A stretch of DNA of 64,000 nt, taken from the NCBI GenBank assembly GCA_002712005.1, contig PASP01000005.1, positions 111,708-175,707 on the forward strand. Reading direction: 5' to 3'. Position numbers and translations under genes: made by a program. Positions 1 to 64,000 of the stretch are shown piece after piece. Position 1 is the stretch's first letter. The number at the start of each line of letters is the position of its first letter. This DNA comes from Halobacteriovoraceae bacterium. Its GTDB lineage: Bacteria > Bdellovibrionota > Bacteriovoracia > Bacteriovoracales > Bacteriovoracaceae. The notes below the pieces were generated by a model. It was not told the DNA's origin. It saw nothing but the letters and a program-made list of their open reading frames with translations, and did no database searches.

Positions 1-210
1 GGACGTTCTTGTATAGCCGGTCAGGGAGAGCTAAAAAAGCTTAAATACGATCCACTCTTTTGTATCAATCACACTCTCGCCATGTTTCGGGCCAATATTA
101 ATCGATTATTTAGAAGAACTTGGAATACGACTAAGAAGATTTTACAGCTGCAAAAGCATCTCGATATCTATAGCTATGCCTTCAATATCGGACTCATCTC
201 AAATCTCTAA
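1..210 (+). CDS. C-terminal end of a probable insertion-sequence transposase, cut by the window edge
   Basis: Frame 1 is open from the first base to a TAA at 208-210, giving the last 69 residues of a protein whose start lies outside the window. It contains the stretch RRTWNTTKK followed by LQKHLDIYSYAFN. I associate an Arg-Thr-Trp-x-Thr-Thr-Lys-Lys motif, then a helix ending near a Tyr/His-Asn pair, with the C-terminus of DDE-type transposases; this is memory, not a search. A hairpin terminator follows at 246-280, and a repeat end resembling those of the small elements at 2248 and 31539 lies at 297-325. The protein may therefore be the transposase of the parent element. It could also be an unrelated basic protein, since too little is visible to decide. 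Confidence 0.5.
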   Translation, partial: GRSCIAGQGELKKLKYDPLFCINHTLAMFRANINRLFRRTWNTTKKILQLQKHLDIYSYAFNIGLISNL

Positions 211-245
211 ATCAAAAGTAAGAAATAGCAAAAAATTGAAATAAA

Positions 246-280
246 AAAGAAAGTCTCACAAGGACTCTCTTTTCATTTTT
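246..280 (+). terminator. Rho-independent terminator-like hairpin
   Basis: The arm at 246-255 (AAAGAAAGTC) pairs with 263-272 (GACTCTCTTT) with one mismatch around a 7-base loop. The sequence then reads TTTC followed by a run of T. It lies 36 bases after the stop of the transposase-like fragment and probably ends that transcript. Confidence 0.45.
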
Positions 281-296
281 AAGAAAATATTGATTT

Positions 297-325
297 GACC
301 ATCCCCATTCTAAGGGGCCAGTTTT
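297..325. repeat. Single end of the AAACTGRCCCC repeat family
   Basis: Read on the minus strand this segment begins AAAACTGGCCCCTTAGAATG and continues GGGATGGTC. It matches the ends of the elements at 2248-2399 and 31539-31740. Internally the CCCC at 303-306 and GGGG at 314-317 form a small hairpin. Its outer end overlaps the TAA stop of the gene at 324-1097. No partner end is visible to the left inside the window, so it may be the right end of an element that includes the transposase-like fragment. Confidence 0.6.
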
Positions 326-1097
326 AGTGTTCATCCTCCATATTAAGCTGAAGTCGTACACTTATTGTACCTATATCGTCTTCAGTATGAGGATAAGTAG
401 GATCATTATTTATGTCATATAAATTCATTTTCTTAATTGTAATTGTATAGGGAACATGATCTCGTTCGATGAAAAGATGAACATTTTCTCCAGGAGAAAT
501 AATATCTTTGTTTTTTATAGAATATGAGTTTTCAAGAGATTTAATCACCTGCTCAAAACTCTTTTCTCCAGGAGCATATTCATAAGATAGATATTTTAGA
601 AATAAATGATCTTCATCATCACCATCATATTGAGCATTATAATATCGTGTACCTGGTAAGGATTTATTTGTTCTAATTTCCCATGTAACCCCTAAAAAGG
701 AATTTGATTTCTTATTAATTTTAGGAGAAAGACCTTGCTCTTCTAAAAAGTGAATGAGTTCATTGGGCTCTTTTCTATACTTAAATGCCTTAGCAAAACC
801 TGAGTTTAAAGAGTTTAAAGACTTTAAGTACTTCTTTTGAGTAGCGCTAAGGTTTGAGCTCTCTTCTTCATTTGAATGAGTCTCTTCTTCATTTTGAGAA
901 GGAACTTTAACTTGTGAAGTAGACTTCTTCTTTGATTGGTCTGTATGTTTAGCTTCTGACGATTTTTCAGTAATTTCTACTTCAGTTTGCGTGCTGGAGT
1001 CTACCTTGTTTCTTTCAACTTTAGGCGAGTTATTTAACAAAAATACTACAACAGCAATCACAGAGAAAAGTATTGCGCCTAATAAAGTCTTTTTCAT
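324..1097 (-). CDS. Exported or membrane-anchored protein of unknown function
   Basis: About 257 residues. I start at the ATG at 1097-1095, which shares its A with the TAA stop of the upstream gene (TAATG) and has an AAAGG ribosome site about 8 bases before it; this implies translational coupling. Residues 3-22 form one hydrophobic segment (signal anchor or signal peptide). A low-complexity linker rich in Ser, Glu, Lys and Thr follows to about residue 85. The C-terminal part, about 90-257, looks folded and mixed alpha/beta, with several Tyr and acidic residues, and I do not recognise its family. Tight coupling to the M23-like gene suggests the two act together in the periplasm. The stop codon overlaps a repeat end (297-325), so the last residues could have been changed by an insertion. 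Confidence 0.7.
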   Translation of the reverse strand: MKKTLLGAILFSVIAVVVFLLNNSPKVERNKVDSSTQTEVEITEKSSEAKHTDQSKKKSTSQVKVPSQNEEETHSNEEESSNLSATQKKYLKSLNSLNSGFAKAFKYRKEPNELIHFLEEQGLSPKINKKSNSFLGVTWEIRTNKSLPGTRYYNAQYDGDDEDHLFLKYLSYEYAPGEKSFEQVIKSLENSYSIKNKDIISPGENVHLFIERDHVPYTITIKKMNLYDINNDPTYPHTEDDIGTISVRLQLNMEDEH

Positions 1098-2143
1098 TAG
1101 AAAGACCTTTCTAGCCACTGAAGAAGATAATCTTCCGGATTCATTAAGTCTGAACGTCTTTGATATGAGCCATACCCGTTTGTCAGAGCTCCAGTTTTCG
1201 TACCATTATAGAGTTCAAAATGAAGCATAGGTGGTCTAACTGATAATTTACCAGCATATCCAATAACTTGACCTTTTTTCACTCTAGCGCCTTCTCTAAT
1301 ATTTGGAGCAGCTCTTCCTGCGACTTCACCATAGCGAACAATGAAACCTCCCTTATGACGAACGACTAAAGAGTAGGTTCCGTCGTAGAAGTAGCGAAGT
1401 CCTTGAATAACCACACCATCTTGAATCGCACGAATAGGATCATTTAAATTTCGATAAAGGTCCGAAGCTGCATGCAAGCGCCCTCCACTTCTTCCCGCTC
1501 CAAAACGTCTCTCACCTGTCGTAAAATTAAGCTTAGGCTTTGCCGTTGTTGGAAAAATACAACAATCATCCTCTCCTAGGCCATAATTAGCATAAGTTTG
1601 CTCTTCTCGATTACTATCATTAGCTTCCTCTTCCTCATCAACATCTTGACCAGAGTTCAAGAGAGGACATTTACCTTTCGTTCGAATAACATCGTCTTGT
1701 ATATACCCTACGACTTTAGAAGCTCCTCCATTGATAAGAACTTCCCCTTTTTTAAAAGTCACAACTTCTCCACCAACTTTGGCCTGAACTTTACTATGCT
1801 CGCTATTCCATAACTGAAATACTTTGACTTGATCACCAAGCTCCACTCGGCCAGTTATCGATTTGAAATCATCACTATAGACTTTTACTTTGCTAGACGA
1901 ACAAATATAACTTTTGAAGGGATTAAAGCCTTGAATACTTTGTTCTATTCCACCTTGAAGGCGGTTTACTTTCTTGCTTAAATTATTATTGAAGTTCTCC
2001 GAACAATCTTGAATCTTATCTCTCACCTGCCCAGCGATCTTCTTTAAGTCAAATGCATGTGAGGAAGAATTTAGCGCCAATCCCACAAGAAGGACTCCAA
2101 CTTTACCATAATTTTTTAGGACTAAAATCTTCTCAGAAGGCAT
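1097..2143 (-). CDS. Exported M23 (LytM-like) domain protein, probably non-canonical
   Basis: 348 residues from the ATG at 2143, which has GGAG seven bases upstream. A TTG twelve bases earlier is open but has no ribosome site. A hydrophobic signal-like segment covers about residues 12-32. The middle (about 90-155) reads like a bacterial SH3 domain. Residues about 210-320 are an M23 domain with the zinc-binding H-x-x-x-D (RLHAASDLY) and a late HFELYNGT. In canonical M23 peptidases the late motif is H-x-H and a further His follows a Tyr-Ala; here these positions read M-L-H and R-Y-G-E. The zinc ligands are therefore kept while the two accessory catalytic histidines appear lost. It may be a regulatory LytM protein (like EnvC or NlpD) or belong to a subfamily with a different active site. 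Confidence 0.8.
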   Translation of the reverse strand: MPSEKILVLKNYGKVGVLLVGLALNSSSHAFDLKKIAGQVRDKIQDCSENFNNNLSKKVNRLQGGIEQSIQGFNPFKSYICSSSKVKVYSDDFKSITGRVELGDQVKVFQLWNSEHSKVQAKVGGEVVTFKKGEVLINGGASKVVGYIQDDVIRTKGKCPLLNSGQDVDEEEEANDSNREEQTYANYGLGEDDCCIFPTTAKPKLNFTTGERRFGAGRSGGRLHAASDLYRNLNDPIRAIQDGVVIQGLRYFYDGTYSLVVRHKGGFIVRYGEVAGRAAPNIREGARVKKGQVIGYAGKLSVRPPMLHFELYNGTKTGALTNGYGSYQRRSDLMNPEDYLLQWLERSF

Positions 2144-2247
2144 ATTAAACTCCAATTTTGTTCATTAAAATTGACGCTATTCTACCTAACTTTATTCAAC
2201 TCCTTGATTTAAATGAAAAAATACTAGAGGCCGTCAAAAAAATATAC

Positions 2248-2399
2248 AACTGGCCCCTTTAAATGGGGTTAGTTTCACGAAGACTGTAGTGATATCCATT
2301 AGTTTATGAAGTTAAACTGGGCAGCTACAAAGATTGAGATAAGATTAAAGAAAATTAAGTAACTTAGATAAAGATCAACCCCACCAAAAGGGTCCAGTT
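2248..2399. mobile_element. 152-bp MITE/REPIN-like element with imperfect terminal inverted repeats
   Basis: The left end reads AACTGGCCCCTTTAAATGGG and then GTTAGTTT. The right end, read on the opposite strand, is AACTGGACCCTTTTGGTGGG and then GTTGATC. The two ends are thus inverted copies, and each is itself roughly palindromic (AACTGG...CCCC with GGGG...AGTT). There is no open reading frame inside. The right end overlaps the TAA stop of mgtE (2400-2398). The gap between mgtE and the M23-like gene consists mainly of this element. Confidence 0.65.
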
Positions 2400-3732
2400 A
2401 AAAAAGTTCACCAAGTCCTAGGATAATCCCTAAATACATGCTCACACTTAACATATCGCAAAAAGAAGTCACCAACGGACCACTCGCAATCGCAGGGTCT
2501 ATCCCCAACTTCTTAAAAGCTATAGGTATAAGCATGCCAAATAGAGCAGCAGTAGACATAGAAAGAATCAGAGTAGAACCTACCCTCACCCCCACCATAG
2601 AATCTCCATAGAAAACAAGGATCATACAAAAAGTAGTGAGTCCCGCCATAAGTCCCATGATGAGACCAACTGTAATTTCTCTCATTAGAGGAAGGCGAAA
2701 TTGGCCGAATTCATTGGCCCCAAGGGCGAATGATCTAGTAATGATCATGGCAGTCTGGGTTCCAACATTTCCAGTGGTATTCATGATTAGGGGGACAAAG
2801 GATGCAAAGATAATTGCATTGGTAACATTTCCCTCAAAGAAAGTTAGGATATAACCTGTAACAAATGAAGCTGAGATAGAGAAAATGAGCCAAGGGAAAC
2901 GACCGAGAGCGAGTTTAAAACGATTGGGATTTACATCACCAATGGATTCATCAGAAGATACCCCGACATAAGCGAGAATATCTTCACTGGCCTCTTCTTC
3001 GATAACATCTTGGATATCATCGAACATAATCTGACCGAGAAGGATCCCCTCTTTGTCCACAACGGGGAGATAGGATAAGTCGTATTTAGAAAAGATCTGG
3101 GCCACTTCCTCTTGATCTTCCTCGGGATTTACATAGTGCTTAAGAGGTTTAGTAATTTTAGAAATCGCATCGGACATTTGCGAAAGAATCACATCGTCCA
3201 GTTGTACGAGTCCTATTAACTTTCTTTCTTCATCAACAACATAGGAGACAACAACTTTTCCTAAAATTTTCTTCTGTCTTCTAATGGCATCAACAGCTTC
3301 TTTAACCGACATCCCTTCTCGGATGAGGCAGACTTCTGTTTGCATGATCGAACCGGCCGACTCTTCTGGATAACTAAGGATTCGATTAATTTGAACCATC
3401 TTAGTTAAGCGGGGCAGGACGAGGTCTCTCTTTTCATCAGAGAGCATTTTTATGAGATAAGCGGCATCATCGGTTTCTAAATGATTAAATATCTGAGTAA
3501 TCTGATCGGTCGTCAAAATTTCAGTTATTTCATCAAAGAGGCTTTTTTCAAAGAGAGGAAAGATATCTGCTAGTTCTTCGTTATCGAGATTATCTAAAAC
3601 CTTTGGATAATGTTCCGCATCGATTAAATAGAAGAGATCCACGATCTCTAACGGATCGAGGAAATTGAGGTAGGCCTGCACATTTTCGTGGTGCCCACTT
3701 TCGAAAATCTCTTTTAAATCAATTGCTTTCAT
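2398..3732 (-). CDS. mgtE: MgtE-type magnesium transporter
   Basis: 444 residues, the usual MgtE length. Residues 1-115 form the helical superhelical N-domain. Residues about 120-245 hold two CBS domains (ESAGSIMQTEV begins the first; YLPVVDKEGILLGQIMFDDI is in the second). A connecting helix and a five-helix membrane domain follow from about 275 to the end. The C-terminal LVTSFCDMLSVSMYLGI segment is typical of the pore region. MgtE channels Mg2+ into the cytoplasm and closes when Mg2+ binds the N and CBS domains. The ribosome site before the ATG is weak (GGTGA). I see no M-box riboswitch in the 100-bp divergent gap to the DUF3445 gene. The stop codon TAA overlaps the end of a repeat element. 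Confidence 0.93.
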   Translation of the reverse strand: MKAIDLKEIFESGHHENVQAYLNFLDPLEIVDLFYLIDAEHYPKVLDNLDNEELADIFPLFEKSLFDEITEILTTDQITQIFNHLETDDAAYLIKMLSDEKRDLVLPRLTKMVQINRILSYPEESAGSIMQTEVCLIREGMSVKEAVDAIRRQKKILGKVVVSYVVDEERKLIGLVQLDDVILSQMSDAISKITKPLKHYVNPEEDQEEVAQIFSKYDLSYLPVVDKEGILLGQIMFDDIQDVIEEEASEDILAYVGVSSDESIGDVNPNRFKLALGRFPWLIFSISASFVTGYILTFFEGNVTNAIIFASFVPLIMNTTGNVGTQTAMIITRSFALGANEFGQFRLPLMREITVGLIMGLMAGLTTFCMILVFYGDSMVGVRVGSTLILSMSTAALFGMLIPIAFKKLGIDPAIASGPLVTSFCDMLSVSMYLGIILGLGELF

Positions 3733-3832
3733 TATTTATAGTTTGTCACCTTTTCATTCAAAAAACCACCGGCAATACCTATATAACCTGTATAATAAAT
3801 TAAAATATTAGACCTATAAATGATTTTTTAAA

Positions 3833-4771
3833 ATGAAGAAAATTAATTTATCTTTTAAAAATAGAAATTCTGATTTCCTAAATTATTGTCCTTTTCGACT
3901 AGGGTTAAAGCAAAGTGAATTAGGTTTAAGAAAACTCAATCCCTCTCCTAATGAGCATGACGACGTTAGAGAAAAACTCTTTCAAATCGATCCCAGTACC
4001 TATGAGCTCTATTTAAAATCTAAAAGGAAAATGAAGGAACTTCATCCCGATATCGCTTATCAAAGAAGTCAGTCTATGGATAGTGAAGATAGGCAAAGGC
4101 ATGTCTTTAATTATATGGCAGCCAATTTGGCCAAAACTTATCCAGAGTATTTTCAATTTGATTCCCCTAGGCTCACTTATAAAAAAGATGGCTCCTTTTC
4201 AAACTATGATCAAGCCTGTGACTCTCATCTCTACCAAGATGGCCTAGACTTTTTAGCCCATCACATTCAGGAGGACTTTTGCTTAGTGCATGTGGAGACT
4301 CTTAAGGCGGAGTTAATCCACCTATGTTCCCCCAATGACTGGACGGCGAAATGGGGTCTTAATAAGAACTTTGACGAAATCCATGTTCATGCCCCAAGAG
4401 CAATGGAAATAGTGAAAAGACCTGAGCAGATCTTTAGGCGTCTCTATGAAAATAGTGTGACCTATGAACGCTTGGGAGCCATGACTTTAACAAGCTTTCC
4501 TTATCTGATTAGGCACCCAGATCACATTGAAGAGGCGATTGAAAGTGAGAAGCATCCCTTCTTTTTTCGTTTTGAAAGGCAAACTCTATCCAAGATTCCC
4601 CATACTCCCTACTTACTTTTTACGATCCGCCCCTACTTGATGGACTTTACACAAGAGCTTCCTAGGAAGCTTTCAAAAGAGCAGTGGGAAGAGGTTTCTG
4701 CTCCTGAACATAAGAATCGTTACAACTGGTTCTTTAGAAAAAACTTCACTTATCTGAATCAGCTTTTTTAA
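3833..4771 (+). CDS. DUF3445 / heme-dependent oxidative N-demethylase-like protein
   Basis: 312 residues. The N-terminal PFRLGLKQ, the central FCLVHVETLKAELIHLCSPN segment followed by W-x(4)-GLNKNFDEIHVHAP, and RPEQIFRRL are characteristic of the DUF3445 family. Members were described as heme-dependent oxidative N-demethylases acting on dimethylamine-type substrates through a PAS-like heme fold. No signal peptide or membrane segment is present, so it is cytoplasmic. It is divergent from mgtE and convergent with the methyltransferase gene, with only 3 bases between stops, and stands alone rather than in an operon. No Shine-Dalgarno sequence is evident before this ATG. The substrate cannot be read from the sequence. 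Confidence 0.82.
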   Translation: MKKINLSFKNRNSDFLNYCPFRLGLKQSELGLRKLNPSPNEHDDVREKLFQIDPSTYELYLKSKRKMKELHPDIAYQRSQSMDSEDRQRHVFNYMAANLAKTYPEYFQFDSPRLTYKKDGSFSNYDQACDSHLYQDGLDFLAHHIQEDFCLVHVETLKAELIHLCSPNDWTAKWGLNKNFDEIHVHAPRAMEIVKRPEQIFRRLYENSVTYERLGAMTLTSFPYLIRHPDHIEEAIESEKHPFFFRFERQTLSKIPHTPYLLFTIRPYLMDFTQELPRKLSKEQWEEVSAPEHKNRYNWFFRKNFTYLNQLF

Positions 4772-4774
4772 AAA

Positions 4775-5989
4775 TCAACAAACTAAGTAACAGAGAAACT
4801 TAATATAATTTTCTCGATCACTAAGAGAAGACATTAAATGATCTGGACCTTGAATTCCAAGATCCAAGAGATGAATTTCCATTCCCGTATCCCAAAAGGC
4901 TTGATTTACTGTTTGATCCAGCTCTTCTAATGTAACTCCGTGAGTACAACTTCCAATGGCCAAAAGAGTTCCAGGCTTACAAATCTTAGCAATGGCCTTA
5001 TGGAGTTTAAGATATCCTCCCAGCGCCTTTGTTTTATTTTTCAAAGACTTCGAAAAAGCCGGTGGATCAGAAATGACAAGATCAAATTTTTCCTTTTCCT
5101 GAGCTTTCTCTTTTAACCAATCAAAGACATCCCTACGAGAAAATTCACCTCTATGTTCAAAGCCATTTATTTTTAAATTTTCACTTAGAGTGTCACCCAG
5201 ATTACCTTGGTCTACAAAGTGAACTTTTTCGAGATCCTCACTTGCAGCTAAGGCATTTAAACCCCAAGAACCACTATAGCAGAAGAGATCAACCCCTTTT
5301 TTAAGCTGACCATGATAATTTTCCATCCAATTGCGAAGTTTCAATCTATTGATTCTATGATCATAGTAATGACCAATTTTTTGCATAATTTCTTTGCTAA
5401 TCCGATACTGAATTCCACTTTCTTCGACTTCAATATTAGGGATCTCCTCTCGTTCATAGAGGGGTAAGCCTTCCATTTTTCTATAGTCTTCTTGATCTAA
5501 AAAAATGACTTTCTTATTTCTAAGTTCTTGTAAATTCTCTCGAATATAATCTCTATAGAGATCCATACCTGCCGTATTGATCTGTAAGAGAACACAATTT
5601 ATGTATTCATCAGCAATCACTCCAGGAAGACCATCAACTGCTCCATAAAGTATGCGGCAACCCTTATCAAAATATTTAAAGTAACTTCTTTTTTTGAGGG
5701 CACGCTCAATTGAATATTTCAAATACTGTTTTGGATCAAAACTTTTAAATGCCTTATCGTTAGGAAAAGATTGCAACGTTCGAATACAAGGCCCTTGCTG
5801 AACTAAGGGATTTACTACCCCCACTAAAAATGGAGTTTGTCCTTTAGGATCTTCCTTACCTTCGACTACCTTTACCCACTCACCAGGAGTTCGTCCTTGA
5901 AGTCCATCTTCAACTTCTCTTTCGTAGAACTCGTCACGGTGAAGAAAAGATCTTCCCCCTTTTTTTGCTTTAATCCTTACGGTTCGCAA
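4775..5989 (-). CDS. rlmI: RlmI-like SAM-dependent rRNA (cytosine-5) methyltransferase
   Basis: About 404 residues from a TTG at 5989-5987 preceded by AGGAG at the correct spacing of six. The frame stays open to a GTG at 6058, but that start would abut the divergent gene and lacks a ribosome site. A PUA-like RNA-binding region covers about residues 1-75. The methyltransferase core follows: IGHYYDHRINRLKLRNW, then the SAM-binding motif GVDLFCYSGSWGLNAL, the catalytic DPPAFSKS, and GSCTHG in place of the common SCS motif. The family methylates 23S rRNA (RlmI makes m5C1962, RlmK/L relatives make m7G). The exact target is inferred from family resemblance only. Confidence 0.75.
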   Translation of the reverse strand: MRTVRIKAKKGGRSFLHRDEFYEREVEDGLQGRTPGEWVKVVEGKEDPKGQTPFLVGVVNPLVQQGPCIRTLQSFPNDKAFKSFDPKQYLKYSIERALKKRSYFKYFDKGCRILYGAVDGLPGVIADEYINCVLLQINTAGMDLYRDYIRENLQELRNKKVIFLDQEDYRKMEGLPLYEREEIPNIEVEESGIQYRISKEIMQKIGHYYDHRINRLKLRNWMENYHGQLKKGVDLFCYSGSWGLNALAASEDLEKVHFVDQGNLGDTLSENLKINGFEHRGEFSRRDVFDWLKEKAQEKEKFDLVISDPPAFSKSLKNKTKALGGYLKLHKAIAKICKPGTLLAIGSCTHGVTLEELDQTVNQAFWDTGMEIHLLDLGIQGPDHLMSSLSDRENYIKFLCYLVC

Positions 5990-6059
5990 TTTATACTCCT
6001 GAATGAAGGCATTATTTATGCCCCTATTATAGCGTTCCCCATAAAGAGGTTCAATCACT

Positions 6060-7211
6060 ATGTCTCATGTAACACAAGACAAATGGATAAAACTCAGAAA
6101 GCAATATCCAATCACTGAAAATAAAGTTTACCTTAAAAATGCCTCGATTAGTGGGATGCATAGCAAAGTTATAAAGCGCAGTCATGAATGGAATCACTCA
6201 ATCGCATGTGAAGGAGCTGTAAATGAGCAACGCTTTGGTGATCTTGTTTTTGCCGCACGAGACACTGTTGCTCATTACTTAAATATACCCAATGTCGAAA
6301 GTGTAACTCTAACTGAAAACACATCCCACAACTTTAATCTCTTGGCCATCATGCTTAAAGAACAATTTCCTAAGGGTGCCCATATCCTTGCTCCTGCGGA
6401 TGAATTTCCTAGTTCGATTCTTCCCTTTTATCATCATGGTCACCACATAACTCAATTTTCTTCTCATCAGGGTGTGATTGATGAAGATGAATTTATCAAC
6501 CAAATAACAGATCAAACTCATGTAGTTATTTGTTCTCATGTTCAATTCTCCACCGGTTTTCGTATCGATATTGAAAGAATCGCTAGGGAATGTGAAAAGA
6601 GAGGGGTCTACTTCTTTCTCAATGCCACTCAGTCAATTGGAGTCTTTCCTATCGATCTCGAAAAACTAAAGGTTACCGCACTCTCTGCAACTTGCCATAA
6701 ATGGCTCGGAGCAGGAATGGGTCGGGCCGTATTCTATTTAAATCGAGAATTCATGAAAGAGCATAACCCTCCTCTTTTGGGTTGGTGCTCAGTAGCAGAG
6801 CCATTTGAAATGAAGAACACTCCAGGCGTTGCCCGGGAAGATCTTGGTATTTATCAATTGGGAACACTTCCCTTTACACAATTAGCGGCGGTGAAAGAAG
6901 CACTTGAAGTCAATCTTGAAATAGGAAGAGAAGAGATTGAAACGAGGATCCTTCAATTGGCCAATATCTTAAGAAGTGAAATTAATGAGCTTGGATTACC
7001 CATTGTTGGAGCACAACGCTCAGAAAATCAAAGTGGCATAATTACCTTTGACCCTCAATGTAATCCAGATGATTTGATCGAGTTTTTAGAAGAACGTAGG
7101 ATCTACGTTAATAATAGAAGAGGCCTCATAAGGGCCTCTATCCATTTCTATAATAATGAGGAAGATATCAATCTCTTTATCTCGGCTTTAAAAGATTTTA
7201 AGCATCGTTAA
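6060..7211 (+). CDS. Class V aminotransferase / cysteine-desulfurase-like PLP enzyme
   Basis: 383 residues with an aminotransferase class V fold. NTSHNFNLLA matches the PLP-phosphate-binding loop region, SHVQFSTGFRIDI the middle of the large domain, and SATCHKWLGAGMG carries the lysine expected to form the Schiff base. The motif that normally reads D-x-x-Q (Asp contacting the pyridine nitrogen) here reads LNATQS, so the Asp is an Asn. No cysteine sits in a SufS-like active-site loop that I can identify. The closest kind of enzyme would be an isopenicillin-N-epimerase-like or desulfurase-like family member of unknown substrate. A GAGG ribosome site lies about 10 bases before the ATG. The 3' end overlaps the response regulator gene by 14 bases in convergent orientation. 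Confidence 0.72.
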   Translation: MSHVTQDKWIKLRKQYPITENKVYLKNASISGMHSKVIKRSHEWNHSIACEGAVNEQRFGDLVFAARDTVAHYLNIPNVESVTLTENTSHNFNLLAIMLKEQFPKGAHILAPADEFPSSILPFYHHGHHITQFSSHQGVIDEDEFINQITDQTHVVICSHVQFSTGFRIDIERIARECEKRGVYFFLNATQSIGVFPIDLEKLKVTALSATCHKWLGAGMGRAVFYLNREFMKEHNPPLLGWCSVAEPFEMKNTPGVAREDLGIYQLGTLPFTQLAAVKEALEVNLEIGREEIETRILQLANILRSEINELGLPIVGAQRSENQSGIITFDPQCNPDDLIEFLEERRIYVNNRRGLIRASIHFYNNEEDINLFISALKDFKHR

Positions 7212-7884
7212 AGCGAAGACGGTATCCAACCCCTCTAACGGTCTCAATCAGTTCATCATAGAGTTTTTGTCTTATCTGAAGAACATGAGTATCTACAGTT
7301 CGAGTAGAGGGGTAATTTTCATAACCCCAAACCTTATTTAAAATTTCTTCGCGGCTAAAAGCACGATTAGGAGACTCCGCAAGCAAAACAAGAAAATCAA
7401 ATTCCATCTTTGTGAATTCCTTGAGCTCACCTTTAAAGGTAATTTCTCTGCGTCCCATATCTATTTTTAAATCTCCAAGAGTAATGACTTCCTGAACACT
7501 TTGTTGCGATTCACCTTTCTCGCTTTGGTGGCGTAGCTGCACTCGAATTCTAGCGGCCAGCTCTCTTGGTTCAAAAGGCTTAGTCAAGTAATCGTCGGCA
7601 CCACTTTCAAGTCCTACCACCTTATCAATGACCTCAGTTCGTGCCGTTAACATAATAACAGGCCCCGTATGTCCTGCCGCTCTGATTTCTCGTAAGAAAT
7701 CGATCCCTTGTCCATCAGGTAACATCCAATCGAGAATAACCAGTTCAAAATCACCGAGATTATTTTCTCTCGCCCTAGAAAGATTCGGGGCCAATTCAAC
7801 ATTATGTCCTTCATCTCTTAGAAAGCTCTTTAGGGTTGCACCTAGATTTTCATCATCTTCAACTACTAAAATTTTTGCACTCAT
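7198..7884 (-). CDS. OmpR-family response regulator
   Basis: 228 residues. The receiver domain (1-120) has the acidic pair EDD at 9-11, phospho-acceptor Asp52 (LDWMLPDG), Thr80 (MLTAR) and Lys102 (TKPFEP). A winged-helix DNA-binding domain covers about 130-225, ending in the typical SREEILNKVWGYE...STRTVDTHVLQIRQKL...VRGVGYRL. It acts as a transcription factor activated by the histidine kinase just upstream. The kinase TAA and this ATG are directly adjacent, and the ribosome site GAGGGG lies inside the kinase 3' end, so the two are translationally linked. Its regulon cannot be inferred here. Confidence 0.93.
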   Translation of the reverse strand: MSAKILVVEDDENLGATLKSFLRDEGHNVELAPNLSRARENNLGDFELVILDWMLPDGQGIDFLREIRAAGHTGPVIMLTARTEVIDKVVGLESGADDYLTKPFEPRELAARIRVQLRHQSEKGESQQSVQEVITLGDLKIDMGRREITFKGELKEFTKMEFDFLVLLAESPNRAFSREEILNKVWGYENYPSTRTVDTHVLQIRQKLYDELIETVRGVGYRLRFNDA

Positions 7885-9510
7885 TTATCCCCTCTTGATT
7901 CTGGCGTTAAATGTTTTACTTTGACCACTTTGGTTAATCGGTATGGTCATCGTGAAAGTTGTTGGATTTAATTTAAGATTTAAATCAATATTCATTTCGC
8001 GACAAACCTTTTTAACGATATTCATACCAAGGCCTGTACCACTACTTTTATTTCCTTTGATAAATTCTTGGGTCATAATCCCAAGACTTTCAAATTGGCA
8101 TTGTCCCTTATCTTCAACTTCAAAAAGCAATTTATTCTTCTGCTTCATTAAAGTGATCGTAACGGGAAAGTCACCGTGAGTAACTGCATTTTCTACAATA
8201 TTCTTCATACAAATCCCTAACCAATAAGTATCTTGGTAGAGAGCTATATCTTCAGGAAGGGGCTTAAAGACAACCTTCCCTTCATGAGCATCAAGAAATG
8301 GAGCAATGATATCCTCGACGAAGAGATTCACAGAGTCCACCTTCTCAATATTAAGCTCTAATAATTTATCATTTTGCTGAGCTTTCAGATAATTTCGCGA
8401 AGTTTCCGTAAGTCTTCTTAGGCGGTGAACTTCACTCGACATACGCAAGTAAACTTCTTCAAGATCTTCATCAAAGCTTTCATATTTACGACTCATTTTC
8501 TCTAAAAGAAGAGTAAGACTTGTGATCGGAGTGCGAAATTCGTGAGTGAGAACTCGAAGGGCCAAGCGTCTTTGTTCATCTTCTAAACGCTGGGCCTTTA
8601 ATTTTACTAAGAGCATACGCACGACAACGAGAATGATGATGATCAAACCGAAAAATAAGATAATAGTCGAATCATTCGCAAGTTTAAAAATATGTTTGAT
8701 ATTATAATCCCAACAGATTCCACCATCTCTATAGAAACAGCTTCTCCCTCTTTTATAGTTGTGCAAGATATAAGGACTATTATCTTTTAGAAAACTCTCT
8801 AAATCATTTCGTGCATAAATTCGATATTCAAGAATATTGAAAATTTTAGGATATGTTAGTCTGGCAAAGAGATATTCACTGGTAAGAATCGTCCCCTTTC
8901 CTCTTATAAGATCATTAAGGGCTTGTTCTCCTACTCCTTCTAAGATTTCAAAGATACCTCTTAATTGTCCATACTCTCTTTTAAGTTTTTTTAATTCACT
9001 CACATGAAAGAAAGGGAGATGGGCCATCACCCAAGCTCGACTATCGTAATCATTCTTTCCTAAGCGAAATGCGAGATAGGCAAAACTTTGACCTGATGGG
9101 TGAATAAACGGATCTTGAATAAAGAATTCTCGTGGGAGATTGGCCCTTCTTCCACAGCGAAACTCTTCCCATATCCAAACTTTGTTGAAATTATTTTGAT
9201 TGAGTAAATCAGAGAAAGGGACGTCGCAATTCTTAGAAGTTCCAAAACGATTGTCTTCTTTGAAGACGTTTCTTTGATTGAAAGTAAAACGAGGATCTAA
9301 TAATTGGAATTGATTTTCACTGAAATAGAGGGAATTAAAATTAATGATATATCGAGGCTCGACCTCTCTTTGGAAATCTTGTTTAACCTGATCTATTTTT
9401 AGAATATCGGATGGGGTTGCTTGATAAGTTCCCTGTAAGAAAAGCGCGATATAACCCGTCGAAAAGGCCATGGCCACGGCAGTGAAAATGAGAATAATAT
9501 AGAGGCGCAT
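7885..9510 (-). CDS. Membrane sensor histidine kinase
   Basis: 541 residues. Transmembrane helices at about 4-25 and 281-303 flank a periplasmic sensor region of about 250 residues with several Cys (for example SCFYRDGGICW near 257-268) and no family I recognise. There is no obvious HAMP domain between the second helix and the HisKA domain. The phospho-acceptor is His323 in LTHEFRTPIT. The HATPase domain has NIVENAVTHGD (N-box), EDKGQ (G1, with Gln where Gly is more common) and SSGTGLGMNIVKK (G2). It heads a two-gene operon with the OmpR-type regulator. The signal it senses is unknown. Confidence 0.9.
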   Translation of the reverse strand: MRLYIILIFTAVAMAFSTGYIALFLQGTYQATPSDILKIDQVKQDFQREVEPRYIINFNSLYFSENQFQLLDPRFTFNQRNVFKEDNRFGTSKNCDVPFSDLLNQNNFNKVWIWEEFRCGRRANLPREFFIQDPFIHPSGQSFAYLAFRLGKNDYDSRAWVMAHLPFFHVSELKKLKREYGQLRGIFEILEGVGEQALNDLIRGKGTILTSEYLFARLTYPKIFNILEYRIYARNDLESFLKDNSPYILHNYKRGRSCFYRDGGICWDYNIKHIFKLANDSTIILFFGLIIIILVVVRMLLVKLKAQRLEDEQRRLALRVLTHEFRTPITSLTLLLEKMSRKYESFDEDLEEVYLRMSSEVHRLRRLTETSRNYLKAQQNDKLLELNIEKVDSVNLFVEDIIAPFLDAHEGKVVFKPLPEDIALYQDTYWLGICMKNIVENAVTHGDFPVTITLMKQKNKLLFEVEDKGQCQFESLGIMTQEFIKGNKSSGTGLGMNIVKKVCREMNIDLNLKLNPTTFTMTIPINQSGQSKTFNARIKRG

Positions 9511-9812
9511 TTAAATTAAATTTCCTTAGGAAGAGTGAGAGAACCATTCAAACCCCAATCAATCAGAATGTCTCACTTTAGTATAGAAAAAAAATCCAGA
9601 TATGCGTAGGCCAGATGTTAACTTTTTGGCAAAAATTGTCATTTTCCCCCCCTTAACTCCGTATTTCCTATGCTCTATGCCTTGAAAGTTACCTCAAACT
9701 ATTAGATAAAGATCTTTTGAAAATTGACGCCCTCCTAACTCACTGTTTCATAGTAAGAAGCTAGAAGTTATCAAGTACAAACTAAAAAGAGGGATAAACT
9801 GAGGAGTTCCCC
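9511..9812. promoter_or_regulatory. Divergent regulatory gap between the histidine kinase and the exonuclease
   Basis: No gene is visible here. On the kinase side AGTGAGA (9534-9540) and TCTCACT (9571-9577) form an inverted repeat, and a small palindrome TTCCTTAGGAA sits just before the kinase ribosome site. On the exonuclease side TTGAAA at 9682-9687 followed after 17 bases by GATAAA at 9705-9710 is a possible sigma-70 promoter. These are eye calls. Confidence 0.3.
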
Positions 9813-10604
9813 ATGTCTGACCAATCATCCCCCCTTATTTTAGGAATCGATCTTGAAGGCATGAATAGGGACCTCCAATTCTCAGGTGTCGATGTTAAAA
9901 CCGACAGGGTCATTGAAATTGGAGCCGTGCTCTGGGACTGGCAAGAGGGACAACCGGTTAAAATCCTAAGTGAGCTCGTCAATGAAGTGGATCATCTCCC
10001 CATCTCTGAAGAAGTGGAAATGATCACAGGGATCAATGATCAACTCCTAGAAAAATGGGGCGCTAAAGGCCAAGAAATTCATTCCGTTCTCGAGCAACTT
10101 AAAGGCCTTATTGAAAAGGCAGATTATCTCATGGCCCACAACGGACCTTCCTACGATATTCCAATGTTAAGGGCCATGTTCTCTCGCTACGGTTTAGAAA
10201 TGCCAGAGAAAGTGTGGATTGATACTATGACCGATATTGAATTTCCTCGCAAAATGACCGGTCGATCCATGGCCCTACTTGAGCACTCACACGGTTTTAT
10301 TAATCCCTTTCCTCATAGGGCCGTAACCGATGTACTCTCCATGCTAAAGATTGCAAAGGCCTACAATATTCAAAGAATGATCAAGCTTGCAGAGAGTCCA
10401 AAACAAACCCTTGTGGCCGCATTAAAAGCACCAAATTGGAAAGATCCAGTAGCGGTTACAGAATTTAATGCCATAAAGAATAAAGTCGCAAAGGCGCGTT
10501 TCAAATGGAATCCTAGTAAGAAGATCTGGACCAAAGAAATCCATAAAGTTCTTATCGATGAAGGTAAGATCAATTTTGATTTTGAATGGTATATTAGCGA
10601 GTAG
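9813..10604 (+). CDS. DEDDh-family 3'-5' exonuclease (DnaQ/RNase T-like)
   Basis: 263 residues. The exonuclease fold covers about 8-185, with the DEDD residues in GIDLEG (Asp and Glu), HNGPSYDIPML (Asp) and HRAVTD (His and Asp), which make it the DEDDh type. The first motif has four residues between the start and the acidic pair, as in exonuclease subunits of DNA polymerase III. A C-terminal extension (about 200-263) with ARFKWNPSKKIWTKEIHK resembles a short module that I have seen after such exonucleases but cannot name. A GAGGAG ribosome site lies about 8 bases before the ATG. The 3' end overlaps pcp by 11 bases in convergent orientation. It could trim DNA or RNA, and the substrate is not readable. 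Confidence 0.82.
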   Translation: MSDQSSPLILGIDLEGMNRDLQFSGVDVKTDRVIEIGAVLWDWQEGQPVKILSELVNEVDHLPISEEVEMITGINDQLLEKWGAKGQEIHSVLEQLKGLIEKADYLMAHNGPSYDIPMLRAMFSRYGLEMPEKVWIDTMTDIEFPRKMTGRSMALLEHSHGFINPFPHRAVTDVLSMLKIAKAYNIQRMIKLAESPKQTLVAALKAPNWKDPVAVTEFNAIKNKVAKARFKWNPSKKIWTKEIHKVLIDEGKINFDFEWYISE

Positions 10605-11169
10605 GCTCTTTACGTTCGTATTCAGCTATATATTTATAAAGGCCCAAAGCTAGCTTTTTGACCTCGACATCAGGGGGAATATGAATAAAGCAGCACTTGG
10701 CTTGACTCTCCCTTAAATGAAAGAGAACTTTGTAATAAGTAGCATTGCAAACATAAGTTCCTGCGGTGAAGCTCACTTCCGAATGAATCCCTAAATTATT
10801 TAAATGCTGAGATAGTCCTTCCACATCTAAGCTTGAAAAGATGGCCTTCTCTCCCTCTTGGATCAGTAACTCTCCTTGCTCAAAAACCTTTCCTTCATTA
10901 TCAGGGCGACCGGGACAATAGCACCAATTTAGGGCCACCATTTCAGGAGTTACCTTCTTGCGAGAGGCAGCTAATCCTAATAAGAAGATGAAATCATAAC
11001 TCTTTTCTTTAATCTCAAGTTTCTTTAGCGCATTATCCAACTGAGAAAACTCAACGGGCAATTCTTGGTAATCAATAAAGTCATAATTTCCCATTTCTTG
11101 GGCCACTTTAAGAGAGGGATTCTCCTTATGATCTAGAAAAGGTCCATAACCGGTGACAAGAACTTTCAT
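10594..11169 (-). CDS. pcp: Pyroglutamyl-peptidase I (family C15)
   Basis: 191 residues, slightly shorter than the usual 210-215. The N-terminus MKVLVTGYGPFLDHKENPS matches the family start (TGFxPF...NPS). The catalytic triad is visible as Glu76 (VTPEMVALN, normally E-R/N), Cys141 (GTYVCNATYY) and His163 (FIHIPP). The enzyme removes N-terminal pyroglutamate from peptides in the cytoplasm and fits a peptide-consuming lifestyle. The Arg common after the Glu is replaced by Met, so activity should not be assumed. It is a single-gene unit convergent with the exonuclease. Confidence 0.82.
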   Translation of the reverse strand: MKVLVTGYGPFLDHKENPSLKVAQEMGNYDFIDYQELPVEFSQLDNALKKLEIKEKSYDFIFLLGLAASRKKVTPEMVALNWCYCPGRPDNEGKVFEQGELLIQEGEKAIFSSLDVEGLSQHLNNLGIHSEVSFTAGTYVCNATYYKVLFHLRESQAKCCFIHIPPDVEVKKLALGLYKYIAEYERKEPTR

Positions 11170-11237
11170 TTTTTAATTTATCCTTACTAAGAGAGAGTAT
11201 GAGTAAATTCCCCTATTGCTAGGAACTCTACGTAGAA

Positions 11238-11257
11238 TAGCCCATAATTTTGGGCTA
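11238..11257. promoter_or_regulatory. Small inverted repeat upstream of the lipoprotein gene
   Basis: TAGCCCA (11238-11244) and TGGGCTA (11251-11257) form a perfect 7-bp inverted repeat, with the palindrome CTACGTAG just before it. It lies in the divergent gap between pcp and the lipoprotein at 11370. It could be an operator or an RNA hairpin, and there is no T-run to make it a terminator. Confidence 0.25.
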
Positions 11258-11369
11258 ATAAATGCGTAATACTAGATATAAGTATCTAATATTATGTCAG
11301 AATACTAAAGTATTTTATTCTATTAACCGAAAAGAGATTTATTACTTCTCAAGAAAACCGAGAGATAGA

Positions 11370-13280
11370 ATGAAAAAGACTTTCCCAATATTTCTATTCA
11401 TTTTGATTGCAGGCCTCGTTGGTTGTGGTCAGCAGTCTAAGGTTACGGCCAACTTTGGTCTCGTTTCGAATATGTCTTTTCTTAACGGTTCAGGGGGAAC
11501 TCTAGTTGCAGGAGAGCATAGCGATGGCTTTAGCTTTTCCCGCTATTTCCCACCAGAGGAAAAGATTGAAGTCGAAATGGAATTAGGAATATGGAAATAC
11601 ACCATCGTTTCTTATAATGGAGATTATCCTTTATCGGGAGAAGCTGAATGTGCAGGGGGAGACCTTAGAATTAGTGATGAAACAAATGAAGTGAATATAA
11701 AAGTAAATACTGACAATTGCCAAAAGGCCGGTCTTCGTTACCCTCGTATAAGAATTTGTACGGAAAACTCTTTTGACACTTTGGATGACCCAACAACGGC
11801 AAACTGTATTCCATCAGGGGGATCTGCTGGTGATTCTTATGGGATTCGTTCCTATCAAGTTGCTTACCTTTCTCATCAAAATCTAGAACCTTCCAAGGAA
11901 CTCATCTATTCAAAGTGTATAAATGAGAATCACTTTGAAACATCAGCTGAAATTCCAAAATTACTCACTGGTCACGGTGGAATCTTAAAAAATACTCCTA
12001 TCTCTTATAAATTCTATCCCTCTGAGAACTGTGAGGGATCAACTCGAGAGTTAAAAATAGCTCCTAATTTACTGAACGATAAAAGAACTCATCTTTTTAA
12101 AACAAAAGTTGCAGGTTCCAGTTCTTCCACTCACTTAACCTTCTTCAATGCAGAGTCCCCCCTATTTAAAATGCCATCTGCCGATAATACAGCACCTTCA
12201 CTTATCGCTGGCGCAGAGATACCTCACCTTCTTTTTAGAAAAGGGGTCAATTCCTCACTCATCCAATTAGCCGATCATTTTGAAGATATTGAAAATGATG
12301 AACTTACCTACAAGTGCTTTGTCGACACAGTTGTCGACAATAAGGTCAATCCCCTCACAACTGCCCAGCCTTGTAGTGATGTATTAGGCGACAATGGTAG
12401 CTCTTACACTTTTGATGAAACAACAGGGATTTTTAATTGGGCTCCTGCTGTTGGGGAAACAGTCGATTCCTTTGAAATAGCTTTCTATGCCCACGACGGA
12501 GACCTTCTAAGTGATCCGGCCATTGTCATTGCCAACCTTATTGACGATTCAACAAAGCCTCTACTCAATGATCTTGCGGTATGGCTACAACCCAAATCCA
12601 GCTATCTTTATACGGATCCAAGTCTTGAAGCCAATGCTACCAATAGCGATACCGTTCAGGCCTGGAGAAATACAATTAATACCTCTCATTTAAAGCCCAT
12701 AGTGGCCATCAATGAAGATTCTTCAGGTCCAACTTTTAATATGAGTTCAAGTATTACTTCAGTAAATACTCTAAACTTTTCTAGCTCGAATAACTTTGGT
12801 TATCTTAAGCTTCCTAAGGGTGAATATGATAACTCTGAAAATCTCACGATCATCATTTATGCAGCAAAAGAAAGTACTTCGGGAAAAAGTGTTCTGTTAA
12901 ATAAGAATACTGGTGATGGAACACGTCCTCTATATATGAGAACCAATTTCTTGGACCAGATGCAAATTGATACGGAAGATATCGCAAGTACTCAGATGTC
13001 TATTAGTGATAGTACAAATACGATTTCAGGCGTGAATTGCTTTGCTGTAAGCTTTGAAGCCTCTTCACAAGTAAAATATTATCTCAATGGAGATCTGAAG
13101 AAGACAGAGTCTCATGCTGGATACCTCCACACGGAAGCCCCTCTCATCATTGGTCAAGAGTTGGAAAATAATCTACAGGGTTGGAATGGTCAAATTGCTG
13201 AAATTTTAATTTGGAAAACGACTTTAGATAATAGCCAGATCGCCAATGAGTGCACACGCTTAGATTCACTCTATCCTTAA
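11370..13280 (+). CDS. Secreted lipoprotein with Ig-like and LamG-like domains
   Basis: 636 residues from the ATG at 11370, which begins a clear lipoprotein signal (MKKTFPIFLFILIAGLVGC, lipobox LVGC). The frame is open 36 codons further upstream, but that segment is not signal-like. The middle (about 300-390) resembles a putative Ig/cadherin-like repeat (FEDIENDELTYKC...FDETTGIFNWAP). The C-terminal 200 residues (AVWLQPKSS...VQAWRN...LIIGQE...GQIAEILIW) look like a concanavalin/LamG-type jelly roll. Several Cys pairs are present. It is probably anchored in the outer membrane and may bind carbohydrate or prey surface, which is inference only. A bidirectional terminator follows. Confidence 0.72.
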   Translation: MKKTFPIFLFILIAGLVGCGQQSKVTANFGLVSNMSFLNGSGGTLVAGEHSDGFSFSRYFPPEEKIEVEMELGIWKYTIVSYNGDYPLSGEAECAGGDLRISDETNEVNIKVNTDNCQKAGLRYPRIRICTENSFDTLDDPTTANCIPSGGSAGDSYGIRSYQVAYLSHQNLEPSKELIYSKCINENHFETSAEIPKLLTGHGGILKNTPISYKFYPSENCEGSTRELKIAPNLLNDKRTHLFKTKVAGSSSSTHLTFFNAESPLFKMPSADNTAPSLIAGAEIPHLLFRKGVNSSLIQLADHFEDIENDELTYKCFVDTVVDNKVNPLTTAQPCSDVLGDNGSSYTFDETTGIFNWAPAVGETVDSFEIAFYAHDGDLLSDPAIVIANLIDDSTKPLLNDLAVWLQPKSSYLYTDPSLEANATNSDTVQAWRNTINTSHLKPIVAINEDSSGPTFNMSSSITSVNTLNFSSSNNFGYLKLPKGEYDNSENLTIIIYAAKESTSGKSVLLNKNTGDGTRPLYMRTNFLDQMQIDTEDIASTQMSISDSTNTISGVNCFAVSFEASSQVKYYLNGDLKKTESHAGYLHTEAPLIIGQELENNLQGWNGQIAEILIWKTTLDNSQIANECTRLDSLYP

Positions 13281-13287
13281 AATAAAA

Positions 13288-13320
13288 AAGGCTCCCAATC
13301 TTGAGGAGCCTTCTTTTATT
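13288..13320. terminator. Bidirectional Rho-independent terminator
   Basis: AAGGCTCC (13288-13295) pairs with GGAGCCTT (13305-13312). A T-rich run follows on the plus strand and an A-rich run precedes the stem, so it serves both the lipoprotein gene and the convergent subtilisin gene. Confidence 0.85.
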
Positions 13321-13342
13321 TCAAATTAATGAAAAGATTATT

Positions 13343-14623
13343 TTAGTTAACGGTGTTGAGTAAAAGCCTCTCAGCATCGATTCTTCCTGATCTTGTATAC
13401 TGATCAACAAGACCATTTCTTACTGCTGTTGCTTCTACTCTATCTCTAATTTCCATTGGAGTTAGGTTTGGATTTTCGGCCATAAGAAGCCCGATCACTC
13501 CAGAAGCAAGAGGTGTCGCCATAGAAGTTCCACTCATTTTTTGGTAACGGTTACCTGGTACTGTAGACATGATATTTGATCCAGGAGCAAATACATGAAC
13601 TTTTTCAGCACCGTAGTTAGAAAAGCTTGAACGCTTTCCAGATCCATCCATCGCTCCTACAGAGATAACATTTTCAATCTCATAGTTTGCTGGATAAGAA
13701 TCTGTTGTATCATTATCTCTTCTGCTATTTCCTGCAGCAGCTACGAATACAATTCCTGCATCATTGGCAGCCTGAATAGCATCTTTAAGAGCTTGAGAGA
13801 ATCCTCCTCCACCCCAAGAGTTACTCATGAGATCAACACCGACAGCAATAGCGTACTCAATTGACTCAATTGCATCTTGAGTATCCCCACTTCCACTATC
13901 TGTAAGAAATTTAATCCCTACCATTTGAACATTGTCCATAACTCCGCGAACACCGCTTCTATCATGCTTAGCACCGATATTACCTGCGCAGTGAGTACCG
14001 TGACCATGACCATCTTGAGGATCACCATCATCATTTGCAAAGTCATAACCATGAATATCATCGATATAACCATTTCCATCGTCATCGACACCTTCGATTC
14101 CGTTGGCCTCTAATTCATTAGTCCACATATTGGCCTTAAGATCCTGGTGAGTATAATCAACACCTGTATCGATAACGGCGATTTTTAGGGCGCGATCACC
14201 TTTTGTAATTCCCCAAGCTTTTTCTGCATTGACGTCCTCTCCCTCTTTCCCGCGAGAGAACCAACCACCTGAGTTGCGACCTGTATTCTTAAGTCCCCAC
14301 TGATCACTGTATTTAGCATCATTGATGACTTCTTTATTCATGGCCACTGGGCCAATAGAGTATGTCTGACTTTCTTCAATATACTCAATATTAGGATCTG
14401 CAGCTAGAAGACTAACAGACTTCTGACTTAACCCTTCAGCTTTTAGAGAGTAGAATTTACCAAATGAAGCTCTAACAGGAGTTACATCTTGAACACTTTT
14501 CATACTAAAAAGTGAGATCGATTTAGGATTTGCTCCCTCTTTTAATTTTACAATGTACTTAGTTGGAGCAGCATATGCTGTTGCACCCGATAGAAGGGCT
14601 GCACCTAAAATAAGATTTTTCAT
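13343..14623 (-). CDS. Secreted subtilisin-like serine protease (family S8) with propeptide
   Basis: 426 residues from the second ATG (14623), since AAGGAAG lies six bases before it and directly touches the earlier ATG. A signal peptide covers about 1-18. An I9-type propeptide follows (KYIVKLKEGAN ... IEYIEES) to about residue 90. The catalytic domain has Asp152 (AVIDTGVDYTH), His208 (HGTHCAGNIGA), the oxyanion Asn in AAAGNS and Ser367 (GTSMATPLASG). An acidic, calcium-binding-like insert (EGVDDDGNGYIDDIHGYDF) lies between Asp and His. There is no C-terminal extension after the protease core. It is likely exported and self-processed. Confidence 0.93.
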   Translation of the reverse strand: MKNLILGAALLSGATAYAAPTKYIVKLKEGANPKSISLFSMKSVQDVTPVRASFGKFYSLKAEGLSQKSVSLLAADPNIEYIEESQTYSIGPVAMNKEVINDAKYSDQWGLKNTGRNSGGWFSRGKEGEDVNAEKAWGITKGDRALKIAVIDTGVDYTHQDLKANMWTNELEANGIEGVDDDGNGYIDDIHGYDFANDDGDPQDGHGHGTHCAGNIGAKHDRSGVRGVMDNVQMVGIKFLTDSGSGDTQDAIESIEYAIAVGVDLMSNSWGGGGFSQALKDAIQAANDAGIVFVAAAGNSRRDNDTTDSYPANYEIENVISVGAMDGSGKRSSFSNYGAEKVHVFAPGSNIMSTVPGNRYQKMSGTSMATPLASGVIGLLMAENPNLTPMEIRDRVEATAVRNGLVDQYTRSGRIDAERLLLNTVN

Positions 14624-14773
14624 ATTCATCTTCCTTGATGGATGTTAATATTGCCGTTAAAGTATTCTGACTTCTTTGATCCTTATTAGGCAAATAAATC
14701 GGCCCAATAAAATACAAATGTAAGACGATAATAAACAAGCATTTCAGTCCACTATTATACTAAGGAACTTCCT

Positions 14774-15511
14774 TTGAGTGACAAAGTCATCAATAATCCT
14801 AAACCAGATAACAAACCAGAAAGCAAAAGAGTCAAAAAAGAAAAGAGAGAAAACCCTCTTTTAAATCTACTCTTTAATATACTCATCCCCTTTCTGATCA
14901 TGACGAAACTTTCCAAGCCTGAATACCTAGGCCAGGTCTATGGTCTCGTTATCGCTTTGGCGTTTCCTTTCTTCTACGGAATCTATGACCTTATATCTTC
15001 GAGTAAGGTCAATTATTTCTCTCTTATTGGATTAGCAAGTATCCTCCTTACAGGGGGAATTGGTTTATTAGAACTCGATAAGACATGGATGATCGCAAAA
15101 GAAACATCCATTCCTTTGCTTATTGGAATCTTTGTTTTCGCCACAGAGAAAACCTCCAAACCATTTGTTCGCTCTATGATTGGTCAGGTGATTGATCTCG
15201 ATAAAATTTCCGAACACTATCATGAAAAGAATTTAGGCGGGGTTTTTCAAAAACGTCTTACTCGATCATCCTATCTCTTGGGACTAACTTTCTTTGTCTC
15301 GGCCTTATTAAATTTCATTTTGGCCGTTGTCGTCCTTCAGGGAAAACCAGGTACTCCAGAGTTTGTAGAGTCTATTGGACGAATGACCTTTCTCTCCTAT
15401 CCTGTTATCGCTGTTCCCAGCATGATTATGGTGGGAATTATCTTTTGGTATCTTTTTAAAGACCTAGAAAAGGAAGTCGGTCTTGATTTAGAAAGTGTAC
15501 TAAAACAGTAA
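14774..15511 (+). CDS. VC0807-family inner-membrane protein
   Basis: 245 residues from a TTG with AAGGAA about six bases upstream. After a charged N-terminus of about 25 residues, six hydrophobic segments follow. The stretches NPLLNLLFNILIPFLIM, FPFFYGIYDLI, SLIGLASILLTGGIGLLELD and ETSIPLLIGI match the VC0807 family of membrane proteins, whose function is not established. It stands as a single gene between divergent subtilisin and the Cys-cluster gene. Confidence 0.75.
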   Translation: MSDKVINNPKPDNKPESKRVKKEKRENPLLNLLFNILIPFLIMTKLSKPEYLGQVYGLVIALAFPFFYGIYDLISSSKVNYFSLIGLASILLTGGIGLLELDKTWMIAKETSIPLLIGIFVFATEKTSKPFVRSMIGQVIDLDKISEHYHEKNLGGVFQKRLTRSSYLLGLTFFVSALLNFILAVVVLQGKPGTPEFVESIGRMTFLSYPVIAVPSMIMVGIIFWYLFKDLEKEVGLDLESVLKQ

Positions 15512-15674
15512 CCTAACAAATACGATCTATTTAATTTTCTTAACACCGGCAAAATCTGTGCTATCATTGAGTCATTGAACTTAAATGACTTGATTGAAAG
15601 CGCCAAAGCGCCGATGAATAGGGTCAATAGACGCGTTTAAAGTCTATTACTTTTCCCAAACCAAGGAAGGAATT

Positions 15675-16286
15675 ATGTCATTGGTAAAAAAAATCTTTAC
15701 TCGCGAAAGAAAAGAACAATCGCGCCCGGCCTTTGCGGAGGCTTTCTTTAGTGATGAATCAAGAACCGATCATCCGTTTTCCCTAGCGATGCATACTTAT
15801 AAGCAATTACAAGAGACAGCAAATTCACAGGAAGAAGTTTTTCTCTTCATGATTGAAGATGTCATCTTCTCTTCTCTATATGCTACTTTCTATGAGCAAC
15901 TTCTCTTCACGGCTAGAGAAAATCCTCATCTCGCTCTTCCTCTCATTGCCAACTTCGAACAAGACCAAGCCGAAAGAGAGCGAATGATTTCTGAGCAAAC
16001 AGAGAATCATTTAAATTTTATTTTGGCCGGTGGAAGGTGCGAAGGCTGTAGTAGCTGCGACAATCACGCGGATGTTTCTGAACTCCTTCCCTTTGTCGAA
16101 CAAGGCCACTTTGATTTCTTTAAAAATCTCTATATTGGAATGCAGGCCATTCAATTCGCTATGGAAGAGCTCATCTATGATTTAACACCGGATCATATGC
16201 AGTGGCTTGAAGACTATACACCTGAGAAGGTACTAGAGTTTAGACAAATGATTATTGATTACGCAGAAAAAAAGAACGCCTGTTGA
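15675..16286 (+). CDS. Hypothetical cytoplasmic helical protein with a Cys cluster
   Basis: 203 residues with an AAGGAAGG ribosome site. It is mostly alpha-helical and acidic, without a signal peptide. Around residue 117 it carries CEGCSSCDNH, a compact Cys-x2-Cys-x2-Cys-x2-His group that could bind a metal, and the protein ends in Cys. I do not recognise the family. Its 3' end forms one arm of the rpsU terminator on the other strand, so the two convergent genes share this sequence. Confidence 0.65.
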   Translation: MSLVKKIFTRERKEQSRPAFAEAFFSDESRTDHPFSLAMHTYKQLQETANSQEEVFLFMIEDVIFSSLYATFYEQLLFTARENPHLALPLIANFEQDQAERERMISEQTENHLNFILAGGRCEGCSSCDNHADVSELLPFVEQGHFDFFKNLYIGMQAIQFAMEELIYDLTPDHMQWLEDYTPEKVLEFRQMIIDYAEKKNAC

Positions 16287-16297
16287 AAAACAGGCGC
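16266..16297 (-). terminator. Rho-independent terminator of rpsU
   Basis: On the minus strand CGCCTGTT and AACAGGCG (16296-16289 with 16284-16277) form an 8-bp stem with a TTTC loop, followed by TTCTTTTTTT. It lies inside the last codons of the convergent gene at 15675-16286. Confidence 0.75.
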
Positions 16298-16326
16298 ATT
16301 TATAAAATCGAAAGAATGGATGGTTT

Positions 16327-16554
16327 CTAGATTTTCTTTCTAGAACTTTCCATTTTTCTCTTAGACTTCGCATTTCTTTTCATCGCCGCCTTAAGCTTTT
16401 CTTTCTTCTTAATAGAAGGCTTCTTATACTCTTTACGCGCACGATATTCTTTTGTGATACCGAAAGCTTCACACATTCTTTTGAACTTACGAATCGCTCT
16501 CTCAGCACCTTTAGGATCAATTTCAACTTTCACATTCGAGTGACCACCGCTCAT
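16327..16554 (-). CDS. rpsU: 30S ribosomal protein S21
   Basis: 75 residues, very basic. VKVEIDPKGAERAIRKFKRMCEAFGITKEYRARKEYKKPS is the conserved S21 core, followed by the Lys/Arg-rich C-terminus (KLKAAMKRNAKSKRKM). S21 binds the 16S rRNA 3' region and affects initiation on structured leaders. It is monocistronic here, with its own terminator. The usual rpsU-dnaG-rpoD neighbourhood is absent. The N-terminal MSGGHSN extension is slightly longer than usual. Confidence 0.93.
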   Translation of the reverse strand: MSGGHSNVKVEIDPKGAERAIRKFKRMCEAFGITKEYRARKEYKKPSIKKKEKLKAAMKRNAKSKRKMESSRKKI

Positions 16555-16659
16555 GGGTATCTCCTTAAAATAATTATAAAACCTTAATTAATAAGCGTAA
16601 GTAATTTAACACATTCCAGTATTATTTCAAGTCTTTTGACTGATTAGCAGCGTGTCAGG

Positions 16660-16692
16660 AAAAAAAGAAAAAAGGAGGACATGGCCCTCCTT
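16660..16692 (-). terminator. Rho-independent terminator of fabH
   Basis: On the minus strand AAGGAGG (16692-16686) pairs with CCTCCTT (16678-16672), followed by TTTCTTTTTTT. It lies 30 bases after the fabH stop. Confidence 0.8.
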
Positions 16693-16721
16693 AAAAGTAG
16701 TCTAACTAACTGAAAGTACGA

Positions 16722-17747
16722 CTAGTAGCGCATAACCGTAGAACCCCAAGTGAAACCTGAGCCGAAAGCGGCCATGGCCACTGTCATTCCTTTCTTAAGA
16801 ACGCCTGCTTTTATGGCATCTCTCATTCCAATAGGAATAGTTGCAGCAGTGGTATTTCCATAATTTTGGATGGTATTGAAAACCTTATCTGAGGAGATTC
16901 CCATCATTTCACCGACTTTGTCGTTAATTCGTAAATTGGCCTGGTGAAAGAGAAAGAGATCCACATCGTCTACCGTCATCTCCTGCTCTTTAAGAGTTTG
17001 AGTCAGTGAGCGAGACATGCCTTTTACAGCATGCATGAATACCTGCCTTCCATTCATATAGGGATAGTGAAGTTTCTCTTCCATCATCTCTGGGCTTAGG
17101 CGATGCGAAGGTCCGTTACCCGTCCCAGGTGCCGCCACCCAAAGCTCTTTGGCATAGCTACCATCCGCATGAAGATTATGACGAAATAATTGGGAGTCCT
17201 CATCATTCTTGGCTTCTTTTGCCGTAAGAACAACCGCACCAGCCCCATCTCCAAAGAGAACGGAAACATTTCTTCCCTCAGGACTTAAATCAAGACCTTT
17301 CGAGTGAACTTCAGCACCAACTAGAAGTATATTTTTAAATTGGCCGGAGCGAATAAGAGCATCGGCCATGGAAAGACCATAAATAAAGCCTGTACACTGT
17401 TGACGAATATCAAAAGCAGCAATTCCTGGTAAATCAAGTTTGGCCTGAAGAAAACATCCTGAACCTGGAAAGTCGTGATCAGGGCTAAGAGTGGCAAAGA
17501 TAATACAATCAATATCCTTCTTATCGATTCCCGCTTCACTAATCGCTTCTTCAGAGGCTTTTACGGCCAAGTCAGAAGTACCGATATCGCCTTCAACCCA
17601 GTGCCTTTGAACAATTCCTGTTCTTTGCTGAATCCATTCATCAGACGTATTGAGCATCTCTTCGAGATCAAAGTTGGTGAATACTTTTGGAGGAACGTAT
17701 GCCCCTACCCCAATAATCTCTGCTCTCCTATTTCCTTGATTGCTCAT
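16722..17747 (-). CDS. fabH: 3-oxoacyl-ACP synthase III (KAS III)
   Basis: 341 residues. The Cys-His-Asn triad is visible as Cys118 (IRQQCTGFIYGL), His268 (FHQANLRI) and Asn298 (NYGNTTAATIPI). The N-terminal IIGVGAYVPPKVFTN and the C-terminal AFGSGFTWGS match FabH. It condenses acetyl-CoA or another acyl-CoA with malonyl-ACP to start fatty-acid synthesis in the cytoplasm. It is monocistronic, away from the plsX-fabH-fabD cluster, so it may be a secondary FabH or a paralogue used for special starters. Confidence 0.92.
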   Translation of the reverse strand: MSNQGNRRAEIIGVGAYVPPKVFTNFDLEEMLNTSDEWIQQRTGIVQRHWVEGDIGTSDLAVKASEEAISEAGIDKKDIDCIIFATLSPDHDFPGSGCFLQAKLDLPGIAAFDIRQQCTGFIYGLSMADALIRSGQFKNILLVGAEVHSKGLDLSPEGRNVSVLFGDGAGAVVLTAKEAKNDEDSQLFRHNLHADGSYAKELWVAAPGTGNGPSHRLSPEMMEEKLHYPYMNGRQVFMHAVKGMSRSLTQTLKEQEMTVDDVDLFLFHQANLRINDKVGEMMGISSDKVFNTIQNYGNTTAATIPIGMRDAIKAGVLKKGMTVAMAAFGSGFTWGSTVMRY

Positions 17748-17823
17748 AATTTCATCCTTATTTTCATTTTTTATTTTGAACTTATTTAGTCTATAGTGAA
17801 TCTAATATTAACTTAATGATAAA

Positions 17824-17843
17824 TGAGTCAGGGCCCTAGCTCA
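17824..17843. promoter_or_regulatory. 20-bp imperfect palindrome in the fabH/MAPEG divergent gap
   Basis: The sequence TGAGTCAGGGCCCTAGCTCA has a perfect AGGGCCCT core and TGAG/CTCA outer arms, matching its reverse complement at 16 of 20 positions. It sits 38 bases before the MAPEG start. It is a candidate operator for a dimeric regulator, with no direct evidence. Confidence 0.3.
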
Positions 17844-17881
17844 AATAATTTTCCTGATGAATATCAATAAGGGGTTTAAAA

Positions 17882-18274
17882 ATGTTAGTCATCACACCAT
17901 TTTACGCAGCACTTCTTACTCTCTTTTACATCATCTTAAGCTTTAATGTGATTAGAAATAGGTGGCGCTATAAACAAAGCTTAGGCTCTGGAAAAGAAAA
18001 ACAACTCGAAAAGTCTATTAGGGCCCATGCCAATTTTGCAGAGTATGTTCCTCTTGTCATTATTATGATGTCCTTTCTCGAGCACGGTAAAGAGGCAAAT
18101 GGATGGCTTCACTTCTTTGGGATTGCTCTTATTATAGGACGTTTATCTCATGCAATTGGAATTGGGCTTCAAGCTCCTAATGCTCTAAGAATTGTAGGAA
18201 TGTTAGCGACTTTTACTTGTTTATTGGGAACTTCTTTTAAGTTGATCATTCTCTGCTTACAAAATGGTTTTTAA
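17882..18274 (+). CDS. MAPEG-family membrane protein
   Basis: 130 residues, the typical size, with four hydrophobic segments. The signature RAHANFAEYVPLVI (about residues 48-61) and the later GRLSHAIGI match MAPEG (membrane-associated proteins in eicosanoid and glutathione metabolism; YecN/YidY-like in bacteria). The bacterial role is poorly defined, with some members being glutathione transferases or peroxidases. It is convergent with the pseudopilin operon, and the two stops are adjacent. Confidence 0.88.
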   Translation: MLVITPFYAALLTLFYIILSFNVIRNRWRYKQSLGSGKEKQLEKSIRAHANFAEYVPLVIIMMSFLEHGKEANGWLHFFGIALIIGRLSHAIGIGLQAPNALRIVGMLATFTCLLGTSFKLIILCLQNGF

Positions 18275-19294
18275 TTACTGATAACAACGGAAGGAGCAGT
18301 GGACTCCTTCCCCTCTTAAATACTGAGAAACCAGCTCCCATTTCCCTAAGGTCTGTTCAGCTTCAATGGCACGAGCCCAGCAGATTCCAGGACTTTTGAA
18401 AGTGTCTCTAACTTCACAGAATTGAAAATCTTCCCTAGTGACATGGGTGTTCACTTCCTTGCCCTTAGGAGAAAAGTCAAAATCACGATAAGAAGTAACA
18501 AGCTCTTTGTCTTGATCAAGGACTTCCCATTCTCCATTATCATTGCACCAGTATAGGTGGTCTTCATCTTTGCGATAGGAAATCAATTCTTTATATTTCT
18601 TGTCACAGTGAATATCTTCTCCAATTTTTATTCCACCTTTCACCACTAAACCTGCTTGGCCTATCTCATTTATCCTTTGAGATTCAGAGGAAACTAGAAC
18701 TTGAGAACTATTGGCCTTTATAAAATGCTCGGCTTTAGATTTAGAATGACTCCATAGTTTCTTACCATCATTATTTCCTAGGGCTCCATTTATACCCGGC
18801 AAAGAAAAACAGCTTAGTATGCGATCCATTTCATTGGTTTCCACGTGAAGCGGAAATTCAAAAGATACTTTCTCAGACTTGCTTTCCTTTTCTCGAAAAG
18901 TCAGCTTCACAAGAGTCGTTCCCTTCTCCGTTCCCAATTCCGGAGCATTTCCATTGAGTTCAATTCTCTCTAGAAGAATATTGGACTGACCATAGGCAGG
19001 TTTACCTCCTACATGGACACGGTATTCAACTTCTCCTTCTCCTTGGTTTGCCGAAAAGATATGATCAATTGTTTCATAGAATGCACTCTTATTCTCAAAG
19101 GTTAGAGCGCACGCCTTCTTATTCGATAGAATCGTTTTAATCTCATCTACCATATTAAGGGATTCAAAATAGAGACTTGAGGATTTCCCAACTTGAGTTT
19201 GATTTTCAAGAATTTTAAAACCAGCAACAATAAGTCCTGTTAGAAGGCCCATACTGATCATAACTTGAATGATAGAAAATCCTTTATCTTTCAT
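18275..19294 (-). CDS. Prepilin-like protein 3 of a three-gene operon
   Basis: About 339 residues from the ATG at 19294; a GTG one codon earlier is also open. The N-terminus MKDKGFSIIQVMISMGLLTGLIV fits a type III prepilin signal: short charged leader, Gly before Phe, then a hydrophobic helix. The usual Glu at mature position 5 is a Gln. The C-terminal third holds GGIKIGEDIHC ... YWCNDNGEWEVL and ends with CSFRCYQ, a Cys-rich pattern shared with the other two proteins of the operon. It overlaps the preceding gene, indicating coupling. It is probably a large minor pilin or pseudopilin with an exposed C-terminal domain. Confidence 0.78.
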   Translation of the reverse strand: MKDKGFSIIQVMISMGLLTGLIVAGFKILENQTQVGKSSSLYFESLNMVDEIKTILSNKKACALTFENKSAFYETIDHIFSANQGEGEVEYRVHVGGKPAYGQSNILLERIELNGNAPELGTEKGTTLVKLTFREKESKSEKVSFEFPLHVETNEMDRILSCFSLPGINGALGNNDGKKLWSHSKSKAEHFIKANSSQVLVSSESQRINEIGQAGLVVKGGIKIGEDIHCDKKYKELISYRKDEDHLYWCNDNGEWEVLDQDKELVTSYRDFDFSPKGKEVNTHVTREDFQFCEVRDTFKSPGICWARAIEAEQTLGKWELVSQYLRGEGVHCSFRCYQ

Positions 19295-20081
19295 CACTTT
19301 CCATTTTTTTTAAATTACTCAAAGTGAAGACACGTCCATCTTCCAGAGAAACTTCACCTCTTTCTTTACATATTTCCCATCTATTCTCGGATGCATTCCA
19401 AAAAATCATTCCCCTTTGATCTCGTGAGCAAGGAATCACACTCTTATGAACGAAGACTCCTCCTTTTATATTGAGGGTTCCAATATTTTTATCTGAATTA
19501 ATCTGCAATGATTTCATTTGAGTAAGAAGTCTATTTCCTTGTTCCTTCCAAAGATCTTTTCCTTCTGAAAATGGGTTTAAAGAGCATTTTGAAATAGAGT
19601 AATCCTTAAGCTTTGTATAAATTTTGATTTCTCTTACAACCTTACCTAATTTCTGGCCGCGATCAAAAACGATCTTTAAATAAGTCATACCTTCTCTACG
19701 ACGATTATTCTTTCCGATAGGATCTAAGCGATAAGAAGAAACTTTAATCCCTGTTTCTGAAGTCATCTCTTCAGAATTTTCATCCGTGGGATAAAGGGTT
19801 GTTATATCTTGTGAATCTTTAGCGTACATACGAATTGAGCTTATTTTATCTGAATCAAGACTTAGGCCGGAAAAGTTCTGGGTACAAGAATCACCTCTTA
19901 AGGCCTGACGTATATCGAAAACTATCGAAGTTAATTCAACATCCTGATTCGACTTTATGACAATCTCTTTTTGTTTTTCTAGCATTTGCCATGAAAAGAA
20001 AATCAGAATAATAAGAAATCCAAGCGATACTATAGCTTCAACAGTCGAGAATCCTTTACTCGAGCTTATCTTAATCCACAC
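19284..20081 (-). CDS. Prepilin-like protein 2 of a three-gene operon
   Basis: 265 residues from a GTG with GAGG about seven bases before it. The leader MWIKISSSKG is followed by FSTVEAIVSLGFLIILIFFSW, a classic prepilin site with Glu at mature position 5. The rest is a globular domain. Near the C-terminus, LNIKGGVFVHKSVIPC ... WNASENRWEIC repeats the layout of its neighbours (Gly-Gly strand, Cys, then Trp-x-Cys/Glu). The start overlaps the first gene by 11 bases and the end overlaps the third by 11 bases. This one keeps Glu5 and could be the member that pairs with the filament. Confidence 0.8.
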   Translation of the reverse strand: MWIKISSSKGFSTVEAIVSLGFLIILIFFSWQMLEKQKEIVIKSNQDVELTSIVFDIRQALRGDSCTQNFSGLSLDSDKISSIRMYAKDSQDITTLYPTDENSEEMTSETGIKVSSYRLDPIGKNNRRREGMTYLKIVFDRGQKLGKVVREIKIYTKLKDYSISKCSLNPFSEGKDLWKEQGNRLLTQMKSLQINSDKNIGTLNIKGGVFVHKSVIPCSRDQRGMIFWNASENRWEICKERGEVSLEDGRVFTLSNLKKMESDER

Positions 20082-21057
20082 AGCTTACCTCACATTCCAT
20101 AGAGGTTGCTGAGTCTGAAGTAAAGGCCCTTACTTCAAACTCTTCCATAACATTATCGCCTAACCTTCTAATCTCACATCCATCAGATATTAAGTCCTTT
20201 TTAAGTCGAGAAATAAAGCAATGTCGATGTTTATTGGTCTTAATGACCTTAGCTCCCGCTCTAGTTATCCCAAGAGTATAAGAATTCATGTGATCAGTTC
20301 GCAGTCTTTGCTGTCCAAAAGGATACCAGGCTCCATTCTTACAATAGCGTATTCCTTTTCCTCTAATATTTTTAATGACTCCAGTCATATCACTTGAACA
20401 TTGGGTGAGGTCACTTTCAGGCTCTAGATAAATCCCTTTCTCCAGTACGACCCCTTCCCCTTCTAATTTTGCATCTCCAATATGGAGAGTTTCAAAACGA
20501 GTTTTTAGAGTTTCATTTTCAAGAACCCAAGGTCCTTGAGATTGGTTTAAACTAAAGTCAGCTACAACTTGGCAATCAACAATCGATTGATTCTGATCCC
20601 ACTGAATATCCAAGGGAATTTTTTTTTGAATCACTACGTCTTTTAGAGCATAGGTAATTTCCAATTGAGCATCTTTTCCATCTATACGATTTTTAAGTTC
20701 ATATCTTTTAACCGTCACGGGCTCTTCAAAAAAGACCACTTCATTTTCTTGGATTTTCTCCCTTACAGGAAAGAAAGAATCTTTGCGTGAAGGGGTTTTC
20801 AAAGACGTAATCTCTCCCTTAGCGATTCCTTTTCCGATGAGAGATTCCCGACAATTTTTGTCTTGTGCTAAGAAATACGAAATTTCTTGATGAAGGTAAT
20901 TGACCAAATATTTTCCGTATATATCTTTGGCCAGCTCTTTTTGCTCACTTGCTAGCTTTAATCCCACTAAAGCAAGACCAGCAATAGCTGTAGAGGCCAA
21001 AATAATCTGGATATAACTACTTCCCTCTTGCTGGTAAAATAAGCGCTTTATAAACAT
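20071..21057 (-). CDS. Prepilin-like protein 1 of a three-gene operon
   Basis: 328 residues. The leader MFIKRLFYQQEG is followed by SSYIQIILASTAIAGLALVGLKL, a prepilin-like site with Ser at +1 and Gln, not Glu, at +5. The C-terminal third contains LEKGIYLEPESDLTQC ... GIRYCKNGAWYPFG and ends in CEVSCVD, parallel to the two other genes. No strong ribosome site precedes the ATG. A 91-bp divergent gap separates it from the lipoprotein at 21149. Loss of Glu5 is known for tip pseudopilins such as GspK, so this may be a tip subunit, which is inference. Confidence 0.75.
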   Translation of the reverse strand: MFIKRLFYQQEGSSYIQIILASTAIAGLALVGLKLASEQKELAKDIYGKYLVNYLHQEISYFLAQDKNCRESLIGKGIAKGEITSLKTPSRKDSFFPVREKIQENEVVFFEEPVTVKRYELKNRIDGKDAQLEITYALKDVVIQKKIPLDIQWDQNQSIVDCQVVADFSLNQSQGPWVLENETLKTRFETLHIGDAKLEGEGVVLEKGIYLEPESDLTQCSSDMTGVIKNIRGKGIRYCKNGAWYPFGQQRLRTDHMNSYTLGITRAGAKVIKTNKHRHCFISRLKKDLISDGCEIRRLGDNVMEEFEVRAFTSDSATSMECEVSCVD

Positions 21058-21148
21058 AGAATAATTATAACTGATTCATTAAGTTTAAGTAAAAAAATCT
21101 ATTATATTCACCTTTGTAGAATCCTAATTTTCATCCTAGAATATTCCT

Positions 21149-21667
21149 ATGAAAACAAGCTCTCTAACCTTTTATATCTCTCTTATCACTCTCTTTATTA
21201 GTGCCAGTTGCGCTACCTCAAGGCCTCCTAAAACTAAGAAGACCTATTCTTCAGAAGTAGAGCAAGAGTTTAAAGATATAGAATACGATCAAAAGAGAGT
21301 TCTAAATTATTACCGAACTTTGCGAGAAAAGAACTGGGATGAATATAAGAAAGGACAAAATACGAAAAGACGTCGTCCACGTCGCTATCAACGGCCCAAA
21401 CGTCGTAGCCAACCTCAAAGATCAAAAACAGTAAGGAAAGTTGTTCCGGAGAAACCCGCCTTATCAGATGCGCGAGTGGAAGAACTTAATATCGAAATCC
21501 AACAAAATCTCGATTATTTTTGCATGAAAAATAGAAAATCATCTCGTTTTTCTAATCAACAAGATTGCAAAAGCTACACTGAAAATATCTTCGATCAATG
21601 TAAGCAACAGCACCCCGTTTACAGAGATCGCTCTCCCGTTCAATGTGTTAAGAATCGATTGAACTAA
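21149..21667 (+). CDS. Small lipoprotein with an Arg/Pro-rich middle
   Basis: 172 residues. A signal with lipobox ISASC makes Cys20 the likely lipidated residue. An acidic-to-charged helix (SSEVEQEFKDIEYDQ) is followed by a strongly basic segment (about 72-97, many Arg, Lys and Gln). A C-terminal domain contains four Cys (FCMKNRK, DCKSY, QCKQQ, QCVKN) that could form two disulfides. I recognise no family. It is divergent from the pseudopilin operon and may share its promoter region. Confidence 0.65.
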   Translation: MKTSSLTFYISLITLFISASCATSRPPKTKKTYSSEVEQEFKDIEYDQKRVLNYYRTLREKNWDEYKKGQNTKRRRPRRYQRPKRRSQPQRSKTVRKVVPEKPALSDARVEELNIEIQQNLDYFCMKNRKSSRFSNQQDCKSYTENIFDQCKQQHPVYRDRSPVQCVKNRLN

Positions 21668-21697
21668 AAGAGGAAATTCATTCTTCCTTTTATAAAA
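21666..21697 (+). terminator. Weak Rho-independent terminator
   Basis: AAAAGAGGAA (21666-21675) pairs with TTCCTTTT (21684-21691) with one bulge, directly at the stop of the lipoprotein gene. The T-run is short. Confidence 0.4.
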
Positions 21698-21863
21698 GTA
21701 AATATATTTGCAATTGTAAAATTTGAAGATTTTTTGACTTTATTTTGACTTTCTTCTTTTAGTAAATCCAGTTTGTGCTAGAATAAATTTATATCAAGTT
21801 GAGGACATTCTCACACACCGGTTCCATGGTAAAAAGGAATTTTGTTATGGAATCTTTTATTTT

Positions 21864-22526
21864 TTATCCTCTTCTAAACGTTAAGTTTATTCTCTCATTT
21901 GTAATTTTCTTAGTTTTTGCAATTTGATGTTCCCAATGGTCCTGAAAGGGATGGGCCATATAAAGTAAACTCCCGTTTTCCAAAAGAACCTTTTGATCCA
22001 TTCGAGTTTCTCCTCTACGACGAAGTCCAAAATATCTTTCAGCTCCCAAGCTCAAACTCGCGATATGAATCGGTCTAATGAGTTCTTTCTCATTATCTCT
22101 ATGCCAGCCGTTGCTATCTTGCCCATCACGATAGAGATTACATAGAACACCATTAAATTCTATTTTCAAAAAGTCTGAAATCTCTTGTCTGACTTTTTCA
22201 AGAACGGCCGGCATTCTCTGTTTCTTAAGGGTGATATTAGAATATTGATAATCAAAATCACCATACCAACAATGAAATCTTGGAATCAAAAATTCTTTTC
22301 CAAAAATTTGAATGGGATCTTGGCGCCATGAAAGTTCAGACTTAAGCTCTAAAAAGAGAGAGTCACATTCATCTCCCGAGATGAATTCTTGGTGATAAAA
22401 GCACTCTCCATTTTCAGATATTATTTTCTTCACGACATGATCATAGGAATAATGACCAAACCTGCGACCTTTTCCAAACTGTGAGTGGTTTGCATAATGA
22501 ACCTCCGATTTAAAAGTAGAGAGCAA
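21864..22526 (-). CDS. alkB: AlkB-like 2-oxoglutarate/Fe(II) dioxygenase
   Basis: 220 residues. The Fe(II) ligands are visible as His142 and Asp144 in WHRDNEKEL and His200 in HWEHQIAK. The 2-oxoglutarate-binding Arg lies in RINLTFRR (212 and/or 218). LYRDGQDSNGWHRDNE and SLGAERYFGLRRR match the ALKBH2/3-type branch. Such enzymes demethylate 1-methyladenine and 3-methylcytosine in DNA or RNA. It stands alone, without ada or other alkylation genes nearby. The symbol indicates family, not proven orthology to E. coli AlkB. Confidence 0.85.
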   Translation of the reverse strand: MLSTFKSEVHYANHSQFGKGRRFGHYSYDHVVKKIISENGECFYHQEFISGDECDSLFLELKSELSWRQDPIQIFGKEFLIPRFHCWYGDFDYQYSNITLKKQRMPAVLEKVRQEISDFLKIEFNGVLCNLYRDGQDSNGWHRDNEKELIRPIHIASLSLGAERYFGLRRRGETRMDQKVLLENGSLLYMAHPFQDHWEHQIAKTKKITNERINLTFRRG

Positions 22527-22622
22527 GGCGAATTAGGCCTTGTCTGATACTCTCAATATGGGGTTGAATCCATAAAAGTCTAGGGGCTCTTAATAAGATC
22601 AACTCACGACTAAGTTAGACAA

Positions 22623-23132
22623 CTAACGATTACCGTTAATCTCTCCATCATCATCATAGGAATAATTCTTAGCTCTCTGATGATTGGGCTTATTCTTTCT
22701 CCCTTGGTGGGAACGTTGAGAATCATTCCTATTTGGCCGAGAGGCTACATTTCCGTTGGCCCTCTTTTGACCAGGAATTCTTGATCCTCGCCCTTGAGGT
22801 TCTTTGGAGAAGTCTTTTGTTTGGCCAAAGTAGCGCTTGAACATTTTCTTCTTAGACATATCCGATTGTTGAGTCACACGAAAGCGATCATCTATCATCA
22901 ATTTATCTGCACAGACTAAGCATATCCACTCAGCTTCAGTTGTAGGCATATTGTGTTTGTAGCGCTCAACATCGGGATGAATGAGACTACAATGTTCACA
23001 GAAGTTTCGAGTAACCTGATGTTTCTCAGATTGCTTAATCTCCCTTCCCTTTGCAGATTGGCGATGGTTCTCCATTTTATTGGATCGAAACCCTGCTTCC
23101 ATTAATTGTTCTTTCAAACTTTTCTTGGCCAT
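22623..23132 (-). CDS. Small basic zinc-ribbon-like protein
   Basis: 169 residues. The N-terminus MAKKSLKEQLMEAGFRSNK resembles the start of DUF2058 (YaiL-like) proteins. A four-Cys group (CEHC ... CLVC, about 45-78) could bind zinc. The C-terminal 60 residues are low-complexity and rich in Gly, Arg, Asn, Gln and Ser (GRGSRIPGQKRANG, RSHQGRKNK), as in RNA-binding tails. No signal peptide is present. I infer a nucleic-acid-binding role, but no family is certain. Confidence 0.6.
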   Translation of the reverse strand: MAKKSLKEQLMEAGFRSNKMENHRQSAKGREIKQSEKHQVTRNFCEHCSLIHPDVERYKHNMPTTEAEWICLVCADKLMIDDRFRVTQQSDMSKKKMFKRYFGQTKDFSKEPQGRGSRIPGQKRANGNVASRPNRNDSQRSHQGRKNKPNHQRAKNYSYDDDGEINGNR

Positions 23133-23311
23133 AGATCTACCTCAAAATCCCGTTACATTTGTCTGTAAAAATGTGGCACCATCTTATCAAAGAAATATAA
23201 ATCCGAAAATCTTAAATTGTAATTCCAGTCACTTATAAAATGAGACAAGGTTTTTCCTTTAAAAGCAACAAATTTACTCAATTATTCCTATCAACCTCCG
23301 ATAAATAGATT

Positions 23312-26002
23312 GTGAAAGCTTACCTGATGGTAGTGAGTCTACTTTTCCATTCATCGATGGGTATGGCCGGGGGTCATGCTCTTAGCCTATCTAGAGAAGC
23401 CTGTATACCTCTTCAATGTGGCCAAATGGCAAGACTTCGTCTCAGCCACACTGGAACAGAGAAATTATTAAGAATAGGGATTGATACTATTACAGATAAT
23501 TTTGACTTAAAAGATTTGGCCAACGAAGCCCTTGATAAAGAAGACTTTCCCTTTCAATTCAATATTGGTTCAGAAGCGTCTCAAATATCCGCTCAAATAG
23601 ATGACCTTACTTTTAATGCCATTGAGTTTGGCAATAGTGAGGTTGATGTTGAGGGAGACAATATTCATGTATGCGTTCCTGTGGAAGAAATGGATATGAG
23701 TGTTGATGCCCAATTGGATATCAAAGGGCACTCCACTTCCCATAAAGGGGCTAGGGCCTTCGTCAATCCAGATTCCCCTTCCAAACCAAAGGTCTGCTTT
23801 AATGGCGAGATTGGATTAGACGGACAAGTAAAGGACTTAGTTCACATAGAAAATGATGTTCCTACTGATATCGGGCTTGAAACAAAAATGGCCATGCTCG
23901 ACATGGATTTAGAAAATGCTGATGAAGATGAAATTCTATTCACTTATATGTCTCTCTATTTTATGGAAGACAATCTTGATCTTCCCCTAAAATTTGATTG
24001 GCTCTCTATGTCCAGTTGGCAAGATGTCTTCACTCTAGTGGGAGATATTACGCCTGAGAATATGAAGAAAATGATGGACATGGACCTTATGAAAAATAAG
24101 CTTAAGGAGATTAAAGGTAGTCTTCCTCCTCGCCCTAAGTCGGATCGTCCCGAAGAAGGTCTGGTGAATTACTTAGGCAATTTAAAAGTGGATCTTAACT
24201 TAGAGGAAAATACGACCAAAGAAAATCCAAATGCAGATTATCTAGATCAGGTGTGGAATATTTGGAAAGAAGAATCAGAAGCAGAAATGAAGGCCGCTCC
24301 TGCCGAGGAGCCTGCCGGTGGACTTTATGGTTTATGGAGAAAAGCTGCCGATGCAGTTGTAGGTTTTAAAGACGATGTCGTTCAGTCTGCTCAAACTTTA
24401 AAAGACGGTTTTCTTCAAGCGAAAGCTCATCAGACAGAGGAGCTCATTCGATCTCGCTTTCTTCCCTATTTTCAAGAATCTTTTAATAATAGTGTTTCTG
24501 CCTCAGCACCAGTCATGGGTGCCTTGGCCAAAACAGCAGAAAAACATTTGATTCCTTTGGCCAAGAAGAAGGCCAATGAAGCCATTTCTAAACTTCAAAA
24601 CGCCTCTAATTTTGGCTCCATTACTCGTACAGAATTAAGTCGGCCATTTATCAATGCCCAAGACCTAGTAGATAGAGAGAGCTTAAAACGAATACAACAA
24701 TCTATGAATATGAGTAATTATAGTATTATTTCCAACCAAGTTCGAAATATTCGAGATATGCCCAATAAAGATCATATCATTGAGCAAACGGATAAAATTC
24801 TCCGCAATATTAGTCACTATGTTGATAGTGTAAGTTCCAATAGCTCAGATAGAAATGCTCAAAATTATCTTTCTGAAACGTTAATCCCCTATCTTGAGCA
24901 ACTAAGAGATAATATGTACTACCAAACGGGTGGTCATATCCCGAAAGATCTCAAAGATAAGACCTTACAACTTATTCAGGAGACAAGGGCAAAGTCCGCT
25001 ATTGTGGCAGAGAATATTAGCTACCGAAACAGAAATCTTGAACTTGAACTTTCCACTCGCTGGTTTAATGAATTATCCGGTGGTCCAGAAGTCACAGTCG
25101 CAACTGAGGAGCTTTGTGCTCAAGGGGTGGGTTCCATTGGTGAATCGACTAAAGTTAATAATGAAGAGCTACAATCCTATGACCTCTCGGGAACTCTCAA
25201 TATTGATGCCGTTAACGCTCTCTTAGAAAAGCTCGCAAAAGATGGTCAATTTGATTTTTGTCTCCACAATGGTGAAGTTCAAACCTGCTCAAGTGTAACA
25301 GGGAACTATAATAATCGCTGTCGCTTTGAGGATCCTCCTAGAGTCACTTGGAACTCATCAAGTCAAAAACATGAAATAAAATTAAGAGATCTTCAATGTG
25401 AAACTCGTATATTAAATGCTCAAGAAAAATGTGGCATCGGTGAAAGACGCTCTAAAATTCCAGTTCTTGGTTTCTTTGTGAACGCCTTGGGAAGCCTTGC
25501 AGGAGGTGCCTGTAAATTTATTTCAGATCAGGCCGATAATGTGGTCACCGGATCTATCGGTCAAAATTTAGTGGATGTCACTGTAGAGCTTGAACCTGAA
25601 ATTTGTGGAAATAGTGTTTGTATGGAACCGCATTTAAAAGACTCTAAAATTGTTACGGATATGGAAAATGTAAATCCAAACCTAGCAAGTATGATTGGTA
25701 AATTGGTTGGTATTGTAACTTCTCCCATTACCGATGTTGTGAAGAATGAAATTGTAGATGATGCACTTATGACTTTTGTAGAATCTGAAGTTTCTCAACC
25801 CCTTAGGGCACCAATTGGTATTTATCCTCAAAAAATCGTTTCAGAAAGAGGTCGTATCACCGTTCTCTCTAATATAGAGCCAGAAGAAGATTTAGGTGAT
25901 TTCTTTGCCGAGTGTGTAACAGGTGGAACAAATTGTAATACAGAGCACTTCCTCAATATAGATGCTGGTCATCAAAGTGAAAGAAGACCTAGCTCTCCCT
26001 AA
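23312..26002 (+). CDS. Large exported protein of unknown function
   Basis: 896 residues from a GTG. A signal peptide (MKAYLMVVSLLFHSSMGMAGG) covers about the first 20 residues, and no strong ribosome site is visible. The N-terminal third is beta-rich and acidic with scattered Cys (ACIPLQCGQ, VCVPVEE, VCFNGE). Residues about 260-580 are helical (QTEELIRSRFLPYFQESF, DQIRN-like heptads). The C-terminal third again has Cys pairs (FCLHNGEVQTCSS, CGNSVCMEP, ECVTGGTNCN). It ends near RPSSP without a membrane anchor. I recognise no family. Its size and the duplicated beta-type halves suggest a periplasmic or surface protein. It is followed 39 bases later by a small Cys-rich gene. Confidence 0.65.
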   Translation: MKAYLMVVSLLFHSSMGMAGGHALSLSREACIPLQCGQMARLRLSHTGTEKLLRIGIDTITDNFDLKDLANEALDKEDFPFQFNIGSEASQISAQIDDLTFNAIEFGNSEVDVEGDNIHVCVPVEEMDMSVDAQLDIKGHSTSHKGARAFVNPDSPSKPKVCFNGEIGLDGQVKDLVHIENDVPTDIGLETKMAMLDMDLENADEDEILFTYMSLYFMEDNLDLPLKFDWLSMSSWQDVFTLVGDITPENMKKMMDMDLMKNKLKEIKGSLPPRPKSDRPEEGLVNYLGNLKVDLNLEENTTKENPNADYLDQVWNIWKEESEAEMKAAPAEEPAGGLYGLWRKAADAVVGFKDDVVQSAQTLKDGFLQAKAHQTEELIRSRFLPYFQESFNNSVSASAPVMGALAKTAEKHLIPLAKKKANEAISKLQNASNFGSITRTELSRPFINAQDLVDRESLKRIQQSMNMSNYSIISNQVRNIRDMPNKDHIIEQTDKILRNISHYVDSVSSNSSDRNAQNYLSETLIPYLEQLRDNMYYQTGGHIPKDLKDKTLQLIQETRAKSAIVAENISYRNRNLELELSTRWFNELSGGPEVTVATEELCAQGVGSIGESTKVNNEELQSYDLSGTLNIDAVNALLEKLAKDGQFDFCLHNGEVQTCSSVTGNYNNRCRFEDPPRVTWNSSSQKHEIKLRDLQCETRILNAQEKCGIGERRSKIPVLGFFVNALGSLAGGACKFISDQADNVVTGSIGQNLVDVTVELEPEICGNSVCMEPHLKDSKIVTDMENVNPNLASMIGKLVGIVTSPITDVVKNEIVDDALMTFVESEVSQPLRAPIGIYPQKIVSERGRITVLSNIEPEEDLGDFFAECVTGGTNCNTEHFLNIDAGHQSERRPSSP

Positions 26003-26041
26003 GAATTGTCGTTATGTCCTAATTATTGATATATTCCTGCT

Positions 26042-26392
26042 ATGAAAGAATACACATTGGTCATTCACGAAAAAGAAAATCATGTCAAACTCTATCTTTT
26101 GACCCCACTATATAAGTCTGTGCCTGAGGACGAGCACTACATTCTTTTTGACGATCACGATGAAGCTCATCAGGCAAAGCTCTCCCTTGCCCTAGGAACC
26201 CTCGCTCATCCCTTAGATAAAAATAAGAATGCCTATAAAGTCACGAATGTATTCTTCAATCAGTGCACAACCTACAGACTTATAGAGAAGAGAGACGACA
26301 CAATAGCAGAGGATGAAGCCCTCACCAGTTGCTGCTTTAGTGGCTGTATGGGTTGTCCCATCTATGAAAGAAAAATGCGGGATAATGAATAA
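26042..26392 (+). CDS. Small cytoplasmic protein with a C-terminal CC-x2-GC-x2-CP cluster
   Basis: 116 residues, no signal peptide. The C-terminus carries SCCFSGCMGCPIYERK, a tight four-Cys group reminiscent of the oxidoreductase-like and DUF5522-type motifs (CC-x3-C-x2-CP), which may bind an iron-sulfur cluster or zinc. The N-terminal part is a beta-rich sequence of unknown family. It may be co-transcribed with the upstream large gene. Confidence 0.6.
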   Translation: MKEYTLVIHEKENHVKLYLLTPLYKSVPEDEHYILFDDHDEAHQAKLSLALGTLAHPLDKNKNAYKVTNVFFNQCTTYRLIEKRDDTIAEDEALTSCCFSGCMGCPIYERKMRDNE

Positions 26393-26460
26393 GATAAAAA
26401 TTAATTTAGTGAAAAGTAAAAAAGTATGAAAGAAAAGTCGGAAACTTCAACCTTAATAAG

Positions 26461-26775
26461 CTAAGGACAGGCTACAATCTTAAAAGGATCTTCGCTTTGA
26501 AAAAGCTTCTCTACCGTTGCACTTAGAACTTCCTTACTGGGCTTATCGAGAGCAAAATAAAAGATCTTCTCCCCTTCAACGGAAGCAATCTGATATACAT
26601 AGGGGCTTATCACTTTATCGAAACAGACTCCCTTTTTATAAAGGGTATCTTTACTGTCTTCAGCGGCTACAGAGTTTTCTGCACCTTCTTTATTTGTCGG
26701 GTTCTTTCGGTCTGATTGGCAACTACTTAAGCAAAGGATGCTGGCCAAAAGTGCATATCCCAAAAATCTATTCAT
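26461..26775 (-). CDS. Short lipoprotein
   Basis: 104 residues. The signal MNRFLGYALLASILCLSSC ends in a lipobox (LSSC). The mature part has two further Cys (GVCFDK and VACP at the C-terminus) that could form a disulfide, with a small beta-like domain. I recognise no family. It is convergent with the gene at 26042. Confidence 0.6.
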   Translation of the reverse strand: MNRFLGYALLASILCLSSCQSDRKNPTNKEGAENSVAAEDSKDTLYKKGVCFDKVISPYVYQIASVEGEKIFYFALDKPSKEVLSATVEKLFQSEDPFKIVACP

Positions 26776-27049
26776 ATGTATTTAACCTTTTAAAGATTCA
26801 ATTCATTGTATAATTTCTTCGAAAAAACACAAACTTATGTAGGTAAAGTCCAATATTGCCTCTATTCGTATGCACCCTAGAAATTCATCCTGAAACTGAC
26901 AAAGAGTGATTACCATACCTTAGCAAAAAAGTAGGATAAAAAAAGATCATCGCTTATAATGCCCTTATCAGGGTTAAAAACTTAAATTAGAAGGAGGCGT
27001 TTTTAACACTACCCTGTTTTTGAAGTAAACTCACTCATTTGGAGGATAC

Positions 27050-27121
27050 ATGATTTCAAACCGGGAACTCTTTAAGCTACTCTCTATCGGAGAGGTTGGA
27101 CCTCCGGGGAATTCACCCTAA
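27050..27121 (+). CDS. Possible 23-residue small protein or leader peptide
   Basis: An ATG at 27050 has TTGGAGG four bases upstream and opens a 23-codon frame ending in TAA (MISNRELFKLLSIGEVGPPG, then NSP). It lies inside the structured transcript at 26955-27227 and no larger gene follows on this strand. The CCTCC inside the frame could pair back to the ribosome site. It may be a translated small protein, or the SD-like GGAGG may serve as a protein-binding site. Confidence 0.3.
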   Translation: MISNRELFKLLSIGEVGPPGNSP

Positions 27122-27176
27122 AATTTTTTGCTTAAAGAACCTGATCCAATCAGGATGACATTAAAGAAATAAGATA

Positions 27177-27227
27177 ACCCTCTTCTCATCACTTCGAACC
27201 GTAAGTCATGGAAGAGGGTCTTTTTTT
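27177..27227 (+). terminator. Strong Rho-independent terminator of the structured RNA
   Basis: ACCCTCTTC (27177-27185) pairs perfectly with GAAGAGGGT (27211-27219) around a 25-base loop, followed by C and seven T. No gene on the plus strand lies directly upstream except the 23-codon frame, which supports an independent transcript. Confidence 0.85.
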
Positions 27228-27247
27228 GTGTTTCTAATGATTCAATT

Positions 27248-28561
27248 CTATAGAGCTGGTTTCCCGGCACGGGCCACTATTGCTCCATCTTTCATCACAA
27301 CTACCCCACCCACAATTGTATGAGTTGGCCTACCTGTAATCTCTTTACCATGAAAGGGAGTCCATCCAGACTTCGAAGCTTGATCTTCATTTTTAATGGT
27401 AAATTTTCCCTTTAAGTCTACAACGGTAAAATCAGCATCCTTTCCAATTTCAATCTTCCCCTTATTCAGATTCCAAAGTTCAGCCGGCCTCTCTGCCATA
27501 AGCTCCATTAGGCGCGAGAGTTTTAACCTTCCTTCATGAACATGGTTGAGCATAAGAGGAATGATCGTTTGGACTCCGGGCATACCGGAAGGACTCTTTG
27601 GATAGCCCTGATCTTTTTCTTCTCTTGTATGAGGAGCGTGATCACTTCCCATAACATCAACAGTGCCATCGAGAATTCCCGCCCATAGCCCTTCTTGATG
27701 ATCCTTTGTTCTTATAGGTGGATTCATCTGAGCATAGGTTCCCAATTGGTCATAGCAATCAGGAGCATTTAAAGTCAGATGTTGAGGGAGAACTTCAACG
27801 GTACAAATATCTTTATTCTCTCTAAGAAAGTCGATTTCATAGCGAGTCGTAATATGAAGGACATGTACTTTTCTTCCCGCCTCTCTGGCCAGTCCAATTA
27901 AACGCTTTGTTGAAGAAAGGGCCGTATCTACATTTCTCCACACAGGATGATCATGGGCCGTGGTTGCCTTATCTCTAATCGCAATATTTTCACGTAACAT
28001 ATCTTCGTTTTCACTGTGACAAGAAATCATTCCTTTCGTATTCTTAAAAACATTGATCAAAGCTTCTCTTTCATACAGAAGCAGTGAGCCTGTAGAGCTA
28101 CCCAGAAAAATTTTAATTCCACAGCAGCCCTCTAAATCAGATGCCTTCTTAAGTTCTTCCAAATTATGTTGAGTCGCTCCCATAAAGAAACCAAAATTAA
28201 CATAGGAGACTTTTTTCGCCTTATCGACTTTCTCTTTAATAGATGCTTCATCCGTAGTTGGGGGCGTAGTATTTGGCATCTCGAAAAAAGTGCATACTCC
28301 CCCAAGAGCAGCTGCCATGGAACCCGTTTCCAAATCTTCCTTATGAGTCAATCCTGGATCACGAAAGTGAACCTGTGAATCAATGAGACCTGGAAGAACT
28401 TGTTGTCCAGAGAGATCGAGAATTTTAGAGACCTCTTTTTCACTGAGATCAATCGAATCTTCAATTCGAGTGATGACCCCTTTTTCTACTAGTATATCTT
28501 TTTTTTGCAGGCTACCATCTTTATAGATTTCACCATTTTTTAAGAGAAGATCTGCAATCAT
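27248..28561 (-). CDS. pyrC: Dihydroorotase
   Basis: 437 residues, amidohydrolase fold. Metal-site motifs are GLIDSQVHFRDPGLTHKEDL, the carboxylated Lys in GIKIFLGSSTG, His in CHSEN, HVLHITT and the Asp in GSDHAPHTREEK. It cyclises carbamoyl-aspartate to dihydroorotate in pyrimidine synthesis in the cytoplasm. The first His of the usual H-x-H is Gln (QVH), which I recall from a recognised branch that reads QVHFREPG, so this need not be inactivating. It is the second gene of a unit, 9 bases after a membrane zinc-finger-like gene. Confidence 0.85.
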   Translation of the reverse strand: MIADLLLKNGEIYKDGSLQKKDILVEKGVITRIEDSIDLSEKEVSKILDLSGQQVLPGLIDSQVHFRDPGLTHKEDLETGSMAAALGGVCTFFEMPNTTPPTTDEASIKEKVDKAKKVSYVNFGFFMGATQHNLEELKKASDLEGCCGIKIFLGSSTGSLLLYEREALINVFKNTKGMISCHSENEDMLRENIAIRDKATTAHDHPVWRNVDTALSSTKRLIGLAREAGRKVHVLHITTRYEIDFLRENKDICTVEVLPQHLTLNAPDCYDQLGTYAQMNPPIRTKDHQEGLWAGILDGTVDVMGSDHAPHTREEKDQGYPKSPSGMPGVQTIIPLMLNHVHEGRLKLSRLMELMAERPAELWNLNKGKIEIGKDADFTVVDLKGKFTIKNEDQASKSGWTPFHGKEITGRPTHTIVGGVVVMKDGAIVARAGKPAL

Positions 28562-28570
28562 ATTTTGACC

Positions 28571-29206
28571 TTATTGTTTGAGTTTCTGATATTGATTTTT
28601 TAATAAGTCTAATTCTTCTTTTCTTACCACTAACTTCACATAACTCTCGATGAAGTCTCCCTCTATATTAATCCTATAATGGGTAGATAAAATGGAAGGG
28701 GTTTTCTTAAGTTCCCAAATGGATTTCTTAAAGTCGTATAAAGGTAAGGCCGACTCAGGAATATCGGGATTCGTTTTTATAGTATCTAGCTCATCCCAAT
28801 CATGGGAGAGATATAATCGAAAATGATCTTCACAAAAGGAAAGACCATCATGTTCTTTAATACATTCGTCACAAAAAGCATTTTGGCAGATGGCGCAGAC
28901 CCCAGCAGCATGATCACTAGGATGATGAAAGCAGTAGTGCTTAGGAGCTTCGGGAAGAATTTCTATTTTGTTTGAATCTTTGGAAATATCATTAGAAATA
29001 TTTAGGGGTGCTGCTTGAGATACGGATTTCGTCTGTGCTAATTCGCTCTTAGGCGATAGATCTTTGAGTCGATCACGATGATCAGATTGAAAAACTGCGC
29101 CTTGTGACTTGAGAATTTTGTACCCTAGAAAAAGCAAAACCCCTACGAGTACAATCACTAAAAATATTAGGGCCAAAACAAGATAAATAATCCATTCTTG
29201 GGACAC
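28571..29206 (-). CDS. Membrane-anchored protein with a B-box-like Cys/His cluster
   Basis: 211 residues from a GTG with GAGGAG eight bases upstream. One N-terminal membrane helix (about 7-30) is followed by a charged linker. A metal-binding region at about 91-126 (CFHHPSDHAAGVCAICQNAFCDECI ... FCEDH; eight or more Cys/His) resembles a B-box or treble-clef zinc finger. A C-terminal helical domain follows. No family is certain. It is upstream of and probably co-transcribed with pyrC, which may simply reflect shared transcription. Confidence 0.65.
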   Translation of the reverse strand: MSQEWIIYLVLALIFLVIVLVGVLLFLGYKILKSQGAVFQSDHRDRLKDLSPKSELAQTKSVSQAAPLNISNDISKDSNKIEILPEAPKHYCFHHPSDHAAGVCAICQNAFCDECIKEHDGLSFCEDHFRLYLSHDWDELDTIKTNPDIPESALPLYDFKKSIWELKKTPSILSTHYRINIEGDFIESYVKLVVRKEELDLLKNQYQKLKQ

Positions 29207-29398
29207 GACTTCAACTCCTCACCTACATCCATGTGGTTTCTAACAATATAACCTCTTAATAGCGGATTTCAAACCCGATTAAAGATTATCAAAGCTCGAA
29301 TTCTCCGTTATAATGCCGATACAGCGGTGAGATTTAGTTATTTTTGTGAGAATAAATACCTAAAGCCTCTATCTACAAGAATAAGAAAGGATTAACTA

Positions 29399-30859
29399 AT
29401 GGCATTAACTCTATATAACACTCTGTCCAAAACTAAAGAGAAATTCGAATCTATTGAGCAGGGTCACGTGAAAATGTATGTCTGTGGACCCACGGTTTAT
29501 GACTATCTTCATATTGGTAATTTTAGAGGAGCTATTTTCTTCAATCTCGTAAGAAATTGGTTAGAAGAGTCGGGACATAAAGTTACTTATGTTTATAACT
29601 ATACTGATGTCGATGACAAAATTATTGAAAGAGCAAATGAAAGAGGAATTGAGCCAGGTGAATTAACGGCTGAATTCATTAAGGCCTTCGAAGAAGACTA
29701 TGCTCGCCTTAAGCTTCGTCCCCAATCTAAGAATCCTAGAGTAACCGAGCATATGGACGATATCATCGACTTAGTGAAAGGACTTGTCGATAAAGAAAAG
29801 GCCTATGTGGTAGACGGCGAAGTATTCTTCTCCATCGATAACTTTCCATCTTATGGCCAACTCTCAGGTAAGAAACTCGATGAACTTGAAGCAGGTCAAA
29901 GAGTTGATGTTGACGAAAGAAAGCGAAACCCAGGTGACTTTGTTCTTTGGAAGCCTGCCAAAGAAGGTGAACCTTCTTGGGAGTCTCCTTGGGGAGCTGG
30001 CCGTCCAGGCTGGCATATTGAATGTTCTGCCATGATCAAGGCCATTCTTGGTGAGTCCATTGATATTCACGGTGGTGGAATTGATCTCATCTTCCCTCAC
30101 CATGAAAATGAAATTGCGCAAGGAGAAGGATGTAGCGGTAAAAAATATTGTAACTTTTGGATGCACAATAACTTTATCAATCTTAAAGATCAGAAAATGA
30201 GTAAGTCTCTTGGTAATTTCATTACGGCCCGTAGCTTTATGGATAAGTATCATCCCGAAATTCTGAAGTACGTTATGCTCTCCTCTCACTACCGTTCCAT
30301 GCTCAATGTGAATGAAGAAAAGATTGATCAAACAGTTTCGGCCCTTGCCCGTGTTTACAAAGCTCTACGTGAAGCCAAACAATTCGTTGAGCAGTCACAA
30401 CTCGAGTCTGGAAAACCTTATAAGGCCCTAGACCAAGCAATGAACTCAGCAGATGGAAAAATAAAGAAGGCCCTCAATGATGACTTCAATACTGGAGAAA
30501 TGATGGCCAATATCTTTGAAGTGGTTCGAGTTTTTAATGCCCAAAATATCTCTAAGAAAAAGAAAGATCCTAACGCCCTAGCAAGTGCCACAGCCTTCCA
30601 GGACTGGATTGCTAAATGGGCCAATGTATCTGCCCTCTTTCTTGAAGAACCCCAAACTTTTCTAGGAGAACTTGATCAAATCCTTATTAAAGAAAAAGGA
30701 ATTGATCCCTCTCAAATTGAATCTTTAATTGAACAAAGAAATAAGGCCAGAGAAGAGAAAGACTGGGCCAAGTCCGATGAAGCAAGAGACAAACTACTTG
30801 ATCTAGGAATTGAAATCAGTGACTCTCCCGAAGGAACGACTTGGGAAGTTAAGAAATAA
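29399..30859 (+). CDS. cysS: Cysteinyl-tRNA synthetase
   Basis: 486 residues. MYVCGPTVYDYLHIGNFRG contains the zinc-binding Cys and the HIGH-type motif (HIGN). FPHHENEIAQ and KMSKSLGN (KMSKS loop) are intact. The remaining zinc ligands lie in WHIECSAM and the PHHENE region. The C-terminal anticodon-binding domain is present in full length. It charges tRNA-Cys. It is followed after 24 bases by nth and probably forms an operon with it. Confidence 0.97.
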   Translation: MALTLYNTLSKTKEKFESIEQGHVKMYVCGPTVYDYLHIGNFRGAIFFNLVRNWLEESGHKVTYVYNYTDVDDKIIERANERGIEPGELTAEFIKAFEEDYARLKLRPQSKNPRVTEHMDDIIDLVKGLVDKEKAYVVDGEVFFSIDNFPSYGQLSGKKLDELEAGQRVDVDERKRNPGDFVLWKPAKEGEPSWESPWGAGRPGWHIECSAMIKAILGESIDIHGGGIDLIFPHHENEIAQGEGCSGKKYCNFWMHNNFINLKDQKMSKSLGNFITARSFMDKYHPEILKYVMLSSHYRSMLNVNEEKIDQTVSALARVYKALREAKQFVEQSQLESGKPYKALDQAMNSADGKIKKALNDDFNTGEMMANIFEVVRVFNAQNISKKKKDPNALASATAFQDWIAKWANVSALFLEEPQTFLGELDQILIKEKGIDPSQIESLIEQRNKAREEKDWAKSDEARDKLLDLGIEISDSPEGTTWEVKK

Positions 30860-30883
30860 TAGATACGAGGAAAGAAAATTCGC

Positions 30884-31537
30884 ATGAGAAAACAAGAGCG
30901 CGCCGATTATATTGTAGAAAAACTAGAAGAACTCTACCCTGTTCTCCCCGTTCCTCTTGATCATACGGATCCCTACACCCTTCTCATTGCCGTTCTCCTT
31001 TCGGCTCAATGTACTGACGTAAGAGTCAATCAGGTCACACCTCATCTTTTTAAAAGGGCCAATACTCCTGCCAAAATGCTAAAACTCGATGTCTCTGAGA
31101 TCGAAGATATTATTCGCCCCTGTGGTCTAGCTCCTCGCAAGGCCAAGGCGATTTGGATACTCTCAGATATGCTCATTAAAGAGCATGGCGGAAAAGTTCC
31201 CAACGATATGGAGGCCCTTGAACGTCTACCAGGAGTTGGACATAAAACCGCTTCCGTTGTGGTCTCCCAGGCCTTTGGTGTTCCGGCCTTTCCCGTTGAT
31301 ACCCATATTCATCGTTTGGCCCAACTTTGGGGTCTTACTAATGGCAAGAATGTGGTTCAAACCGAAAAGGACTGTAAGAAGCTTTTTCCAGAAGATAAGT
31401 GGAATAAACTTCATCTGCAGATCATTTATTATGGCCGTGAATACTGTCAGGCTAGATTCTGTAAGGGTATCAAGTGCCCTATCTGTACCCACCTCTATCC
31501 TAGAAGAAAGTCTCCCGTCGATTACTCGAAATCCTAG
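30884..31537 (+). CDS. nth: Endonuclease III
   Basis: 217 residues. The helix-hairpin-helix is LPGVGHKTASVV, with the catalytic Lys, and the catalytic Asp lies in FPVDTHIHRLAQLWGL. The enzyme removes oxidised pyrimidines and nicks DNA (base-excision repair). The C-terminal Cys group is CQARFCKGIKCPIC, with spacing C-x4-C-x4-C-x2-C, not the E. coli C-x6-C-x2-C-x5-C. I recall a similar variant in other lineages, so a [4Fe-4S] cluster is still plausible. The stop TAG is one base away from the repeat element at 31539. Confidence 0.92.
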   Translation: MRKQERADYIVEKLEELYPVLPVPLDHTDPYTLLIAVLLSAQCTDVRVNQVTPHLFKRANTPAKMLKLDVSEIEDIIRPCGLAPRKAKAIWILSDMLIKEHGGKVPNDMEALERLPGVGHKTASVVVSQAFGVPAFPVDTHIHRLAQLWGLTNGKNVVQTEKDCKKLFPEDKWNKLHLQIIYYGREYCQARFCKGIKCPICTHLYPRRKSPVDYSKS

Positions 31538-31538
31538 T

Positions 31539-31740
31539 AAACTGACCCCTTTAAATGGAGGTCCTCTTAACTGGATCAGTAGGAAAGATTAGTCATTACA
31601 TAAACTTAAAATATTTTCTTTTCCACTTTTCACAAGAGGTTTATTGAATTTCTTTTCTCCCAAAAAGACTCTTTAACTATTCGAAATCTCTTGATTTACT
31701 CATATATAGGAAAGATAACACCATTTAAAGGGGTCAGTTT
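31539..31740. mobile_element. 202-bp MITE/REPIN-like element with perfect 20-bp terminal inverted repeats
   Basis: The left end AAACTGACCCCTTTAAATGG (31539-31558) is exactly the reverse complement of 31721-31740. The two ends also carry a small hairpin each. Inside there is a 10-bp direct repeat TAGGAAAGAT (31580-31589 and 31707-31716) and no open frame of note. The same end sequence recurs at 297-325 and 2248-2399. It lies right after the nth stop and 39 bases before the sigma factor start. Confidence 0.75.
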
Positions 31741-31779
31741 AATCGTAACAATTTTCTTATTTGAACGTACAATAAAGTA

Positions 31780-32412
31780 ATGAGAATAAAAGAATCTCGA
31801 GCCCCTATTCAGAACCCAAATGACCAGGAATCTACGAAACTAAGTTTTCAAACGATTCAACGTTTCCAAGCCGGAGATGAAAAGGCATTCATTGAAATCT
31901 ATGAAACCTATAAAGAGCGCATCTATTTCTTCATCCTCAATATGACTGCTGGAAAAGAAAATCTAAGCGAAGAACTGACCCATGAAGCCTTCCTCAGGTT
32001 ATATAAGAATAGAGAGAGCTTTAATTTTTCAGTTCAATTTACAACTTGGTTTTGGACCATTGCTCGAAACCTCACCATTGATGAATTGAGAAAGAAGAAT
32101 CCTATCGACTACACCCCCCAAAACAAAATTGACCAAAGCATAGATCAGATACCGGTGAACTCAGAAGAATTTGAGATCGAGTCCCTTCTCATTAAGAAAG
32201 CAGAAAAAGAAATCCTTTACCAGGCGATAGGTCAGCTCAAACCAAGACAGAAAGAGGCGATTCTATTGCGAATAGCGAGTGATCTTACTTACGAAGAAAT
32301 CGCTGAAATATTGAATCTTAAGGTCAATGCAGTAAAGGCGCTCTTACTAAGGGCCCGCAAGAATATTGAAGGGGTAATAAAGAATAAATCCCCTATAAAG
32401 GTGGCAACATGA
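31780..32412 (+). CDS. ECF-type RNA polymerase sigma factor
   Basis: 210 residues. Sigma-70 region 2 runs about 36-105 (EIYETYKERIYFFILNM ... HEAFLRLYKNRESFNFSVQFTTWFWTIARNLTIDELRKKN), and region 4 about 150-200 (AIGQLKPRQKEAILLRIASDLTYEEIAEILNLKVNAVKALLLRARKNI). It redirects RNA polymerase to a regulon that the sequence does not show. Its stop overlaps the next gene (ATGA), typical of sigma/anti-sigma pairs. The start has no good Shine-Dalgarno. A repeat element occupies most of its upstream region and may carry or displace its promoter. Confidence 0.9.
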   Translation: MRIKESRAPIQNPNDQESTKLSFQTIQRFQAGDEKAFIEIYETYKERIYFFILNMTAGKENLSEELTHEAFLRLYKNRESFNFSVQFTTWFWTIARNLTIDELRKKNPIDYTPQNKIDQSIDQIPVNSEEFEIESLLIKKAEKEILYQAIGQLKPRQKEAILLRIASDLTYEEIAEILNLKVNAVKALLLRARKNIEGVIKNKSPIKVAT

Positions 32413-32795
32413 AAGATCAATTTTCAAAACAGCTCAAAGAAAAAATGGATAGACCCACTTTATCAAAGAACTTTGATCAAAACTTTTATAAGAAATTTAA
32501 TAAAATAAAAGATAATAATGTCCATGATATTCCAGCGAAAAAATCAAGGCCCTTCTTTCAAATCTTAAGAGAAAAAGTTCTGACTGTTATCGCCCCCGTA
32601 GGTCTTGCCTCAGCATTGGCAAGCCTTATCATTATGGTAACGAGTATCGAAGGTCCCTTTAATTCTGATTATAAGAAAGTAAGTTATTGGGAGGACCAAA
32701 CTCAAATGATTCACAAAATTCAGTCCCAAGAAATTAATGAATTAGGTACCTTGCCCGAAGGAATGTGGGAAAATTTATTAAGTTCAGCCCATTAA
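32409..32795 (+). CDS. Probable membrane anti-sigma factor
   Basis: 128 residues. A charged cytoplasmic N-terminus (about 1-55) precedes one membrane helix (about 56-79), then a periplasmic segment of about 45 residues. It overlaps the ECF sigma gene by four bases (ATGA). Position and topology fit an anti-sigma factor. No zinc-binding H-x3-C-x2-C motif is present, so it is not a ZAS-type protein, and no recognised domain confirms the call. Confidence 0.6.
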   Translation: MKDQFSKQLKEKMDRPTLSKNFDQNFYKKFNKIKDNNVHDIPAKKSRPFFQILREKVLTVIAPVGLASALASLIIMVTSIEGPFNSDYKKVSYWEDQTQMIHKIQSQEINELGTLPEGMWENLLSSAH

Positions 32796-32945
32796 ACAAT
32801 ACTATAAGTAATTGTAATCTCAATCCACAGACCTCAAATATAGCCACCAACTATCGACCCATAGAAAAATAATAATTAAATTCTATCAAAAGATTTGCGA
32901 TAATTATCCTGTAAGCAACTGATGCTTAAGTGAAAGGAGAAACCT

Positions 32946-33971
32946 ATGCAGCAATCGATTGATAAGACCTATGCACCACCTATTACTGCCGTGATTGGAG
33001 CTGGTGCTGCAGGTATGATGGCCGCGCTCAGAGGAGTATTGAACAATGATAAGGTTCTCTTATTTGGAGGTAAGGCCAAAGACAAGAAAAAATCGAGGGC
33101 CCAGTGGGTAACGAAAGTGGAAAATATGCCTGGTTTTTTTCATTATAAAAAAGGCATTAATGATCCCAATAAAGAGACCTTAGATTTTATCAAACAAAGT
33201 CCCTTTGCTGATAATCTTGAATTTAAAAAGAATTTATCTATTGAAAAGATAGAACAAAGAAAAGATGGGCGTTTTGATTTATTAGATGATCAAGGAAATG
33301 AATATCTTTGCGATCATATAGTGATGGCAACAGGAGTTATGGACGTTCAACCAGAAATAGAAGGAAGTATAAAAACGATCTTCCCCTACTCCAATGTCCA
33401 GGCCGTTGATTACTGTATTCGTTGTGATGGTCACCACACCTTTGAAAAAGAGGTCGCTATTATTGGTCACGGTGATAGTGCAGCATGGGTGGCCGTACTT
33501 CTTTATGAACGTTACCGTCCTTTTAATATAACTCTCTTAACAGATGGAAAAGAAACTCAATTTTCTGAAGAGCTCAAAGAACTGCTTGATCTTTATCATA
33601 TTGACATTGAAACCCGCGGGATCGATGGCATCAAAGGAGATACCAAGAAAGGTATTTTAGAAGGATTCTATTTTTGTGATGGCTCCTTAATTCCAGCCGA
33701 CTTCGCTTTTGTTTCCCTTGGGATGTTGGTTTACAACAAATTGGCCACCGACCTAGGGGCAAATGTAGACGAAAGAGGCTTTGTATTAACTAATGATAAA
33801 GGTGAAAGTTCAGTAAAGAACTTCTATATCGCAGGTGATTTAAGGGCCAATACTAAGAAACAGATTTACACAGCTTGGGATACGGCAGTTGATTCTATGG
33901 ATGATATTAACCGTAAAACTCGCTTACATTTTAGAGAATATAAGAAAAAGCAAAGAGAAAAATTCAATTAA
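32946..33971 (+). CDS. Thioredoxin-reductase-like FAD/NAD(P) oxidoreductase
   Basis: 341 residues. The N-terminal dinucleotide fold reads AVIGAGAAGMMAALRG. A second nucleotide motif follows the redox centre (VAIIGHGDSAAWVA). The redox pair is Cys157-Ile-Arg-Cys160 followed by DG, matching the C-x-x-C-D-G of thioredoxin reductases. The FAD/quinone-side motif IAGDLR is near the end. The His in the second GxGxxA-type motif (GHGDSA) is unusual. A hairpin TAAGCA/TGCTTA (32912-32928) precedes the AGGAG site. It is followed by a peroxiredoxin-glutaredoxin fusion, which it may reduce. Confidence 0.82.
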   Translation: MQQSIDKTYAPPITAVIGAGAAGMMAALRGVLNNDKVLLFGGKAKDKKKSRAQWVTKVENMPGFFHYKKGINDPNKETLDFIKQSPFADNLEFKKNLSIEKIEQRKDGRFDLLDDQGNEYLCDHIVMATGVMDVQPEIEGSIKTIFPYSNVQAVDYCIRCDGHHTFEKEVAIIGHGDSAAWVAVLLYERYRPFNITLLTDGKETQFSEELKELLDLYHIDIETRGIDGIKGDTKKGILEGFYFCDGSLIPADFAFVSLGMLVYNKLATDLGANVDERGFVLTNDKGESSVKNFYIAGDLRANTKKQIYTAWDTAVDSMDDINRKTRLHFREYKKKQREKFN

Positions 33972-34010
33972 TTTTAATCATTGGAAATGATAACAAAAAA
34001 GGAGAATAGG

Positions 34011-34736
34011 ATGACGAAATTAAAAAATAGTGAAGGACAAAATGTACCTCAAGTGAAGTTTCAAGTAAGAGATGATGGACAATGGAAAAGCTGGAGTACG
34101 GATGAGCTTTTTAAAGGCAAAACCGTCGTTGTTTTTGCTCTTCCTGGGGCCTTTACCCCTACCTGTAGCTCAACACACCTCCCTCGCTATAATGACTTGG
34201 CAAATGAGTTCAAAAAGAATGGAGTAGATGAAATATACTGCCTCTCAGTTAATGATACTTTTGTCATGAATGCTTGGAAGGAAGGACAAGAGGCCGAGAG
34301 CATAACCTTTCTTCCAGATGGTAATGGGGAGTTCTCAAAAGGAATGGGAATGCTCGTAGATAAGCAAGATCTTGGATTTGGTCCTAGAACTTGGAGATAT
34401 AGTATGCTCGTTAAAGATGGAGTTATTGAAAAAATGTTTATCGAACCAGAAGTTGAGGGAGACCCCTTTGAAGTTTCTGATGCAGATACCATGCTCAATT
34501 ACATCAACCCAAAATCGGAACGCCCAAAAGAAGTGACCATCTTTACTAAGCCAGGCTGTCCTTATTGCTTTAGGGCCAAGGAGTTATTAACAGAGAGAGG
34601 TATGAAATATACTGAAATTAAAGGCATGAGAACTTCAACTCTAAGAAGTCTAGGAGGAGCTGGAACCTATCCTCTAGTCTATATTGATGGAAAGAATATT
34701 GGCGGATCTGACGATTTAGAAAAGTTTTTCAGCTAA
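34011..34736 (+). CDS. Hybrid peroxiredoxin-glutaredoxin (Prx5-Grx fusion)
   Basis: 241 residues from the ATG at 34011 with GGAG six bases upstream; the frame stays open ten codons further back without a ribosome site. Residues 1-165 are a Prx5-type peroxiredoxin with the active site PGAFTPTCSS (Cys52). Residues 173-241 are a glutaredoxin with CPYC (183-186). The fusion reduces hydroperoxides using glutathione or a reductase through the attached Grx. It follows the thioredoxin-reductase-like gene by 39 bases, which suggests a two-gene antioxidant unit. Such hybrids are known in Haemophilus, Vibrio and relatives. Confidence 0.92.
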   Translation: MTKLKNSEGQNVPQVKFQVRDDGQWKSWSTDELFKGKTVVVFALPGAFTPTCSSTHLPRYNDLANEFKKNGVDEIYCLSVNDTFVMNAWKEGQEAESITFLPDGNGEFSKGMGMLVDKQDLGFGPRTWRYSMLVKDGVIEKMFIEPEVEGDPFEVSDADTMLNYINPKSERPKEVTIFTKPGCPYCFRAKELLTERGMKYTEIKGMRTSTLRSLGGAGTYPLVYIDGKNIGGSDDLEKFFS

Positions 34737-34743
34737 ATCTTTC

Positions 34744-36024
34744 TTAATCCATATGATCGAGGTCCCAATTCTTTGATAAGGATTGGGGCCCTATATTTTG
34801 CAGGAGCTTATTATTATCCCGTAGTCTTTGATTCATGGTTTGTAAAAAGGCCCAAAAGACTTTTAATCCAATCCGGGGTTCTCTCTTTAACAAAGGAAAG
34901 AGCTCTTCTCTTTCAAGCCTCATCAATTTACAAGGTCCCTTACTTACAATGGTTGCTGAGCGTGGACTTTTATCAATTAAAGACATTTCACCAAAGTAGT
35001 TTCCAGGTTTTAAACATGCCACTTCTTGTCCATCAATGATGACTTGCACTTCCCCTTTTAGAATGACAAACATATCCTCGCCAATGGCCCCTTGTTCAAT
35101 AAGAGTTTCATTTTTTTGAACATGAGAAATGTGAATCACTTCTAAGAGTTGAGTTATCTCTTTGTAAGTCAAGGCCTTAAAGAGATTGATTTTCTTTAAA
35201 GTTTCGATTTTATTTTGAACCGTAATATCACTAGGATGATCAGGAGGAGCTTCAAGACTTCCCCACTCCAAGCTCATTACAGTTATATTATCAGAGCCAC
35301 CTGCTTTTAGAGCGAAATCAGTCATTTCTCTACTTATATTTTCAATACTTGAATTTTGTCGAAAACGAAGAAAATCATTCTTAGAGAAATAACCATGAAG
35401 GCCATCAGAGCAGAGAATAATCATATCCTTTTCCATTACTTCATAGAAGAGAACATCGGGGCAAACCCCTTCACTAATCCCCATTGCCCTTGTAATTACA
35501 TTCTTATGGGGATGATTAACGGCTTCTTGTGCTGAAATCTGACCAGACCTTAAAAGATCATTAACAAAGGAATGATCCTCTGTTAATTGCTGTACTTTCT
35601 TAGCTCTAATCAAGTACGCTCGAGAATCTCCTACATGAGCGATAAAAACCCCATTAGGAGCTTTAAGCGCCATAACCAGGGTTGTTCCCATCCCCGCATT
35701 CTTCCCGGTCTCACTGCCTTGTTCTAGAGAGTACTGATAGATCTTTTGATTAACTTTAATAATGGCCTTCGTAAGAATCTCAACCACTTCTTTTCTCTCA
35801 GAGGGACCAATCTTACTCTCAACGAGTTTTGCCAGTTGTAAATCTTTACTAAGTAATTGCTTTAGACCTTTAGCCGCCATTTTACTTGCGATATCACCAG
35901 CATGATGTCCACCCATTCCATCACAGACAATATAAAGACCTAGTGCATCTTCATACTCCAGAAAGTCTTCATTATGTTTTCTTTTTTTTCCAACATCTGT
36001 TTGGAATGAATATCTGAAGTTCAA
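34744..36024 (-). CDS. PP2C-family Ser/Thr phosphatase fused to a cyclic-nucleotide-binding domain
   Basis: 426 residues. The PP2C domain (about 1-250) has the metal-binding motifs TDVGKKRKHNED, VCDGMGGHHAGD, AHVGDSRAYL, LCSDGL and GSDNITVM. The C-terminal part (about 285-400) is a cNMP-binding domain (LIEQGAIGEDMFVILKGEVQVI, CLKPGNYFGEMSLIDKSPRSATI), whose PBC motif (GEMSLIDKSPRSAT) is close to consensus. It may be a signalling phosphatase controlled by cAMP or another nucleotide, though the domain may also bind something else. It is the last gene of the group EEP-PP2C. Confidence 0.92.
   Translation of the reverse strand: MNFRYSFQTDVGKKRKHNEDFLEYEDALGLYIVCDGMGGHHAGDIASKMAAKGLKQLLSKDLQLAKLVESKIGPSERKEVVEILTKAIIKVNQKIYQYSLEQGSETGKNAGMGTTLVMALKAPNGVFIAHVGDSRAYLIRAKKVQQLTEDHSFVNDLLRSGQISAQEAVNHPHKNVITRAMGISEGVCPDVLFYEVMEKDMIILCSDGLHGYFSKNDFLRFRQNSSIENISREMTDFALKAGGSDNITVMSLEWGSLEAPPDHPSDITVQNKIETLKKINLFKALTYKEITQLLEVIHISHVQKNETLIEQGAIGEDMFVILKGEVQVIIDGQEVACLKPGNYFGEMSLIDKSPRSATIVSKGPCKLMRLEREELFPLLKREPRIGLKVFWAFLQTMNQRLRDNNKLLQNIGPQSLSKNWDLDHMD
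34761..34799 (+). terminator. Terminator-like hairpin within the 3' end of the convergent PP2C gene
   Basis: GGTCCCAAT (34761-34769) pairs with ATTGGGGCC (34782-34790), including one G-T pair, followed by CTATATTTT on the plus strand. It probably ends the redox operon and is encoded inside the coding region of the opposite gene. Confidence 0.4.
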
Positions 36025-36056
36025 AAAAGATCCTTGGCCAGAATTTCCACTGTTAA

Positions 36057-36917
36057 TTAGAGAACTTTAAAAGTCACTCCCATTGCCTTGTGATCAGATG
36101 ACTCTAGTGAAGAATAAACTTCTGAGTCAATGACTTCAACACCTCTAACTAGAGTATGATCGATAAAAATCTTACTAAAGCGTGATCTCTTTCTTTGGTC
36201 ATTTTCAAAGGTAACAGCTTTGAGTTTAGTCCTCCACACGACAGTCCACATAGCATTCAGTTTTTCCATATCTGAAGTATTGAAATCTCCTGCAAAGATG
36301 ACTGGTCCATCATGAGCGAGAATGACTTTTTCACAGTCTTTAAGTTGTTTAATAAAGTCTTTATTAGACGTCATATTTAAACCATGAATATTAACACTCA
36401 GAAGATCTTTCTTGCCTTCAACAGGAAAAAGGGCCCATGTTACAACTTTTGGAGTTTTTACAAAAGGCTCTAAATCTTTAGTTCTCAACATGCCACTATC
36501 AAGAGCATCCACTCTTGAACTTATCGCTGTTCCGGAAAGATAGCGATCTCCCCACAAACCTCTTCTATAATCAAAAGAAGTACCAAAATGAATTTGATGA
36601 TTGGGATAAGCCTTATAGGCCTGAAAGAATTCTTCAGAGTTATCTACTTCTTGAAGCATGAAAATATCTGTATCCGATCCAAAGCTTTTGAACTCTTTCA
36701 CAAACCCATCTTCTTTTGCCTTTAAAATATTCCAGACAACAACCTTCACCTTATCAGGATTTAATAGCGACCGACTTGGAGTTCCCCATTGGTGAAAGGA
36801 TTCACTCAATGGTGGTATTTCAAATTTCTTCGCTTGTAACGAAGATGAAAAGATTGGAGAAATAACTGTTGAAAACACAGCAACGAAAAGGCTTCCTACC
36901 TTCAATGATCTAAGCAT
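36057..36917 (-). CDS. Exported endonuclease/exonuclease/phosphatase (EEP) family protein
   Basis: 286 residues with an N-terminal signal-like segment (about 1-29). EEP motifs are visible: VVWNILKAK (Asn), MLQEVDNS (Glu), VNIHGLN (His), FAGDFNTSD (Asp and Asn), SSDHKAMG (Asp-His). The family includes nucleases, sphingomyelinases and inositol phosphatases. Export suggests degradation of extracellular or periplasmic substrates. The substrate cannot be fixed. It is 32 bases upstream of the PP2C gene. Confidence 0.85.
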   Translation of the reverse strand: MLRSLKVGSLFVAVFSTVISPIFSSSLQAKKFEIPPLSESFHQWGTPSRSLLNPDKVKVVVWNILKAKEDGFVKEFKSFGSDTDIFMLQEVDNSEEFFQAYKAYPNHQIHFGTSFDYRRGLWGDRYLSGTAISSRVDALDSGMLRTKDLEPFVKTPKVVTWALFPVEGKKDLLSVNIHGLNMTSNKDFIKQLKDCEKVILAHDGPVIFAGDFNTSDMEKLNAMWTVVWRTKLKAVTFENDQRKRSRFSKIFIDHTLVRGVEVIDSEVYSSLESSDHKAMGVTFKVL

Positions 36918-37010
36918 CCCTGCCCCCTAAATTTTTTTTACTATCTTACTATTGTAAGGGGCAACTCATGTCAGAGTTTGAATAGGAAAAGAATGCCTTT
37001 TTATTAAGAA

Positions 37011-37727
37011 TTAGGAACTGGGAACAAGAGAGTTTTTTCGTTGGGTTTTTGGCGCAACGAGATCCTTCGATTGATAGATCACAATCTCTAAAGGCTCTTC
37101 AAACTCTACACCATATTTGATATAATCATCGGAATACTTGTCTCGCTCTTCATTCTCTATACGATTCACGATCTTTGCCTTAAACGACTCAGCTTCAAGC
37201 TTTTGATCAGACATCATATGAATGGTAATGACATCCCCTACCTCTAGATTAGCAGCGAGACTCTTTGGAGCGATAAAGCCAATACCTAAAATACTTATAT
37301 CAATGAGCATTTGCTTCGTTTTATGAAGAGTTCCCTCTTTGGAAAAAGAAAACTCTACTTCTTTGAAGTCCTGATATTTGAAACGAAGCCTTTCAATTCT
37401 TCGCTTCTCCTTCACCAATAACTTAGTAGGTGTTTTAAAAACAACAGTACCGTCATCTGCAGAAAAGTTTTCTTTTTTGAAGATAATATCAATCCCTTCA
37501 CAATGAATATACAAGGTCTCCCCATTTACAAAGAAGTCCCTACCAATTTTCTTTGAAAAGGCAATGGTACATTTACTGCGATCGAGATCTTTAATGACGC
37601 CACGGGCTTGAGTCGTATTCTTTGTCGATCTTTGCCATACATTGACGTAATTGCGGTTTTCCACCACAGACTTTAATAATTCGAAAATCCGGCCTTCTTC
37701 GTCAAGGCTCCACATTTGTTCACTCAT
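37011..37727 (-). CDS. PilZ-domain protein, paralogue 1
   Basis: 238 residues. An N-terminal YcgR-like beta domain (about 1-95) is followed by a PilZ-like region starting at EKRRIERLRFKYQDF (Arg-rich switch) and the D-x-S-x-x-G-x-G motif LIDISILGIGFI. Both c-di-GMP contact motifs are recognisable, so c-di-GMP binding is plausible. It shares the first 200 residues with the downstream-numbered neighbour at 37839. The two form a tandem pair probably made by duplication. Confidence 0.78.
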   Translation of the reverse strand: MSEQMWSLDEEGRIFELLKSVVENRNYVNVWQRSTKNTTQARGVIKDLDRSKCTIAFSKKIGRDFFVNGETLYIHCEGIDIIFKKENFSADDGTVVFKTPTKLLVKEKRRIERLRFKYQDFKEVEFSFSKEGTLHKTKQMLIDISILGIGFIAPKSLAANLEVGDVITIHMMSDQKLEAESFKAKIVNRIENEERDKYSDDYIKYGVEFEEPLEIVIYQSKDLVAPKTQRKNSLVPSS

Positions 37728-37838
37728 TAATAGCTATTTTAACACCAAGAAGATAACCGACAAAGTTGAGAATCTTTAGCCTATGAATATAAACTATTGA
37801 ATTTAAGAAAAAATTAATAAAAGAATAAGAAAGATAAG

Positions 37839-38972
37839 TCATACATACTTGATATATCCCTTAGCCGATAGAACAAATCGCCCTTCCTTCTCTCTTTGAT
37901 GGATAAAATCACAAATTTTTCTCTGGGCCTTTGAAATGGCCGACAAGGATTTTGGGCGGTCTAACTCTTCGAGGAATTCTTCTCTAATATTATCAGTCAC
38001 ATCGGACAAGAGAGAGTAAATTAATTCTTTAGAGGCAACCCGTAGTGCTTGGGCCAAAAGGTCTTTATTGACTTCCGTCCAGAAGATGGTCTTCATTTCT
38101 GAAGTCATATATCTTAGGCGATCTATATCTTCCGATTGTTCAACGAGCTCAGCCGCTAAAACGGGATTCTCTTCTGAAGCCTTTCGAATAATTCGCTTCA
38201 TCTCCGTTTCCCCTAGCCCATTGAAGCCGTCGATATCAAGTCCCTTTGTCTTCGTTTGAGTACGAGTAATTATAGATTGAACAGACTCAAATTGAACCTT
38301 ATCAATGGCCTGATCAAATTCAAGTCCTAAGCGAATATGCTTCGACTCGTTACTCGATATATGAACCCCTTCTTTGGGATCATAATCTTGGAAAGACCTT
38401 ATTCTTGCCTGCAAAGGTTTAACTTCTAATTCTTGATCAGAAATCTGAATGATTTCAACCTCATCTCCTTCTTGTAAAGGACCTACCTGCTTCCTTTCAC
38501 CAATACAACCTAGACCAGCAATGCTGAGATCAATTAAGGTAAAAGTTACCGAGGGCTTTTTCTCACCTTCCTCATCTGACTTTGTACCATAGAGAAAGGT
38601 TACATCTTTGAAGTCTTGATACTTAAAGCGAAAACGATCAATCCGCCTCTTCTCTTTAAGCATTAATTCACTTGGGGTTTTAAAAGTTAGAGAATTATCC
38701 AAGGAAGAGTATGAGAATTTCTCTCTCTTAAAGATGATATCGACACCCTCACAATGAAAATAAATCCCTTCAGAATCATGAAGTTCAAAATCATTCTCTG
38801 CAATAGATACCGTACACTTCTTTTCATCTACAACGGTGAGATTGCCTTTTAATTGGAAAAGCTGCTGAGTCGAGCTCTGCCAAATGGTAATGGGAGCTTG
38901 ATTTTCAAGAACCTGATTTAAATAATTAAGAATCTGATTGGAGTTAAATAAACTCCACATTTTTTGGGCCAT
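37839..38972 (-). CDS. PilZ-domain protein, paralogue 2 with a C-terminal extension
   Basis: 377 residues. The first 230 residues match the neighbour at 37011 (MW-SL start, IHCEGIDIIFK-type strand, KEKRRIDRFRFKYQDF, LIDLSIAGLGCI). The C-terminal 140 residues add a helical domain (MKRIIRKASEENPVLAAELVEQSEDIDRLRYM ... ELIYSLLSDVTDNIREEFLEEL) that looks like the FliG C-terminal arrangement, including an EE-rich helix and a KISxPxS-like ending. This resemblance is only a hint. c-di-GMP is the likely ligand. It could link the second messenger to motility, which is inference. Confidence 0.75.
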   Translation of the reverse strand: MAQKMWSLFNSNQILNYLNQVLENQAPITIWQSSTQQLFQLKGNLTVVDEKKCTVSIAENDFELHDSEGIYFHCEGVDIIFKREKFSYSSLDNSLTFKTPSELMLKEKRRIDRFRFKYQDFKDVTFLYGTKSDEEGEKKPSVTFTLIDLSIAGLGCIGERKQVGPLQEGDEVEIIQISDQELEVKPLQARIRSFQDYDPKEGVHISSNESKHIRLGLEFDQAIDKVQFESVQSIITRTQTKTKGLDIDGFNGLGETEMKRIIRKASEENPVLAAELVEQSEDIDRLRYMTSEMKTIFWTEVNKDLLAQALRVASKELIYSLLSDVTDNIREEFLEELDRPKSLSAISKAQRKICDFIHQREKEGRFVLSAKGYIKYV

Positions 38973-38999
38973 GAGGTAACTATAACATGAGTTTGTCTT

Positions 39000-40277
39000 T
39001 CATATAATGGGAGAAGTTTTTGGTCTCTTTATAGTGAAGATGAGAATTAAACCCGGTATGGCCAAGAGACAACCCATCAAGAAAAAATTTGCATAACCAA
39101 GAGACTGCACTAAAAAACCGGCACTGCCTCCAAAGAGTGTTTTCCCCAGAGCTGCAAGACTCGCAAAGAGAGCATATTGAGTTGCCGTATATTTTTTGTT
39201 GGTCATAGAAGACATAAATGTAATCAAAGCAGTAGTTCCCATTCCCGAGCTAAAGTCTTCGAGTCCAATAACCCAAGCCAACGACCACCAACCTCCTTTG
39301 AATTTTTCCCAAGTAAGAAAAATAAAGCATAAGGTGGAGATGCACTGAAGAATGCCAAAAGTGAAGAGACTCTTCTTAACACCAAAGCGATAGATAACAA
39401 TACTCCCCACAGCAAGTCCTGCCATTGAGGAAAAAAAGCCTATCCCCTTCGTAACTTCTGCAATGACTTTATTGGAGTAGCCCATATCGACATAGAATGT
39501 TCCCAACATTCCCCCCACTAGAGAGTCTCCAAACTTATAGAAGAAAATTAATCCTAAAATAGATAGAGCACTCTTTAATCCGTGAACGGTTAAAAAATCT
39601 TTTAAGGGATTTACCACTGCACTTTTTAAATCTGCAGGAGCTCTCTCATGAACGACTGGCTCACTAGCAAAGAAAGTCGTTAAAGGCCCAGCAATCATAA
39701 CAAGAGAAAGAAAACGGAAAACTTCTTGAAAGCTAAATCCTAAGGTCTCAGGGTCTGCTAGCCACAGCCCACCACCACTTGTTACCAACATGGCCAAGCG
39801 ATAACCATAGACATACAAAGAAGACCCCATTCCAATTTCTTCTTCTGGTAAAATTTCCCTTTTATAAGCATCAATCGCTACATCTTGAGTTGCCCCAAAG
39901 CAGGCAATCATCAGAGTTACAAACCCTACCATCTCGATAGATTTTGTAGGTGAGCAAAAACTAAGAGCAAACATCGTGGCAATGAGACCGGCCTGAGAGA
40001 CAAATAACCAGGTTCTTCTCCTCCCTATTTTCTTATTTTCAAAGCTATCTACAAAAGGGCCCATTAAGAAATTCAAAGAATAGGGAATCCCTACTAAACC
40101 TAAGAGCCCTACGGTTCCCAAGTCTATCCCCTCTCTTCTGGACCAAATTTTAACTAAGGAAAGAACGAGCATAATAGGAAGTCCGGCCGAAAATCCTAAG
40201 AAAAAATTAATCCACATTCTCTTTCTCTTAAGAGATTCAAGAAGTTCTTTGAAACTATGTTTGGCCATATCCTTCAC
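39000..40277 (-). CDS. AmpG-like permease (major facilitator superfamily)
   Basis: 425 residues with about twelve hydrophobic segments. LGFSAGLPIMLVLSLVKIWSRREGIDLGTVGLLGLVGIPYSLNFLMGPFVDS and GRRRTWLFVSQ match the N-terminus of AmpG muropeptide permeases, and ATQDVAIDAYKREILPEEEIGMGSSLYVYGYRL is the conserved middle. AmpG imports anhydromuropeptides released from peptidoglycan. In a predator that digests prey walls this could be a feeding transporter, which is inference. The start could also be the ATG at 40268, which has AAGGA close to it. Confidence 0.82.
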   Translation of the reverse strand: MKDMAKHSFKELLESLKRKRMWINFFLGFSAGLPIMLVLSLVKIWSRREGIDLGTVGLLGLVGIPYSLNFLMGPFVDSFENKKIGRRRTWLFVSQAGLIATMFALSFCSPTKSIEMVGFVTLMIACFGATQDVAIDAYKREILPEEEIGMGSSLYVYGYRLAMLVTSGGGLWLADPETLGFSFQEVFRFLSLVMIAGPLTTFFASEPVVHERAPADLKSAVVNPLKDFLTVHGLKSALSILGLIFFYKFGDSLVGGMLGTFYVDMGYSNKVIAEVTKGIGFFSSMAGLAVGSIVIYRFGVKKSLFTFGILQCISTLCFIFLTWEKFKGGWWSLAWVIGLEDFSSGMGTTALITFMSSMTNKKYTATQYALFASLAALGKTLFGGSAGFLVQSLGYANFFLMGCLLAIPGLILIFTIKRPKTSPII

Positions 40278-40732
40278 TTTATTTACGGAAAATTATCTTT
40301 ATTTTGCCAGAAACGAATAAAAAAATGTTCATCAAGCAGTGTGTTATTGATTATAATCTTTAATGTCACTACGCAAAAGCGCAAAGCATCACTCTTAAAT
40401 TTAGATCTTTTTCTAAAATTTATGGAGCCAGATTGGCACCGGAAAGCCCATTTAATGGGCTTCTCTAAAAGGTCAAGCATCAAAATCTAACAAAGTCTTA
40501 TGATTCCAAATAATTTCCTCAGATAATTTTACAAATTGAAACTTACCAGACTAAAATTATGGCCCAAATTATAAACTAATATAATCAGGCATTCTAATGA
40601 CTTGATATTTTAGTGGTTTTAAAAAACGGCAACTGAGGGGACCCCTTTTATTAATTAATAAAAGTCCTGAAAGCCACTGAACTATTAAGATTTGAGCAGA
40701 ATGGCTCCAACACACACTAACCTGGGGAGAGT
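40278..40732. promoter_or_regulatory. 455-bp divergent region upstream of the TonB-receptor operon
   Basis: No gene. AAGCCCAT at 40444 and ATGGGCTT at 40454 form a strong small hairpin without a T-run. Nearer the receptor, AGTGG (40612-40616) and CCACT (40674-40678) enclose GGGGACCCC (40637-40645) and the 20-bp palindrome at 40645-40664. The ribosome site GGGGAGAGT precedes the ATG. I could not identify a Fur box. This layout suggests an RNA leader or an operator cluster. Confidence 0.45.
40645..40664. promoter_or_regulatory. Perfect 20-bp AT-rich palindrome
   Basis: CTTTTATTAATTAATAAAAG is exactly its own reverse complement and lies 68 bases upstream of the receptor ATG. It could be a regulator site, or the top of a leader hairpin because GGAC/GTCC flank it (GGACCCC before, AAAGTCC after). 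Confidence 0.5.
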
Positions 40733-43219
40733 ATGAAATTTACATCATCACTTATTCTTCTAGCGGCAGCGCCAAGTATGATCATGGCCCAAGCTGGAGA
40801 CGAGAGAGTAGAAAAAATTGAGATCACCGGATCTTATATTAAGAGAGTTGATCTTGAAGGAGCTCAACCGATCCAAACTATCGATAGAGAGTACCTTGAT
40901 CAAACAGGTTACAACTCTGTATCTGACGTTCTTCGTGAAATGTCGGCCAACTCATTTGGTTCTCGTAGAGAGAGATCAGGATCATCAATTGGTGGTACAT
41001 CAGGTGTTTCTCTAAGAGGTCTTGGTGAATCTAGAACTCTAGTTCTCTTAAACGGTAGAAGACTTGCTAAAGACGGTATCTCAGGTTCAGTTGACCTTAA
41101 CTTGATTCCAATGGCAGCTGTTGAAAGAATTGATATCTTAAAAGATTCTTCATCTGCTCTTTATGGATCTGATGCCCTTGGTGGTGTTGTTAATATTATT
41201 ACTAAAAAAGATTATGTTGGTGGAGAAGTTAGTATTCGCCATGAAATGCCAGAAGAAAATGGTGGGGAACGCTCTACTGTAAGTGGTCTCTATGGTTTTG
41301 GTACAGATAAACTCAATGTTATCTCTACCCTTCAATATCGTAAAAACCAAAAGATCTGGAGTCGCGACAGAGAATGGAGTGATGACGGGGAATCAACATA
41401 TTCACCAACTCCAAACGTAGATTCTGGTTCTGGTTTTGAGCCTGCCGATGATGGTTGTGCTGGTGGTGTCTATAGTGCTGAAGAAGACCAATGTCTTTTC
41501 GACTACACTTCTTTCTCAACAGAGCTTCCAACTGTTGAACAAGTCAACCTTCTTTCAAATGTTAGATATGAAATCGATGGGCTTACAGAAGTTCATGCTC
41601 TTGTAAATGCTACTCATAAAACAACTTGGTACAGATATGCTCCTGGAGCAGTTCAGCTAAGTGATGTTACGGATCCTAATACTTCTACAAACTACGACAC
41701 CGTAAAATGGCGTTCACTTATTTTAGGGCCACGTGATACCGAAATGACTACAAAGTCTATTGGTGTTAACACAGGTGTGAGAAGATATATTGGAGACACT
41801 TGGGAAGCCGATCTAACTGTAGGTACTCAAAGAATTGAAAGAAATAGTGAAAGTCCAAGTGGTTATGCTGTTGGTGAAACACTTATTTCAGCAATCGAAA
41901 GTGGTGACTGTAATATCTTTACGCCAGGTGCGCCTTGTAACCTTCCTTCTGGAACAAAGTATGAGCCATGGCAAGAAACGAAATCAAGATTAGACTATGT
42001 TGAATTAAGAACTAACGGTGAGCTCTTTGACCTTCCTGCTGGTCCTCTATCGGCTGCTGTTGGTGGACAACATACTTATGAAACTTATACTGATAAATAT
42101 GACCCTCTTTCACTTGAAGGTGGAGTAGCTGGTGGTGGTGCCGGTTCTGAAGGTGCTGGTACAAGACACGTAACTGCAGCATTTGCTGAACTTGCGATTC
42201 CAGTTATTAGAGGATTAGATGTTCAAGTTGCTGGACGTTACGATAAGTACTCTGACTTTGGTGATACTTTCAATCCTAAAGTAAGTCTTATGTATAAGCC
42301 TATTTCTGAAATCCTTTTCCGTGCTTCTGCCGGTACAGGTTTCAAGGCTCCAAATATGACTGACCTCTATGCTTCTGCTAGTGCTGGTTCTCCTACATTT
42401 CTTGATGAGAAGGCTTGTCTTGAGGGTGTAGCTGGAGCTTGTAAGCCTCAACAATACAGAGCTGTTAGTGGTGGTAACGACGGTCTTAAAGAAGAAAAGT
42501 CGACTTCATACACTGTTGGGACAGTGATTCAAGCAACAAAAGATTTCAGTATCGGTATTGATTACTGGAATATTGAAATGGAAAACGTTGTTGGTCTTAA
42601 CTACCGTGGTGTGACTAGAGCTGAAGCTAGAAATGGTAGACAGTGGTTAATTGATAACTACGGTATTACTGTTGATAGAGATGCAAATGGTCGTATTAGC
42701 GAAATCAACTCTAAACTTCTTAACCTAGACGAAAGAAAGCTATCTGGTGTTGACTTCAGTCTACAATACAATGGCTTTATCGAAAAAGTTGGATCATTTA
42801 CTCTAAGAAACGAATTTTCTTATATGATCGAATTTGAAAACCAACTTTTCCCAGGTTTAGGATCTGAATCAGCATTTGATTACGGTGGTGCTCCTCGCTG
42901 GAGAAATAATCTAACGGTAAACTACGGTCCAACTCAAGACTTAAACTTTACAGCTATGTTTATTACAACTGCTAAGAACTACATGTCTCTTAACCCAACA
43001 ACGAGAGAGCATGACAGATATCAACACACATACACAAGAGTTGACCTTCAAGGTTCATACAACATCGCAAGTATTGACTCTAGTGTATCTATTGGTATCA
43101 AAAACCTTCTTGGTCTTACTCCTCCACTTGATCACTTCGATATTAACAACCAGCTAAACTACAGCTTGTATGACAATATCGGTAGACGTATTTTTGCCAA
43201 TTACACATATCGTTTCTAA
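40733..43219 (+). CDS. TonB-dependent outer-membrane receptor
   Basis: 828 residues. A signal peptide covers about 1-20, then a TonB-box-like VEKIEITGSYI, then the plug domain (QTGYNSVSDVLREMSANSF, SLRGLGESRTLVLLNGRRL, LIPMAAVERIDILKDSSSALYGSDALGGVVNIITKKD), then a 22-strand barrel ending in FANYTYRF, with the final aromatic residue expected for outer-membrane insertion. The plug and TonB box are of the kind found with DUF3450-ExbB-TonB operons in marine bacteria. The ligand is unknown. It heads a seven-gene cluster that includes its energising complex. Confidence 0.93.
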   Translation: MKFTSSLILLAAAPSMIMAQAGDERVEKIEITGSYIKRVDLEGAQPIQTIDREYLDQTGYNSVSDVLREMSANSFGSRRERSGSSIGGTSGVSLRGLGESRTLVLLNGRRLAKDGISGSVDLNLIPMAAVERIDILKDSSSALYGSDALGGVVNIITKKDYVGGEVSIRHEMPEENGGERSTVSGLYGFGTDKLNVISTLQYRKNQKIWSRDREWSDDGESTYSPTPNVDSGSGFEPADDGCAGGVYSAEEDQCLFDYTSFSTELPTVEQVNLLSNVRYEIDGLTEVHALVNATHKTTWYRYAPGAVQLSDVTDPNTSTNYDTVKWRSLILGPRDTEMTTKSIGVNTGVRRYIGDTWEADLTVGTQRIERNSESPSGYAVGETLISAIESGDCNIFTPGAPCNLPSGTKYEPWQETKSRLDYVELRTNGELFDLPAGPLSAAVGGQHTYETYTDKYDPLSLEGGVAGGGAGSEGAGTRHVTAAFAELAIPVIRGLDVQVAGRYDKYSDFGDTFNPKVSLMYKPISEILFRASAGTGFKAPNMTDLYASASAGSPTFLDEKACLEGVAGACKPQQYRAVSGGNDGLKEEKSTSYTVGTVIQATKDFSIGIDYWNIEMENVVGLNYRGVTRAEARNGRQWLIDNYGITVDRDANGRISEINSKLLNLDERKLSGVDFSLQYNGFIEKVGSFTLRNEFSYMIEFENQLFPGLGSESAFDYGGAPRWRNNLTVNYGPTQDLNFTAMFITTAKNYMSLNPTTREHDRYQHTYTRVDLQGSYNIASIDSSVSIGIKNLLGLTPPLDHFDINNQLNYSLYDNIGRRIFANYTYRF

Positions 43220-43256
43220 GAGAACGAATTAATAAGAGAGAAAAAGGATAGAATTT

Positions 43257-44021
43257 ATGAAATCACTTATCTACGCCTTACTCATTACTAACCTTATCTC
43301 CACCAGCTTTGCCGCTAGTGGAGATAAAGCTAAAAAAGTAGTGAAAGAAGAAAGTAAAGCACTGGTAGATGCTCAAAAAAGTCAAAAAAGAGTTAATAAG
43401 TTATCTGACGAAACTCAGGAACTCTTAAGACAGTATCGCCAAACAACTCAGCAAATTGAAAATGCTAAAATTTACAATGATCAACTAAGAAAAATCATTG
43501 CAACTCAAGAACAAGAGAAAATCAGTATTGCTGAACAAATTGAAGAAATCACTGACACTTCTAAGAAAGTTGTTCCAATGATGGTTGAAAAGGTTCAAAA
43601 TTTCGAGCAAATCGTAAATCTTGATATCCCCTTTCTTCCTGAAGAAAGAGCAAAGAGAGTTTCTGACCTTAAAGCGACTCTTAACCGTGCCGATGTTTCA
43701 AACTCAGAAAAGTTTCGTCACATCTTAGAAGCTTACCAAATTGAAAATGACTATGGTCGTACGATCGAAGCTTACAGAGGAATCCGTAAAGCAGATGGTG
43801 CAGAAAAGACTGTAGACTATTTAAGAATTGGTCGTATTGCTTTTATGTACCAAACTCTTGATGGAAAAGAGTCTGGTCTTTTCAATAACCAAACACGTAA
43901 GTGGGAAGAACTTGATGGCTCTTACAGAAAGAGTATTCAAGAGGCCATCAAAATGGCGAGAAAGCAATCTGCCCCACAATTGGTTAAATTACCCATTTTT
44001 GCAGCAGGAGACGCCAAATGA
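43257..44021 (+). CDS. DUF3450 periplasmic coiled-coil protein
   Basis: 254 residues. A signal peptide (about 1-19) is followed by a long coiled coil (about 25-110: Lys/Glu/Gln-rich heptads) and a folded C-terminal domain that includes IVNLDIPFLPEERAKRVSDLKATLNRADVSNSEKFRHILEAYQIENDYGRTIEAYRG, the DUF3450 hallmark. Such proteins sit between ExbB and TonB operons in Vibrio and Pseudoalteromonas. The stop overlaps the next start (ATGA), so it is made with the following ExbB. Confidence 0.9.
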   Translation: MKSLIYALLITNLISTSFAASGDKAKKVVKEESKALVDAQKSQKRVNKLSDETQELLRQYRQTTQQIENAKIYNDQLRKIIATQEQEKISIAEQIEEITDTSKKVVPMMVEKVQNFEQIVNLDIPFLPEERAKRVSDLKATLNRADVSNSEKFRHILEAYQIENDYGRTIEAYRGIRKADGAEKTVDYLRIGRIAFMYQTLDGKESGLFNNQTRKWEELDGSYRKSIQEAIKMARKQSAPQLVKLPIFAAGDAK

Positions 44022-45358
44022 GATCACTACTCCTTACCTTAACCCTATTATCAAGCGCGACAATCTTTGCTCAAGGAACTCCTAAGAACCTTGATGAACT
44101 TCTTATGAAGGTAAAGAAAGAGCGTATCGAAAATAAGAAACAACTTTCAGCTCGTGAGTCTAAGTTCTTAAAAGAGAAGAAAGAACAAGCATCTGCTTTG
44201 GCAGCTCAAAAGAGAGAGCTTAAAAGACTTGAAGCCATTACAGCTCAACTTCAGAAGAAATTTGAATCTAACGAAAAAGAAGTTGGTGAACTTGAAAACA
44301 GCCTACGTATTGCCAAAGGTAACCTTGGTGAGATGTTTGGTGTAGTTAAGCAAATCGCTGGAGACTTCAAAGGTCAATTCCAAAACTCAAATATCAGTGC
44401 TCAATACCCTGGTAGAGATCAGTTTATGGCCAACCTTGCGGAAAGAAAGAAACTTCCAAACGCAGCTGACTTAGAGAAACTTTTCTACGAAATTCAAAGA
44501 GAACTTACAGAGTCTGGAAAAATTGTAAAATTTAAGGCCAATGTGGTTACTCCTGATGGTCAGAAAGCAGAAAAGACGGTTACACGTGTTGGTGCTTTCA
44601 ACCTCGTAGCTGATGGAAAGTATCTTTCTTATCAGTCTGAAACGAACCAGATTCTTGAACTCCCACGTCAACCTCAAGGAAAGTATCTTTCTATGATCGA
44701 AGATCTTGAAGATGCAAATTCTGGATATGAGGCATTTGGTCTCGATCCTTCTCGTGGTGCTATTCTAGGAATGCTCGTTCAAGCTCCAAGCCTTATGGAA
44801 AGACTTCAACAAGGTGGAGTTGTTGGTTACGTTATTCTTTGTCTTCTTGCTCTTGGACTTGTTCTTGTTGCAGAGAGAATGGTTACTCTTAATAAAGAAG
44901 GAAAGAAAATCAAAGATCAACTTAACAATCCAGGTTCTGTTGATGAGTCAAACCCAGTTGGGCAACTCATTCAAGCTTTCGAGAATAACAAGGATAAAGA
45001 TCTTGAAACTCTTGAACTTAAACTTGATGAGACGATCCTTAAAACAGCTCCAAGACTCGAAAGAGGAATTCCAACGATCAAGATTCTATCTGCCGTTGCT
45101 CCTTTGATGGGTCTTCTTGGGACAGTTACAGGTATGATCGGAACATTCCAGTCAATTACACTCTTTGGTACAGGTGATCCTAAGCTAATGGCCGGTGGTA
45201 TTTCGACAGCCCTAATTACAACAGTATTAGGTCTTGTTTGTGCAATTCCACTCTTGCTCTTACACAATGTTGTTTCATCTAAATCAAAAGGACTTCTTCA
45301 CATTTTAGAAGAGCAGGCTGCAGGTCTACTTTCAAAAAGAGTTGAGAAGAAAGCTTAA
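44018..45358 (+). CDS. ExbB/TolQ/MotA-type proton channel with an N-terminal periplasmic region (TtpC-like)
   Basis: 446 residues. A signal peptide covers about 1-19, then a coiled-coil and globular periplasmic region of about 240 residues, then an ExbB core with a first helix (about 267-290, GGVVGYVILCLLALGLVLV) and the two final helices beginning ILSAVAPLMGLLGTVTGMIGTF and ending GISTALITTVLGLVCAIPLLLLHN. The G-L-L-G-T-V-x-G-M motif is the family signature. The long N-terminus is typical of TtpC, which works with a second, short ExbB. It may link the coupled channel to the TonB2-type complex. Confidence 0.9.
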   Translation: MRSLLLTLTLLSSATIFAQGTPKNLDELLMKVKKERIENKKQLSARESKFLKEKKEQASALAAQKRELKRLEAITAQLQKKFESNEKEVGELENSLRIAKGNLGEMFGVVKQIAGDFKGQFQNSNISAQYPGRDQFMANLAERKKLPNAADLEKLFYEIQRELTESGKIVKFKANVVTPDGQKAEKTVTRVGAFNLVADGKYLSYQSETNQILELPRQPQGKYLSMIEDLEDANSGYEAFGLDPSRGAILGMLVQAPSLMERLQQGGVVGYVILCLLALGLVLVAERMVTLNKEGKKIKDQLNNPGSVDESNPVGQLIQAFENNKDKDLETLELKLDETILKTAPRLERGIPTIKILSAVAPLMGLLGTVTGMIGTFQSITLFGTGDPKLMAGGISTALITTVLGLVCAIPLLLLHNVVSSKSKGLLHILEEQAAGLLSKRVEKKA

Positions 45359-45420
45359 TAACGAATAAGTTCTTCCCTCCCTTCTGTATGAGTACGAAGG
45401 GAAAAGAACTGGAGTTAAAA

Positions 45421-45942
45421 ATGATTTACGATTTTTTAGAAACCATTAATGACTTCTTAGCCCAAGGTGGTGACGTATTGAAGTTCATCTTCTTTACGAC
45501 CTTTATTCTTTGGCTTCTTATTTTGGAGCGGGTCTTATTCTTTAAGATCCGTTGTCCAGAACTTGTTAAGAAGACAATTGAATCTTGGAAAGCAAGAGAA
45601 GATCGTAAAAGTTGGTATGCCCATAAAATACGTGAATGTGAAATTTCACAGGTTAACTCTGAGCTACAGCAAAATATCAATTACATTAAAACTCTTGTTG
45701 CCCTATGTCCTCTACTTGGACTCTTAGGAACGGTAACAGGAATGATTGCTGTTTTTGATGTCATGGCCCTCACGGGAACAGGTAATGCTAGGCTCATGGC
45801 TTCAGGTATTTCAATGGCAACGATTCCAACCATGGCCGGAATGGTTACGGCCCTATCAGGACTCTATTTTGGTTCTCTCTTTGAAGGAAAAGCTAAGAAA
45901 GCAAAGGCCTTCATTGAAGATGAAATGACTCCTGAGTTTTAA
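45421..45942 (+). CDS. exbB: ExbB-family proton channel (second, short ExbB)
   Basis: 173 residues from the ATG at 45421 with GGAG seven bases upstream. Three helices are present, with LVALCPLLGLLGTVTGMIAVFDVMALTGTGNARLMASGISMATIPTMAGMVTALSGLYF as the conserved core. It forms a proton channel with ExbD that drives TonB. In this operon type two different ExbB proteins occur together. It is separated from the longer one by 62 bases. Confidence 0.93.
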   Translation: MIYDFLETINDFLAQGGDVLKFIFFTTFILWLLILERVLFFKIRCPELVKKTIESWKAREDRKSWYAHKIRECEISQVNSELQQNINYIKTLVALCPLLGLLGTVTGMIAVFDVMALTGTGNARLMASGISMATIPTMAGMVTALSGLYFGSLFEGKAKKAKAFIEDEMTPEF

Positions 45943-46019
45943 GAGCTCTAAAAAGTTTTAGAGCTTAAAATTGAATTAAATAAAATCTTCATTGATTTTA
46001 ATTTTATAGGACAAAATGT

Positions 46020-46427
46020 ATGAGAAAGAAAAGACTTGCAAGTGCAGAAGAAGAAGCAGGGATTGACCTAACCCCAATGCTCGATGTTGTTTTCATCATG
46101 CTTATTTTCTTTATTGTGACCACGAGTTTCGTTAAAGAAGCCGGTGTAGAAGTTAATCGACCTAGTGCTGCTACTGCAGAGAAAAAGCCAAAAGCATCTA
46201 TTTTCGTAGCGATTAGAAGTAATGGTGACGTCTACATTGATAAGCGTAATGTTGATATTCGTTCGGTTAGGGCCAATATCGAAAGACTTCACGCTGAAAG
46301 TCCTGAAGGTTCTATCGTTGTCCAAGCAGACAAAGATAGCAAGACAGGAATTCTAGTAAAAGTAATGGATCAAATTAGAGCAGCAGGTGTAAAAGACATT
46401 TCTGTTGCAGCTACTCAAGGTAGTTAA
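46020..46427 (+). CDS. exbD: ExbD-family biopolymer transport protein
   Basis: 135 residues. A short N-terminus is followed by one helix containing LTPMLDVVFIMLIFFIVTTSFV, with the conserved Asp needed for proton flow (D in PMLDVV). The C-terminal periplasmic domain (KASIFVAIRSNGDVYIDKRNVDIRSVRANIERL ... VVQADKDSKTGILVKVMDQIRAAGVKDISVA) matches ExbD/TolR. AGGA lies about eight bases before the ATG. Together with the two ExbB proteins it forms the motor. Confidence 0.95.
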   Translation: MRKKRLASAEEEAGIDLTPMLDVVFIMLIFFIVTTSFVKEAGVEVNRPSAATAEKKPKASIFVAIRSNGDVYIDKRNVDIRSVRANIERLHAESPEGSIVVQADKDSKTGILVKVMDQIRAAGVKDISVAATQGS

Positions 46428-46452
46428 TTGTTTCATTGTTATTAAAAGAGGG

Positions 46453-46512
46453 AAAGCTCCATTAATCATTGCTCACGAGATTAAAGATCTTAAGTTTGCA
46501 AATGAGGAGCTT
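46453..46512 (+). promoter_or_regulatory. Intercistronic stem between exbD and tonB
   Basis: AAGCTCC (46454-46460) pairs with GGAGCTT (46506-46512), and inner complementarity (CATTGC with GCAAATG) extends the stem. A palindromic AAGATCTT lies in the loop. There is no T-run at the base. It may set the relative amount of tonB mRNA, as an RNase or stability element; nothing shows this directly. Confidence 0.4.
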
Positions 46513-46553
46513 ACTTAAAAAAGTAATACTTAAAGCATAAAGAGGAAAATAGC

Positions 46554-47201
46554 ATGGCCCTGAAATCAAAAGGACAACTTTACGGAACGGCGCTAGTTCT
46601 TGGCTTCCCCGTAACTCTCGTCCTATTCTATATCATGGCGACATTGGTCTCTCAGCCTGTTGACCTAGGAAGCTCTGCTGATGAACAAATTATAGACTTT
46701 GTTCGTGTAGCATCTCAATCTAGTCTTCAAACGAGACAAAGATCCATGCCCAAGAAACCACCAAAACCTCAAAAAGCACCTGATATGCCTAAAATGAGTG
46801 TTAACTCTCAAGTTGATGCTCCACAGCCACAAATGGCCATGACTTCTCCCCTAGCTTCGGACTCTCTTTCCTTTGGAAATGGTCCCTACCTTGGTGGTGC
46901 AGTAGGTGGCGGCGGAGGCGGTGGTGATCGCGAAGTAATGCCACTCGTGCGTATCGAACCTCAATATCCAAGAAAGGCAGCCATGTCTGGAAAGGAAGGT
47001 TGGGTTAAGCTTAAATTCGACGTTAACGAAACAGGTGCTGTTGAAAATGTATCAATTATCGATGCAAAACCACCTCGTCTTTTCAATCAATCGGCAAAGA
47101 GAGCACTTCTTAAGTGGAAGTATCAGCCTAAGATAGTCGACGGAAAGCCAGAACCAAGACGTGGTCTTATGGTTCAACTTGATTTTAAACTAAGAAGATA
47201 A
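46554..47201 (+). CDS. tonB: TonB-family energy transducer
   Basis: 215 residues. A membrane anchor (about 9-31) is followed by a Pro/Lys-rich spacer (PKKPPKPQKAPDMPKM), a Gly-rich linker (GGGGGGGD) and a C-terminal TonB domain (PLVRIEPQYPRKAAMSGKEGWVKLKFDVNETGAVENVSIIDAKPPRLFNQSAKRALLKWKYQPKIVDGKPEPRRG). The Y-P-R-x-A and W-V-x-L motifs are standard. The domain touches the TonB box of the receptor. AGAGG is six to eight bases before the ATG. The spacer is short, as in TonB2-type transducers. Confidence 0.93.
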   Translation: MALKSKGQLYGTALVLGFPVTLVLFYIMATLVSQPVDLGSSADEQIIDFVRVASQSSLQTRQRSMPKKPPKPQKAPDMPKMSVNSQVDAPQPQMAMTSPLASDSLSFGNGPYLGGAVGGGGGGGDREVMPLVRIEPQYPRKAAMSGKEGWVKLKFDVNETGAVENVSIIDAKPPRLFNQSAKRALLKWKYQPKIVDGKPEPRRGLMVQLDFKLRR

Positions 47202-47219
47202 GAAAAAAGGTTTATTCCT

Positions 47220-48452
47220 ATGAAATATTTTAAAATTAGCCTCCTTTTACTTTCTTTTCTAAGCACTCAAGCGTTCGCTCTAGAAGCAACTCCAGCTTAC
47301 AAAGAGAAATTAAAGTCGAGAATGCCAGGTCTAACTTCAAAAGGTGCTCAAAGACGTCTTATGCGTGCTAATAAGTTGATGGCAAAGAATAACAGAGCGG
47401 GTGCCATTGAAATCCTCAAAGGGATGACTGAGAAAGATAATTATCGTCCTTTTGAATTAGCCAAGGCTTGGCAAACAATGGCCTATGCCTATGCCCAATC
47501 TGAAAAATATGAAGAAGCCAAAAAAGCTTTCCAAGAAAGTTTAAATACAGAAGCTCTACCTTATAAACCTACTCTTCAAAGTTTATTTGCTTTAGCTCAG
47601 CTTCAAGTCGTAGCTGAAGATTATAAGAAAGCTGAAAAAACACTGAATACTTGGTTTGCTCTTTCTGATGAAGAGAATCCAGATGCCTATGTATTTATGG
47701 CCACGATTCATTACAATAAGAATCAAAAAGATGAAGCTCTCAAGCTAGTGATGAAGGCCATCAACATGTCGAAGAAGCCAAAAGAAAATTGGCTTGTCTT
47801 TGCTGTTAGTCTTCTTTACACAAAAGAGCGTTATAAAGAAGCTGCTGAATTTCTTTATAAGCTTGTAGAAATTAATCACGGTAAGAAGTCTTATTGGAGT
47901 CAACTTGCGGGAAGCTTGCTAAGTAATAATAAAGGTCTCTTGGCCCTCAGTTCTTTAGAGCTGGCCATGATGCTTAACCTCCTCGAAGAAGAAGGTGAAA
48001 TTAAAAATATTGTGAGCCTCTATCTTTCCAATGACCTACCGTTTGAAGCAAGTCAAATTCTAAGAACTGCCATTAAGAATAAGAAAGTAAAAGGTGATAA
48101 GAAGAATTATGAGCTTCTTGCCAATTGCTTAATTCAGGCCAAAGAGTATGATGATGCTCTACCTGTCTTAGAAAAAGCAGCCAAGCTTTCTGATGATGGT
48201 AAACTATTCGCTCTTCAGGCCAGACTCTATCTTGAAAAAGAAAAATTTAGAGAATCAATTAAGTACTTTGATTTGGCCATTAAGAAAGGTCTAAAAAAAG
48301 AAATGCTAGGAAAAGTGCTTGTTGAGAAAGCTGTTGGTCTTATTCAACTTAAAGAATACAAAACAGCACTTAACGTTCTAGATAAGGCCTCTGGCTACGA
48401 ATCAGGAAAGAAGCTCGCAGCAAACTGGCGAAAATATTTAAATAGTCTTTAA
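47220..48452 (+). CDS. Exported TPR protein of the TonB operon
   Basis: 410 residues. A signal peptide (about 1-20) is followed by about ten helix pairs of TPR type (for example AKAWQTMAYAYAQSEKYEEAKKAFQESL and DAYVFMATIHYNKNQKDEALKLVMKAI). TPR proteins of this sort close DUF3450-ExbB-ExbB-ExbD-TonB clusters and may organise the complex in the periplasm. It is the last gene before a strong terminator. Confidence 0.88.
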   Translation: MKYFKISLLLLSFLSTQAFALEATPAYKEKLKSRMPGLTSKGAQRRLMRANKLMAKNNRAGAIEILKGMTEKDNYRPFELAKAWQTMAYAYAQSEKYEEAKKAFQESLNTEALPYKPTLQSLFALAQLQVVAEDYKKAEKTLNTWFALSDEENPDAYVFMATIHYNKNQKDEALKLVMKAINMSKKPKENWLVFAVSLLYTKERYKEAAEFLYKLVEINHGKKSYWSQLAGSLLSNNKGLLALSSLELAMMLNLLEEEGEIKNIVSLYLSNDLPFEASQILRTAIKNKKVKGDKKNYELLANCLIQAKEYDDALPVLEKAAKLSDDGKLFALQARLYLEKEKFRESIKYFDLAIKKGLKKEMLGKVLVEKAVGLIQLKEYKTALNVLDKASGYESGKKLAANWRKYLNSL

Positions 48453-48462
48453 TCAAATATTA

Positions 48463-48490
48463 AAGGTCCTCTACGAGGGCCTTTTTTTTT
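48463..48490 (+). terminator. Rho-independent terminator of the TonB operon
   Basis: AAGGTCCTC (48463-48471) pairs with GAGGGCCTT (48475-48483), with a three-base loop TAC, followed by nine T. It sits ten bases after the TPR gene stop. Confidence 0.85.
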
Positions 48491-48893
48491 ATTTAATTTC
48501 ACAGATATAAGGATCATCTCCAAATTTCCAATATTCGCAAACGGAAACGAGTTTACAATAGTGGGCCGTACAATTGCCATCAGCTGTTTGAGCAGAATTA
48601 TAGAGAGATCGAAACAAACTTTGTGAATCATCCAAATCAAGTTGAATTTCATTATTAATGGTACATGAGAATTTTGGAGTACTTAGATCAAGTTTATTAA
48701 AGGTACATTCACTACTCAATTTACAATAATGGGCCGTGCAGTAAATATCCCCACCCTGCTTAAAGATCTCGCTGAATAATCTTTTAGCTGCTTCTCCCTT
48801 TAGAAGATCGAGTGCAAAAACTGGTGAAGAGACTCCCATAGCAAGAATGAGAATCAGTAATAATTTAAATTTCTTTTTTGAAAATTGGGACAT
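48489..48893 (-). CDS. Exported protein with duplicated Cys motif
   Basis: 134 residues. A signal peptide (about 1-28) is followed by two copies of a module: YCTAHYCKLSSECTF (about 51-65) and NCTAHYCKLVSVCEY (about 107-121), each followed by an acidic segment and a further Cys. The identical core is CTAHYCKL. Each module probably holds two disulfides. I recognise no family. The gene is convergent with the TonB operon. Confidence 0.65.
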   Translation of the reverse strand: MSQFSKKKFKLLLILILAMGVSSPVFALDLLKGEAAKRLFSEIFKQGGDIYCTAHYCKLSSECTFNKLDLSTPKFSCTINNEIQLDLDDSQSLFRSLYNSAQTADGNCTAHYCKLVSVCEYWKFGDDPYICEIK

Positions 48894-49102
48894 AGGTCAC
48901 TATGAACTAAAGATCGAAATGATGAAAGAATCCCTGTAAATATACCAATACGCTCAAGTGAGCACCACCCCCCTAAATTACTGAAATCACTGATTCTAAA
49001 GATGAATAATAGGGACAAATTTCCCACTGCCGCACAGCCACATATCCTTGGTAAAATAAATAGGCATTATTACTATGCCCTTAAGGATACAAGGAGGTAT
49101 TC

Positions 49103-49726
49103 ATGGAGCTAAAGCTCACAGAACGTAACGAAACTCGTATGAACAATAAACAAAGAGACCATTACTGGGCCAAAGGTCTAGTCCCAGCAGCAGTTCACGG
49201 ACGCTCAATTGAGCCAGGTGTTTGCTTTGTTCACACTAAGCATGCTCATCATTGGCATCGCGGTTCCATGTTTGATGTAACTTGGAATGGACAACCTTTT
49301 AAAGCTTCAATTGATGAGCTTCAATATACTCCAGTTGGAAACAGACTTCTTCATGTTACTTTCCAACTTGTTGGGAAAAATGAAAAAACTCATATTGATG
49401 TACCTCTAAGAACAGTTGGTTCTGCTCCAGGAGAAAAAGAAGGTGGAATGGTTCATCTCCAATTTGAGTCTATCTCTATTGAAGGAAAGCCTGATGCTCT
49501 TCCTGAATACTTCGAAATTGATGTATCTGCGCTACAGATTGGTGATAAGATTACTCTTGCTGACCTAAAAGCTCCAGCAGGATGTACTTGGTATCAAGAA
49601 GATGAGTCGAAAGCTCTTGTAACATGTGCTCATATCAAAACAAAAGCAGTTGAAGAAGAAGCTGCTCCAGAGGAAACTTCAGCAGAAGCTACTCCAGAAG
49701 TAGAATCTGACCAAGAAGCTGCTTAA
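49103..49726 (+). CDS. rplY: 50S ribosomal protein L25 (general stress protein Ctc type)
   Basis: 207 residues with a strong AAGGAGG site. The L25 beta domain is at about 1-95 (LTERNETRMNNKQRDHYWAKGLVPAAVHGRS), and a TL5/CTC C-terminal domain at about 95-185 (VPLRTVGSAPGEKEGGMVHLQFESISIEGKPDALPEYFEIDVSALQIGDKITLADLKAP). An acidic Glu/Ala-rich tail ends the protein. It binds 5S rRNA. HTKHAHHWHRG is an unusual His-rich insert in the 5S-binding face. It has its own terminator. Confidence 0.9.
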   Translation: MELKLTERNETRMNNKQRDHYWAKGLVPAAVHGRSIEPGVCFVHTKHAHHWHRGSMFDVTWNGQPFKASIDELQYTPVGNRLLHVTFQLVGKNEKTHIDVPLRTVGSAPGEKEGGMVHLQFESISIEGKPDALPEYFEIDVSALQIGDKITLADLKAPAGCTWYQEDESKALVTCAHIKTKAVEEEAAPEETSAEATPEVESDQEAA

Positions 49727-49758
49727 GCTTTAAAGACTTCAAAATTTATGTACAAATG

Positions 49759-49780
49759 GCCTCCCTTAGGGAGGCTTTTT
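49759..49780 (+). terminator. Rho-independent terminator of rplY
   Basis: GCCTCCC (49759-49765) pairs with GGGAGGC (49769-49775) around TTA, followed by five T. Confidence 0.85.
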
Positions 49781-49909
49781 TATATAGGCCTTACCATCTA
49801 TCTAATATATAGATAGACAATATAAACGACCCTTTTTTACCCATATCCTTTTCTCTATATATTCATGGTGCTATATCCCTATTCATTAATAAAGATTTAG
49901 GAGAAAAAA

Positions 49910-50329
49910 ATGGCCATTACAAACCAATTCACAAAAATGATTCTTGTAGCACTTTTAACAATCACTTCCTCTCAAGCCAGTGACTTTTGCACTCAGCTAA
50001 ATGAAGTAACTCAAGATGAATATGTTGGAATTTTCAGCGTAAGAGAAGTAGAAGCTTTAAATTTTCAAGAAGAAGTGGCAAAGCCCCTTTTCTCTGAAAC
50101 TTTAATGGGGAAATCGCCAGTGGTAGAAATTATTGGAGAATTTGATAAAGAGTCATGTGAAGATGCTTTGACACAAGACCAGATCACACTCAATGGAAAA
50201 ACATATAATATGATTTATACCATTGAGGATTATTGTGATGGTGGAAATTCTTATGGATATATTTCTGATCTTAGTGGAAGCGTAGTGGCCACAATCCAAG
50301 ATACAGATATCTACTGTGAAGAGCTTTAA
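49910..50329 (+). CDS. Small exported protein of unknown function
   Basis: 139 residues with an AGGAG site and a signal peptide (about 1-24). The mature part is acidic, with four Cys (FCTQL, SCEDA, YCDGG, YCEEL) that may form two disulfides and a beta-type layout (TLNGKTYNMIYTIEDYC). I recognise no family. It is a single gene. Confidence 0.6.
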   Translation: MAITNQFTKMILVALLTITSSQASDFCTQLNEVTQDEYVGIFSVREVEALNFQEEVAKPLFSETLMGKSPVVEIIGEFDKESCEDALTQDQITLNGKTYNMIYTIEDYCDGGNSYGYISDLSGSVVATIQDTDIYCEEL

Positions 50330-50378
50330 TTTCTAGATCGTTTACAAAATAATTAAATTATCTTGGGGCTGTTGAATC

Positions 50379-51305
50379 TTATAGAGAGGTGATGGCCCCT
50401 TTAGCGACCCCTTCATAGGCCCTAACTGTAACATTCTTTTCTGTACCGACTTTTTCCTTCACTATATTTGCAAAGAGCATAGATAAATTCTCTACCGTTG
50501 ACTCACTCTCCATAAAGAAGACCTCTTTTCCGGGTAGCTTGGCCTTAAACTCCCCTTGTGCGGAAGTATAACCGATTTCGACCTGAGGGAGTTCTCTAAC
50601 AACTCCTTTAGGAATTTGGCCTGCACTATACTTAAAAACCTCTTCTTTATTTAAAACATTTTCCCACTTACAAAAGTGAATATTATTTTTAAATAAATCA
50701 GAAGCTAAATAGTTTTCCCATTCCCAAGACTCAGTTCCATTAATGTAAACATCTACGGTATTCTTGTGCCCATGAAAAAGACGTTGGCAATTTCCATAGT
50801 GCTCTTTTAGCCCGTGGGTATAGTGAAAAGTTGGTTTTTCCTTCTCTATTCCTTGGTCTGATACTTTTCCAAAACTTTCATCTTCAAGAGTTATTTTTAC
50901 TGCAGAAACAGTTTTAGGCATTTCTGCTAAAATGACCTCTTCTAGGTAAGAAGCGATAGTCACTTTATTTACATGATGAAAGGGAAGCTCACAGATCCCT
51001 TGGCGTGGACATTGATAATCAATCTTTTCATCATTAAGCCCATAAGTGTAAGTGAATACTGTCTTATCTCTATCAATAGTATTAATAAGGCCCGTTGGTA
51101 CAACTAAACGATGATCACAGTCCCTATCAATAATTTCCTTCACTTTCTTTTTGGCATAGCTAAAGTCGTAAACAACACCTTCTTCATCAGTTTTGCCAAT
51201 GAACTCCACATGAACTTTAAGAGCATCTCCGACAACCCCTTTGTGGTCGTCTAAGTAAGCATAATCGAGTACGGTTACATTCTTATAAAATAGTGAAATT
51301 TTCAT
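50379..51305 (-). CDS. Long PTPS/QueD-like protein (6-pyruvoyl tetrahydropterin synthase superfamily)
   Basis: 308 residues, about twice the usual 120-150. The N-terminal half carries VEFIGKTDEEGVVYDFSYAKKKVKEIIDRDCDHRLVV (zinc-site and active-site-like D-H-R) and LPFHHVNKVTIASYLEEVI. The C-terminal half has a second copy-like region (THGLKEHYGNCQRLFHGHKNTVDVYING, with C-x-R-L-x-H-G-H). So two PTPS units seem fused, with motifs split between them. It is divergent from folE2, whose product feeds the same pterin and queuosine pathways. It probably converts dihydroneopterin triphosphate to a tetrahydropterin or CPH4. Confidence 0.75.
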   Translation of the reverse strand: MKISLFYKNVTVLDYAYLDDHKGVVGDALKVHVEFIGKTDEEGVVYDFSYAKKKVKEIIDRDCDHRLVVPTGLINTIDRDKTVFTYTYGLNDEKIDYQCPRQGICELPFHHVNKVTIASYLEEVILAEMPKTVSAVKITLEDESFGKVSDQGIEKEKPTFHYTHGLKEHYGNCQRLFHGHKNTVDVYINGTESWEWENYLASDLFKNNIHFCKWENVLNKEEVFKYSAGQIPKGVVRELPQVEIGYTSAQGEFKAKLPGKEVFFMESESTVENLSMLFANIVKEKVGTEKNVTVRAYEGVAKGAITSL

Positions 51306-51550
51306 TTGCTCAAAATCCTAAATTGTAGTCCATTCCCTCTCAATAAATATTTAAGAGAGTAACTTATTATAGCATATTCTTTGGTCTAGCTTTGTCCAAA
51401 ATCGTTTGGACAATCGTCTATGACAAAGCCCTTGCCATGGGCAATGTAACCCAATATAAAGAGAGGAGTCTATTAAAATAGGTTATAAAACTACGTATTT
51501 ATGCTATACATTCGTGGCGAGAGGAATCTTTTCCTCTGAGTCGGAGTATA
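51306..51550. promoter_or_regulatory. Divergent PTPS/folE2 region with nested inverted repeats
   Basis: TTGTCCAAA (51392-51400) and TTTGGACAA (51405-51413) form a perfect 22-bp inverted repeat around ATCG. GCTTTGTC (51389-51396) also matches GACAAAGC (51422-51429), so two exclusive pairings exist. TTGCC-ATG-GGCAA (51433-51445) is a further hairpin, as is AGAGGAA/TTCCTCT (51520-51537) just before the folE2 ribosome site. CTCTC/GAGAG (51337-51359) lies on the PTPS side. No known riboswitch consensus (preQ1, THF) is recognised. Confidence 0.45.
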
Positions 51551-51553
51551 ATG

Positions 51554-52561
51554 ATGCTAACAAAAACTAAAAACTATAAAAAACAGGATTCCTCTATGGG
51601 AGACGCTTCTCATAATCAAAATAACCAAAGAGAAAATGAAAAGAAAACCCAAATTGGTAAAGATGTTATGGACTGTGCCGTTAAAGACGAAACAGGCCTT
51701 AATGACTTTCAAAAGCTTCCAAGTTCTCACAATATATCGATTCCAAAAGTGGGAATCGAAAGATTTCGAATCCCTTTAAGCTATCTTCACGCTGATGGCT
51801 CAGTAATGAATCACGACTCAGAAGTTTCTATGTTTGTCTCTCTTGAGGGTCATAAGACCGGTGTTAATATGAGCCGTTTCCCTGCCATACTCCAAGAGGA
51901 AGCGACTAAAGCGCCTATAAGTTATGACTTTATTGAGAGCTTATTGACTCGCTATCGCACAGATCTAAGAGATTTTGAGGATGAAGCCCTTATTCCAACG
52001 TCCTATTTAGATCTTCACTTTAAATATCCCCTCAAACAACCCTCTTTAAAAAGTGATAATTGGGGCTGGCAATACTACAATGTCATTATCAATGCCTCTC
52101 AAAATAAAGATGGGGTTACAGATTTTCTTCTCACTCTTGATTATGAATATTCTTCGACATGTCCGTGTAGCCTTTCCATGGCCAAACAATATGAAGAAGA
52201 TTTTCGACTAGGAAAGACAACGGAAGGAAATGGTATTGCCACGGCCCATAGCCAAAGATCCAATGCCCGTGTCCAGGTGAAGTTCACCAAGGAAAAGGCC
52301 ATAACGATTGAAGGCCTAGTTGAGCTTCTAAGGCGGGCTATTCCTACGGAAACTCAAAGCTTAGTAAAAAGACTGGATGAACAAGCATTTGCTATTTTAA
52401 ATGGTGAAAACCCGATTTTTGTTGAGCACGTGGCGAGACATCTTTCAGAGACCCTTGATGCTAAAGAAGAAATATTGGACTGGAATGCTTATATCCAGCA
52501 TTGGGAATCCTTACATAGTCACAACGCTGTAGCCTATATTCAAAAGGTTAAGCCCTTATAA
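51554..52561 (+). CDS. folE2: GTP cyclohydrolase FolE2 (GTP cyclohydrolase IB)
   Basis: 335 residues from the second of two adjacent ATGs, because GGAG lies seven bases before it. The N-terminus is an unusually long polar stretch (to about 55). The FolE2 core follows: SIPKVGIERFRIPLSYLHADGS, MSRFP, STCPCSLSMA (conserved Cys) and TAHSQRS with catalytic His. FolE2 opens GTP to dihydroneopterin triphosphate and works with metals other than zinc. It replaces FolE in many bacteria under zinc limitation. Its neighbour is a PTPS-like gene in divergent orientation. Confidence 0.93.
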   Translation: MLTKTKNYKKQDSSMGDASHNQNNQRENEKKTQIGKDVMDCAVKDETGLNDFQKLPSSHNISIPKVGIERFRIPLSYLHADGSVMNHDSEVSMFVSLEGHKTGVNMSRFPAILQEEATKAPISYDFIESLLTRYRTDLRDFEDEALIPTSYLDLHFKYPLKQPSLKSDNWGWQYYNVIINASQNKDGVTDFLLTLDYEYSSTCPCSLSMAKQYEEDFRLGKTTEGNGIATAHSQRSNARVQVKFTKEKAITIEGLVELLRRAIPTETQSLVKRLDEQAFAILNGENPIFVEHVARHLSETLDAKEEILDWNAYIQHWESLHSHNAVAYIQKVKPL

Positions 52562-52804
52562 TTATTACAGGGTTCTATAATCTTTACCGACCCAATGCGT
52601 TATAAATAAATCCATCCCCATCTATGCTACATTTGCTCCACGCGAAAATATCTGGAGATGGGATTTCCTTATTTTGTTTATGCAGCACGTATGTCAGAAG
52701 ATGATGGCCTAATGTTCTGCTTGATAAATTGAATAAGTAAGTCCCTCCAGCTATGATCATCGCCCTTAATTGGGTCTATCACTGAACTCTAGGGAGTCTA
52801 CTAA

Positions 52805-55800
52805 ATGAAAATGAACAAAACCTTACTCAACCTCCTAAAAGTTTCTCTACTGGGAACTTTGGCCTTAACCGGTTGCTCTAAAGAAAGCTCTGTTATGTCC
52901 ACTGGACCTAAAGACTTGATCGACTTAGTTGAAAATAAACTTTTTGCTAATCGCTATCAGCGTCTAGACTACGCAGTCGTTCTTGTTCATTTGAAAACTC
53001 CTGCCCTTCTAGAAAGTTCTAAATACGATGAAAAGGGAAAGCTCATTCTTGATCAAGATCATGCTGCTGCTATTGCTAAAGAACAAACAGAAGCCCTCGC
53101 TGCTGCAAAGGCACTAACAGAAGAAGCCGAGCTCCTTTATACTTATAAGTACACGATTAATGCTCTTGCCCTATCCGTACCTGTTGATTTCTATGATCAG
53201 ATTGAAGGTCTAGGAATGGTTAATTCCGTACAAAAAGAAACGGAATTTGAAAGACCAGTAACCAAGCTTACGACAGAAGAAGTAAATCAACTCATTAAGC
53301 AGGCCCAAAAAGAAAGTGAAGTTACAAGTGTGACTCACATCCAAGGTGATCGTGCCCACAACGAACTTGGAATCACTGGAAAAGGAATCAAAGTTGGGAT
53401 TATCGATACAGGTATAGACTATACCCATAAGATGTTAGGAGGATCAGGTGATCCTGCAGACTACAGATCGGTTGATCCCGCTGCAGATACTCCTCTTTTT
53501 CCAAATGCAAAAGTAAAAGGTGGATTTGACTTCTGTGGTTCTGACTTTGCTTCAGGTCCACTTGTTAAGAAGTATATGATTCCTAAGCCAGATAAGAATC
53601 CTATCGATGAGCAAGGTCACGGGACTCACGTTGCGGGTACCGTTGCCGGTATTGGTGATGGAGTTAATACTTATTCCGGGGTTGCCCCAGAAGCTGATCT
53701 TTACGCTCTAAAAGTTTTTGGGAAAGCCGGGGGAACTCGAGATACTATCGTCATTAAGGCCCTTGAGTGGGCAATGGACCCTAACGGTGACGGCGATGTG
53801 GAAGACCGTCTCGATGTTCTTAACCTATCTTTAGGTGGAAACTATGGAAAGCCGCAAATCCTCTATTCTTTGGCCTTAAAGAACTTAGCTAAAGCAAAAA
53901 TGATTACTGCGATTTCAGCGGGAAATAGTGGACCTACACCTTATATCGTAGGTGCTCCAGGTACTGCTGCTGAATCTATGAGTGTTGCTGCATCTGTAGA
54001 TAGCAGAGATTCAAATTGGAAATTTCCTGGTTCAGAATTCAATGTTGGTGGAAATGAGCTTTTATTTCAAAGATATGAAGCTACTTTCACAAAGCCAATT
54101 TCTGAAGCTCCGGCCACTGGAAAACTCGTTTATATTGGAGAAGCTGCAACTGATCTGACTCAAGATCAAATTGATGCTTTAAAAGGAAATATTGCTCTCA
54201 TTGATAGAGGATCTGTTACATTTGTTGAGAAATTCCAAAGAGCGATCAACGCCGGTGCAATTGCCGCGGTTGTGGCCAATAATCAACCAGGAACACCCAT
54301 AACAATGAGTGGTGAAGATGGGATGGAACTCTCTATTCCAGGAATTATGATTTCATTAGATCAAGGAACAACCTTGAAAAAAGCACTAGAGTCTGGTGTT
54401 GAAGTCATTGCTAATCTAGGAACAGAGCAACTCGTTGAGAGACCAGAGCTCGTTGATCAAATTACCTCTTTTAGTTCGCAAGGACCAAGAAGTGAAGATG
54501 GCCTTTTAAAACCAGAGATCACAGCACCTGGATATCAGATCTTAAGTGCGCGTATTGCCGGTGGAGACCAAGGTGTTCCTATGAATGGAACGTCGATGTC
54601 TGCTCCTCATATGGCCGGAGTCATGGCGCTTGTTAAGCAAAAGTTCCCTAGCCTCTCTATTGAAGAAATGAAGGCCGTAATGATGAATAGAGCAAAATTT
54701 CTCTACAATGGAGATGATGCCTATACGATGAGTCTTCAAGGGGCTGGACTTGTTCAGGCCTATGATACACTTAAAGCTGATGCTATTGCTCTTCCCTCTT
54801 CTTTCAGTCTTGGACAATTCCAATTGGCCACTTCAAAGAAGATGAAGAAAATCGTTACCGTTAAAAACTTAAGTGCTGAAGAGAAAACTTATACAGTAGA
54901 ACTCACTCAAAATAAGCTTATGGAAATGCAGCCTACCAAGATTACGGTAAAAGCAAATTCGGAAGCTTCTGTCCCCGTTTACTTAACGGTCAAAACATCA
55001 CCTGAAAAAACAGGACTTCTCTTTCATGAAGGACTTATTTCTCTCAAAAATGGTGATGTAACTGAGATGAATATTCCTGTATTTGGTGCCTCTCAAAATA
55101 TTACAAATATTAAAGCGAAGGACCTACTTGTTCACGCGACTTCTGAAATTGATTCACCAGATGCACTCGTAGAACTTAGCCTAAAGAATGATTCACCTAA
55201 CCCAGGTGTGGCCCAAGCATTTAACCTCTTGGCCGTTGATGATCAAAAGCCAAGTGCTGGACAAAACTCACTCTTTCTCTCTCGTTCTTGTGACCTTCAG
55301 GCCGTGGGATATAGAATGGTAAGTGAGAACCTTATGCAAATTGGGGTAAAGATTTTCAACCCAGTAAGTGACTGGCAGGCATGTGAGCTTTCCGTTTTAA
55401 TTGACTCAAATGGAGACAAAGAAGCTGACCAAGAAATTGGAGGACTTCCAAGCTCATACCTTGCAGGACTATCTCAGGTTCTACCTCAAGGTTTCTACTC
55501 TGTTCTTCTCGACTTCCCAACTGCGGTTGGAATTCGCTCAGACTATGAGCAGGCGATTTATGAAAGTGATGGACAATCAGCTCCTCCTCTTTCTTATGTT
55601 CCTGCTGTTGTAGATGCCCAGAGAATGGAAGTTTATAATAACTCTCACCTGGCCATTCTAAATGTTAATACGCAGGCGCTACAAAAAGGTAAAGATGGTC
55701 GTATTCATATGAGAGTAACAACTTTCAATCAAGGTGGTATTCAATATGAAGATGGACTAGGTCTTGAAGATCAGTGGTTTTCAGTATCAGCTTTTGAAAA

Positions 55801-55984
55801 TGAGCAGGCCTTCAGAGGAATTCCTACGGAGATTGCTCTAAAAGGAAATCAATCTGAAACTCTAGAGCTAACGAAAGGCTTTGGAAGTGAAGATCTAATG
55901 ATTGTTTACCCGGCCAATAGACAAGTTTCTGAAACTCAAACTCTATTGGGAGAAGGACTTGAGATCATCAAACCAAAATACTAA
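52805..55984 (+). CDS. Large subtilisin-family (S8) lipoprotein with PA domain
   Basis: 1059 residues. The lipobox LTGC places the lipidated Cys at 24. A propeptide-like region precedes the S8 domain: Asp201 (IIDTGIDYTHKML), His272 (GHGTHVAGT) and Ser597 (GTSMSAPHMAG). An insertion of about 425-560 carries a PA domain (LVYIGEAATDL ... IALIDRGSVTFVEKFQRAINAGAIAAVVANN), as in C5a-peptidase-like and lactocepin-like subtilisins. The C-terminal 450 residues are beta-rich, Fn3-like. It is probably surface-attached and may cut prey or host proteins, which is inference. GGGAG lies eight bases before the ATG. Confidence 0.93.
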   Translation: MKMNKTLLNLLKVSLLGTLALTGCSKESSVMSTGPKDLIDLVENKLFANRYQRLDYAVVLVHLKTPALLESSKYDEKGKLILDQDHAAAIAKEQTEALAAAKALTEEAELLYTYKYTINALALSVPVDFYDQIEGLGMVNSVQKETEFERPVTKLTTEEVNQLIKQAQKESEVTSVTHIQGDRAHNELGITGKGIKVGIIDTGIDYTHKMLGGSGDPADYRSVDPAADTPLFPNAKVKGGFDFCGSDFASGPLVKKYMIPKPDKNPIDEQGHGTHVAGTVAGIGDGVNTYSGVAPEADLYALKVFGKAGGTRDTIVIKALEWAMDPNGDGDVEDRLDVLNLSLGGNYGKPQILYSLALKNLAKAKMITAISAGNSGPTPYIVGAPGTAAESMSVAASVDSRDSNWKFPGSEFNVGGNELLFQRYEATFTKPISEAPATGKLVYIGEAATDLTQDQIDALKGNIALIDRGSVTFVEKFQRAINAGAIAAVVANNQPGTPITMSGEDGMELSIPGIMISLDQGTTLKKALESGVEVIANLGTEQLVERPELVDQITSFSSQGPRSEDGLLKPEITAPGYQILSARIAGGDQGVPMNGTSMSAPHMAGVMALVKQKFPSLSIEEMKAVMMNRAKFLYNGDDAYTMSLQGAGLVQAYDTLKADAIALPSSFSLGQFQLATSKKMKKIVTVKNLSAEEKTYTVELTQNKLMEMQPTKITVKANSEASVPVYLTVKTSPEKTGLLFHEGLISLKNGDVTEMNIPVFGASQNITNIKAKDLLVHATSEIDSPDALVELSLKNDSPNPGVAQAFNLLAVDDQKPSAGQNSLFLSRSCDLQAVGYRMVSENLMQIGVKIFNPVSDWQACELSVLIDSNGDKEADQEIGGLPSSYLAGLSQVLPQGFYSVLLDFPTAVGIRSDYEQAIYESDGQSAPPLSYVPAVVDAQRMEVYNNSHLAILNVNTQALQKGKDGRIHMRVTTFNQGGIQYEDGLGLEDQWFSVSAFENEQAFRGIPTEIALKGNQSETLELTKGFGSEDLMIVYPANRQVSETQTLLGEGLEIIKPKY

Positions 55985-56007
55985 TTCAAAGTAAAATAGT
56001 GAAAAAG

Positions 56008-56040
56008 AAAGGCGAAGTTTATACTTCGCCTTTTTTTTTT
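56008..56040. terminator. Bidirectional Rho-independent terminator
   Basis: AAAGGCGAAG (56008-56017) pairs with CTTCGCCTTT (56024-56033), followed by T-runs on both strands. It serves the S8 lipoprotein gene and the convergent rmuC. Confidence 0.9.
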
Positions 56041-57052
56041 ATAAATTAAGTATTTTTTTGAAACGATCATTAAGCTTTCTATGCGTTATCTCTAACTTGT
56101 CCATATCTTTTAAAACCGTTTGAAAGTGTTTAGAATAATCATCCCACCTTTGTTCATAACGATTAAACTCTTCTCCAAGTTTATTAATTTCATAATGAAT
56201 GGAGTCCATTTTCTTACTTCTTTCGATATTAACCAAAAGGGCCTGAACTGAAGTCATCGTTGCCATAAAGGTAGTTGGCGAAGTTACCCAAACTTTTTTA
56301 CTAATAGAATAGTCAACGAGATCACTATGGCGTGCATAGAGTTCTGCAAAAATGGCCTCGGCAGGTAAGAACATAATGGCCTGATCAGCGGTTTCCCCTG
56401 CAATGATATATTTTGAATGAATATCATCTACATGTTTCTTAAAATTTTTGGAAAATTCCTTACGTGCACTTTGACGAATATCTTCTGTTAAGCTGCGATC
56501 AATCATCTTTCTATAGTTTTCCATGGGAAATTTTGAGTCGATGGCCATTGACCCCAGAGGTTCTGGTAAGTAAACGAGGGCATCGACAATCTTTCCATTA
56601 CTCAATGACTTTTGAAGATCGTAAACTCTTCCTCTAGATTCACCAAAAGCTGTTTCAAGCAAGTGAGTAAGTTGAACCTCTCCAAAAATACCTCTAGACT
56701 TTTTATCAGTTAGAACATTTTGTAATTCGACTACATTTTGCCCAAGTCCTTCAATTGTTTTTTGGGCTTGATCAATCTTGGCCAATCTTTCCATAACTTG
56801 GGTTAGCCCTTGATGGGAAAGATTCAATCCTTCGCCAAGCTTCTTATCCATAGTATTTCTCAATTGATTAAACTCTTCCGATTGATATTGTTTTTGTCGA
56901 TCTTGATAATCAATGAGGTAGCGACTCAGTTCTTGAGTGATTCGACTTAGCCCTTCTTGCATGGGCTTTTCTGTTCGATCTTTAAGTTGCAGCCAAACAA
57001 AAACAAGTAAGAGTAGATTAATAATAATGAGAACGACTGAAAGAACTTCCAA
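56039..57052 (-). CDS. rmuC: RmuC-family DNA recombination protein
   Basis: 337 residues from a TTG preceded by AAAGGAA at five to six bases. A membrane anchor (about 2-22) and coiled coil (about 25-120) precede the nuclease-like domain (SRGIFGEVQLTHLLETAFG, DALVYLPEPLGSMAIDSKFPMENY, FLPAEAIFAELYARHSDLVDYS, VWVTSPTTFMATMTSVQALLV). RmuC limits inversions at short inverted repeats. It lies 10 bases after a thermonuclease-like gene and is probably co-transcribed with it. Confidence 0.92.
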   Translation of the reverse strand: MEVLSVVLIIINLLLLVFVWLQLKDRTEKPMQEGLSRITQELSRYLIDYQDRQKQYQSEEFNQLRNTMDKKLGEGLNLSHQGLTQVMERLAKIDQAQKTIEGLGQNVVELQNVLTDKKSRGIFGEVQLTHLLETAFGESRGRVYDLQKSLSNGKIVDALVYLPEPLGSMAIDSKFPMENYRKMIDRSLTEDIRQSARKEFSKNFKKHVDDIHSKYIIAGETADQAIMFLPAEAIFAELYARHSDLVDYSISKKVWVTSPTTFMATMTSVQALLVNIERSKKMDSIHYEINKLGEEFNRYEQRWDDYSKHFQTVLKDMDKLEITHRKLNDRFKKILNL

Positions 57053-57062
57053 AATGATTCCT

Positions 57063-57587
57063 TTATTTTTGAGAGGCCGTATTTCTTTGTGGAAATTGTT
57101 TGTTAAACTCTGCGGATAATTCAGATAGGGAGAGGCACCAATTCACCTTCTTCTTCGTTCCACCGTCGTAAGGATAGCCCATTCCCTTTTCTAAGAGAAT
57201 ATCGGTTAAGTTTCTCCCATCTACGATAACATCGGCCACGATTCGAAAGTACTTTCCTCTTTGAATATTTTTTAAATCGATTCGCTTTGCTTTTTTCAGA
57301 GTTCGTTCCACCCATAATTTAGCGATTTTTGCCTTTTCCTTTTCGCACTTATTCTTAGTTCTCAATTCAGGAGTATCAATTCCATTGACGCGAATAGATA
57401 TTTTCTCTCCCAGCAAGGGATGTAAACCCGGAACATTTACAGTTAGAGTATCGGCATCATAGTTACGTATGTATTTCACACATTGAAAAGAAGACTCACT
57501 ATGTTCGCATAGAGTGGCCTTTTCTTGAGAATGGGATTGTCCTAAAGGACTCAATAACATGAGGCCAAGAAAAAAAGTCTTATACAT
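57063..57587 (-). CDS. Exported staphylococcal-nuclease-like protein (TNase)
   Basis: 174 residues. A signal peptide covers about 1-20. The SNase fold shows YIRNYDADTLTVNV, ISIRVNGIDTPELRTKN (first catalytic Arg and Asp), and YFRIVADVIVDGRNLTDILLEKGMGYPYDG, whose Arg is the second catalytic one. It degrades DNA or RNA in the periplasm or outside. Upstream of rmuC, its product may supply or clear DNA, but co-transcription may be chance. Confidence 0.85.
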   Translation of the reverse strand: MYKTFFLGLMLLSPLGQSHSQEKATLCEHSESSFQCVKYIRNYDADTLTVNVPGLHPLLGEKISIRVNGIDTPELRTKNKCEKEKAKIAKLWVERTLKKAKRIDLKNIQRGKYFRIVADVIVDGRNLTDILLEKGMGYPYDGGTKKKVNWCLSLSELSAEFNKQFPQRNTASQK

Positions 57588-57711
57588 GAATCTATTATCG
57601 CCTAAATCCTTAAAATTTCAAAATATATCAAAGATTTATCCCGTAGCTTCAATTGATGAAGCCTTTAAAGACTGATAGATTACCGGTCAATAAATTTTAA
57701 GAGGGAGACAT

Positions 57712-58218
57712 ATGAAACATTTATTTACACTTATGATTGCTCTAATCGTCAGTAGCGTAATGGCACAAGATTCGGATAATCTCACAAAAAAGAAGATTCT
57801 TCATGTAACCGTAAATATCAGTCAGTCCTTTGCTGAAGTTTTCATGTACAACAATGAAAATGGTGATATTGACCATTTTGAATGGAAAATTACTCATACT
57901 GATGATGAAGATGAAACAGATACGTTCACACCTGAAGATGTAAGACAAGGAACCGTTTTCAAAGAAGGTATCCCTAAGAAGTTTGTCAAAGTCGATGGTC
58001 AAAATTTCTCTGAAGTTTATGGTGGGGATATCAGCATCAGCTACCCTAAGAATGTGGTTCTAGGAAGTCGTCGTTCTGAATCTTTTGAAGTGGAAAGAAT
58101 TGTTAATGAATGGCTGGTTCACCATAGAAGTAATAAAGACTTTAAAAGAGTACACGTCATTGTGAACAAAGCCTTTGGCATCCCTGTTGGTGCAGATCGT
58201 GTAGAATTCTTAGACTAG
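57712..58218 (+). CDS. Small exported protein of unknown function
   Basis: 168 residues. A signal peptide covers about 1-18. The mature protein is acidic, beta-rich and without Cys ([34 protein letters not shown]; late [22 protein letters not shown]). I recognise no family. The ribosome site GAGGGAG is good. It overlaps the ABC transporter ATPase gene by four bases in convergent orientation. Confidence 0.6.
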
Positions 58219-58952
58219 TGAAGTATTTGGGAGAGGAACTCCTTTGAGCGTTCATGCTTAGGGTTATTGAAGAATTCGTCAGGGGCAGCCTGCTCGACGA
58301 TTCTTCCCTCATCCATAAAAATAACTTTATCAGCGACTTGCTTTGCAAAGCCCATTTCATGAGTCACGCAAAGCATAGTCATCCCTTCCTTGGCCAGATC
58401 AACCATAACATCAAGTACTTCTTTAACCATTTCTGGATCCAGAGCAGAAGTCGGCTCATCAAAGAGCATGATTTTAGGTTTCATACAAAGACTTCGAGCA
58501 ATCGCAACTCTCTGTTTTTGACCACCACTAAGCTGACCAGGATACTTATGAGCATGTTGAGAAATGGCAACTCGCTCAAGAAGTTCCATAGCATATTTCT
58601 TTGCTTCCTCTTTAGGAGTCTTCTTAACCCAAATAGGTGCGAGAGTTAAATTCTCCAAAATAGTGAGATGATCAAAGAGATTAAAATGTTGAAAAACCAT
58701 TCCTACATTCTCACGAACTTTTTGAAGATTTTTTAAATTTTGATTTAGAGTGATTCCATTAATTTGAATATCACCTTTTTGATGTTCTTCTAGATGATTT
58801 AGACATCGAATAAAGGTAGACTTACCACTTCCTGAGGGACCACAAATGACAATTCTCTCCCCTTCTGTAACATCTAGATTTACATCCTTTAACACATGGA
58901 AATCCCCATACCATTTATTCACATTTTCAACTTTAATAATCGTATTTTTCAT
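58215..58952 (-). CDS. Polar amino-acid ABC transporter, ATPase (AapP/GlnQ-like)
   Basis: 245 residues. Walker [11 protein letters not shown]-loop VFQHFNLF, signature LSGGQKQR, Walker [13 protein letters not shown] and the switch His (THEMGFAK) are all intact. It drives the two permeases upstream, from which it is separated by a four-base overlap (ATGA). Such ATPases serve glutamine or general L-amino-acid import (AapP). Confidence 0.93.
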
Positions 58953-60028
58953 GAATGGGCTCCGTATGAAAATTCTCTTTCCAATCGATTTGAATATCGC
59001 GACATAGAATAACAGAAAACAAAATAAATCAGACCGACAAAGAGATAGGCTTCAACTGAAAAGCCCAACCATTTGGGATCTTTCAGTGCTGTCTTTGTCG
59101 TCATCAGTAGATCGGAAAGTGCGATGATAACAACAAGTGATGTATCTTTGAACATACCTATAGAAGTATTTACAGTAGGGGGAATCACAATTTTTAAGGC
59201 CTGTGGCAGAATGATTTTAATTTGCTTTTGCCAATAATTTAGTCCTAAAGCATCTGCGGCTTCATATTGACCCTTATCTATGGCCATCAGTCCTCCACGG
59301 ACCACTTCGGCCATATAAGCTGACATAAACATAATAATAGCAATTTGAGCTCTTAATAACTTAGGAAACGTAATCCCTTCAGGAAGAAAGAGGGGGAACA
59401 TTACGGAGGCCATAAAGAGAAGACTAATCATGGGGACACCACGAATCAGTTCTATATAAGTGATAGACATTATCTTAATAAGAGGTAGGTTTCCTCTGCG
59501 AGCGAGGGCCAACAAAATTCCTATGGGATAAGAAAAGAGAAGGCCAAAGAAAGAGAGAAGAAGTGTAAGGGGTAGGCCACCCCATTTATCTAAGGAAACC
59601 GGGGCAATTCCAAACAGGCCTCCTCTCATCAATAGAGCAATCAGTAAAATCAGTTTGAGCCAGCGCCATAATAAGCGTTTATTCCATCTTTTGGGTTCCT
59701 TACTCCACCAAATGAAAGAGAGAAAGAGAATCATAGAAGATATAGGACGCCATAACTCAGTTCGGGGATAGAATCCAAAAATGATAAAATCAAATTTTTC
59801 TTTGATAAAGACAAGGCACGCACCTGATGCCTCTCTACAATCCTGGGCAGTACCTAGTCCTACGGAATCAAAAACCAGCCATTGGATAAAGGGTCCTAAG
59901 AAAGAAATCAGTAGGCAGATCACGATCAAACTAATCGCCGTATTCACAGGAGTTGAAAAGAGATTCTTTTTCATCCAGATCGCAGTATTTTCAAAAGGTG
60001 CTTTAGACTTCATTATTTCTTCTTCCAT
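58949..60028 (-). CDS. General L-amino-acid ABC transporter, permease AapM-like
   Basis: 359 residues with an unusually long N-terminal region of several helices before the transport domain, as in AapM. The core is the EAA-type [62 protein letters not shown] ... [47 protein letters not shown]. It forms the membrane pore with the next permease. Either ATG (60028 or 60013) has a ribosome site. Confidence 0.9.
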
Positions 60029-60036
60029 GAATGACC

Positions 60037-61188
60037 TTATGAATGGGATTGAAGCGAAATTCGCTTATGATATAAATTCATAAATAGGGAGCTTAAAAGG
60101 CTAAAGAAGAGATAAACCATCATGATGAGTAATACTCCCTCAATAGCCTGTCCAGTCTGATTCATTGTAGTATTTGCTACAGCAACAAAGTCAGGAAAAC
60201 CAATGGCCACGGCCAATGAGCTATTCTTAATTAAATTTAAGATCTGAGAAGTTAAAGGAGGAATGGCCACACGAAAAGATTGAGGAAGAATAATAAATCT
60301 CAAGCTTTGAAAATAATTTAAGCCAAGAGAACTTGCAGCTTCCCACTGCCCTTTGCTAACACTCAGAATTCCTGCTCGAACAATTTCAGCATTAAATGCT
60401 GCAGTATAGATAATTAAGCCCACCATCAGTGCTAAGAACTCAGGTGTCACCTCTGCTCCACCTTCAAAATTAAAGCGACCTAAAGTAGGAAACTGCCACG
60501 ACCAAGGAGCCCCTCCAATAAGCCAAACGGCCAAGGGAAGTAAGACGATAAGAACAAGTGCATATGGCCAGCGTTTAATCAGCTGTCCCGTTTGCTCTCT
60601 TTTCAGTCGAATTCTTCTTGAAATAAAAAAGAAAAAGATAATTCCAAATACAAAAGATGCTTTAACCCAAGGCCAGATAGAATGATCAAGAAGAATGGGA
60701 TAGTTAACCCCTCTTTGGGAGATAAAGACCCCGTAGAAAGGATTTAAGGCTTCTTTAACCTGAGGAAGAACTTCTGTAAAAAGTGAATACCAAAAAAGTA
60801 ATTGCAGAAGAAGCGGTATATTTCTTACGACTTCGATAAAGTTCTGACTTATTTTTGAAAGCATCCAATTTGGGCTCAGTCTCATAATCCCAACGATAAT
60901 CCCTAGGGCCAGAGCTAAAAAATTCCCGATCATTCCAACTTTTAAAGTATTGAGAAATCCTACTTTTAGGGCCCTCCAATAAGTATCACTCGATCGGTAA
61001 TCTATCATCGTTTCGGATATGCCAAAGCCTGCTTCCTGCTTAAGAAATCCAAAACCTGTAGCAATATTTTGAGACTCAAGATTTTCCTGAGTATTATAAA
61101 AAAGAGTACCTACAAAAATTGCAGTCATTGCTAAAATAACAATCTGAAAGAGAATGGCTCTCTTTTTAGGGTCATACCAAAAATTCAT
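60037..61188 (-). CDS. General L-amino-acid ABC transporter, permease AapQ-like
   Basis: 383 residues from the ATG at 61188. The frame is open to a TTG at 61224, but homologues begin near the short segment before YDPKKRAILFQ. The transport core includes LNTLKVGMIGNFLALALGIIVGIMRLSPNWMLSKISQNFIEVVRNIPLLLQLLFWY and NAEIVRAGILSVSKGQWEAASSLGLNYFQSLRFIILPQSFRVAIPPLTSQ. It heads the operon AapQ-AapM-AapP. No AapJ-type binding protein precedes it. Confidence 0.9.
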   Translation of the reverse strand: MNFWYDPKKRAILFQIVILAMTAIFVGTLFYNTQENLESQNIATGFGFLKQEAGFGISETMIDYRSSDTYWRALKVGFLNTLKVGMIGNFLALALGIIVGIMRLSPNWMLSKISQNFIEVVRNIPLLLQLLFWYSLFTEVLPQVKEALNPFYGVFISQRGVNYPILLDHSIWPWVKASFVFGIIFFFFISRRIRLKREQTGQLIKRWPYALVLIVLLPLAVWLIGGAPWSWQFPTLGRFNFEGGAEVTPEFLALMVGLIIYTAAFNAEIVRAGILSVSKGQWEAASSLGLNYFQSLRFIILPQSFRVAIPPLTSQILNLIKNSSLAVAIGFPDFVAVANTTMNQTGQAIEGVLLIMMVYLFFSLLSSLFMNLYHKRISLQSHS

Positions 61189-61286
61189 AAAAAGATTGTA
61201 AGGAATAGTCTCCCCATCTGACAAATTGAATCATTAAGCTTTTTTAAGTTTGCAGCACCCTCTTCTTAGATATAAAATAAAAACTC

Positions 61287-62666
61287 ATGCAAATAAACCA
61301 ATCAAAATGCTCAACTCTATTTATCCTGACGATAGGAATCATTGGATGGCCTTCTGCTCTTTCTGCCAATGAACTTAGCTTATGTGAGAAGGTCTTTCTT
61401 AGAGGAGAGAAGATTTCTTCCTTTATAGAAAGAGAAAAGAAACAAGAAAGCCCTGATGCTCAATATATCTCTCGTCTAGAGAAAATCAAAAACTGCTCTT
61501 CCTTACTTGAAATGGCCTCTCTCAAAGATAATGGTCTCTTAAAAGATAGAAGTGCTATTGCATCGACTCTATTAGATGTTTTTAATCAATTCCATACAAA
61601 GTGGCTCATGCCTACTGACTATGATCGCTCTTTAAAATGTAATGACTCCTATCAGTGGGATATTTACGATAAAAGCTCTCCCGCTTATCACTTGAGTCGA
61701 ACACTATTTCAAAATGAGAGAAAGGCTTCAATGGCAGTTACAGCTTATGGAGAATATCGGATAGTACGAAAGGGCGAAGACCCCACGATTTCCTCTCGCA
61801 CGCAAAAGACATCACAAGAATATAAGGAGGCTCTTGGACTTGAAAGAGAGCTTAGCTTTTCAGGACAAGGAGAAATCCTGGGCTTCCTCTATGAGAGAGC
61901 AAATGATATTTCACAATTTGAACTTCCCGTAAAAAAGAATAGTCAGTGGCAAAAGGCCATGCCCTTTCAAAATGAACACAATATCTATCAACATTTTGGG
62001 GCTGGACTTCTTGGCTCCCCATCATTTCTCTACTACCATCTTAAAGAGAAGGCCCACTATTCAAGTAATGGAAAATCTCGACTTCCGAGAAAACTTGTTG
62101 ATTCTATTTTTCAAAACCTTCTTTGCAGCTCCCCTGAGAAATATTTTGATAAGAAGTTTCAAAATGAATATCTTGATTCCTTTTCCGATAAAGAAAATAA
62201 AATGTGGAACCATCCCATTACCAAAGAGCAGAACTGTTTAAAATGCCATTTACCTCTTGATCAAATGGCCGCTGGTCTGCGACACCTAACGCTTATTCCT
62301 TCTCAAAAACAATGCTCTTCTCCCAAGGGCGCTCAGGCAAAAATACAAGTCCTCTACCCTATTTTTCTTAAGTCCACACATAGTGATCAAATTTGGGATA
62401 CTCCAAATGAAAATGAATCATTCTTCCCGTCCTCTTATCCCGTAGGTTATTTGGGAACAAAGAAATATAGAAGTTTAAGAGAACTAGGAAAGCTCATTTC
62501 AGAGGATCCGCTTTTTTACCAATGTCAGGTTAAGAAGTATTATCAATGGATTCACAATAAATATCCTAAAGAAGAGGTTATCAAGGAATTGGGCCAACGA
62601 TACCAAGATCATCAAAATGGAATAAAGTTACTCAACGAACTTATTGGAATGGAGAAAGAGAAATGA
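61287..62666 (+). CDS. Exported protein with CxxCH motif
   Basis: 459 residues. A signal peptide covers about 1-27. Near residue 320, NCLKCHLPLDQMAAGLRH matches the C-x-x-C-H plus L-D-x-M-A pattern of DUF1588/DUF1549-type cytochrome-like proteins; a heme c might attach if cytochrome c maturation is present. The remainder is helical with scattered Cys (CSS, QCQ, CSSPEK). It overlaps the next gene by four bases (ATGA). Such proteins often pair with DUF1501 or DUF1552 partners. Confidence 0.7.
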   Translation: MQINQSKCSTLFILTIGIIGWPSALSANELSLCEKVFLRGEKISSFIEREKKQESPDAQYISRLEKIKNCSSLLEMASLKDNGLLKDRSAIASTLLDVFNQFHTKWLMPTDYDRSLKCNDSYQWDIYDKSSPAYHLSRTLFQNERKASMAVTAYGEYRIVRKGEDPTISSRTQKTSQEYKEALGLERELSFSGQGEILGFLYERANDISQFELPVKKNSQWQKAMPFQNEHNIYQHFGAGLLGSPSFLYYHLKEKAHYSSNGKSRLPRKLVDSIFQNLLCSSPEKYFDKKFQNEYLDSFSDKENKMWNHPITKEQNCLKCHLPLDQMAAGLRHLTLIPSQKQCSSPKGAQAKIQVLYPIFLKSTHSDQIWDTPNENESFFPSSYPVGYLGTKKYRSLRELGKLISEDPLFYQCQVKKYYQWIHNKYPKEEVIKELGQRYQDHQNGIKLLNELIGMEKEK

Positions 62667-63769
62667 AACGAAGAACTTTTCTCAAAAATGCCTTTCAACT
62701 TTCAGCGCTTTCGAGTCTTCCTATCCTCCAATCGCATTTCTCTCCTTCTATAAAAATAAAACCCTATCAAGTCTTTTGGATACATTTAGAAGGGGCGCCA
62801 ATTAGAGAGGTCTTTGATTTTTGGCCAGATCCCTATAATCAATTTTCAACTACGGAACTTGAACATAAGAAAGAAAAACTTTTTCTAAAATTTGGCGAGT
62901 ATCTTCTTCCCAAATTATGGAAGGAAAATCCCCAAAGTAAATTCCTTCTCAATCATTGGCTTAGTGTTAGAGGAATAGCTCTTAATGGACCTCATTTAAA
63001 ACAATCAAGATCCTCTTGGTTTCGTAAAAAAGAGGATCCTGAAAAGTCCATTATCGAATCTTTTAATGAATCCTTTCAGCGTGCTCAACTAGGTTCAGCA
63101 AAAATCTATTCGTTAGATGGTCTCACTCGTTCTCTCTATGAACCCCTTCTTAAAAATCAAATCCAAGAGCTTAAGACAGGCCAGTTAAAAGAACTCTTTA
63201 AAGAATGGAAAGATGAAGCCAACCAAAAAAATAAACTGAATCCCCTGCAATTGGGAATCATTCGCTCGCCGTCTCCATTAAGTAAGAAATTTGAAGACTT
63301 TGATCGCTGGGATCAAGATACTAAAGAAGAATATTTAAAATTTTATGATGGTCTTATAAAGGAGCTTACCCAATTTGCCCTATATCTTGATCAATTGGAT
63401 CAGTTCCAACATTCGGCCTTACTCATTACATCAGATAGGCGTAAGGTTCCCACTTCTTTAAATAGAGATCCAGAATTAGAGGCCGTATGGGAGGGTGGAA
63501 ACTTCTCGCTTATTTCGGGTGCCCTTAATGGACCTGTCGTTTTAGGCGATATTTATAGGGAACATCCTAAGTATAAGGAAAGCTACCCGATGACATGGGG
63601 CGCATCACCTCATCCCTACTCTCCTGCCCATATCCATCAATTAATCATGGACCTTTGTCTTGCCGGCCAACAATCTGGAAACTACAATCCGAGGGAAGAA
63701 AATCCATGGGTTGTGCCACGCTCCTTACAAGGGCTCTACATAAAGGGATTAATGGGCAGAGTTATTTAA
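62663..63769 (+). CDS. DUF1501-like exported protein with Tat-like signal
   Basis: 368 residues. The N-terminus MKRRTFLKNAFQLSALSSLPIL looks like a Tat signal (R-R-T-F-L-K). The middle has VFWIHLEGAPIREVFDFWPDP and the C-terminal LLITSDRRKVPT ... WGASPHPYSPAHIHQLIMDLCLAGQQSG, resembling DUF1501/alkaline-phosphatase-like proteins in order and length, though the typical metal residues are hard to assign here. It is translationally coupled to the CxxCH gene. This pairing is common with DUF1588-type partners. Function is unknown. Confidence 0.65.
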   Translation: MKRRTFLKNAFQLSALSSLPILQSHFSPSIKIKPYQVFWIHLEGAPIREVFDFWPDPYNQFSTTELEHKKEKLFLKFGEYLLPKLWKENPQSKFLLNHWLSVRGIALNGPHLKQSRSSWFRKKEDPEKSIIESFNESFQRAQLGSAKIYSLDGLTRSLYEPLLKNQIQELKTGQLKELFKEWKDEANQKNKLNPLQLGIIRSPSPLSKKFEDFDRWDQDTKEEYLKFYDGLIKELTQFALYLDQLDQFQHSALLITSDRRKVPTSLNRDPELEAVWEGGNFSLISGALNGPVVLGDIYREHPKYKESYPMTWGASPHPYSPAHIHQLIMDLCLAGQQSGNYNPREENPWVVPRSLQGLYIKGLMGRVI

Positions 63770-63902
63770 AAATTCTAACTAACTCTCCTTCTTTTTGTGA
63801 ATTTGTAGCGTTTGTCATATTTAATTCACCCATCGAATACATGACCTTTGGAAGCTCTTCCTATAAATCATCATTATACTTCACGACTAAAAGGATGCTC
63901 AT

Positions 63903-64000
63903 ATGAGTGTAGATAATAATAAAAGCGATCTCTCTAAATTAAAGGAAATGAAGTGGTCTTATCGCTTAGCTTCCTTTATCACGTTTAAGCCGTGGCATTC
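63903..64000 (+). CDS. Start of an unknown protein, cut by the window edge
   Basis: An ATG at 63903 has AAAGG about nine to ten bases before it and opens a frame to the window end. The first residues are MSVDNNKSDLSKLKEMKWSY, then RLASFITFKPWH. The charged N-terminus followed by a hydrophobic segment cannot be classified. It lies 133 bases after the DUF1501-like gene and may be in the same operon. Confidence 0.5.
   Translation, partial: MSVDNNKSDLSKLKEMKWSYRLASFITFKPWH

Follow-up and report, generated by a model that had tools for sequence, protein, structure and literature searches.

A structured, terminator-bounded region of a Halobacteriovoraceae genome is most likely the mRNA of a stand-alone small-protein gene

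The region described here lies in a 64,000-nucleotide stretch of contig PASP01000005.1 (assembly GCA_002712005.1, Halobacteriovoraceae bacterium), referred to below as the window. It is flanked by a divergent lipoprotein gene on one side and a convergent dihydroorotase gene on the other; the features of the region and its flanks are as follows.

26461..26775, minus strand: neighbouring gene for a small lipoprotein, oriented divergently and not part of the small gene's unit
26955..26960, plus strand: TATAAT, candidate -10 box, weak and read from the sequence
26968..27018, plus strand: 5' hairpin region with a perfect 9-bp stem, GTTAAAAAC/GTTTTTAAC (26973-26981 / 26999-27007)
26993..26997, plus strand: upstream GGAGG in the 5' hairpin loop, with no usable start codon after it
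27041..27045, plus strand: GGAGG, putative Shine-Dalgarno sequence of the small gene, 4 nt ahead of the ATG
27050..27121, plus strand: predicted small protein gene, 23 codons and TAA, MISNRELFKLLSIGEVGPPGNSP; seven homologues with a coding-type substitution pattern
27083..27106, plus strand: codons 12-19, SIGEVGPP; invariant in 7/7 proteins, third base variable in 8/8 codons
27101..27105, plus strand: CCTCC, complementary to GGAGG, part of the Pro-Pro codons and not conserved
27157..27162, plus strand: GACATT motif of the 3' UTR, present in 6/7 homologues
27177..27227, plus strand: intrinsic terminator, ACCCTCTTCT ... GGAAGAGGGT then CTTTTTTT, with its hairpin at 27177-27219
27248..28561, minus strand: convergent dihydroorotase gene of pyrC type (NCBIfam NF006559, E 1.8e-178)

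The original prediction had described a free-standing, structured, terminator-bounded RNA with repeated GGA motifs and no conventional gene. The elements it named were all located in the sequence, namely TATAAT, the 9-bp stem with its loop motif, two GGAGG, CCTCC and a strong terminator with a U tract. The stem exposes AGAAGGAGGC in its loop and can be extended across a bulge by CAGGG/CCCTG. The TATAAT is present, but a promoter scan did not report it, so an acceptable -35 box at a spacing of 16-18 nt is lacking. The terminator has a loop above the length limit of a simple scan and so escaped it; a wider scan detected the terminator. None of 200 shuffles folds as well as the 273-nt strand (z -2.94). 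Structure and terminator are thus present as described, but the part that is conserved is a reading frame, and "no conventional gene" holds only insofar as the gene is very short.

Further out on the upstream side, an 896-residue protein with a GTG start and a signal-like N-terminus is encoded at 23312-26002 (plus strand), without a significant Pfam match. The lipoprotein at 26461-26775 has about 100 residues, no Pfam match, a terminal CP and a conserved C-x-D/E...LSPYVYQ-like segment. Beyond pyrC, positions 28571-29206 (minus strand) encode a protein of 211 residues without a Pfam model match; it has a membrane helix at the N-terminus and a Cys/His-rich CxNHPxDHAxGxCxICxxxxCxxCxxEH segment that is conserved in the family.

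A plain DNA search of related genomes returned mostly chance matches. Two weak ones, in genomes G003 and G005 of the same genus as the window, opened the way to the homologues: both cover the same segment, CTCTCTATCGGAGAGGTTGGACCTCC, the one in G003 adjoins a relative of the neighbouring lipoprotein, and both loci, when read, hold a small frame with the protein end SIGEVGPP. The homologous frame occurs once per genome in seven Bacteriovoracales genomes, six from one genus and one (G022) from another. A degenerate IGEVGPP pattern has exactly one site in each of seven genomes of the family, and a reversed control pattern has none. A profile (HMM) search recovered the same seven with E values of at most 4e-12, the next match being at 3e-3. 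No further case of the full-length pattern was found among 369 genomes of the phylum, and no member was seen beside pyrC or the zinc-binding-type gene of other genera. In 85,000 named species the pattern matched seven times, six times in Bacteriovoracia/Oligoflexia (Bacteriovoracales-type) MAGs; the seventh match, in Sphingobacterium, was rejected as a chance frame. The viral contigs searched gave no match. G002 (84% complete) is the sole member of the genus without the small gene, which says little since the neighbouring gene is missing there as well. This distribution most likely reflects a small-protein family common to a small group of Bdellovibrio-like bacteria.

The seven proteins are MISNRELFKLLSIGEVGPPGNSP in the window and MISLREFFRLHSIGEVGPP, MITISELFKFLSIGEVGPPT, MISLRELFKFLSIGEVGPP, MITNKELFKLLSIGEVGPP, MITLTEMFKFLSIGEVGPPSS and MINIGEMFRLLSIGEVGPP in the relatives, where length ranges from 19 to 23 residues. 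All fit MI-x3-E-x-F-x3-SIGEVGPP over 19 codons free of indels, followed by 0-4 variable residues, and 12 of these 19 positions never vary (M1, I2, E6, F8 and S12-P19). Variation falls on the third codon position: 6, 6 and 18 of 19 columns vary at the first, second and third positions, and pairwise differences number 75, 64 and 240. Within SIGEVGPP the variable columns are 1, 1 and 8 of 8, the first two arising from Ser TCN/AGY changes. Amino-acid identity is 0.77 in frame; the two alternative frames, interrupted by 12-13 stops, give 0.30 and 0.34, and none of 10000 column shuffles reached the in-frame value. The codon test was run on the same sequences that identified the homologues, and the search pattern fixed some codon positions, though not all, so that the shuffle count is strong but not independent support for coding. 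The weak DNA matches that came first did not dictate either the third-base variation or the constant spacing. Aligned as DNA, the unit has nearly all its invariant columns inside the frame, which is the only strongly conserved part of the region, and a Shine-Dalgarno sequence (GGAGG or GAGGGG) stands 9-14 nt ahead of the ATG in all seven homologues. It is thus highly probable that 27050-27121 is a coding frame, translated into a small protein.

The same comparison bears on the proposal that the RNA sequesters CsrA/RsmA in the manner of CsrB or RsmY/RsmZ. The region resembles these RNAs in being free-standing and terminator-bounded and in carrying GGAGG in a hairpin loop, and the genome encodes one CsrA. 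A CsrB-like sponge requires many conserved GGA sites. The nine GGA triplets of the original prediction were indeed counted, but they are no excess over the 7.4 expected from dinucleotide shuffles (p = 0.25); the seven homologous units hold 9, 4, 2, 4, 2, 4 and 6, never above their shuffles, and the sites are not conserved. E. coli CsrB has 22 GGA sites (PMC7652899), against 2-6 in the homologues here. Only two ANGGA occur in the region, one of them inside the terminator, and codons, not GGA sites, are what is conserved. A covariance match to a known RNA family was also sought: the Rfam scan of the window gave no match at gathering scores, just spurious weak ones, and that of the seven homologous loci gave nothing credible. 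The comparison largely refutes the sponge reading, which we regard as extremely improbable.

Two further proposals for the GGAGG sites were rejected. Occlusion of the Shine-Dalgarno sequence by CCTCC would require the pair to be kept, but CCTCC, part of the Pro-Pro codons, is found in only 3/7 homologues, the others carrying CCCCC or CCACC and still retaining GGAGG or GAGGGG. For the upstream GGAGG to serve another translated frame, a start codon at a usable distance would be needed, and the window and G001 have none.

Conservation of the upstream element itself is suggestive. A second GGAGG lies at -57 to -93 in 5/7 homologues, where chance per sequence is about 0.02-0.08, and in all five it sits inside a hairpin of 8-10 bp; single p values for the hairpin are 0.03-0.14 and the combined p is about 0.004, with two of the five related and not independent. 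G005 and G006 lack the site. The hairpin might act as a stabilising 5' element, offer the ribosome a standby site or bind CsrA. By analogy with other CsrA targets, CsrA might repress the mRNA by binding both the GGAGG of the 5' hairpin loop and that of the Shine-Dalgarno sequence. Two GGA sites, one of them in a hairpin loop, are present in 5/7 homologues, and the genome of the window encodes CsrA, but the preferred ANGGA context is found in the window and not in most homologues, and the two genomes without the upstream site weaken the case further. Such repression seems rather unlikely to us; it is compatible with the small-protein explanation and not an alternative that excludes it.

Gene order around the frame argues for a unit of its own. 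The divergent lipoprotein recurs in G001, G003 and G022 and is absent in G005 and G006. In G022, of the other genus, the order is that of the window, with the lipoprotein divergent and pyrC adjacent; pyrC is not adjacent in G001 and G003, and neither neighbour is found in G005 and G006. The convergent neighbour in G001, G003, G005 and G006 is a zinc-binding-type gene, which lies two genes away in the window. In none of the homologues examined does a same-strand gene follow, the downstream genes being convergent, and terminators end six of the seven units (the window and five of the other six). With no same-strand gene after it and, in most genomes, a terminator to itself, the gene forms an independent unit. 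The alternative of a translated 23-codon leader therefore survives in its first half: translation is backed by the comparison, but the frame does not lead into any gene, and it was rejected as the leader peptide of a downstream gene.

The conservation of the protein end raises the question of ribosome arrest. An arrest peptide would stall the ribosome at Gly-Pro-Pro by the stop codon and control its own RNA or a small RNA derived from the 3' end. The strongest conservation indeed lies in eight residues at or near the end of the frame and closes with GPP, PP-stop terminates 4/7 frames, and a conserved motif follows in the 3' UTR. Pro-Pro motifs slow ribosomes and EF-P relieves the slowing (PMC5461404), and regulatory translation of CutF involves its proline-rich C-terminal segment, although its proline motif alone did not prove a strong stalling sequence (PMC9973294). 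The frame shares with regulatory arrest or leader peptides of the TnaC, SecM and CutF type a length of about 20 codons, a conservation peak near the C-terminus and a terminal proline. It differs from them in that a terminator follows directly, with no downstream gene to regulate, and the residues after PP vary (stop, GNSP, SS, T), so that termination at PP is not constant. Both points speak against an arrest peptide of the usual kind, which is thinkable but distinctly unlikely.

Outside the frame, GACATT lies 0 to 35 nt after the stop codon, within about 40 nt of it, in six of the seven homologues, and none of 1000 shuffles yielded a 6-mer shared by six sequences. The 3' UTR motif and the 5' hairpin together suggest that the RNA itself may have a function. 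A translated mRNA that also pairs with target mRNAs through its 3' portion, around GACATT, would account for this motif, and G001 and G003 have an additional structured stretch ahead of the terminator. GACATT is, however, missing in G004, its position shifts among the others, and the remainder of the 3' UTR does not align among the homologues, which leaves this dual function doubtful. Arrest and the 3' element could also be combined: stalling on SIGEVGPP near the stop of a free-standing RNA with no downstream gene would control the stability or processing of that RNA, releasing or protecting a regulatory segment around GACATT. We consider this very unlikely.

We infer that the region is most likely the mRNA of a stand-alone gene for a protein of about 20 amino acids with SIGEVGPP at or near its end. 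It is probable that this gene is free-standing and monocistronic and encodes 23 residues in the window. RNA polymerase would start near 26965, and translation would begin at the ATG (27050), guided by the GGAGG at 27041. The predicted transcript of about 260 nt would end at the 27177-27227 terminator, which would also separate the small gene from convergent pyrC. Transcription and translation of the frame are deduced from its evolution. A variable N-terminal half, an invariant C-terminal octamer and a free tail of 0-4 residues suggest that SIGEVGPP is the working part, by docking or at the ribosome. A peptide acting through the motif is favoured; the segment may dock on a partner while the tail of variable length would be dispensable, but the mode of action is a guess, and our confidence in any particular one is lower than in coding.

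Free-standing genes of this kind (smORFs) are catalogued in GMSC (PMC11364881) and sORFdb (PMC11796252). The gene resembles them in its short frame, Shine-Dalgarno sequence, conserved protein, own terminator and its being overlooked by standard gene finding; the marks by which such genes are judged, amino-acid conservation with third-base variation and a properly spaced ribosome-binding site in homologues, are both seen here. It differs from them in that no similar family was found in Pfam, NCBIfam, PHROGs or PDB; a PDB match to the phage adaptor Gp50 (E 1.2) was not significant, and the literature on Bacteriovorax small proteins or the SIGEVGPP motif yielded nothing relevant. By these databases it is a new, narrow family of a known gene kind, which may be an anonymous GMSC or sORFdb entry. 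It adds a lineage-specific small-protein family with a nearly invariant eight-residue motif in a group of Bdellovibrio relatives seen chiefly in metagenomes. Because SIGEVGPP is exactly conserved across two genera, the idea of a specific partner, or of an effect on the ribosome, can be tested directly. The case also illustrates how a reading of one sequence can make a conserved gene of 19-23 codons resemble a structured regulatory RNA.

Some minor observations concern the peptide and individual relatives. A membrane-binding amphipathic helix was considered and rejected, the hydrophobic moment not exceeding that of shuffles and no significant helix being found. G003 and G001 (loci L057 and L059) share a stretch that looks structured, GGATTTYGCCCGAG...GGCCGGCCTCTT...GCCTGGTGAAACC, about 100-250 nt past the small gene and ahead of the terminator; Rfam gives nothing for it at E 2 or better, and it may be a separate small RNA. 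In G004 the small gene is followed by a partial second copy of the pyrC 3' end (contig CALHBL010000407.1, L100:3298-3594), the complete pyrC lying at 550-1857, which points to a local duplication or an assembly effect.
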